Shown here in pieces: positions 1 through 37,479 of a stretch of DNA of 37,479 bases. Position 1 is the stretch's first letter; every line of letters begins with the position of its first letter. The notes under the pieces are model-generated. The model made no database searches. It saw only the letters and a list, made by a program, of their open reading frames with translations, and was not told where the DNA came from. A program made the position numbers and the translations under genes. Source of the stretch: an uncultured Fidelibacterota bacterium. GTDB taxonomy: Bacteria; Fidelibacterota; Marinisomatia; Marinisomatales; Marinisomataceae. Location of the stretch: the NCBI GenBank assembly GCA_902575395.1, contig CACGRA010000006.1:1-37479 (forward strand), read 5' to 3'.

Positions 1-63
1 ATTTATAAATACATAGATCTTAGATATAAAGATCAGATAGTAGTAAAAGAGAGAAGAGTATGA
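1..63 (+). CDS. ftsQ: Cell division protein FtsQ, C-terminal fragment (truncated by window start)
   Basis: Frame 1 reads IYKYIDLRYKDQIVVKERRV*; (I/V)DLRY...(I/V)VVK is typical of the FtsQ C-terminus. Its TGA overlaps the ftsA ATG (ATGA), and ftsQ-ftsA-ftsZ is a conserved order. Confidence 0.75.
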   Translation: MYKYIDLRYKDQIVVKERRV

Positions 64-1328
64 ATGGACAAGTGTATGTAGCTTTTGATTTAGGTTCTTT
101 TAGCATTAAAGGAGCTATAGCAAAAGTCAATCAAGAGAAAGAGTTAGAGATTTTATCTATAAAGTCTATTAATAGTAGAGCCATCGAGTGTGGTACTATT
201 GTAGATAAAGAACAATTAATAAATGATTTAGAATTGTTGATAAAACTTATTGAAGAAGAATCAGGATACAATGTTAAAGAAGCTATTGTTTCAGTATCAG
301 GAAATACAGTTAAATCTATTAATTCATCTACTAGGAGCAGAATAAAAGACAATTCTGATCTTAAGATTGATGAAGAGATTGTAAGTAAGCTTTTATCGCA
401 ATGCTCTGATTTACAGATATCTGCTGGAAGACATGTAGTTCACAATATATCAAGAGGATATATTATAGACGACTCTCCTTTAATTCGTAATGCTATTGGT
501 TGTGTTGGTGAAATTATACAAGCAAGATCTCATGTAATTCACGTCCAAGACTTTAATCTCAATCAGATTAAGACTTGTTTTGATGATGACTTTTCAATTG
601 AAGTAGATGCAGTTTTTGATGGATTAGCATCAGCTTATGCCAACATATCAGAAGATGATAAAGACCTTGGAGTTATATTTGTTGATATAGGTTCAGACAA
701 AACTAATGTTGTTATATATAAAGATAGATATATTATGCATTCAAAGGTGATTCCTCTCGGCTCTCACTCTGTTACTAAAGATTTAGCAACAATGTTTAAT
801 GTTGCAATTGATGATGCGGAAGAAGTAAAAAGAAAACATGTTTCTGCATTATCAAAGTTAGCAGATATTTCATCTAATTTTGAGCTATCCATTAATGGAG
901 ACACATTAAAAAAACAACTCAATCAGAAAGAAGTTTCTGAAGTAGCAGAAGCAAGGTTTAAAGACATTATAGATAGAGTAAGAAATGAAATTAGGATTAC
1001 TGGTGAAAAAATATCTGAATTTGGTTCAGGGATTAAAATTACAGGAGGCGGTTCTAATGTAAAAAATCTTGATCTGCTTTTTAAAGAATATTTAGAAGAG
1101 CTAGAATCAGAAAATCCAGATAATAAAGATATAAGTATAAAGTGTGAATATCTTCCAATAAAAGATATCACTTTTAAAGAGAATTTAGAGGATAAAAGAG
1201 AGTATGCAACTCTTGTAGGTTTATTAAAATGGCCTATATTAAATGTTGAAGATGACAATCCTCTTATTGGTATTAAAAAATCATTTACAGAAAATTTTTC
1301 CAATATTTGGAAAGGTTTTTTTGAGTAA
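60..1328 (+). CDS. ftsA: Cell division protein FtsA (actin-like)
   Basis: Actin-like ATPase motifs (VAFDLGSFSIKGAIA, GVIFVDIGSDKTNVVIY, ITGGGSNVKNL); directly upstream of ftsZ. Confidence 0.95.
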   Translation: MNGQVYVAFDLGSFSIKGAIAKVNQEKELEILSIKSINSRAIECGTIVDKEQLINDLELLIKLIEEESGYNVKEAIVSVSGNTVKSINSSTRSRIKDNSDLKIDEEIVSKLLSQCSDLQISAGRHVVHNISRGYIIDDSPLIRNAIGCVGEIIQARSHVIHVQDFNLNQIKTCFDDDFSIEVDAVFDGLASAYANISEDDKDLGVIFVDIGSDKTNVVIYKDRYIMHSKVIPLGSHSVTKDLATMFNVAIDDAEEVKRKHVSALSKLADISSNFELSINGDTLKKQLNQKEVSEVAEARFKDIIDRVRNEIRITGEKISEFGSGIKITGGGSNVKNLDLLFKEYLEELESENPDNKDISIKCEYLPIKDITFKENLEDKREYATLVGLLKWPILNVEDDNPLIGIKKSFTENFSNIWKGFFE

Positions 1329-1342
1329 TAAAAGGAGAAAAT

Positions 1343-2578
1343 ATGTTATTTGAATTTGAAGCTATACAAGATCAGAAAGCTAAAATTAAAGTGCTAGGAG
1401 TCGGTGGTGCTGGCGGTAATGCAGTTAATCGAATGATTACATCAGGTATGGAAGGTGTAGAATTTATTGCGATTAACACTGATATACAGGATCTAGATAA
1501 AAATCATGCTGAAACAAAGATGCAGATAGGAAAAGATTTGACAAAAGGTTTAGGCGCAGGAGCAAAGCCAGAAGTTGGCAAAAAAGCAATGTTAGATGAT
1601 CAAGAGCGCGTTCAATCATTGGTTGCTGGCTCTGATATGGTATTTGTTACTGCTGGGATGGGAGGCGGTACAGGCACAGGTGCTGCTCCTGTTGTTGCAA
1701 AGATGTGTAAAGATTTAGGTATCCTTACAGTCGCTATTGTTACACTGCCTTTTAAATTTGAAGGGGCAAAAAGAATGTCAAAAGCATTAAAAGGAGTTAG
1801 TTCAATAAGAAATTTTTGTGATACACTTATTGTTATTCCAAATGAAAAACTTTTGTCAGTAATTGAAAAAAATACCCCTGCAGAAGATTCATTTAAAATG
1901 GCTGATTCAATATTATTGAATGCTGCACAAGGAATATCAGATCTTATTAATGAACGAGGACAGATTAATCTTGATTTTGCTGATGTAAATACAGTAATGA
2001 GAGGAATGGGTGATGCATTAATGGGTTCAGGTACAGCGAGTGGCGAAGAAAGAGCTGTATTAGCTGCACAGCAAGCAATCTGTAGCCCTCTTTTAGAAGC
2101 TCAATCAATTCGTGGAGCAAGAGGAGCAATTGTGAGTATTCGAGGTGGAGAAAATATGACACTAGATGAACTGAGTGCTGCTACAGAAATTATATATGAA
2201 GAGGCCGGAAAGGATGTAAATCTTAATTTTGGGTATGTAGTTGATCCAACCATGAAAGATGAATTAAAAGTTACTGTTATTGTAACTGGATTTGATTCGA
2301 GACCAATCGAACAAACAAATGATTCAAGAGAGGTTATGGATAGGAACTACAATCGAGAAAGTGAAGAAATAATGGATGCAATGGACACCCCATTATTTGA
2401 AGAGCAAAATACTTCACCTGTTTCTTCAACATTTAATGAAGAAGATGATGAATCAGAAAACATTGATGATGCACCAACGCTTGTCTTTGGAGAGTTTAAT
2501 CAAGAAAATAGAATAGAAACTGAATCTGATTCAGAATCTGATGAAGTACCTGCTTTTATAAGAAGACAAAATCAATAA
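1343..2578 (+). CDS. ftsZ: Cell division protein FtsZ
   Basis: Tubulin signature GGGTGTGAAPVVAK, NAVNRM, C-terminal peptide DEVPAFIRRQ; RBS aaaggag upstream. Confidence 0.98.
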   Translation: MLFEFEAIQDQKAKIKVLGVGGAGGNAVNRMITSGMEGVEFIAINTDIQDLDKNHAETKMQIGKDLTKGLGAGAKPEVGKKAMLDDQERVQSLVAGSDMVFVTAGMGGGTGTGAAPVVAKMCKDLGILTVAIVTLPFKFEGAKRMSKALKGVSSIRNFCDTLIVIPNEKLLSVIEKNTPAEDSFKMADSILLNAAQGISDLINERGQINLDFADVNTVMRGMGDALMGSGTASGEERAVLAAQQAICSPLLEAQSIRGARGAIVSIRGGENMTLDELSAATEIIYEEAGKDVNLNFGYVVDPTMKDELKVTVIVTGFDSRPIEQTNDSREVMDRNYNRESEEIMDAMDTPLFEEQNTSPVSSTFNEEDDESENIDDAPTLVFGEFNQENRIETESDSESDEVPAFIRRQNQ

Positions 2579-2605
2579 TTTGGTTGGCTACCGATAAAAG
2601 GGAAA

Positions 2606-2640
2606 GGGGCTCTTAGCTATTTTAGCTTTGAGCCCCTCTT
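2606..2640 (+). terminator. Intrinsic terminator downstream of ftsZ
   Basis: GGGGCTC (2606-2612) pairs with GAGCCCC (2630-2636), inner AGCT/AGCT stem across a TT/TT internal loop, followed by TCTTT. Confidence 0.75.
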
Positions 2641-2684
2641 TAAATTCTTTTGCTATATCTATTTTCATCTATAAATTCGCTTTT

Positions 2685-3032
2685 ATGAATAATCTTTGGG
2701 AAGATGTAAAAAAGACTGTTTCTGAATGGAGCGTGGTTGCTTCTGAAAAAGCAGAAGAGTTTACTCATAATAGCAAACTTCGTCTTGATATTCTACAATT
2801 AGAAAGGAAGCTTTCTAGCATGTATGTAAAGTTAGGCCTTTATGTATTTAACAAAACTAAAGAAAAGAATGTTCTCAGTTTTGTAGGAGACAAACGTTAT
2901 ATATCTTTAATTGATAATGTTGTTGATATTAAAAAGAAGATTAAAGATAAAAAGGATGAAATTGATAATCCAGACCATGAAGTATTTGATTCAAAAGAAG
3001 ATATTTCTCATGAGGAACAAGAACAATCATGA
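2685..3032 (+). CDS. Small charged coiled-coil protein, unknown function
   Basis: ORF 2628..3032, but the upstream ATG lies inside the terminator; internal ATG at 2685 (MNNLWEDVKKTVSEW...) is the likelier start. Ends overlapping the next CDS. Confidence 0.7.
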   Translation: MNNLWEDVKKTVSEWSVVASEKAEEFTHNSKLRLDILQLERKLSSMYVKLGLYVFNKTKEKNVLSFVGDKRYISLIDNVVDIKKKIKDKKDEIDNPDHEVFDSKEDISHEEQEQS

Positions 3033-3922
3033 GCAATAAAAAACCATTTTCAATTCATTATCTTTCTTCTAAAAGACTACGCCAAATTAATTTTTCACTT
3101 AGCGATTTTACTTTATTTTTTGTCTTCTTATTAATTCTGTCTGTAGGAATTAATTATTATTTATCTCTCAAATTTTCAACTGATTATTATAAAGATAAAA
3201 TAGAGCAAGCAGAGCAGGAATATTCTGATATTTCTCAGGAATTATTAGATAAAGTAAATGCAATGGAAAAGGAATTAGCTTTATTAGAAGAAAAAGATAG
3301 TGAAATGAGAACCTATGCTGCGTTACCTCCGCTTGATGAAGATATTAAAGAGATGGGGACTGGAGGTTCAGAAGAAGAATTGAATAAAGAAGATTCTTCA
3401 ACAATGTTGAATAAATTAAGAAATACTATTGATTCTCTTTCATATACTTTAGATGCACAAAAAAACAGCTATGATATTATTTTTAACAAAATCAAATCTA
3501 ATGAAGAAATGTATCGTCATATTCCATCTATTATGCCTGTGGAAAGTGCATATTTAGGTTCACAATATGGATATAGAACCGATCCTATAGATGGAAAAAG
3601 AAGAATGCATCGCGGACAAGATTTTGCCGTAAATCTCAATACTCCTGTAATTGCAACAGGTGATGGTGTTGTTACAAAAGCGCAATATGATTCTGGTTGG
3701 GGACGTTATGTAAAAATTGATCATGGTTATGGATACGAAACAATATATGCTCATCTTTACAAGATTAATGTCAAAAAGGGACAAAAGGTTAAACGCGGAG
3801 ATGTCATAGGAAAATCAGGTAATAGCGGTAGAGCTGCAGGATTCCATCTTCATTATGAAGTACATAAAAACAAAAAAGTAGACGACCCTAAAAAGTATTT
3901 CTTCCTTGGCTATATTAAATAA
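3029..3922 (+). CDS. Membrane-anchored M23-family metallopeptidase (murein hydrolase-like)
   Basis: N-terminal TM helix, coiled coil, then LytM core: HRGQDFAV...GDGVV...GWGRYVKIDHGYGYETIYAHL...GKSGNSGRAAGFHLHYEV. Confidence 0.92.
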   Translation: MSNKKPFSIHYLSSKRLRQINFSLSDFTLFFVFLLILSVGINYYLSLKFSTDYYKDKIEQAEQEYSDISQELLDKVNAMEKELALLEEKDSEMRTYAALPPLDEDIKEMGTGGSEEELNKEDSSTMLNKLRNTIDSLSYTLDAQKNSYDIIFNKIKSNEEMYRHIPSIMPVESAYLGSQYGYRTDPIDGKRRMHRGQDFAVNLNTPVIATGDGVVTKAQYDSGWGRYVKIDHGYGYETIYAHLYKINVKKGQKVKRGDVIGKSGNSGRAAGFHLHYEVHKNKKVDDPKKYFFLGYIK

Positions 3923-5253
3923 TGCTTCAATCTAATTCAAAAATCAAATCCTATGCCCTCGAGACATATGGGTGCCAGATGAACGTTGCTGATTCAGAAC
4001 TAGTTGATGGAATTTTAAAGGATATTGGATTAAAAAAGACCGAAGATTTAAATAATGCAGATGCGATTTTTGTTAATACATGTGCAATTAGAGAAAATGC
4101 AGAAAAGAAAATTCATTCTCGTTTAGGGAATTTTTACAAGTTAAAACAAGAAAAACCACATCTAATTATTGGAGTTTTGGGATGCATGGCGCAAAATTTG
4201 AAGAATGACTTGCTAAAAAATAAACCATATGTTGACATCATTCTTGGTCCAGATTCTTATAGAAATCTTCCTAAGCTCATGAATCGCCATATGATGGAAA
4301 AAAATAGCATAGTGGACACAAAGCTATCAAGGTATGAAGTGTATGAAGATCTTTTTCCAAAGAGAAATGAAGGTATCAATGCATGGGTTTCTATTATGCG
4401 AGGTTGTGATAAGTTTTGTTCTTTTTGTATTGTTCCTTTTACTAGAGGAAGAGAAAGAAGTAGAAGCGTTGAAAGTATTGTTACAGAAGTAAGAAAAGCT
4501 GTTGACCAAGGTTTTGTTGAAATAACTTTGTTAGGACAGAATGTTAATTCATACAAACATGAAAACAATTCATTCGCTGAATTATTGTTAGCAGTTTCTG
4601 ATATTAATGGAGTAGAACGTATACGCTATACATCTCCTCATCCTCAAGATATTAATGTTGAGCTACTAGAAGTAATGGCTTCAAGAAAAAATATTTGTAA
4701 TTACGTACACTTTCCTATGCAGTCAGGCTCTAATGATATATTAAAACGCATGAATCGAACATATACTAAGGAACATTTTCACTATATGGCCGATAAAATA
4801 AGAGAAATAATGCCTAACTGTGGTTTATCAACTGATATTATTGTAGGATTTCCTGGTGAGACTGATAAAGATTTTGAAGAAACATTAGATTTAATGAATA
4901 AGATAAAATTTAACTCTGCATTTACATTTAAGTATTCTCCTAGACCTTATACAAAGGCAGAACAGTTTACTGACCAGGTTGATGAAAGCATAAAAAAGAA
5001 AAGACTTGATGAACTTATTACTCTTCAAAAAGAACATACTCTTGAATTAAATTCCAAGAAAATTGACAGCATTGAACATGTATTGATAGAAAAAGAAAGT
5101 AAAAAATCTTCTAATCATTGGGCCGGAAGAACAGATTCGAATGAATGGGTGATTTTTGAAAAGAAATCAAGTAATATCAAAGATATAGTTCCAGTGGAAA
5201 TTGTCAATGCAACTGGAGTAATTTTACATGGTAAAGAAATGGTTGGTGCTTAA
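3922..5253 (+). CDS. miaB: tRNA-2-methylthio-N6-dimethylallyladenosine synthase MiaB
   Basis: ETYGCQMNVADSE N-terminal domain, radical-SAM MRGCDKFCSFCIVPFTRGRERSR, TRAM-like C-terminus. Confidence 0.95.
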   Translation: MLQSNSKIKSYALETYGCQMNVADSELVDGILKDIGLKKTEDLNNADAIFVNTCAIRENAEKKIHSRLGNFYKLKQEKPHLIIGVLGCMAQNLKNDLLKNKPYVDIILGPDSYRNLPKLMNRHMMEKNSIVDTKLSRYEVYEDLFPKRNEGINAWVSIMRGCDKFCSFCIVPFTRGRERSRSVESIVTEVRKAVDQGFVEITLLGQNVNSYKHENNSFAELLLAVSDINGVERIRYTSPHPQDINVELLEVMASRKNICNYVHFPMQSGSNDILKRMNRTYTKEHFHYMADKIREIMPNCGLSTDIIVGFPGETDKDFEETLDLMNKIKFNSAFTFKYSPRPYTKAEQFTDQVDESIKKKRLDELITLQKEHTLELNSKKIDSIEHVLIEKESKKSSNHWAGRTDSNEWVIFEKKSSNIKDIVPVEIVNATGVILHGKEMVGA

Positions 5254-5567
5254 TGTTTAGATTGTTAAAGATTTTATTTTTTCTCGCATTCCTTGCTGGA
5301 ACATTCTTCTTGTTTGATAGAAATAGTGAACCAATCAATATTTATTTCTTTAAAGGTGATCCCATTGTAGCTCCAGGTTATCTTGTAATAATTATTTTTG
5401 TAATGATTGGAGTATTGTTGGGATATATAATTTCTTTGCGTAACCTAATTTCATACAGATCTGAAATGTCTTCTTTAATCAAGAAAAATAAAGAAATTTC
5501 TGATGAGCTTGATAGTTTAAGAAATGTAGCTGTTGGTGAAGAATTTAATTTTAATGATAAGGAATAG
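5253..5567 (+). CDS. LapA-family (DUF1049) two-TM membrane protein
   Basis: Two TM segments with intervening PINIYFFKGDPIVAPGYLVIIIFVMIGVLLGY, typical of LapA; followed by a TPR protein as in lapAB. Confidence 0.7.
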   Translation: MFRLLKILFFLAFLAGTFFLFDRNSEPINIYFFKGDPIVAPGYLVIIIFVMIGVLLGYIISLRNLISYRSEMSSLIKKNKEISDELDSLRNVAVGEEFNFNDKE

Positions 5568-5572
5568 TTATC

Positions 5573-6595
5573 TTGCAGATAACGTATCTTGTTCCCTTAA
5601 TAGTAGTTATCTTAATCGTTATTTTTCTAATTAATAATAGAAAATCAAAACAACCTACTAGTGTTGAAATTTATAACAAAGCATTGAAAGCTATTATTGA
5701 TAATAATCAAGAACGCGCGTTTCAAATTCTCAAAGATTTAATTCAGCAAGACTCTAATAACACGGAAGCTTATTTATTATTAGGAAATCTATTAAGAGAT
5801 AGAAATATCGATAAAGCACTTAAAATTCATCAAAGTATTATTGTAAGGCCTGGTCTTTCAAAGCAAATGAAGATTCAAGTTCATCAAGCATTAGGATTAG
5901 ATTATATAGAAATAGGGAACACAATTAGGGCCGAAGATGAGTGTAAAAATATTATCAACTTAGATTCTAAGAATATATGGGCACTTACTATGTTAAAGAA
6001 TATTGCTATTGATAATAAATTATGGAATAATGCATTAGAATTAGAAAAAAAACTCATTAAATATGGATCAAAATCACAGGATGAAGAATCAAGGCTAAAT
6101 TATTTAATTGCGATGGATCATAAAGAGAAAAATAATAAAGATCAGTACATCTCCTTTCTTGAAAAAAGCGTTAATTCTGAAAAGCCATACCCACCTTCAT
6201 ATTTAGAACTTGCTAGAGCCTATTATGAAAGTGGAGGTATTAACTTTGTTAATTTAGCAGCAAAAAATTTCATTTTATATGCACAAGCAGAACCGCAAGC
6301 TAGCATTGAAACATTTAAAGAAGTTGAGAATATGTTATTTGATCAGAATCGATTTAACGAAATGGAAAAATTATACCAAGAAATACTTTCTGATTCTTTT
6401 AATGCATATGTGTTTAACCGTTTAATTGATATTCATCTTGAAAAAAATGATAAAGATGCTGTTACAGATCTAATAGAGAAGTACAAAAATGAAAAATCTT
6501 ATATTATTAAACTAAATCAGATGAAACTTGATACAGATGATATTGATTTAAGAAAATCTTTATCTGAAGTCTGTAATAGTATTGTTGTTCAATAG
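5573..6595 (+). CDS. TPR-repeat membrane protein (LapB-like)
   Basis: TTG start; N-terminal TM helix, then TPR-like repeats (NNTEAYLLLGNLLRDRNIDKALKIHQSI). No C-terminal rubredoxin Cys pairs. Confidence 0.75.
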   Translation: MQITYLVPLIVVILIVIFLINNRKSKQPTSVEIYNKALKAIIDNNQERAFQILKDLIQQDSNNTEAYLLLGNLLRDRNIDKALKIHQSIIVRPGLSKQMKIQVHQALGLDYIEIGNTIRAEDECKNIINLDSKNIWALTMLKNIAIDNKLWNNALELEKKLIKYGSKSQDEESRLNYLIAMDHKEKNNKDQYISFLEKSVNSEKPYPPSYLELARAYYESGGINFVNLAAKNFILYAQAEPQASIETFKEVENMLFDQNRFNEMEKLYQEILSDSFNAYVFNRLIDIHLEKNDKDAVTDLIEKYKNEKSYIIKLNQMKLDTDDIDLRKSLSEVCNSIVVQ

Positions 6596-7230
6596 TGATG
6601 AAAATTATTAAAAAAATCTTTTTTGTATTTTTGTTTACACATCTTTGCTTTGGTCAAGATTTGGATTCAAGCGTTCTTTATCAAAAAGCAATTAACACAC
6701 TTGATGGAGACAAAGCGCTAGAAATATATAATCAAATAATTCAAATGAATGACAAGTCTGATTATTATTGGTTGTCGGTATTAAAAAAAGCAGAATTGAA
6801 TTATGCTATAGGCTCTTATATTAAATCTTCTAACTTGTTGAAAGAGTTTAATCTTAATGCTCCTAGACATTTGGTTACAGATGTATCAAAATCATTATTA
6901 TATCAAGCATTAGTTGCAAGTGGAGATAATAAAGCTGCAAAAGAATATGAAAGAAAAGTTAATAAGTCTGCTTCATCTAAAAAAATAAAGAAAAATAGTG
7001 TTTGGTTTATACAATTTGGTGCATTTGAAAACAAAGAGAATGCTAAAATATTAAAAGAAACACTAAATGAAACTGGAATATCCGATATACAAGTGAATCA
7101 GGTCTTTAATCGTGGGAAAACAACTTATTATGTTCGTAGTAACGCATTTGATTCTTATACATCTGCAAGCAAAAAAGCATCTCAGTTAAAGAAATATGAT
7201 GATTTTACGTTTGCAATAGTAGGATATTAA
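6595..7230 (+). CDS. Exported SPOR-domain protein
   Basis: Signal peptide ending CFGQ; C-terminal SPOR-like WFIQFGAFENKENAKILKETL...TTYYVRSNAF. Confidence 0.8.
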   Translation: MMKIIKKIFFVFLFTHLCFGQDLDSSVLYQKAINTLDGDKALEIYNQIIQMNDKSDYYWLSVLKKAELNYAIGSYIKSSNLLKEFNLNAPRHLVTDVSKSLLYQALVASGDNKAAKEYERKVNKSASSKKIKKNSVWFIQFGAFENKENAKILKETLNETGISDIQVNQVFNRGKTTYYVRSNAFDSYTSASKKASQLKKYDDFTFAIVGY

Positions 7231-7234
7231 TTTT

Positions 7235-9073
7235 TTACTTGCTAGCAGCTCTGTATAGCCAAACGAGTATACATCCTAAAATCGCAATTCCAACTATATC
7301 ATTCAACGGACTTGGTAGTCCATAATCTGGCCAGTAGTTTTTATCAAAGAATAATGGGATAGCAATGAAGATTGCCATTAATGCTTCTCCCGTAATTAAT
7401 CCAGATGCAATAAGTAGTCCATTATCTTTTCCTTTTTGAGAAGAAATCTTGTTAGCATAATGATTAAGCATACCACCAACAAAGATTGGGAATGTTAATT
7501 CAATTGGAAGGTAGATACCGATTGCAACTGCTAAGATTGGAACTCTGAAATCTGATCCTCTTTTAAGTTGATATTGGTCTAATAAAATAATTAAAACTCC
7601 AATCACTGCTCCTGCATAAATCATAGCCCATTCTAAGTCTCCAGCAAATACGCCTTTAGCAACATTTGTCATAAGAACAGCTTGTGGTGCAGGTAAATCA
7701 GGACCACCAATACCATATGCTTCGTGTAGAAGAATTAGCACTATTCCTAAGCTCATTGCTGCACTGACTACTCCCACAAGTTGCATTAATTGTTGTTTCC
7801 AAGGTGTTGCTCCTACAATATTACCTGTTTTTAAATCTTGTAAATTATCTCCGCCAATTGCCGCAGCACAACATACTACAGAACCAATTAAAATAGCTGC
7901 TGCTGCTCCTTCAGAAGATCCTGTGCTAAAGAATGTAACAATCAATAGAGAACTAAATAAAATGGTAGCAATTGTTACGCCTGATATAGGATTATTAGAT
8001 GAGCCTACTACTCCAGCCATATATGCTGCAACTGCTGAAAATAAAAACCCAAAAACACACATAATTAATGATAAAATAATAGCTGAACCCCAAGATGGAA
8101 TAATACTAAAATAAGTAAGGCACATAGGCACTAGTAGGGCAAGCACACCTATGAAAACATAGTTAATTGGTAAATCTCTTTCTTCAAGCGCAATATTATC
8201 TGAATCTTCTTGCAAAGTCTTTAAGCTTAGGCTGATACTTTCAATAAGCGGTTTTGCAAGTTGCATGATAGACCAAATGCCTCCAACTACCATAGCGCCT
8301 ACACCTAAATAACGAATTTTAGTATTCCAAATTGTGCCAGCAGCATCCCAAGCTGATCCTTCATATCCATTCATATATGAATAAATTGGAATTGCTACTG
8401 CCCAAGAAATTAATCCTCCAGAAAACGCTAGTATTCCAATATTTCTTCCCACAATATAACCAACACTAATCAGAGAAGGAGACAGGCTAGATCCCATTCC
8501 AAAGATTGCACCACCAATTACTTTTGCACCACCAATTGCACTTGACCAAATTCCAAATGCGAGATCTCCAAGTTTAACAATTCCTCCAACCAATGCAGAT
8601 AATCCAATCATTTTTAAACTATCTTTTGATTTTTCTGGATCAGATTCATGTCCTGTTTCTAATACTTTTGCTGTTGCAACCCCTTCTGGAAACCTTAATT
8701 TTGCTTTCAATATTAAAGCGCGTCTTAATGGTACAGTAAATAGTGCACCAAGCACACCACCGACCATAGCAATCTTTGTCACTTCCCAATAATCAACGCT
8801 TTCCCAATATCCAATAAGAAGCAATGCAGGAATAGTAAAAATAACTCCAGCTGCAAGCGATTCTCCTGCAGATGCTGCAGTTTGAACAATGTTATTTTCT
8901 AAAATATTTGAGTTTTTAAATAAACGCAATATTCCCATTGACATAATTGCTGCTGGAATAGACGCAGAAATAGTCATCCCAGCGTACAGACCTAAGTAAG
9001 CCATAGCAGCAGAAAGAACAATAGAGAGGCCGATACTTAAAAAAATTGCTTTGACAGTTATTTCATTATTCAT
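7235..9073 (-). CDS. OPT-family oligopeptide/metal-chelate transporter
   Basis: Polytopic 612-aa protein with OPT motifs (SAAMAYLGLYAGMTISASIPAAI, RFPEGVATAKVLETG, GGDNLQDLKTGNIVGATPWKQQ). Confidence 0.88.
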   Translation of the reverse strand: MNNEITVKAIFLSIGLSIVLSAAMAYLGLYAGMTISASIPAAIMSMGILRLFKNSNILENNIVQTAASAGESLAAGVIFTIPALLLIGYWESVDYWEVTKIAMVGGVLGALFTVPLRRALILKAKLRFPEGVATAKVLETGHESDPEKSKDSLKMIGLSALVGGIVKLGDLAFGIWSSAIGGAKVIGGAIFGMGSSLSPSLISVGYIVGRNIGILAFSGGLISWAVAIPIYSYMNGYEGSAWDAAGTIWNTKIRYLGVGAMVVGGIWSIMQLAKPLIESISLSLKTLQEDSDNIALEERDLPINYVFIGVLALLVPMCLTYFSIIPSWGSAIILSLIMCVFGFLFSAVAAYMAGVVGSSNNPISGVTIATILFSSLLIVTFFSTGSSEGAAAAILIGSVVCCAAAIGGDNLQDLKTGNIVGATPWKQQLMQLVGVVSAAMSLGIVLILLHEAYGIGGPDLPAPQAVLMTNVAKGVFAGDLEWAMIYAGAVIGVLIILLDQYQLKRGSDFRVPILAVAIGIYLPIELTFPIFVGGMLNHYANKISSQKGKDNGLLIASGLITGEALMAIFIAIPLFFDKNYWPDYGLPSPLNDIVGIAILGCILVWLYRAASK

Positions 9074-9116
9074 AATATCAGCAGCAACTTACAAACTTTT
9101 AATTTTTATAAACAAT

Positions 9117-9425
9117 ATGAAAAAGAAATTAATTTCATTGATCGCTTTATCTGCTTTTATGATGGCAACTTTTGAAGTTTATCATCATCATGAGTTCGAT
9201 ATCAAAAATCAATATGTTTGTAATCAAGAATATATAGATATTCCAAATGATGATAATTCACACGATTGTGATTTCTGTAAATTTGGCTTTACCAAGTATA
9301 CTCCTAGTGCAGATAATGTTTTAGAAAATGATACGCATTCAAACTATTTTTATTTAAATAGCTTGAACTTTGTTTCCTATAAATCTGTTCACGGAATTCC
9401 GAACAAATCTCCACCTACAGCTTAG
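9117..9425 (+). CDS. Small exported His/Cys-containing protein, possible metal-related
   Basis: ATG at 9117 (MKKKLISLIALSAFMMATFEVYHHHEF...) with signal-like N-terminus, HHH, and HDCDFCKF; directly upstream of the TonB receptor. Confidence 0.65.
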   Translation: MKKKLISLIALSAFMMATFEVYHHHEFDIKNQYVCNQEYIDIPNDDNSHDCDFCKFGFTKYTPSADNVLENDTHSNYFYLNSLNFVSYKSVHGIPNKSPPTA

Positions 9426-9470
9426 CAACCTATATATTTTTGTTAAACTAATTTTTCTAAGGAGAAAAAA

Positions 9471-12113
9471 ATGAAAAATTTTATTTTATTATTATTAATT
9501 ACGAGCTTTACATATGCTCAATCAACGCTTTCAGGTTCAGTTGTTGATAAAGAAACAAATCTTCCATTAGCTGATGCTAATGTTGTTCTTTATGGCGGGG
9601 ATGAATTTGATAATATTGGTGGCACAAGCACTGATGCAAATGGTCAATTTTCATTTGAAAATATTCAGATGAAAGGAGATTTAAAAATTTTAGTAAAAGT
9701 TATTGGTTATGCTGATGATACTAAAATGGTAACATTAGGTAATCAATCTAATCTTTCACTAAAGTTTGAATTAATCGAAACATCTGTAGCTCTTGAAGGG
9801 GTTGAAGTGTATTCTTCTCTTCGAAAGGTAAATGAAGGTGATTTAACCAATTCAGCAATCATATTTAATGATGAGTTGAAAACCAGACAAGGACAACACT
9901 TCAGTGATTTAATACAGAAGGTTCCAAATCTGAATTATGCAGGTGGTACTTCTAGACCTAGATATTTTCAAATTAGAGGAGAAGGTTCTACAAGCAGATA
10001 TGCTGACCAAGGGCCTCCAAGTACTTATGTTGGATTAGTCTTAGATGGTATGGACTTATCTGAACTTGGCATGATTACACCTCTTTTTGATATGCAACAA
10101 GTAGAAGTATTGATGGGTGTTCAAACTAGTTTATTTGGTGCAGCAGCATCTTCTGGTTTGATTAATTTTAAAACCAATGATCCAACAGATAAAGAAGAAG
10201 GGTATGTTATGACTCAGCTTGGTTCATACAATAGCTTTACAAATGGAATTGTTTATAACACTCCATTGTCAAACGGTTGGAATTTAAGATTGGTAGGGCA
10301 CTCACATCTTTCAGATGGATATAAAGATAATGTCACTTTAAAAGGCAATAGGTCAGCAAGCAAAGATGAAAAATCATTTAGAGCTAAACTATTGAAAACT
10401 GGTGATAAAATTACTCAGAAGTATACAATGATTCATTCTGATTTTGACAATGGGTATGATAACTGGGCACCAGATAATAATACTGATCATATCACATACT
10501 CAGACAATCCAGGAAAGGATAGTCAAAAATCACAAATATTTATAGCTGATTATACATACGATGTTGGCGGGGGAATTCTTGATTTCAATGTTGGTATGTC
10601 GAAAAATGAAACATTACACAGCTACGACTCAGACTGGGGCAATTATGATTTTTGGCTCGGGTATGAAGATCATGACGACCATGGAGATGATGATCACGGA
10701 GATGACGACCATGGAGACGATGATCACGGAGATGACGACCATGGAGACGATGATCACGGAGATGACGACCACGATGACGACCATGGAGACGACCATGATG
10801 ATGATCATCACGATGAACACATCGAATTTGATGCTAACACATATGATTTCTTTGATTCATTTAACAGAGATATTGATACAAGAACTGTAGATTTCAGATT
10901 GAGATCAAATCCTCTTGATGATAATAAGATAGAATATGTAATTGGATTATATCAATCTAACTATGAAGAAAAAACTAAAGCTGCAGGATATCTCTTTGGA
11001 GGTTCTGCTACAGCTTTATCTTCTGGATATGATATTCTCACAAAAGCTGCATATGGTGAGGTTGCATATAATTTCAGAAATGATTCATCACTTTCTTTGG
11101 CTTTTAGAACAGAAGCTAGAGATATAACATATGATGATTTTGATAATCCAAATGCAAGCTTTGATATCATGGGTGATTTTCAAAATTCATATAAAATCGC
11201 TTATGAATTACATCCAGCTCCAAACCTTCATTGGTTTGCTTACTATGCTGAAGGATATCATCCTGCAGGCATAAATCAAAATCCATATTTAGATGATGAT
11301 GAAAAAACATATGATGCAGAAATATATTATGATGTTACCACTGGATTAAGATGGTATACTGATAATATAAAATTATCAACTTCTCTATTTTATTTAGAGC
11401 ATGATGGTCATATTTATGAAACAAGTGAGCAATTAGATCCAATGAATCCTAATGCGTTTGCCTTCTTTAAAACAAATGCTGAATCAGGCTATGAATATGG
11501 TTCTGAATCAACTGGTGAATTTAGAATAAGTGATAAATTCACCATTAGTGCTACTTTAGGATTATTGAGTTCTGAAATTGAATTAGGAGATCACGGAGAT
11601 CACGATGATCACGGAGATCACGATGACCATGGCGATGATCACGGAGACCATGATGACGACGATCATGATGATGACCATGGCGATGAGGACCATGATGATG
11701 ACCATGATGATCACGGAGATCACGATGACCACGATGACCACGATGACCATGGAGACCATGAAGGTCACGCTCATGGTAAAAAAGCTCATTCTCCAAACTG
11801 GAATTACAGTTTATCATTTAACTATAATTTCACTAAAAACAATTCTTTAATGATTGAGCTTTCAGGAAAAGATGGATTTGTATTTGATTCTGCTCATGAT
11901 GAATATGAATCAGATCCATACCATCTATTGAATGCATATTATTCTCATTCATTCAATAAAGTTAATTTAGGATTCTATGCAAAAAATATCCTTGATGAAT
12001 CTTATGCAGACAGAGGATTTATTTTTGCTTTAGAACCTCCATTTGAAGAAAAACTATATAAGTCTTTTGCACCTCCAAGAGAGCTTGGCGTGTCATTAAC
12101 TTATAGTTTCTAA
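9471..12113 (+). CDS. TonB-dependent outer-membrane receptor with CarboxypepD_reg-like N-terminus and two His/Asp-rich inserts
   Basis: Signal peptide ...TYAQ; GSVVDKETNLPLADANVVL; plug motifs; C-terminal beta strand ending ...LTYSF; RBS aaggag. Confidence 0.92.
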   Translation: MKNFILLLLITSFTYAQSTLSGSVVDKETNLPLADANVVLYGGDEFDNIGGTSTDANGQFSFENIQMKGDLKILVKVIGYADDTKMVTLGNQSNLSLKFELIETSVALEGVEVYSSLRKVNEGDLTNSAIIFNDELKTRQGQHFSDLIQKVPNLNYAGGTSRPRYFQIRGEGSTSRYADQGPPSTYVGLVLDGMDLSELGMITPLFDMQQVEVLMGVQTSLFGAAASSGLINFKTNDPTDKEEGYVMTQLGSYNSFTNGIVYNTPLSNGWNLRLVGHSHLSDGYKDNVTLKGNRSASKDEKSFRAKLLKTGDKITQKYTMIHSDFDNGYDNWAPDNNTDHITYSDNPGKDSQKSQIFIADYTYDVGGGILDFNVGMSKNETLHSYDSDWGNYDFWLGYEDHDDHGDDDHGDDDHGDDDHGDDDHGDDDHGDDDHDDDHGDDHDDDHHDEHIEFDANTYDFFDSFNRDIDTRTVDFRLRSNPLDDNKIEYVIGLYQSNYEEKTKAAGYLFGGSATALSSGYDILTKAAYGEVAYNFRNDSSLSLAFRTEARDITYDDFDNPNASFDIMGDFQNSYKIAYELHPAPNLHWFAYYAEGYHPAGINQNPYLDDDEKTYDAEIYYDVTTGLRWYTDNIKLSTSLFYLEHDGHIYETSEQLDPMNPNAFAFFKTNAESGYEYGSESTGEFRISDKFTISATLGLLSSEIELGDHGDHDDHGDHDDHGDDHGDHDDDDHDDDHGDEDHDDDHDDHGDHDDHDDHDDHGDHEGHAHGKKAHSPNWNYSLSFNYNFTKNNSLMIELSGKDGFVFDSAHDEYESDPYHLLNAYYSHSFNKVNLGFYAKNILDESYADRGFIFALEPPFEEKLYKSFAPPRELGVSLTYSF
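10674..10763 (+). repeat. Three near-identical 30-bp tandem units (GACGACCATGGAGAYGATGATCACGGAGAT) encoding DDHGDDDHGD
   Basis: Read directly: 10674-10703, 10704-10733, 10734-10763; degenerate extension to about 10820. Confidence 0.9.
11589..11776 (+). repeat. Second degenerate His/Asp/Gly-coding repeat tract in the same gene
   Basis: GDHGDHDDHGDHDDHGDDHGDHDDDDHDDDHGDEDHDDDHDDHGDHDDHDDHDDHGDHEGHAH. Confidence 0.9.
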
Positions 12114-12124
12114 GCTTCTATTTT

Positions 12125-12157
12125 CATAACTTAGCGGGGTTATCCCGCTAAGTTATG
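12125..12157 (+). promoter_or_regulatory. Perfect 14-bp inverted repeat, 5-nt loop, containing the polA ATG (terminator-like or translational hairpin)
   Basis: CATAACTTAGCGGG-GTTAT-CCCGCTAAGTTATG; the last ATG (12155-12157) is the annotated polA start. Confidence 0.85.
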
Positions 12158-14875
12158 AGTCTTTCAAAAAACAATAAAAAACGACTATTTATCATTGATG
12201 GGTATGCAACTTTATATCGAGCACATTACGCTTTAATAAAGAATCCATTAACAACTACAGCTGGTCTTGAAACAAGCGCTGTATTTGGTTTTGCAAATCA
12301 GGTGTTTCAATTGCTGGAAGAAGAAAAACCAGATTATATTGTTGCTGCCTTTGATTCAAAAGGAAAGAATTTTCGACATGAACTTTATGAGCAATATAAA
12401 GCCAATCGATCTGTCATGCCTGATGAAATTCAATTACAACTTCCATATCTATGGGAACTATTAGATGGAATGAACATTCCAGTATTACGGAAGGAAGGGG
12501 TGGAAGCAGACGATATTATTGGAACAGTTGCTAAAATGTGTGAAAAAGATGATTTGCAATGCAATATTGTAAGTGGAGATAAAGATTTTATGCAGCTCAT
12601 TAATGATAAAACCTTATTATATGCACCTCAAGCCAGAAGAAAAGAAAAAGAAATCTTTGATAAAGATAAGGTTATTGAAAAATGGGGCGTTGGGCCAGAA
12701 CATATTATTGATTTACTTGGGTTGATGGGTGATAGTTCCGATAATGTACCAGGTGTTCAAGGAGTTGGTCCTGTTACTGCAAAGAAATTGATACTTGAAT
12801 TTGGCTCTATTGAAAACATCTATGATAATATTGATCAGATCCCAAATGAAAAGCTTAAAGAAAAGTTATTGGCAGATAGAGACAATGCTTTATTAAGTAA
12901 AAAGCTTGTAACAATTTTATTAGATGTACCAGTTGATGCCTCTATTGCTGATTTTGAGCGCAAAGAAGTAGATAAAACAAAGTTAGAATCCATATTTAAA
13001 GAATTAGAGTTTACTGGACTGCTTAAAAAGATTGGTGGGGATGCTGATGCACCAATCAAAACCACAGAACGCAAAAAAGAATACGATTTAATCACAACCT
13101 TGAAACGTCTTGAAGAATTTGCAGGATCTATTAAAGAAGGAGAGTGGCTATCAGTAGATTTAGAGACTACATCAGTCAATCCAATGATAGCAGAGATTGT
13201 AGGATTTAGTTTTTCAGTAAAAAAAGATACAGGTGCTTATGTGCCTATTCATTATAAAGATAAAGTGGAGAACCTTTTTGGAGATAATGATCTTCAAGTA
13301 GCAATTGATATTCTTAAACCTGTATTAGAAAATGAAAAAATTCCAAAAACAGGGCAAAATATTAAGTATGATGCACTTATAATGAAGCGATTTGGCGTTG
13401 ATTTGAAAGGTATTGAGTTTGATACTATGATTGCTGCACATTTAATCAGTCCAAATGCGCGTTCTTACAAATTAGATAACCTTTCGTTATCTTATTTGAA
13501 CTATAAAATGGTTCCAATTCAAGATTTAATTGGATCAGGAAGAAATCAAATCACGATGGATCAAGTGGATCTTGCTGATATTACATTTTATGCCGCTGAA
13601 GATGCTGATGTTGTCATTGAATTAACAGAAATTTTCTTGGAAGAGCTTAAAAAACAAAACTTATACACTTATTTTAAAGAGATAGAAATTGATTTACTTC
13701 CTGCATTGATTGATATGCAATTTCATGGCATCTTTGTAGATCGTAATTATTTATTATCACGATCAAAAGAGATTGGAATAAAGCTTGATGCATTAGAAAA
13801 ACAGATCATTGATCTTGCTGGACAAGAATTCAACATTAATTCTACCCAACAACTTGCTGAAATTCTTTTTGATAAGCTCAATCTTCCAATGGTAAAGAAA
13901 CGCTCTACTGCAGAAGCTGTTTTAAAGAAATTAAAAGAGTATCATGAGCTCCCAATTTTAATTTTACAATACAGAAAACTATTTAAACTAAAGAATACAT
14001 ATCTAGATCCACTTCCAGATAATATTAATGAGATTACTAATCGTGTGCATTCTTCATTTAATCAAACCATGACAGCAACTGGACGACTTTCTACAAGCAG
14101 TCCAAACTTTCAAAACATTCCTATTCGTACAGAAGATGGAAAAGAAGTACGTAAAGCAATTAGAGCACAGTCCGATGAGTACCAAATCTTGTCCGCAGAC
14201 TATTCCCAAGTAGAATTGCGTGTCATGGCGCACTTAAGTAAGGATGAAGCATTAATACAAGCATTAAAAGATGGAGAAGATATCCATACCTTTACTGCCA
14301 AAAACATTTTTAATATCAAAGAAGGCCAAGAAGTGCTCCCAGACATGAGACGCATTGCAAAGATTGTTAATTTTGGCATTATGTATGGAGCAGGATCGTT
14401 TAGATTAAGTCAAGAACTAGGTATTCCAGCAGCGGAAGCAAAGAAAATTATTGAAGCCTACTTTGAAAAGTATAAAGGCATTAAACAATATATGGTAGAT
14501 ACTAAGTTATTAGTTAGAAAAGAGAAATCTGTCAGCACATTGCTTGGAAGAACTCGAGCTGTGTGGGATTCAGATAGTCAAAATCAAGTCAGAAGGGATG
14601 CGGCGGAACGTATGGCTATTAATATGCCAATTCAAGGGACTGCAGCAGAGATGATTAAGATTGCAATGATTAAAATTGATAACGATTTGAAAGAAAACAA
14701 CTTAAAATCAAAACTTATTTTACAAATTCATGATGAATTACTTTTAGAAGTACATAATGATGAAATTGATTATGTTAAAGACATGGTAATCAAGCATATG
14801 AAAAACGCAATAGAACTAGATGTTCCAGTTGAAGTTGATTGTGATCTTGGTCCATCATGGTATGAGGCACATTAA
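12155..14875 (+). CDS. polA: DNA polymerase I
   Basis: 5'-3' exonuclease (LFIIDGYATLYRAHYAL, EADDIIGT), 3'-5' exonuclease (SVDLETTSVNPM), polymerase (SADYSQVELRVMAHLS, QIHDELLLEV). Confidence 0.97.
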   Translation: MSLSKNNKKRLFIIDGYATLYRAHYALIKNPLTTTAGLETSAVFGFANQVFQLLEEEKPDYIVAAFDSKGKNFRHELYEQYKANRSVMPDEIQLQLPYLWELLDGMNIPVLRKEGVEADDIIGTVAKMCEKDDLQCNIVSGDKDFMQLINDKTLLYAPQARRKEKEIFDKDKVIEKWGVGPEHIIDLLGLMGDSSDNVPGVQGVGPVTAKKLILEFGSIENIYDNIDQIPNEKLKEKLLADRDNALLSKKLVTILLDVPVDASIADFERKEVDKTKLESIFKELEFTGLLKKIGGDADAPIKTTERKKEYDLITTLKRLEEFAGSIKEGEWLSVDLETTSVNPMIAEIVGFSFSVKKDTGAYVPIHYKDKVENLFGDNDLQVAIDILKPVLENEKIPKTGQNIKYDALIMKRFGVDLKGIEFDTMIAAHLISPNARSYKLDNLSLSYLNYKMVPIQDLIGSGRNQITMDQVDLADITFYAAEDADVVIELTEIFLEELKKQNLYTYFKEIEIDLLPALIDMQFHGIFVDRNYLLSRSKEIGIKLDALEKQIIDLAGQEFNINSTQQLAEILFDKLNLPMVKKRSTAEAVLKKLKEYHELPILILQYRKLFKLKNTYLDPLPDNINEITNRVHSSFNQTMTATGRLSTSSPNFQNIPIRTEDGKEVRKAIRAQSDEYQILSADYSQVELRVMAHLSKDEALIQALKDGEDIHTFTAKNIFNIKEGQEVLPDMRRIAKIVNFGIMYGAGSFRLSQELGIPAAEAKKIIEAYFEKYKGIKQYMVDTKLLVRKEKSVSTLLGRTRAVWDSDSQNQVRRDAAERMAINMPIQGTAAEMIKIAMIKIDNDLKENNLKSKLILQIHDELLLEVHNDEIDYVKDMVIKHMKNAIELDVPVEVDCDLGPSWYEAH

Positions 14876-15972
14876 TGAGCTATACTGGACCAAAAGTACA
14901 TATTGATTTAGCCCAATTAGCAAAAAACTACCAATTGGTTCGCAATGAAGTAGGCAATATTCCTGTAATGGCTACCGTAAAGGCAAATGGATATGGCCAC
15001 GGTGCTGTTGAAGTATCCAAAGTATTAGAAAAAGAAGGTGTAAACTATTTTGCTGTGTTTACACTTGAAGAAGGAATTGAATTGCGTGATGCAGGTATTA
15101 CAACGGACATTCTTGTTTATTCAAAATTAGATCCAAATAGACTTTCTGAAGCCGAAGCACATAATTTGACATTAAATGTATCCTCTTTTGATGATTTACA
15201 GGCCTTGAAGTCACATCAAGGTGATTCTATTAAGGTGCATTTAAAAATTGATACAGGCATGACACGTCTAGGCGTTCCATTGGAACAATCAGAAGCATTT
15301 TTGCAAGAAGCAAACCAAATTGATGGCATTGAAATCGAAGGATTATATTCTCATTTTGCAACAGCAGATGAAGGAGACCTGTCTTATGCCAATAATCAGC
15401 TAAATAAGTTCAATGATGTTTTAACAATTGCAGAAAAATTAGGAATCAACCCTACATTTATTCATTGTAGTAACAGCGGAGCCATTTTAAACCTTCCAGA
15501 ATCTCGATTTAACATGGTAAGGGTAGGTATGTTACTATATGGAGCGTTTCCATCCGATGAAGTCCCGCAAGATTTACCAATTAAACCGGTCATGACTTTT
15601 ACTGCACCCGTAGTAGAGATAAGAGATGTCAAAGCAGGAACCCCTATTAGCTATGGCGGAGTCTATACCACTGAAAAGGATACCAGAATTGCCGTAGTAC
15701 AAGCAGGATTTGCTGATGGAGTACCACGTCCGTGGTATGTAGATGGATTTGTAAAGTTCAAAGATCAGAATTTGAAGATTACAGGAAGAATTTGTATGGA
15801 TCAGCTCATGATTGATGTTGGATCAGCCGACATTCAATACGGAGATGAAGTCTTAATCTTTGGGTCCAATGAACATGGCACTATCGATGTCAATGAAATC
15901 GCAAATACCATTAATTCTACATCGTATGTCTTAGTTACTGCGATTGGAATTCGTCCAAAAAGAATTTATTAG
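14875..15972 (+). CDS. alr: Alanine racemase
   Basis: PLP motif ATVKANGYGHGAVEVSK; KIDTGMTRLGV; C-terminal GRICMDQLMIDVG. Confidence 0.96.
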   Translation: MSYTGPKVHIDLAQLAKNYQLVRNEVGNIPVMATVKANGYGHGAVEVSKVLEKEGVNYFAVFTLEEGIELRDAGITTDILVYSKLDPNRLSEAEAHNLTLNVSSFDDLQALKSHQGDSIKVHLKIDTGMTRLGVPLEQSEAFLQEANQIDGIEIEGLYSHFATADEGDLSYANNQLNKFNDVLTIAEKLGINPTFIHCSNSGAILNLPESRFNMVRVGMLLYGAFPSDEVPQDLPIKPVMTFTAPVVEIRDVKAGTPISYGGVYTTEKDTRIAVVQAGFADGVPRPWYVDGFVKFKDQNLKITGRICMDQLMIDVGSADIQYGDEVLIFGSNEHGTIDVNEIANTINSTSYVLVTAIGIRPKRIY

Positions 15973-16017
15973 AACAACGAATTAGAAATTGGTTGGTCTA
16001 TAGAGGGGGAAATTAAG

Positions 16018-16503
16018 TTAGTTTAGTGAAAATAAGTAAAGCAAAGTTAATGTAATTATGATGATAAGTATCCCGAAATTATTGTTTTGATTTTCCTGTT
16101 CTTTAAATGCAATCTTATGTGTATCTCTAAAAAGATTTTTTTCATATAATTCATAATCTTCTTCTGAACCATCAATGATTTCTGATCTCCATACATTACC
16201 ATAAAACCACCATTCATCCTTAAGCATTTTAAACGATGGATCAATTATTTCAAGGGACCACTGACCATCTTTAATGCCATTTCTCATATTTCCATGATAA
16301 ACATAAGTAATACCATCAAGAATTTTATATTCTTTACGTCCCAGCTCAGAGATCACATCATTTTTTAAAAGATAAACAGTTCTTACTGCAATTGAACCAT
16401 CCTCATTAAAATATTCCCAATCACCAAATTTTTCACCATCCCTTAGGAAACCTTTCTCTTTGATATTTCCATTATCCCAAAAAGTTTGATGTAATTTCTT
16501 CAT
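16018..16503 (-). CDS. YwqK/MORN-like repeat protein with C-terminal TM anchor
   Basis: Repeats of type WDNGNIKEKGFLRDGEKFGDWEYFNEDGSI and HGNMRNGIKDGQWSLE; hydrophobic C-terminus NFGILIIIITLTLLYLFSLN. Confidence 0.7.
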   Translation of the reverse strand: MKKLHQTFWDNGNIKEKGFLRDGEKFGDWEYFNEDGSIAVRTVYLLKNDVISELGRKEYKILDGITYVYHGNMRNGIKDGQWSLEIIDPSFKMLKDEWWFYGNVWRSEIIDGSEEDYELYEKNLFRDTHKIAFKEQENQNNNFGILIIIITLTLLYLFSLN

Positions 16504-16530
16504 AGTATAAATATAAGGAAAAATAAGATA

Positions 16531-16611
16531 AAAAAAAGAGGAGCAAACTAAACCTAACCAAGGGTAAGAGAAAGGAATTAAGAGGTAATTTTAAACTTTA
16601 ATTTGCTCCTC
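16531..16611 (-). promoter_or_regulatory. Minus-strand terminator-like/attenuator element or small RNA
   Basis: On the minus strand GAGGAGCAAA (16611-16602), 54-nt loop, TTTGCTCCTC (16547-16538), then TTTTTTT; lies about 35 nt upstream of the 16503 ATG. Confidence 0.5.
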
Positions 16612-16680
16612 ATTTATATATATGACCTTAGTAGAAAAAGGTTCCACTTTTTTCTTTTTTTACTTATTATACGTTCAGAT

Positions 16681-16754
<74 letters not shown>

Positions 16755-16789
16755 CTAACCCTTTAACAGGATCGAAAGGAAAACCAAGC

Positions 16790-18049
16790 ATGAAATTGTC
16801 AAAAATTACACTTACTTTTGTTTTAACAACCTTACTGATGAATTGTACAAATAATGATGAAGCTCTAATGGAGCAAGCAAATGAATTAGCCCAAAAATTT
16901 ATTATTACTGATGGACATATTGATACTCCATGGAGAATGCATAAAGGTGGATATGAAGATATCTCAGTAAGAACTCCAGGTGGAGATTTTGATTATGTTC
17001 GCGCAAAACAAGGTGGACTAGATGTTCCATTTATGTCAATTTATGTTCCTGCTTCTTATCAAGTAACTGGTGGAGCAAAGGATAAAGCGGATGAATTAAT
17101 AGGTATTGTTGAAAGAGTAACAACAGATCATCCAGACAAATTTGAAATAGCTCATTCTGTTTCTGATGCTGAAAGAATTGTTGCTGAAGGAAAGATTGCA
17201 TTGCCAATGGGAATGGAAAATGGCGCTCCTTTAGAAGGGGATTTATCCAACTTAAAATATTTCCGTAAAAGAGGTATTAGCTATATAACCTTAACTCATG
17301 CTGAAGATAACGATATCTGTGATTCATCTTACAATCTTGGCGAAAGAACACATAATGGATTAAGTGAATTTGGTGTTGAAGTTGTAAAGAAAATGAATCG
17401 TATTGGAATCATGGTGGATATCTCTCATGTTTCTGATGAAGCATTTTATCAAGTGATGGATGTTACAGAAGTTCCAGCTATTGCAACCCATTCATCTTGT
17501 AGACATTTTACTCCTGGTTGGGAACGTAACATGAGTGATGATATGATAAAACGTCTTGCTGAGAATGGTGGTGTTATTCAGATTAACTTTGCATCATACT
17601 TTGTTGATCAAGATTCAAAGGATAGTAAAGGTCCAGTTGATGCAGATGTTAGCAAATATGTTGCTGATAACAATATTGATCCTCAAGATTACGCTGCATA
17701 TGATGCTTACAAAAAAGAACAATATGATAAAAGATTTCTTTATGTTGATGCTGCTAGAGTAGTGGATCATATAGATCATGTTGTTGATCTTGTTGGCATT
17801 GATCATGTAGGATTTGGATCTGATTTTGATGGGGTTGGATATACTTTGCCAACTGATTTGAAAGGCCCTGAAGGATTCCCAATTATCATTTATCATCTTC
17901 TTAAAAGAGGTTATTCAGAAGAAGATATTGAAAAGATATGCTACAAAAATATTTGGAGAGTTTGGCAGGCAACAGAAGATTTTGCTAAAGATTTCTGCGA
18001 TTGTGGAAAGCCAAAAGGTGAATGTGGCGGCGGAATGTGTTCCAATTAA
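16790..18049 (+). CDS. Membrane dipeptidase (peptidase family M19), predicted lipoprotein, with Cys-rich C-terminal tail
   Basis: Lipobox LLMNC; DGHIDTPWRM, THSSCR, GFGSDFDGV. Start reset from 16622 to 16790 because upstream codons overlap the tRNA. Confidence 0.92.
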   Translation: MKLSKITLTFVLTTLLMNCTNNDEALMEQANELAQKFIITDGHIDTPWRMHKGGYEDISVRTPGGDFDYVRAKQGGLDVPFMSIYVPASYQVTGGAKDKADELIGIVERVTTDHPDKFEIAHSVSDAERIVAEGKIALPMGMENGAPLEGDLSNLKYFRKRGISYITLTHAEDNDICDSSYNLGERTHNGLSEFGVEVVKKMNRIGIMVDISHVSDEAFYQVMDVTEVPAIATHSSCRHFTPGWERNMSDDMIKRLAENGGVIQINFASYFVDQDSKDSKGPVDADVSKYVADNNIDPQDYAAYDAYKKEQYDKRFLYVDAARVVDHIDHVVDLVGIDHVGFGSDFDGVGYTLPTDLKGPEGFPIIIYHLLKRGYSEEDIEKICYKNIWRVWQATEDFAKDFCDCGKPKGECGGGMCSN

Positions 18050-18789
18050 ATTGAGATTTGTCTTAGACGCTCAAATACTATAGCACTTACTGCTGAAGAC
18101 ACATTTAAAGAATTCATTTCATTGGACATTGGGATTGTTGCTGTAAAGTCTGAATTTTCTAACACTTTTTTACTGATACCACTTCCTTCTCCACCAAAGA
18201 TGAGTACCGTTCTTCCTTTTAAATCAATCGAATACCAATTCTGAGCATTAATATTGTTTTCAAAACTTGTAATCCAGTAGTCATGTTCTTTGAAATGAAG
18301 AATTGTCTGACTAATGTTATTAATTTCATATATAGGAATCTTTGCAAAGCCTCCTTGACTTACTTGAGCAACTGCACTTGTCATTGATACACTACTTTTA
18401 TCTGTTATAATGACTCCATCAATTTTTCCGCCAGCACAAATACGTAATATTTGCCCTAAGTTATGTGGATCTTGTACGCGATCAAGGATAACATAGCATT
18501 CATTATCATGTTTAGGCATTGGTAGCACTTGTGCAATGGATACTTGTGCCTTAATTAGTATTCCTTGCGCTCTATTGGTATCCACTTTCTTTGAAAAACT
18601 ATCTTCATCTAAAAAAAGCACTTTATCTATCGGCAAATTAGAATAAAGAGATTCAATTTCTTTATTTTTTGATGCAGGAGATCCTTTTTCAAGGTAAATC
18701 TGATTAATCTCAACCAAGTCAGATTTAAGTGCATCAAGGCATCCATTGATACCATATACAGAAATTTTACGTTTTGTGAATTCGTCCAT
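18046..18789 (-). CDS. TrmH/SpoU-family 23S rRNA 2'-O-methyltransferase (RlmB-like)
   Basis: DRVQDPHNLGQILRICAGGKIDGVII...LIFGGEGSGISKKVLENSD...IPMSNEMNSLNVSSAVSAIVFE SPOUT knot motifs. Confidence 0.9.
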   Translation of the reverse strand: MDEFTKRKISVYGINGCLDALKSDLVEINQIYLEKGSPASKNKEIESLYSNLPIDKVLFLDEDSFSKKVDTNRAQGILIKAQVSIAQVLPMPKHDNECYVILDRVQDPHNLGQILRICAGGKIDGVIITDKSSVSMTSAVAQVSQGGFAKIPIYEINNISQTILHFKEHDYWITSFENNINAQNWYSIDLKGRTVLIFGGEGSGISKKVLENSDFTATIPMSNEMNSLNVSSAVSAIVFERLRQISI

Positions 18790-18819
18790 AAATATTTCTT
18801 AAATTTAGGAAGAAAATTC

Positions 18820-19218
18820 ATGATTAAAATTAAAGAATCAGAATTACATTTTTCATTTGTCCGATCCCAAGGGCCTGGAGGTCAGAATGTGAATAAAGTA
18901 TCTACTGCTGTACAGTTGCGATATAATATTCATGAATCTGATATTCCAAAACACATCAAAGAACTGTTTATAGAAAAATATTCTAATAGAATTTCCAAAA
19001 ATGGTGACATCATTATTATTGCACAAAGTTATCGAACACAGAATAAAAATAAAATTGATGCTATCAACCGTTTAGAATCTTTATTTTCTGACATAAAAAT
19101 TCCTGTAAAGAGAATTGCTACGAAACCTTCTAAGGCTTCGAAGATTAAAAGGGTTGAAAGCAAAAAAAAGAGATCGTTAGTAAAGAAAAGTAGAAAGAAA
19201 GTTAGCTTAGATGATTAG
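18820..19218 (+). CDS. arfB: Peptidyl-tRNA hydrolase ArfB-like (GGQ release-factor domain)
   Basis: VRSQGPGGQNVNKVSTAVQLRYN and Lys/Arg-rich C-terminal tail. Confidence 0.88.
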   Translation: MIKIKESELHFSFVRSQGPGGQNVNKVSTAVQLRYNIHESDIPKHIKELFIEKYSNRISKNGDIIIIAQSYRTQNKNKIDAINRLESLFSDIKIPVKRIATKPSKASKIKRVESKKKRSLVKKSRKKVSLDD

Positions 19219-19774
19219 ATATATTATTTCACTATTAATTCTATCGTTTGCAGTTGCGCAAGACTTGAATATTGAAGAAACAGAAAAAGATTCTATATTT
19301 TTTGAATCGATTCTTGCGGATACAGTTACTGATTTAGAGCTAATGTTAATTGCTGATATCAATCGTAATAAAATTTTAGAGAAATATTTAGAATTAGATA
19401 TTATTTCAGAGTCATTACAATTGAATGCTCCTAAATATGATCGATTTGAACGTAAAAATAATCAAGGATTTTATCTGCCTACTGGTCATGCTACCACACT
19501 ATACTTTGATAGAGGAGTAGTCGGTTGGTCAGAAGCAAGTAAATGGTTGATTGAAAATAATGAATCATATTCAAGTGGGTTTTTTAATACTTCATTTGAA
19601 AAGTTTACCTACTATAATTCAAGAAAAGGTTTTGTAGATACAGATAATTATTTTAAAGATCCTTGGAACCAAAGAGACATTAACGATTATATTCGTTATA
19701 TGCATATGCCACCAACTATGACAATCATGCATCCAATGGAAGCAAATACGATTTATGATCCAAATCGTAATTGA
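19211..19774 (+). CDS. Exported protein of unknown function
   Basis: Signal peptide ...SFAVAQ; no recognised domain; overlaps murE start by 20 bp. Confidence 0.65.
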   Translation: MIRYIISLLILSFAVAQDLNIEETEKDSIFFESILADTVTDLELMLIADINRNKILEKYLELDIISESLQLNAPKYDRFERKNNQGFYLPTGHATTLYFDRGVVGWSEASKWLIENNESYSSGFFNTSFEKFTYYNSRKGFVDTDNYFKDPWNQRDINDYIRYMHMPPTMTIMHPMEANTIYDPNRN

Positions 19775-21206
19775 GGATGTTTTGCGCAATGTTGCGCAAT
19801 CAACTAGTGCTATTCAGAGCAAACAAGTTTTAGGAATCACTTCTGATTCAAGACAAGTGCAGCCTGGCTTTATCTTTGTTGCAATAAAGGGCGTTTCTGT
19901 GGATGGAAATCAGTTTATTAATGATGCTTTTGATAAAGGCGCTGTATGTGTTATTACAGATGCTAATGATATAGAAGATACTGATACAGTTATTAAGGTG
20001 AGCAATGCAAGAAAAGCGTTAACTCAGTTAGCATCAAATTTCTATGGAAATCCTGAAAAGCATATTAAAACCATTGGAATTACGGGTACAAATGGAAAAA
20101 CGTCTACCACACTTATATTGAAAGATATATTGGAGGCAGATGGTAAAAAAGTAATTCAAATTGGCACTTTAGGAATTATTCCCAAAATTCAATCCCTTGA
20201 TTTTTCTTTAACCACTCCAGATCCTGTATCTCTTTTTCAAGTATTGCATTATGCAGTAGAAGAAAAATTTGATTATGCTGTTTTAGAAGTATCTTCTCAT
20301 GCTTTATCGCAAAATCGTGTGGATAGCATTGTATTTGATTCGGTTGGATTTACTAATCTTACTTTAGATCATTTAGATTATCATAAGTCTCTTGACAACT
20401 ATTTTAATGACAAGAAAAAGTTGTTTGGATTAATAAAAGAAGGAAATAATCCATTGATATTAAGTGACACTGATTATGGAAAAGCTATTTGCAAAGACTA
20501 TCCAAATTCTAAGAAAGTTTCTTTGGATAATTCAGATGCAGATTATTTTTGTGAAGACATATCTATCAATCAAGATGGCATTACTGGAATCATTCACTCA
20601 AAAGATAGTTCCGTACAAATTAATTCAATGTTAATTGGAAGATATAATTTAGAAAATATACTTTTAGCTTCTTCTATTGCATTAGAGATTGGTATACAAC
20701 AATCATCTATTGAACAAGGTATTAAAAATTGTGATTATATAGATGGAAGAAATGAAAATATTTCTCAACCAGAATGGCCAGATATTATTGTTGATTACGC
20801 TCATACACCTGATGCGTATAGAAATATGTTGAGTTCCATCAAAGAAATATATCCAGATAAAACAATCAAAGTGTTGTTTGGAGCAGGAGGGAATAGAGAC
20901 CAATCAAAAAGACCAGAAATGGCTAAAGCAGTTCAAGAATTTGCTGATGTCGCTTATTTAGTTCCTGATAATCCAAGATTTGAGGACATTAACAAGATTA
21001 ATAATGATGTGATATCAGGATTTTCAAAAGATATGTTCCAAGTATTTGATAATCGTAAGGATGGATTGTTAGTTGCATTGGAAAACTTAGATTCCAACGA
21101 TATCTTAATTATTTTTGGAAAGGGAAATGAAAAATTTCAAGAAATTAATGGAGAAAAATTACATTATTCTGATAGAGAGATTATAGAGGATTTTTATGCG
21201 AATTGA
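19755..21206 (+). CDS. murE: UDP-MurNAc-tripeptide synthetase MurE (probably meso-DAP adding)
   Basis: GITGTNGKTSTT, VLEVSSHAL, DNPRFED (DNPR motif), VDYAHTPDA. Confidence 0.95.
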   Translation: MIQIVIEDVLRNVAQSTSAIQSKQVLGITSDSRQVQPGFIFVAIKGVSVDGNQFINDAFDKGAVCVITDANDIEDTDTVIKVSNARKALTQLASNFYGNPEKHIKTIGITGTNGKTSTTLILKDILEADGKKVIQIGTLGIIPKIQSLDFSLTTPDPVSLFQVLHYAVEEKFDYAVLEVSSHALSQNRVDSIVFDSVGFTNLTLDHLDYHKSLDNYFNDKKKLFGLIKEGNNPLILSDTDYGKAICKDYPNSKKVSLDNSDADYFCEDISINQDGITGIIHSKDSSVQINSMLIGRYNLENILLASSIALEIGIQQSSIEQGIKNCDYIDGRNENISQPEWPDIIVDYAHTPDAYRNMLSSIKEIYPDKTIKVLFGAGGNRDQSKRPEMAKAVQEFADVAYLVPDNPRFEDINKINNDVISGFSKDMFQVFDNRKDGLLVALENLDSNDILIIFGKGNEKFQEINGEKLHYSDREIIEDFYAN

Positions 21207-22434
21207 TATCATCGAAACTGATTTATTCCTTAGCTATCTTTCTGAGGCACTTAATCGGGACAATCTTTCTCCAGTCAGTGGAATTACTACAGATAGTCGA
21301 CATGTTAAAGAGAATGATTTATTTTTAGCAATTAAAGGAGAACATTTTGATGGATCTGATTTTATTGATGAAGCATTATCTAATGGTGCAATTTATGCTA
21401 TTGCTCAATCTGTGCATGAAAACGATAATGTTTTTACAGTAGATGATGTGATTGAGTTTATTGGAAAGATTTGTTCTGAATGGATGGTTAATTTTAATGG
21501 AAAAACGATTGCTATTACTGGAAGCAACGGTAAAACCACTACAAAAGATTTGATTTCGCATATCCTTATTAAGAGTGGACATAATGTTTCTAAGACTGAA
21601 GGAAATTTTAATACATCAATTGGAGTTCCTTTGACTATATTTTCCTTCTCAAATGACCCTTCACAAATCTATGTTTTAGAGCTTGGTGCAAATCAAGTGG
21701 GAGACATTGATTATTTGTCATCCCTTGTTAAGCCAGATATAGGAATTGTAACAAATATTTCTGGTGCTCACTTAGAAGGGTTTGGATCAATTGAAAATAT
21801 CCGTAAAGAAAAGAAATCAATTTTTAATCATTCTAATAAAGGATATTATGGTGATGAAATTGAGACTTCAGTTACTTTATCCAATCATCCTCTTGCAAAT
21901 AATAAAGTATTTTTAAAAAATGCTTCTATTGCTTATGAAGTTTGTAAAGATTTTATGGTTAAGAGCGATCAAGAAGAGTTTTCTCGAATAATAGAAGACT
22001 TTGTTTTACCAAAGGGAAGAGGACAGATTTATTCTTTATCTAAAGGGATTGTGTTAATTGATGATACCTACAATGCAAATCCAGAATCTGTAAAGGCTGC
22101 TATTGATAATCTTGCAAGACATAAAACGAAGGGAAGAAGAATTTTTATATTCGGAGATATGAAAGAGTTGGGAGAAAATGAAATAGATTTTCATAAAGAA
22201 ATTGCTAATTATTGCGAAGGAAAAATTGATGGGATTATTTGTTATGGAGACTTGGCAAAAAATACTTTTAACAATAGTAAAAGTATTTCCTTACGCTTAC
22301 ATTTCGACAATAAAGATGCACTTGTTGCTGAGGTTTGTAGCTTGCTAGAAAATGACGATATTATTATGTTAAAAGGCTCTAGAAGTATGGAATTAGATTC
22401 GGTAGCAGAGGATATTAAAAACCATGTTAAATGA
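21196..22434 (+). CDS. murF: UDP-MurNAc-tripeptide-D-Ala-D-Ala ligase MurF
   Basis: AITGSNGKTTTKDLI, EGNFNTSIGVPLT, LIDDTYNANPESVKAAI, IFGDMKELGE. Confidence 0.95.
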   Translation: MRIDIIETDLFLSYLSEALNRDNLSPVSGITTDSRHVKENDLFLAIKGEHFDGSDFIDEALSNGAIYAIAQSVHENDNVFTVDDVIEFIGKICSEWMVNFNGKTIAITGSNGKTTTKDLISHILIKSGHNVSKTEGNFNTSIGVPLTIFSFSNDPSQIYVLELGANQVGDIDYLSSLVKPDIGIVTNISGAHLEGFGSIENIRKEKKSIFNHSNKGYYGDEIETSVTLSNHPLANNKVFLKNASIAYEVCKDFMVKSDQEEFSRIIEDFVLPKGRGQIYSLSKGIVLIDDTYNANPESVKAAIDNLARHKTKGRRIFIFGDMKELGENEIDFHKEIANYCEGKIDGIICYGDLAKNTFNNSKSISLRLHFDNKDALVAEVCSLLENDDIIMLKGSRSMELDSVAEDIKNHVK

Positions 22435-23527
22435 ACTATTAGATTCGTTAAGAAATTTATTTGAATATATCACATTTAGTGCAGGAGCAAGTGCGATTCT
22501 AGCACTTTTGATTAGTTTTATTTTTGGTCCAATTATTGTTCGAAATCTTACAAGGCTTCAAATTGGAGAATCCATTAGAGATCATGGTCCAGAGAGCCAT
22601 CATGAAAAAAAAGGGACACCAACTATGGGCGGTGTTCTTATCATTGTTGCTACAATAATCCCTACTTTAATATTTGCAGATATAAATAATCTGTTTATAC
22701 AAATTATTTGTGTTTCAATGCTTTGGATGGGTTGCGTTGGTTTTTACGATGATTATTTAAAATCCATAAAGAAAAAAGATGGAGGCTTAGCTGGACGTTA
22801 CAAGCTCATTGCCCAATCTATGCTTGGTATTTTTATCTCATTTATGATCATTAATTCTGGTGCTTATATTGCTGATGGCATAGATAAGACTTATTTCACC
22901 TTTGTTCCATTTTTAAAGTATGTTTCAATTGATTTTCTTAATCCATTCATTTACACATTATTTATAATTCTTGTTGTATCTGCAACATCTAATGCTGTAA
23001 ATCTAACCGATGGACTTGACGGTTTAGCTACAGGATTGCTTGCTATATCTGTTAGTGTATTTGGAGTGTTGTCTTATATATCTGGAAGAGTTGATTTTTC
23101 TGATTATCTAAATATTACCTATATACCAATGGCAAGTGAATTAACAATTTTTGCTGCTGCTCTTTTTGGAGGGTGTCTTGGATTTTTATGGTTTAATGCA
23201 AGGCCAGCATTAATTTTTATGGGAGATGTTGGTTCTTTATCTATGGGCGCTGCATTAGGAACATTAGCAATCCTATTAAAGAAAGAACTTTTATTAATTA
23301 TTGTTGGTGGAGTTTTTGTATTAGAAGCTCTGTCAGTAATATTACAAGTAGTGTATTATAGGTGGACTAAGAAAAAGTATGGAGCACCAAAAAAATTATT
23401 CTTAATGGCACCGCTCCATCACCATTTTGAATTAAAAGGATGGCCTGAATCACGAGTAGTGATACGCTTCTGGTTGCTTGGAATTTTCTTTGCATTATTA
23501 TCTCTTACAACCTTTAAAATCTTATAG
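22424..23527 (+). CDS. mraY: Phospho-N-acetylmuramoyl-pentapeptide transferase MraY
   Basis: GTPTMGGVLII, GFYDDYLK, NAVNLTDGLDGLATG, MAPLHHHFELKGWPE. Confidence 0.97.
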   Translation: MLNELLDSLRNLFEYITFSAGASAILALLISFIFGPIIVRNLTRLQIGESIRDHGPESHHEKKGTPTMGGVLIIVATIIPTLIFADINNLFIQIICVSMLWMGCVGFYDDYLKSIKKKDGGLAGRYKLIAQSMLGIFISFMIINSGAYIADGIDKTYFTFVPFLKYVSIDFLNPFIYTLFIILVVSATSNAVNLTDGLDGLATGLLAISVSVFGVLSYISGRVDFSDYLNITYIPMASELTIFAAALFGGCLGFLWFNARPALIFMGDVGSLSMGAALGTLAILLKKELLLIIVGGVFVLEALSVILQVVYYRWTKKKYGAPKKLFLMAPLHHHFELKGWPESRVVIRFWLLGIFFALLSLTTFKIL

Positions 23528-23529
23528 AA

Positions 23530-25263
23530 GTGAGAAGAAAAACTATCAATGTTAGCGTCGGAGATGTGATAATTGGTAGCGATTACCCTATTGTAACTCA
23601 ATCAATGACAACCGCTTCAACGTTAGATACAGAAGCTAGTGTCCAAGAAGCTATAAAAATTATTGATGCAGGCGGACAAATAGTACGATTTACTGCTCCA
23701 AATATTAAAGAAGCAGAAAACCTACAGAATATTAAAGATTCTCTAAGAAATAAGGGGTATACAAACCCTCTAGTTGCCGATATACATTTTACTCCCAATG
23801 CTGCAATCACTGCTGCAGAAATTGTTGAAAAAGTGAGAATTAATCCTGGAAATTATGTTGATAGAAAGAAGTTTGAAATAAAAGAGTATGATGATAAAAC
23901 TTACAATGATGAACTGCTTAAGATTGAAGATCGTTTTATTCCATTATTAGATGTTTGCAAAAAACATAATACTGCTATAAGAATAGGAACAAATCATGGC
24001 TCCTTGTCAGACAGAATAATGAATCGATTTGGAGATACTCCTCTTGGAATGGTTGAATCTGCTTTAGAATTTTTAAGAATTTGCAATAAAAATGATTTTG
24101 ACCAAGTTGTTTTATCAATGAAATCAAGCAATCCGTTAGTGATGGTACATGCTTATCGATTATTAGTCAAAAAAATGGATGAAGAAAACATGCATTTTCC
24201 ACTTCATCTTGGAGTAACAGAGGCAGGAGATGGGTTGGACGGTAGAATAAAGTCTTCCTTAGGGATTGGTTCGCTATTAAATGACGGTATTGGTGATACA
24301 ATTCGAGTGTCTCTTACAGAAGATCCAGAATTTGAAATACCTGCTGCGAAAAAAATTATTGATAAAACAAGAATATTAAATCCAATCAATAAAGACGACC
24401 ACAGGTTATCAGAATATCATAAAAGATCTACTTCAGCAGTGCTTAATATTGGTGGAGACAATGTTCCAGTCGTTTTATCTAGCTCTAATGTGTTGTTTGA
24501 AGGGAATGGACCTGATTATTTTTATAATGAAAAAGAATTAATAAATAATAAGAATGAAAGATTCCCTTATTTTTATTCAATTAAAGAATATCGTCAATCA
24601 GATAATAAATCTGATATAATAAATTTTGTATCTCTCAATAAAGAGACTATTACTAACTCGATTATGAGTTCTATGCCTAAAAATGTTGTATTTGTATTTG
24701 ATTTTCATGACAACGAAACTGATTTTAGAGGTATATTTAATTTTTTTGAAAAACAAGGCATTACTAACCCTGTTTTATTTAAAAAATCTTACAAAGAAGA
24801 AGATTTCGAGAAACTATCTATTGATGCATCCATAGATTTTGGTACCTTGTTGTTAGAGGGAATGGGGAATGGTCTTTGGTTAGATTCTGATCACCATCAT
24901 GAAAGAATCAATGAATTGAGCTTTTCTATTCTTCAGAATACACGCACAAGAATCTTCAAAACAGATTACATATCATGTCCATCTTGTGGAAGAACAAAAT
25001 TTAATCTTCAAGAAACTACAGCATTAGTTAAAGAGAAAACAAGTCATCTAAAAGGTTTAAAGATAGCCGTAATGGGTTGTATCGTCAATGGCCCTGGAGA
25101 GATGGCAGATGCTGATTATGGGTATGTTGGTTCAGGAAAAGATGTTATTTCTCTTTATAAAGGAAAAGATCTAGTTAAAAAAAATATATCAAGCAAAGAT
25201 GCGGTTGACGAACTAATTAACCTAATTAAAGCGAACAATGATTGGGTCGAGCCTTTAATTTAA
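23530..25263 (+). CDS. ispG: 4-hydroxy-3-methylbut-2-enyl diphosphate synthase IspG (large-insert form)
   Basis: GTG start; SDYPIVTQSMTTA, TIM barrel, inserted domain, then SCPSCGRTKFNLQ and MGCIVNGPGEMADADYGYVG [4Fe-4S] domain. Confidence 0.95.
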   Translation: MRRKTINVSVGDVIIGSDYPIVTQSMTTASTLDTEASVQEAIKIIDAGGQIVRFTAPNIKEAENLQNIKDSLRNKGYTNPLVADIHFTPNAAITAAEIVEKVRINPGNYVDRKKFEIKEYDDKTYNDELLKIEDRFIPLLDVCKKHNTAIRIGTNHGSLSDRIMNRFGDTPLGMVESALEFLRICNKNDFDQVVLSMKSSNPLVMVHAYRLLVKKMDEENMHFPLHLGVTEAGDGLDGRIKSSLGIGSLLNDGIGDTIRVSLTEDPEFEIPAAKKIIDKTRILNPINKDDHRLSEYHKRSTSAVLNIGGDNVPVVLSSSNVLFEGNGPDYFYNEKELINNKNERFPYFYSIKEYRQSDNKSDIINFVSLNKETITNSIMSSMPKNVVFVFDFHDNETDFRGIFNFFEKQGITNPVLFKKSYKEEDFEKLSIDASIDFGTLLLEGMGNGLWLDSDHHHERINELSFSILQNTRTRIFKTDYISCPSCGRTKFNLQETTALVKEKTSHLKGLKIAVMGCIVNGPGEMADADYGYVGSGKDVISLYKGKDLVKKNISSKDAVDELINLIKANNDWVEPLI

Positions 25264-25311
25264 ATTGTTCATTATCTTGACGAAGTAAACTTTTATTAGT
25301 AATCTACCCCC

Positions 25312-26349
25312 ATGAACTTAGAAATAGCTTATTTAGAGTGGATGGAGCCTATTTTAACCATTGTTGGTGGTGTATTTATAGGTTTTATATTTAAAACTTA
25401 TTTTTTCAGTAGAATAAAAAAGTTTTCCGACGGTACATCATGGAAAGGAGATGATGTTGTAATCAATGCATTTGATGCTATGGTTATATTTTGGTTCTTT
25501 TTAGCATCATTGTCTATTGCATTGAGCAATGTTGAGCTTGCTGATCCGTATAATATCTATGCATCAAAGCTGATATTTGCATTTTTAGTAATATCAATCA
25601 GTTTAACCTTATCAAAAATTATTATGGGATTATTAGATGTTTGGTCAAAGAGCAACAGTTCATTGCCTTCGACTGGTATTTTTAAAGGATTAGTCAATGT
25701 ATCCATTTATGCTCTTGGATTTTTAATTATTTTACAGTCTTTTGGAATTTCTATTACTCCTCTTATTACTGCATTAGGGGTAGGTGGTTTAGCTGTTTCT
25801 TTAGCACTTAAAGATACCTTATCTGATTTGTTTGGAGGAATTAATATATTGCTTAGCCAAACAATGAGAGAGGGAGACTATATTGAGCTAGATAATGGCT
25901 ATCAAGGTTATGTAGTAAACATAGGTTGGCGTTATACTACATTAAGAGAAAGACAAAATAATCTTATTTCTATACCTAATTCTGTCCTTTCAGGTTCTAC
26001 ATCGAAGAATTTTACATCATCAGATGCTGCATTTAGAGTGCCAATAAAGATTGGTGTATCTTATGATAGTGATTTGGATCATGTAGAGAGAGTTTCTTTG
26101 GATGTTGCTAACAAGCTTTACAATGAACTTGAATGTATAAATAAGGATTATAAGCCAACTATTAGATTTAGAGAGTTTGCCGATTCAAGTGTAAATTTCT
26201 TCATATATTTTCAAGGTAAAGAATTTGGTGATCATAATACAATTTTAAATGCATTTATTAAAGCGCTTCATAAGCGATTTAAAGAGGAAAATATTGAAAT
26301 TCCTTATCCAATTCGTACTGTGATTCATAAAAATGAAATTAAGAATTAA
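25312..26349 (+). CDS. MscS-family mechanosensitive channel
   Basis: GVGGLAVSLALKDTLSDLFGGINILLSQTMREGDYIEL MscS pore/beta domain. Confidence 0.92.
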   Translation: MNLEIAYLEWMEPILTIVGGVFIGFIFKTYFFSRIKKFSDGTSWKGDDVVINAFDAMVIFWFFLASLSIALSNVELADPYNIYASKLIFAFLVISISLTLSKIIMGLLDVWSKSNSSLPSTGIFKGLVNVSIYALGFLIILQSFGISITPLITALGVGGLAVSLALKDTLSDLFGGINILLSQTMREGDYIELDNGYQGYVVNIGWRYTTLRERQNNLISIPNSVLSGSTSKNFTSSDAAFRVPIKIGVSYDSDLDHVERVSLDVANKLYNELECINKDYKPTIRFREFADSSVNFFIYFQGKEFGDHNTILNAFIKALHKRFKEENIEIPYPIRTVIHKNEIKN

Positions 26350-26770
26350 ACCATTCAATGATGATGTCCGAGAGTTGTACGAAACTCACTCACATTTCCA
26401 CCCAGGTGATGCTGGATTAGATTTGTTTGTAGTTGAAGACCAAGTTATACCTGGAAATTCTACTACTCCAATACATTTACAGATTGCATGTGAAAACTTA
26501 GATAATAAAGCTTATTATCTTTTCCCTCGATCTAGTATTTCAAAAAGCCCATTGAGGTTAGCTAATTCAATTGGTTTGATTGATGGTGGATATAGAGGAG
26601 AATTGGTTGGTATGGTTGATAATATATACCCAGAAGACTATACAGTAAAAAAAGGAGAAAGATATTTTCAGCTAGTTGCTGTTGATAGTTCTCCAATAGA
26701 ATTTGAATTAGTAGATGAATTGTCTGAATCTTCTCGAGGAGAAGGTGGCTTTGGAAGCACCGGCAAGTAA
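26333..26770 (+). CDS. dut: dUTP diphosphatase
   Basis: HPGDAGLDLF, PRSSISKSPL, GLIDGGYRGEL, RGEGGFGSTGK. Confidence 0.93.
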   Translation: MKLRIKPFNDDVRELYETHSHFHPGDAGLDLFVVEDQVIPGNSTTPIHLQIACENLDNKAYYLFPRSSISKSPLRLANSIGLIDGGYRGELVGMVDNIYPEDYTVKKGERYFQLVAVDSSPIEFELVDELSESSRGEGGFGSTGK

Positions 26771-26840
26771 CTCAAATTTATTTGTTATTCTTGTTTATTA
26801 ATGTTAAAATTCCAAGCGCAAAATTAATAATGGAGGAAGT

Positions 26841-27155
26841 ATGGCTCTAAAAATTAAACCATTAGAAGATAGAGTTGTTGTAGAACCACTAGCTGCTGAT
26901 GAAAAAACTGCTAGCGGTATTATTTTACCTGATACAGCACAAGAAAAACCTCAACAAGGCACTGTTCTTGTCGTTGGTGAAGGAAAGAAGTGTGACTGTA
27001 AAGAAGGAAGCTGCAAAGATTGCAGTTGTTGTTCTAAATCTGCACTTAAAGCAGGTGATAAAGTTTTATATGGAAAATATTCTGGTACTGAAATCGTTCA
27101 TGATGGTAAAGAATTACTTATCATGAGAGAAAGCGATATTTTAGCGGTACTTTAA
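26841..27155 (+). CDS. groES: Co-chaperonin GroES with Cys-rich insertion
   Basis: [66 protein letters not shown]; upstream of gro[16 protein letters not shown] insert. Confidence 0.96.
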
Positions 27156-27171
27156 AAGGAGGATTAGTTAA

Positions 27172-28812
<1,641 letters not shown>

Positions 28813-28813
28813 T

Positions 28814-29320
28814 GTGAGTGATAAGGTCTACTTATCTATTGGATCTAATATAGGAGATAAAGAATCAAATATTGCTTCTTCTATTGCAATGCTTGGTTCT
28901 TATGTAGATAACAAGAATATCAGAACATCTTCTTTTTATAATTCGGAACCGCTGTATAATCAAAATCAACCTTCTTTTATTAATATTGTTGTTGAATTGC
29001 ATACAACTTTATCTCCATTTGAATTTTTAGATCAAATTCAGGAAATAGAAAAAACGTTAGGAAGAAAGTTTCCAAGAGAAAAGAATGAACCCAGAACCAT
29101 TGATATCGATATTATTCTATTTGGAGATTCATTTATTGAAACAGATCAACTTACAATTCCTCACCCTGGTGCATTGCTACGTAAATTTGTTTTACTTCCA
29201 CTATCTGAATTAATTCCGGAACAAATTTTTCCGGGCACTAACCATAAGATTGTTGATTTATTGAATAATTGTCCGGATACTTCAAGAGTATCTAAACATT
29301 TAATTGAAAAAAACGCATGA
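28814..29320 (+). CDS. folK: 2-amino-4-hydroxy-6-hydroxymethyldihydropteridine pyrophosphokinase
   Basis: GTG start; YLSIGSNIGDKESNI, FYNSEPLYNQNQPSFIN, RKFPREKNEPRTIDIDIILFG, IPHPGALLRKFVLLPLSEL. Confidence 0.95.
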   Translation: MSDKVYLSIGSNIGDKESNIASSIAMLGSYVDNKNIRTSSFYNSEPLYNQNQPSFINIVVELHTTLSPFEFLDQIQEIEKTLGRKFPREKNEPRTIDIDIILFGDSFIETDQLTIPHPGALLRKFVLLPLSELIPEQIFPGTNHKIVDLLNNCPDTSRVSKHLIEKNA

Positions 29321-29946
29321 TAGAATCATATATAGCAATAGAAGGCCCAATTGGCGTAGGTAAAACGAGTTTAGCAGAGATTATTGCAGATAAGTTAAAT
29401 ACAAGAAAAGCATTAGAAGATTTTGAAGAAAATCCATTTTTAGACAATTTTTATGATAACATTGAAGAATATGCTTTCCAAACTCAGATGTTTTTTCTAT
29501 TACAACGATATAAGCAACAACAAGAAATTAAGCAGTTAGATGTGATGCAAAAAGGTGTTGTTACTGACTATATGTTTGATAAAGATCGTTTATTTGCCAG
29601 CTTTACATTAAGTGGACCAGAAATGGAATTATATAGTCGTGTTGCAGATATTTTGGAGCAAGATATTATTAAACCCGATCTCGTTGTTTATTTGCAAGCT
29701 GATACACCTTTATTAATGCAATATATTAAAAAACGTGGTAGAGATTTAGAAAAGGGCGTTACTTCAGATTATATCGATTTAGTTAATCAAAGATATCAAG
29801 AATTCTTTGTCAATTATGAAGACACTCCATTGTTAATTATTAATACTAATAATATTGATTTTGTAGAGAATCCTAGAGATTTAGATGAATTGCTGGAAAT
29901 TATTCAGAAACCTGTTCAAGGAACTAAGTATTTTAATCCTTCTTAA
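29317..29946 (+). CDS. Deoxynucleoside kinase
   Basis: P-loop IAIEGPIGVGKTSLAEII, FEENPFLDNFY, DYMFDKDRLFA, RGRDLEKGV. Confidence 0.92.
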   Translation: MIESYIAIEGPIGVGKTSLAEIIADKLNTRKALEDFEENPFLDNFYDNIEEYAFQTQMFFLLQRYKQQQEIKQLDVMQKGVVTDYMFDKDRLFASFTLSGPEMELYSRVADILEQDIIKPDLVVYLQADTPLLMQYIKKRGRDLEKGVTSDYIDLVNQRYQEFFVNYEDTPLLIINTNNIDFVENPRDLDELLEIIQKPVQGTKYFNPS

Positions 29947-29956
29947 ATAAATAGAA

Positions 29957-30124
29957 ATGAAGACTCTTTTATTATTAACTTTTTTGCTGGTACTTTTATA
30001 CAGAAGATTTAAATCTTTTATATCAAATTCTTCTGAAGAAAATGTTGTTCCAGAAAAAGAAAAAAATACCAAAGTTGATTATAATAAAGTTCGTGATGCT
30101 GACTTTGAGGATTTAGATGAATAA
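29957..30124 (+). CDS. Small (55-aa) single-TM protein, missing from the ORF track
   Basis: Manual translation: MKTLLLLTFLLVLLYRRFKSFISNSSEENVVPEKEKNTKVDYNKVRDADFEDLDE*; overlaps the next ATG by 8 nt. Confidence 0.65.
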   Translation: MKTLLLLTFLLVLLYRRFKSFISNSSEENVVPEKEKNTKVDYNKVRDADFEDLDE

Positions 30125-30704
30125 TATATACAAAAGAATAGTTATAGTATTTTTACTGCTATCAATTTCATTAGGACAAGGGAAAAACCATAACCTTAAT
30201 TTCCTTTTTGCAAATAATGCTTATGGTCTTGCATATGAGTATCAAAAATTTGTAAAAAATGATTTTTCTATTGGAGCTGATATTCGATTCTATGATATCA
30301 GAGAAGATGAATACCCTGTGTATGATCCATTTTTTAATCAATATAGTGTTTCTGGAGAGAAGAGCATCCTAATGTTTCCTATGTATTTGAAATTGACTTA
30401 CTATCCTTTTCAAGGAAAGATAGCAAACAACTTCCAACCATTCTTAATGTTATCATTTGGACCATTTTTATCAGTTGATGGAGATGAAGATGCTGGAAGT
30501 TTTTCAGATAAATGGTCTGGAGCACCTACTCAAATTAATTTTGGAGGTTCAATTGGTTTTGGCGTTAATCTAAAAACAGATCAAGCATCAGGCTTTTCTT
30601 TTGGGATTGGCTATGACCATTTACAAGTAGATGAACCAATACATGATAAAGAAGATTTTGGTGGTGCATTTCTCTATTTACAATACAGATTAGGCCGTGA
30701 GTAA
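30117..30704 (+). CDS. Predicted outer-membrane beta-barrel protein
   Basis: Signal peptide ...ISLGQ; alternating amphipathic strands; C-terminal GGAFLYLQYRLGRE. Confidence 0.65.
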   Translation: MNNIYKRIVIVFLLLSISLGQGKNHNLNFLFANNAYGLAYEYQKFVKNDFSIGADIRFYDIREDEYPVYDPFFNQYSVSGEKSILMFPMYLKLTYYPFQGKIANNFQPFLMLSFGPFLSVDGDEDAGSFSDKWSGAPTQINFGGSIGFGVNLKTDQASGFSFGIGYDHLQVDEPIHDKEDFGGAFLYLQYRLGRE

Positions 30705-31419
30705 TTTTTTCTTTATAAGTAAGAAAAATATTCAAAAGAATAATTTCCAATTTGACAGTGATGAATCTCATCACTTGATTAATGTGATGCGGTTGAAGAT
30801 AGGTGCAGAAATTTGTTTCACTGATGGAGAAGGCAATTCTTATATTGGATCAATTTCTTCATTTGATAATGATATAGTGTCAGGAAATATTCTTGATACC
30901 CATAACAATAAGAATGAATTGAATTACCATATTCATCTTGGTTTACCTGTTATAAAAAAATCTAGAATTAAGATTGCTATTGAAAAGTCTGTAGAATCTG
31001 GGGTAAAGCAGATTACACCACTATCCCTTGAAAGATCGCTTAGACAAAATATTTCTATAGAAAGATTAAATTCAATTTCAAAGTCTGCAGTTAAGCAATC
31101 TATGCGAAGTATTGTCCCTGTTATTAATCCTGTGTCTTCTTTATCAGATTGGTATGATCCAAATGCTCTTAATATTGCATGTATAATAGGCGCAGACAAA
31201 AGACTTAGTGGATTTAAAGATCAAATTTTAAAATCTGTTAATGATAAGAAAAAAATTTGCTTATTGATTGGTCCAGAAGGAGATTTTTCTAATAAAGAAA
31301 AAGAGTTTATTTATGATAATAAATTCATTAAAGTTAGCCTTGGTAATACTATTTTAAGAACTGAAACAGCAATTATATCTGTTTTATCAATTTTGAATGA
31401 ATTAATAGAGTATGAGTAA
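30697..31419 (+). CDS. rsmE: 16S rRNA m3U1498 methyltransferase RsmE
   Basis: HHLINVMRLKIGAEICFTDGEG...IKIAIEKSVESGVKQITPL...LLIGPEGDFSNKE...SLGNTILRTETA. Confidence 0.93.
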   Translation: MSNFFFISKKNIQKNNFQFDSDESHHLINVMRLKIGAEICFTDGEGNSYIGSISSFDNDIVSGNILDTHNNKNELNYHIHLGLPVIKKSRIKIAIEKSVESGVKQITPLSLERSLRQNISIERLNSISKSAVKQSMRSIVPVINPVSSLSDWYDPNALNIACIIGADKRLSGFKDQILKSVNDKKKICLLIGPEGDFSNKEKEFIYDNKFIKVSLGNTILRTETAIISVLSILNELIEYE

Positions 31420-31756
31420 AACAATCTTCGAAAAAATTATTGATAAAGAAATTCCTTCTGACATTATTTATGAAGATGATTTGTTAATCGCAATCAAAGA
31501 TATTAATCCAGTAGCTCCTGTACATTTACTTATTATTCCTAAGAAAGTTATTCCTACTTTAAACGATTTGTCAAAAGAAGACTCTATTATTGTTGGTAAG
31601 ATGGTTAGTCTCGCAAAGGATTTAGCAAAGAAACTTGATATTGATAAAACAGGTTATAGAACTGTTTTCAATTGCAATGATCATGGTGGACAAACTGTTT
31701 ATCATATACATCTCCACTTAATAGGTGGTAGAAAAATGAATTGGCCACCAGGATAG
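31412..31756 (+). CDS. HIT-family protein
   Basis: IFEKIIDKEIPSDIIYEDD...PVAPVHLLIIPK...GGQTVYHIHLHLIGGRKMNWPPG. Confidence 0.94.
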   Translation: MSKTIFEKIIDKEIPSDIIYEDDLLIAIKDINPVAPVHLLIIPKKVIPTLNDLSKEDSIIVGKMVSLAKDLAKKLDIDKTGYRTVFNCNDHGGQTVYHIHLHLIGGRKMNWPPG

Positions 31757-31759
31757 AAT

Positions 31760-33889
31760 ATGCATATTTCAAAAATAGAAGTATTTGGTTTTAAATCTTT
31801 CGCAAAAAAACAAACTGTTGTTTTTAATAGTGGCATTACTGGTATTGTTGGACCGAACGGTTGCGGAAAAACTAATATTGTTGATGCAATTCGTTGGGTT
31901 TTAGGAGAACAAAGAGTTTCAAGATTGAGAGGATCTAAAATGGAAGATGTTATTTTCAATGGTGCATCTAATATTAAACCTCTTGGATTTTGTGAAGTTT
32001 ATTTGACTGTTCAAAATGATAAGGGCATCTTACCTCTTGAATATACAGAAGTTGAAATTGGCAGGAAGCTGTATCGAAGTGGAGAGAGCGAATATTTTAT
32101 TAATAGAAATTCATGTAGACTGAAAGATATATATAACCTTTTTGTAGATACCGGCATGAGCTCAGATGCTTACTCTGTTATAGAGTTAAATATGATTGAG
32201 CAGATTCTTTCTAATAAAGACAATAATAGAATTGCCATGTTTGAAGAAGCTGCTGGTGTTAATAAATATAAATCACAGAGACGTTCAGCGTTGAAAAAAT
32301 TTGATTTGAATAGTAGAGATTTAGAAAGAATTGATGATATTATTCTTGAGATAGAAATGCATGTTAAGAGCCTTGAATTACAATTAAAAAGATTTAAAAG
32401 ACATGAAAAATTGAGTAAAAAATTGCAAGATTTAGAAATAGAATTTGCTCAAGCAAAAATAACTGACTTAAATAAACAAATTAAACCTTTACAATCTCTT
32501 CTTAATAAGAAGAATAAAGCTTTAAATAAAAATTCTTCAAAAAAGAAATTGGAAGACCTAGATCTTGCTGGAGCTAAAAAAGATTATTTAAAGAAAAAAG
32601 AAGAATTCAATAAAGCTCAACAGAAAGTTGATGATTTGACAGCAGAGCTATTAAGTAGAGTTGAACAAAAAACCGATGAATCTTCCAAAGGTATTAGCAT
32701 ATTAGAAGATGAATTGCAGAAGAAAATTGAGCAATTAAATAAATTTGATAAAGATTACATTAAAATAGTTTCAGATTGCAATGAATGTGGGGAGCCTCTC
32801 AAAATTATTTCTGAATGTAGCAATTGTGGGAAAGTTGAATTAGACAAAAATTACACTATAATTGAAACTGACCAAAAATATGATAAACTAAAAGAAAGCG
32901 TTAACGACTATAAAAACAAAATTAAGTCATACAATAAAGAAAAAGAATTTGATCTAACAAAGCTTGATAATTCAATCAAAGATATTCAGAAAAAAATTGA
33001 TACTGTAAAATCAGAAGTAAAAAGAAAAGAAAATGCTGCAAATGATGCATTTAAAAAAATGGAAACTATTCGCGCCAAGATAGATTCAGATAGATTCAGT
33101 CAACAGGATGTATTTAATGAGATTAAAAATGCAGAAATGAAGATTGCAGAACTCAATATTAGAAGTGAACAAATAGAAGAACAAATAAAAGAGAAGTTTG
33201 GCGAAGATATTAAAATGAAATCTATAAAGAAATATGACTTATCAGATTTGTTATATAATATAGAAAAAACAAAAAGAAGTATCGAGGCGATTGGTCCAAT
33301 TAATTGGGCAGTTGCTGATGAATATGACGAACAAAGCAGTAGGCTAAAATTATTACAATCTCAAAGAGAAGATCTTATCGAATCAGAAAAAAATCTTAGA
33401 GAAGCTATAGATAAAATTGATAATGTTGCGAAAAAACAGTTCTTAAAAACATTTGAGGAGATAAAGAGTAATTTTGAAGTCATGTTTGAAAGATTTTTTT
33501 CGGGAGGAAAAGGTACAGTTGATTTAAGTGATATTGATGATCCATTAAATTCTGAAATTATAATATCTGCTCAACCTCCAGGAAAAAAGAATAATTCATT
33601 AAGAATGCTTTCAGCTGGCGAAAAATCTTTAACAGCTATTGCATTGCTTTTTGCGATATATCAATATAAACCTAGTCCTTTTTGTATTTTAGATGAGGTT
33701 GATGCTCCTCTTGATGATATTAATATAAATAAGTTTACAAAAGTCATAAAAGATTACAGTAAGAATACTCAATTTATAATGGTAACTCATAATAAGTTAA
33801 CTATGGAATCAACTGATTGTATTTATGGTGTTACTTCAGAAAAAAAGGGTGTTTCTAAGGTTATTTCAATTGATTTTGATGAAAAATAA
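31760..33889 (+). CDS. SMC-family ATPase, short form (709 aa) with central CxxC-x9-CxxC module instead of a hinge
   Basis: Walker A GPNGCGKTNIVDAIRWVLGEQ, signature LSAGEKSLTAIALLFA, Walker B FCILDEVDAPLDD; C340-C343-C353-C356 at the protein midpoint. Confidence 0.9.
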   Translation: MHISKIEVFGFKSFAKKQTVVFNSGITGIVGPNGCGKTNIVDAIRWVLGEQRVSRLRGSKMEDVIFNGASNIKPLGFCEVYLTVQNDKGILPLEYTEVEIGRKLYRSGESEYFINRNSCRLKDIYNLFVDTGMSSDAYSVIELNMIEQILSNKDNNRIAMFEEAAGVNKYKSQRRSALKKFDLNSRDLERIDDIILEIEMHVKSLELQLKRFKRHEKLSKKLQDLEIEFAQAKITDLNKQIKPLQSLLNKKNKALNKNSSKKKLEDLDLAGAKKDYLKKKEEFNKAQQKVDDLTAELLSRVEQKTDESSKGISILEDELQKKIEQLNKFDKDYIKIVSDCNECGEPLKIISECSNCGKVELDKNYTIIETDQKYDKLKESVNDYKNKIKSYNKEKEFDLTKLDNSIKDIQKKIDTVKSEVKRKENAANDAFKKMETIRAKIDSDRFSQQDVFNEIKNAEMKIAELNIRSEQIEEQIKEKFGEDIKMKSIKKYDLSDLLYNIEKTKRSIEAIGPINWAVADEYDEQSSRLKLLQSQREDLIESEKNLREAIDKIDNVAKKQFLKTFEEIKSNFEVMFERFFSGGKGTVDLSDIDDPLNSEIIISAQPPGKKNNSLRMLSAGEKSLTAIALLFAIYQYKPSPFCILDEVDAPLDDININKFTKVIKDYSKNTQFIMVTHNKLTMESTDCIYGVTSEKKGVSKVISIDFDEK

Positions 33890-33970
33890 ATTATTTGTAG
33901 TATTCAATCCTTTTCTACAAATTACGCGTGTTTTATTAATTGAAGAAAATTAAATGGAAAAATAAAAGAT

Positions 33971-34654
33971 ATGGCGACAAAAATTAGATTTAAAAGAATA
34001 GGAAGAAGAAATAGACCTTTCTATAGATTAGTAGTTATTGATTCTCGAAAAAGAAGAGATGGTGCACCAATTGAACAATTAGGTTGGTATGATCCTATAA
34101 AAACCGATAAAGATTCTAATTTTAATTTTAATGAAGAAAGAATTATTCATTGGTTAAAAGAGGGAGCTCAAACTTCAGATCCAGTTAACAAATTAATGAA
34201 AAGATCAGGTCTTGCTTACAGATGGCATTTAATAAAGCAAGGTTTATCAGATAGTGAAATAGAAAAAGCTCTTCAAAAATGGAAAGAAGAAAGAGCTAAG
34301 ATTGTAGAAGATAGAAAAAAAGCAAGAATTGAAAGAAAAGCTAAAAGAAAAGAAGAAAAAGCTTCTAAAGAAGTTGTAGAGGAAGCTCCGGCAGAAGAAG
34401 CTCCAGCTGAGGAAGCACCTGCAGAAGAAGAAGCTCCAGTAGAAGAAGCGCCAACAGAAGAATTATCTACTGAAGAACCAGTAGAAGAATCACAAGAGGA
34501 AACACCAGCAGAGGAAACTCCAGCTGAAGACAATCAAGAAGAAGCTCCAGTAGAAGAAACTCCTACTGAAGAGCCAGCCGAAGAAGTATCAGAAGAAGAA
34601 TCGGCACCTGAAGAAGATTCAGCTGAAGAAGCTGAAGAGTCCTCCAAAGAATAA
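33971..34654 (+). CDS. rpsP: 30S ribosomal protein S16 with long acidic Ala/Glu/Pro-rich C-terminal extension
   Basis: IRFKRIGRRNRPFYRLVVIDSRKRRDGAPIEQLGWYDP; then EEAPAEEAPAEE-type tail. Confidence 0.96.
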   Translation: MATKIRFKRIGRRNRPFYRLVVIDSRKRRDGAPIEQLGWYDPIKTDKDSNFNFNEERIIHWLKEGAQTSDPVNKLMKRSGLAYRWHLIKQGLSDSEIEKALQKWKEERAKIVEDRKKARIERKAKRKEEKASKEVVEEAPAEEAPAEEAPAEEEAPVEEAPTEELSTEEPVEESQEETPAEETPAEDNQEEAPVEETPTEEPAEEVSEEESAPEEDSAEEAEESSKE

Positions 34655-34662
34655 TTAATTTT

Positions 34663-34750
34663 GGAGAGGTGGCTGAGCGGCTGAAAGCGCACGCTTGGAA
34701 AGCGTGTTTACGTTAATAGCGTAACCAGGGTTCGAATCCCTGTCTCTCCG
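34663..34750 (+). tRNA. tRNA-Ser(GGA)
   Basis: GGAGAGG...GCTTGGAAAGC...long variable arm...GGTTCGAATCC...TCTCTCC G; CCA not encoded. Confidence 0.95.
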
Positions 34751-34752
34751 CA

Positions 34753-35208
34753 ATGAATATTAAAAATTTTATTTTTGATGAACATTGGAATTTCATTTGT
34801 GAAATTCATGATGCAGCAAGGCCTGGTGAATTAGAAGGATCAGCGCCTCAGAAAGCGTTTGTTCCATTAGAAAAATGTTATAAAGAAGAAAAGCTTCTTG
34901 AGGATAAAATTTATGTTGGAGAAGTAGATAATAAAATAGTTGGTTTTGTCGCATTCAACTCTTCTAATATTACATGGCTTTATGTTCATCCAAATTTTCA
35001 AGGTAAAGGTTATGGTAGACAGTTATTGCAATTTGTAGTAAAAAAGACAGAACAACCAACTAAAGTCCTAGTTTTAAATAATAATTCAAAAGCAATCTCT
35101 CTTTATAAAAGTGAAGGATTTGTTATATTGGAATCTACTAAAGGCACTATTCCAATTGCTAATGTTGATGTTGAGTGCTATAGAATGATATTGCAATTAC
35201 AAAAATAA
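34753..35208 (+). CDS. GNAT-family N-acetyltransferase
   Basis: ITWLYVHPNFQGKGYGRQLLQFV...VLVLNNNSKAISLYKSEGFVIL. Confidence 0.88.
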   Translation: MNIKNFIFDEHWNFICEIHDAARPGELEGSAPQKAFVPLEKCYKEEKLLEDKIYVGEVDNKIVGFVAFNSSNITWLYVHPNFQGKGYGRQLLQFVVKKTEQPTKVLVLNNNSKAISLYKSEGFVILESTKGTIPIANVDVECYRMILQLQK

Positions 35209-35225
35209 ACAAGTTATATTAAGCC

Positions 35226-35414
35226 ATGTTTAAACCATTAAATGAACTCAAACACAACACTAGAAAGCATGGTTTAAAATATGCTTTAAAAGAACTTTTC
35301 AAAAAGTATGGATGGAAAGTCGGAGTAGCATTATTTTTTTATTATCTGATTCGAGATGTCACCCTTTACATTATTATCCCATATCTTATCTATCAAGGTT
35401 TGATGCAAGGATAA
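35226..35414 (+). CDS. Small membrane protein, unknown function
   Basis: 62-aa ORF with basic N-terminus and one TM segment; convergent with the next gene. Confidence 0.55.
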   Translation: MFKPLNELKHNTRKHGLKYALKELFKKYGWKVGVALFFYYLIRDVTLYIIIPYLIYQGLMQG

Positions 35415-35417
35415 TCT

Positions 35418-35924
35418 TTAAATCATTAAATAAAAAACAAAGATTAAGATTAACAAAGATTTCATTGATTTGCTTATTACATAGCCCCAAGTTGTGCTTT
35501 TTGCAATATTGCTAGCTTTTTTGTCATCTGCTCCCATTATGCTTTCATTGTAGTATGTTAGTAAATATGCCCCTACAATCAACCCAATAAATCCACCAAT
35601 AATTGGTAATATAGTATTGCCTATAATAGCACCTAAAATTGCACCTACAATGGATATAAACGCTGATGAATTTTTTCCACCATAAATCTTTACCATAACA
35701 GCGTTTAATAGAAATTCAATTATTTCTGCAATAATAAATATGCACAACATCCATAAGAGATAGTTTTCAGGCAAATTGAGAGAATAATGGAAAGTTGTTT
35801 CTAGAAAAAAATCAAACAAAAAAATCAATAATAAAAAAAGAAAAGTTCCTGGTAGGTTAATCCATGCCAGTATAATGCCTATAATAGCCATCAAGGCTAT
35901 TATTCCAATCATTATATTATCCAT
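35418..35924 (-). CDS. DUF456-like membrane protein
   Basis: Multi-TM; glycine-rich helices AFISIVGAILGAIIGNTILPIIGGFIGLIVGAYL typical of DUF456. Confidence 0.7.
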   Translation of the reverse strand: MDNIMIGIIALMAIIGIILAWINLPGTFLFLLLIFLFDFFLETTFHYSLNLPENYLLWMLCIFIIAEIIEFLLNAVMVKIYGGKNSSAFISIVGAILGAIIGNTILPIIGGFIGLIVGAYLLTYYNESIMGADDKKASNIAKSTTWGYVISKSMKSLLILIFVFYLMI

Positions 35925-35932
35925 TTATATAG

Positions 35933-36664
35933 TTATTTTCTAAGCATTCCTGCTATAGAGAAGATTTCAAATTCAACTTCTATTTCATCACGAATAACAC
36001 GATCTTTTGTTGTGTCTCTAACAGAACGTAATTGATTCCAGAACGAATCAGGGTTTCCCATATGCATCTCAGACCTATATTGGATACCGAAATCAGCTCT
36101 ATTAAATATTATAGTTCCTGTTGCTTTTTTAATTGGTGAATCCAAGTCAATTTCTGCATCAAATGTAATAGGTTTTTTGACGCCTTTGATAGTTAGGTTG
36201 CCTTCAATTTTTACTTTATATAAATCTGATGATGTTTTACCCATTATTTTTGATGTTTGTATATCTAAAGTAGCAGTAGGAAAGAGATCTACATGAAAAA
36301 AATCATCACCTCTCAAATGTCCAACAAGACGTTCTCCTTTTCCAGGTTCCATATCTGTATTTTTCATGCTCATCATATTTACTTGAATTTTTCCTCTTGT
36401 GAAGTTTTTATCTTGATTAATAAGTAGTCTTCCTTGTTTTATTTTTAACGTACCAGTGTGATCGTTATTAACAAATTTTAGTCCACCTTTCCATCTTAAA
36501 ACACTCTTCTTACTATCTAAGATAATTGTTGCTGCTATATTGTCATCAACTAACTGTTTCATAGGAGCCGTTGATTTTTTTGGCGTTATTTTTTTTCCTT
36601 CTAATTCTAATCCTTGTGCCGATACAATCGTGCAGAAGATTGAGAGATAAATTATTTTTTTCAT
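35933..36664 (-). CDS. YceI-like lipid-binding-fold exported protein
   Basis: Signal peptide ...VSAQ; HTGTLKIKQGRLLI...HLRGDDFFHVDLFPTATLDI...YKVKIEGNLTIKGVKKPITFDAEI. Confidence 0.8.
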   Translation of the reverse strand: MKKIIYLSIFCTIVSAQGLELEGKKITPKKSTAPMKQLVDDNIAATIILDSKKSVLRWKGGLKFVNNDHTGTLKIKQGRLLINQDKNFTRGKIQVNMMSMKNTDMEPGKGERLVGHLRGDDFFHVDLFPTATLDIQTSKIMGKTSSDLYKVKIEGNLTIKGVKKPITFDAEIDLDSPIKKATGTIIFNRADFGIQYRSEMHMGNPDSFWNQLRSVRDTTKDRVIRDEIEVEFEIFSIAGMLRK

Positions 36665-36694
36665 TTGTTTCCCTTTAATTTTTTATCCAATAAA

Positions 36695-36723
36695 TTGCGA
36701 CGCAAAAAATTACTATATATAAA
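36695..36723 (+). promoter_or_regulatory. Candidate sigma70-type promoter for tRNA-Ser(TGA)-gltX
   Basis: TTGCGA (36695-36700), 17-bp spacer, TATAAA (36718-36723), about 27 bp before the tRNA. Confidence 0.45.
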
Positions 36724-36749
36724 CAATCCATACAATTAAATTTAATCTA

Positions 36750-36836
36750 GGAGGCGTGGCAGAGCGGTTGAATGCACTGGTCTTGAAAACCAGCAAGGGT
36801 GCAAGCCCTTCGTAGGTTCGAATCCTACCGCCTCCG
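36750..36836 (+). tRNA. tRNA-Ser(TGA)
   Basis: GGAGGCG...GGTCTTGAAAACC...long variable arm...GGTTCGAATCC...CGCCTCC G; CCA not encoded. Confidence 0.95.
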
Positions 36837-36838
36837 CA

Positions 36839-37479
36839 ATGAATAAACCTATCGTCAGATTTGCCCCTAGCCCAACAGGTTATTTGCATATTGGAGGAGC
36901 TAGAACAGCGTTGTTTAATTGGTTGTATGCAAAAAAGAATAATGGGACATTCTTATTGCGTATTGAAGATACGGATACCGAACGTTCTGAACAAAAATAT
37001 GTTGATCAAATTTCTGATGCATTACAGTGGTTAGGGTTATCATGGGATGATGATGTTGTGTATCAATCTTCAAATATTGAACGCCATCAATCTGTTGTTA
37101 ATTCAATGATACAGAATGGAACGGCATATCGATGTTTTCTTACTAAAGAGGAATTAGATAGTCTTCGTGAAAAATCCGAACAAAACAAAGAAGTATTTCG
37201 TGTTCCAAAAACGTATAGAGATTACACAGAAAGTCAACAACAAGATTTAGTTGATCAAGGCAAACCATTTACAGTACGGCTAAAAATTCCTGATGGTGTA
37301 ACAGAATTTGATGATTTAGTATATGGAAATATTAAAGTCAATAATAGCGATTTAGATGATTTTATTATTGCAAGATCAGATGGAACTCCAACTTATAATT
37401 TTGTAGTAACGATTGATGATTCTGACATGAATATTACTCATGTTATACGAGGAGATGATCATTTAGCAAATACACCAAA
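36839..37479 (+). CDS. gltX: Glutamyl-tRNA synthetase, N-terminal part (truncated by window end)
   Basis: Manual translation MNKPIVRFAPSPTGYLHIGGARTALFNWLYAKKNNGTFLLRIEDTDTERSE...; HIGH-type motif HIGG; open to the window end, absent from the ORF track. Confidence 0.94.
   Translation, partial: MNKPIVRFAPSPTGYLHIGGARTALFNWLYAKKNNGTFLLRIEDTDTERSEQKYVDQISDALQWLGLSWDDDVVYQSSNIERHQSVVNSMIQNGTAYRCFLTKEELDSLREKSEQNKEVFRVPKTYRDYTESQQQDLVDQGKPFTVRLKIPDGVTEFDDLVYGNIKVNNSDLDDFIIARSDGTPTYNFVVTIDDSDMNITHVIRGDDHLANTP

Follow-up and report, generated by a model that had tools for sequence, protein, structure and literature searches.

Can a bacterial chromosomal SMC protein dispense with its hinge, and what then takes its place at the tip of the coiled coil? 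The question is raised by an open reading frame in a stretch of DNA of 37,479 nucleotides (the window), whose source genome comprises 753 kb and is 73% complete. The frame starts with ATG and encodes 709 residues, with an ATPase half at either end:

31760-33889, plus strand: smc, a hingeless short chromosomal SMC of 709 aa (TIGR02168 and PF02463, without PF06470)
31760-32254, plus strand: N-terminal ATPase half, residues about 1-165, with Walker A GPNGCGKTN (5xg3/3zgx match; boundary approximate)
33389-33889, plus strand: C-terminal ATPase half, with signature LSAGEKS and Walker B CILDEVDAPLDD (PDB match and motif conservation)

Judged by its sequence, this protein is a genuine chromosomal SMC of the bacterial kind that lacks one defining feature of SMC proteins, the hinge. 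The NCBIfam model TIGR02168 (SMC_prok_B) matches it in two stretches with 713.2 bits (cut-off 567), the closest PDB matches are the B. subtilis Smc heads (5xg3/3zgx, E about 1e-120), and conservation reaches 0.73-1.0 across the N-terminal ATPase half and 0.94-0.98 in the motifs of the C-terminal half. The original prediction that the heads are of the SMC type and not of the SbcC/Rad50 type is borne out by these scores, with the best Rad50 model reaching only 56.8 bits at a cut-off of 1000, and Rad50/SbcC membership is rejected. RecN membership is rejected as well (39.5 bits, cut-off 407.9). In the Pfam scan, PF02463 (SMC_N) spans residues 3-699 (E=1.3e-61) and PF06470 (SMC_hinge) gives no match at E values up to 1, the domain pattern that had been expected. 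The same scan recovers PF06470 at residues 520-632 of a full-length relative (E=1.7e-20) and is therefore able to detect a hinge.

The short form is the only form found in the genus. Its members, for which as for all other lineages the genomes are MAGs or single-cell drafts, belong to Candidatus Marinimicrobia/Neomarinimicrobiota (SAR406) and include AG-426-E20, AG-899-G06 and AH-736-N04, names that suggest single-cell genomes. An smc match is present in 23 of 24 genus genomes and all 20 complete copies encode 687-709 residues. PF06470 was found in none of the 24 genomes, with 10 of 14 control genomes positive. Intact SMC frames in other families of the same order are mostly 1170-1200 aa long, and the shorter ones look like contig-edge fragments. 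The genus proteins thus have about 60% of the usual size. In an IQ-TREE phylogeny of the heads the genus proteins form one clade with 100/100 support. One genome, G001, carries smc in three frames (L029/L119/L120, G001:C2:2243-4311) with one break near the tip, as a result of sequencing error or decay. Two genes lie directly ahead of smc in the window:

30697-31419, plus strand: RsmE-like 16S rRNA methyltransferase (PF04452, E=9e-39)
31412-31756, plus strand: HIT-family protein, directly upstream of smc (PF01230, E=1e-27)

The order RsmE-HIT-smc is common to the genus and many full-length orthologues (about 1175 aa), indicating that the short gene is the ordinary chromosomal smc orthologue and not a paralogue. 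The immediate neighbors that could be identified include no nuclease. Downstream of smc, the bS16 gene (33971-34654) encodes a 227-aa protein whose C-terminus is extended by a long, acidic repeat rich in Ala, Glu and Pro (EEAPAEEAPAEEAP...). Elsewhere in the window, 23530-25263 encodes an IspG/GcpE-family protein of 577 aa with its GcpE match in two stretches.

The middle of the protein carries four cysteines, Cys340, 343, 353 and 356, arranged as CxxC-x9-CxxC (32777-32827). The tip sits at most about 7 residues from the midpoint, and the residue positions agree with the original prediction on this point. Among shuffled versions of the protein's own residues, 0.016% contain a CxxC..CxxC pair, and 0.4% have any CxxC that lies no more than 15 residues from the midpoint. 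An AlphaFold2 model built with 21 orthologues consists of the heads, two helices (168-255 and 269-338), a tip without helix from 339 to 369 and further helices from residue 370 onwards; the arrangement is helix-tip-helix, and a globular hinge is missing. The full protein has a mean pLDDT of 66.8, with the tip below 50. In a model of the neck and tip fragment, at a mean pLDDT of about 65, helices again flank a tip that contains short strand elements. The models are monomers of moderate confidence from shallow alignments with tip pLDDT values of about 40-67, and they do not distinguish an intrachain ribbon from an interchain hook. A Foldseek search of the apex model against the PDB returned nothing significant, the Rad50 hook 1l8d ranking 29th at E=5.5, and the Pfam zinc-hook model PF04423 does not match the protein. 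The description of a 709-residue SMC with half-length arms and no hinge thus agrees with both the Pfam scan and the AlphaFold2 model, and a hinge is detected neither in the protein by these two approaches nor in the genus genomes by the search with PF06470.

Comparison of orthologues divides the region between the heads into arms, neck and an apex cassette:

32255-32773, plus strand: N-terminal arm of the coiled coil, some 174 residues long, about residues 166-338 (AlphaFold2 helices)
32624-32773, plus strand: N-side of the conserved neck, about residues 289-338, ...ESSKG..LE.ELQ.KI.QLN.FD.DYIKIVS (identity, no indels)
32774-32857, plus strand: apex cassette, residues 339-366, double-CxxC type DCNECGEPLKIISECSNCGKVELDKNYT (orthologue comparison)
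32858-33388, plus strand: C-terminal coiled-coil arm, about residues 367-543 (AlphaFold2 helices from 370)
from 32858, plus strand: C-side of the neck, the first about 26 residues of the C-terminal arm, IETD.KYE.LK.SI.DYK.KI (identity)

Neck sequence and arm length are conserved while the tip varies. Pairwise identity in the neck (289-336 and 373-384) is 0.72-0.86, with 0.82 for C-side residues 373-384, versus 0.49-0.63 in the adjoining N-terminal arm, and just 0.49-0.51 in tip residues 337-360. Orthologues at 55-95% identity show zero indels in arms and heads, all indels being confined to the tip and the C-terminus. In a profile alignment to full-length relatives, residues 1-297 are colinear without an indel and residues 406-707 align with full-length residues 872-1173, placing the losses between 297 and 406. 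With the heads set at about 331 residues and boundaries uncertain by about 10, the arms measure about 174-175 residues in all three cassette types described below, about 262 in a second hingeless lineage (EAC25) and about 340 in full-length relatives.

The partners of a chromosomal SMC are retained. In the window's own genome the ScpA and ScpB genes adjoin trpS in the order trpS-scpA-scpB. ScpA is found in 21 of 24 genus genomes and ParB in 22 of 24, both in all eight of the high-quality ones. The search of the own genome for a second SMC found none, the sole other SMC_N match over the Pfam cut-off being an ABC exporter. We lean towards the view that the sole chromosomal SMC found in the genus is a working Smc-ScpAB condensin whose apex is joined by the neck and a mini-cap, based on the SMC heads, the synteny, the retention of ScpA, ScpB and ParB, the indel-free arms and the conserved neck. 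The ancestor of this genome-reduced Marinimicrobia genus would have lost the hinge by deletion, together with the outer half of both arms. The short SMC would act with ScpAB as a condensin loaded by ParB, and its chains would be joined at the apex, where the helical-hairpin neck would contact the neck of the partner and be capped by a cassette of 9-27 residues. In this species the cap would be a zinc module with four cysteines, most probably a ribbon formed within one chain that stabilizes the end of the hairpin. In relatives with a single CxxC the cap could serve as an interchain zinc hook of the Rad50 type, and relatives without cysteines would rely on the neck together with a polar loop, with no need for zinc.

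The main rival, unlikely but to be taken seriously, is a condensin with an open apex, in which the tip does not dimerize and the chains are held together by heads that engage in an ATP-dependent manner and by a bridge of ScpA and ScpB. The cassette would then merely cap the hairpin and zinc, where present, would be an intrachain stabilizer. The poor conservation of the cap and its lack of cysteines in 9 of 22 species fit this alternative, and RecN-like proteins of the SMC superfamily function with short hairpins and without a hinge. Hingeless SMCs without CxxC have also been reported in marine Actinobacteria (PMC12153180). A mere end-cap, however, would need neither a neck that exceeds the adjoining arm in conservation nor an invariant arm length, and a separate lineage evolved a CxxC at the exact midpoint. 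Topological models of SMC action moreover require a closed apex. Neck conservation could also reflect contact with a partner protein or DNA, which would count against dimerization through the neck.

The tips of 22 genus orthologues are readable and fall into three types. Type A, with two CxxC motifs (7 proteins), includes this window and the most divergent members, L027 and L028; type B (6) has a single CxxC, typically SECxECGKN; type C (9) is cysteine-free and reads SNxDVxKSLSxESRxxFKNKNY. The type A motifs KIVSDCNECG and KIISECSNCG look like a 13-residue tandem repeat of the single-CxxC unit. The four cysteines are invariant among the seven type A proteins, down to 45% identity in that region, so their anticipated conservation holds within this type and fails across the genus. 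With cysteines absent from the tip in 9 of 22 orthologues, zinc cannot be a general requirement. The original prediction that a zinc ribbon or hook replaced the hinge is therefore correct as to hinge loss and a short midpoint module, may apply to this species and to roughly half of the genus, and is not universal. The more general statement is that the hinge was replaced by a conserved neck and an exchangeable cap.

The three cassette states do not form clades on the tree of heads. At least seven state changes are needed over the whole IQ-TREE phylogeny, and AU tests reject monophyly of type C (p=5e-88) and of type B (p=1e-63). One protein, L012, resembles its type A neighbors L009-L011 except at residues 339-380, where it is closest to type C proteins; identity in residues 339-366 is 0.25 to the former and 0.64-0.77 to the latter. 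L012 thus appears to be a mosaic confined to the tip, with a MAG artefact not fully excluded, although its tip is only about 75% identical to any sampled type C protein and hence no simple chimeric join with a sampled genome. Together, the discordance between cassettes and tree and the L012 mosaic are signs of cap exchange between species by recombination. Caps would pass between species by homologous recombination and would be functionally interchangeable. We give a little under an even chance to the broader proposition that the condensin apex is an exchangeable allelic cassette (zinc ribbon, single-CxxC hook or cysteine-free, 9-27 residues), in which the hinge fold with its proposed gate and DNA-binding roles is dispensable for SMC function in nature and selection keeps neck sequence and arm length constant.

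Alleles that differ in cysteine content (C+/C-) are known for ribosomal proteins. By analogy, zinc-binding and cysteine-free caps could be C+ and C- alleles selected by the zinc supply of the ocean. This idea is compatible with the condensin reading and would be an addition to it. We regard it as rather improbable: discrete cysteine and cysteine-free cassettes do occupy one site with signs of exchange by recombination, but the forms with one, two or no CxxC could just be neutral variation.

It is considerably less probable that the protein was repurposed as a DNA-repair ATPase, taking on a Rad50- or RecN-like role after loss of RecN and no longer serving as a condensin. RecN was not found over its cut-off in any of the 24 genus genomes (weak matches in G009, G010 and G001 fall on smc itself), so the short SMC may be the sole SMC/RecN-type ATPase there. 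Its outline is also Rad50-like, with the single-CxxC variants resembling Rad50 hooks. The heads, however, score far above the SMC_prok_B cut-off and far below those of the Rad50 and RecN models, ScpA, ScpB and ParB are retained, and the gene neighborhood is that of an ordinary smc. Rad50 complexes have neither kleisin nor KITE partners (PMC10586767). With only an ABC exporter as further SMC_N match over the cut-off in the own genome, the condensin job would be vacant if this SMC had been repurposed.

Although every source genome is a draft and smc is broken in G001, a pseudogene or an artefact such as a local deletion or misassembly, the latter two raised in the original prediction as what would refute it, is so improbable as to be rejected for practical purposes, given intact, strongly conserved frames in about 20 species, including the likely single-cell L041-L043 and L040, which lies on a 734-kb contig, a single clade at 100/100, 20 complete copies of 687-709 aa, the absence of a hinge match or full-length copy in 24 genomes, and the kept RsmE-HIT-smc order.

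Hinge loss is not confined to this genus within the phylum. EAC25 (L065) and its relative L129 encode an SMC of 867 aa whose midpoint, residue 428, carries one CxxC (CKYC or CKFC). With TIGR02168 the EAC25 protein reaches 711 bits; it has no hinge match, and EAC25 also encodes ScpA. The lineage forms its own 100/100 clade and is separated from the genus by well-supported branches of full-length SMCs. Two independent hinge losses in Marinimicrobia are likely but not proven, as a single clade of both hingeless lineages is nearly, though not formally, rejected (AU p=0.06). Among 59 EAC25 relatives, 13 (G132, G134, G135, G138-G140, G144, G145 and others) have no SMC match to the EAC25 query, through loss or incompleteness. 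A weak match in the EAC25-related bin G141 (L158, G141:C2:20000-23924) belongs to a long SMC of another kind, which runs off the contig at about 1000 aa; its middle looks hinge-like by eye and it is probably binning contamination.

The arm lengths of about 175, 262 and 340 residues provide natural data on a proposed periodicity. Burmann et al. give modes of 163 (minor), 238 and 341 residues for natural prokaryotic SMC arms, functional windows of 253-267 and 330-373 for B. subtilis Smc and a period of 91 aa (PMC5344682). The steps of about 87 and 78 residues seen here are compatible with a period of about 90, in a tiny sample. The genus arms fall below 253-267, the lower of the functional windows given there for B. 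subtilis.

The hinge is usually treated as a defining and functional part of SMC proteins, and the roles ascribed to it in SMC motors include dimerization, DNA binding and recently an obstacle gate (PMC12647877). In this one phylum it was lost at least once and probably twice, with ScpAB and ParB kept and three different mini-apices explored on an otherwise fixed frame. The hinge may thus not be needed for an essential condensin machine. Natural proteins that are close relatives and diverge mostly at the tip thus allow a direct test of what an SMC apex must do.

Several known families share parts of this architecture. Lamassu LmuB proteins are about 650 aa long and many of them, though not all, have a hook (PMC10586767), but LmuB is rejected here at 75.8 bits versus 713 for SMC, and the neighbors are housekeeping and not defence genes. 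The ASRP proteins (ClsN/Sph) are archaeal coiled-coil proteins related to SMC, most of which have a zinc-hook motif (PMC9389158). As a second-tier NCBIfam match, ASRP (NF045487) reaches 94.2 bits at a cut-off of 300 and membership is rejected; that family stands apart from SMC, whereas its score and synteny mark the 709-aa protein as an SMC orthologue. Rad50/SbcC shares the plan of a coiled-coil ABC ATPase with a CxxC tip, but heads, partners and neighborhood here are those of SMC. Smc-ScpAB (TIGR02168) has the same heads, head-proximal arms, synteny and ScpA, ScpB and ParB partners, and the genus differs from it by a short SMC without hinge, arms of about 175 instead of about 340 residues and a mini-cap at the apex.

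In the open-access literature we found neither a Marinimicrobia SMC reported to lack its hinge nor a natural true SMC with a zinc-type apex, and no report of apex cassette exchange or of zinc-dependent cap alleles. An experimental precedent for the condensin reading is the engineered B. subtilis Smc(Zh), in which the hinge was swapped for the P. furiosus Rad50 zinc hook and which supports normal growth (PMC5344682); the converse swap in Rad50 works as well (PMC6969161). Smc(Zh) likewise combines SMC heads and arms with a cysteine-type mini-dimerization module in place of the hinge and is functional in vivo. The genus SMC, in contrast, is natural, and its caps differ in sequence and are cysteine-free in many species. 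Natural hinge loss itself is not new, since a hingeless SMC clade without CxxC was described in marine Actinobacteria in 2025 (PMC12153180). Those proteins are also natural hingeless SMCs of abundant ocean bacteria and apparently the sole SMC in the cell. They belong to a different phylum and have no CxxC, whereas in the Marinimicrobia genus cysteine-type caps alternate with cysteine-free ones.
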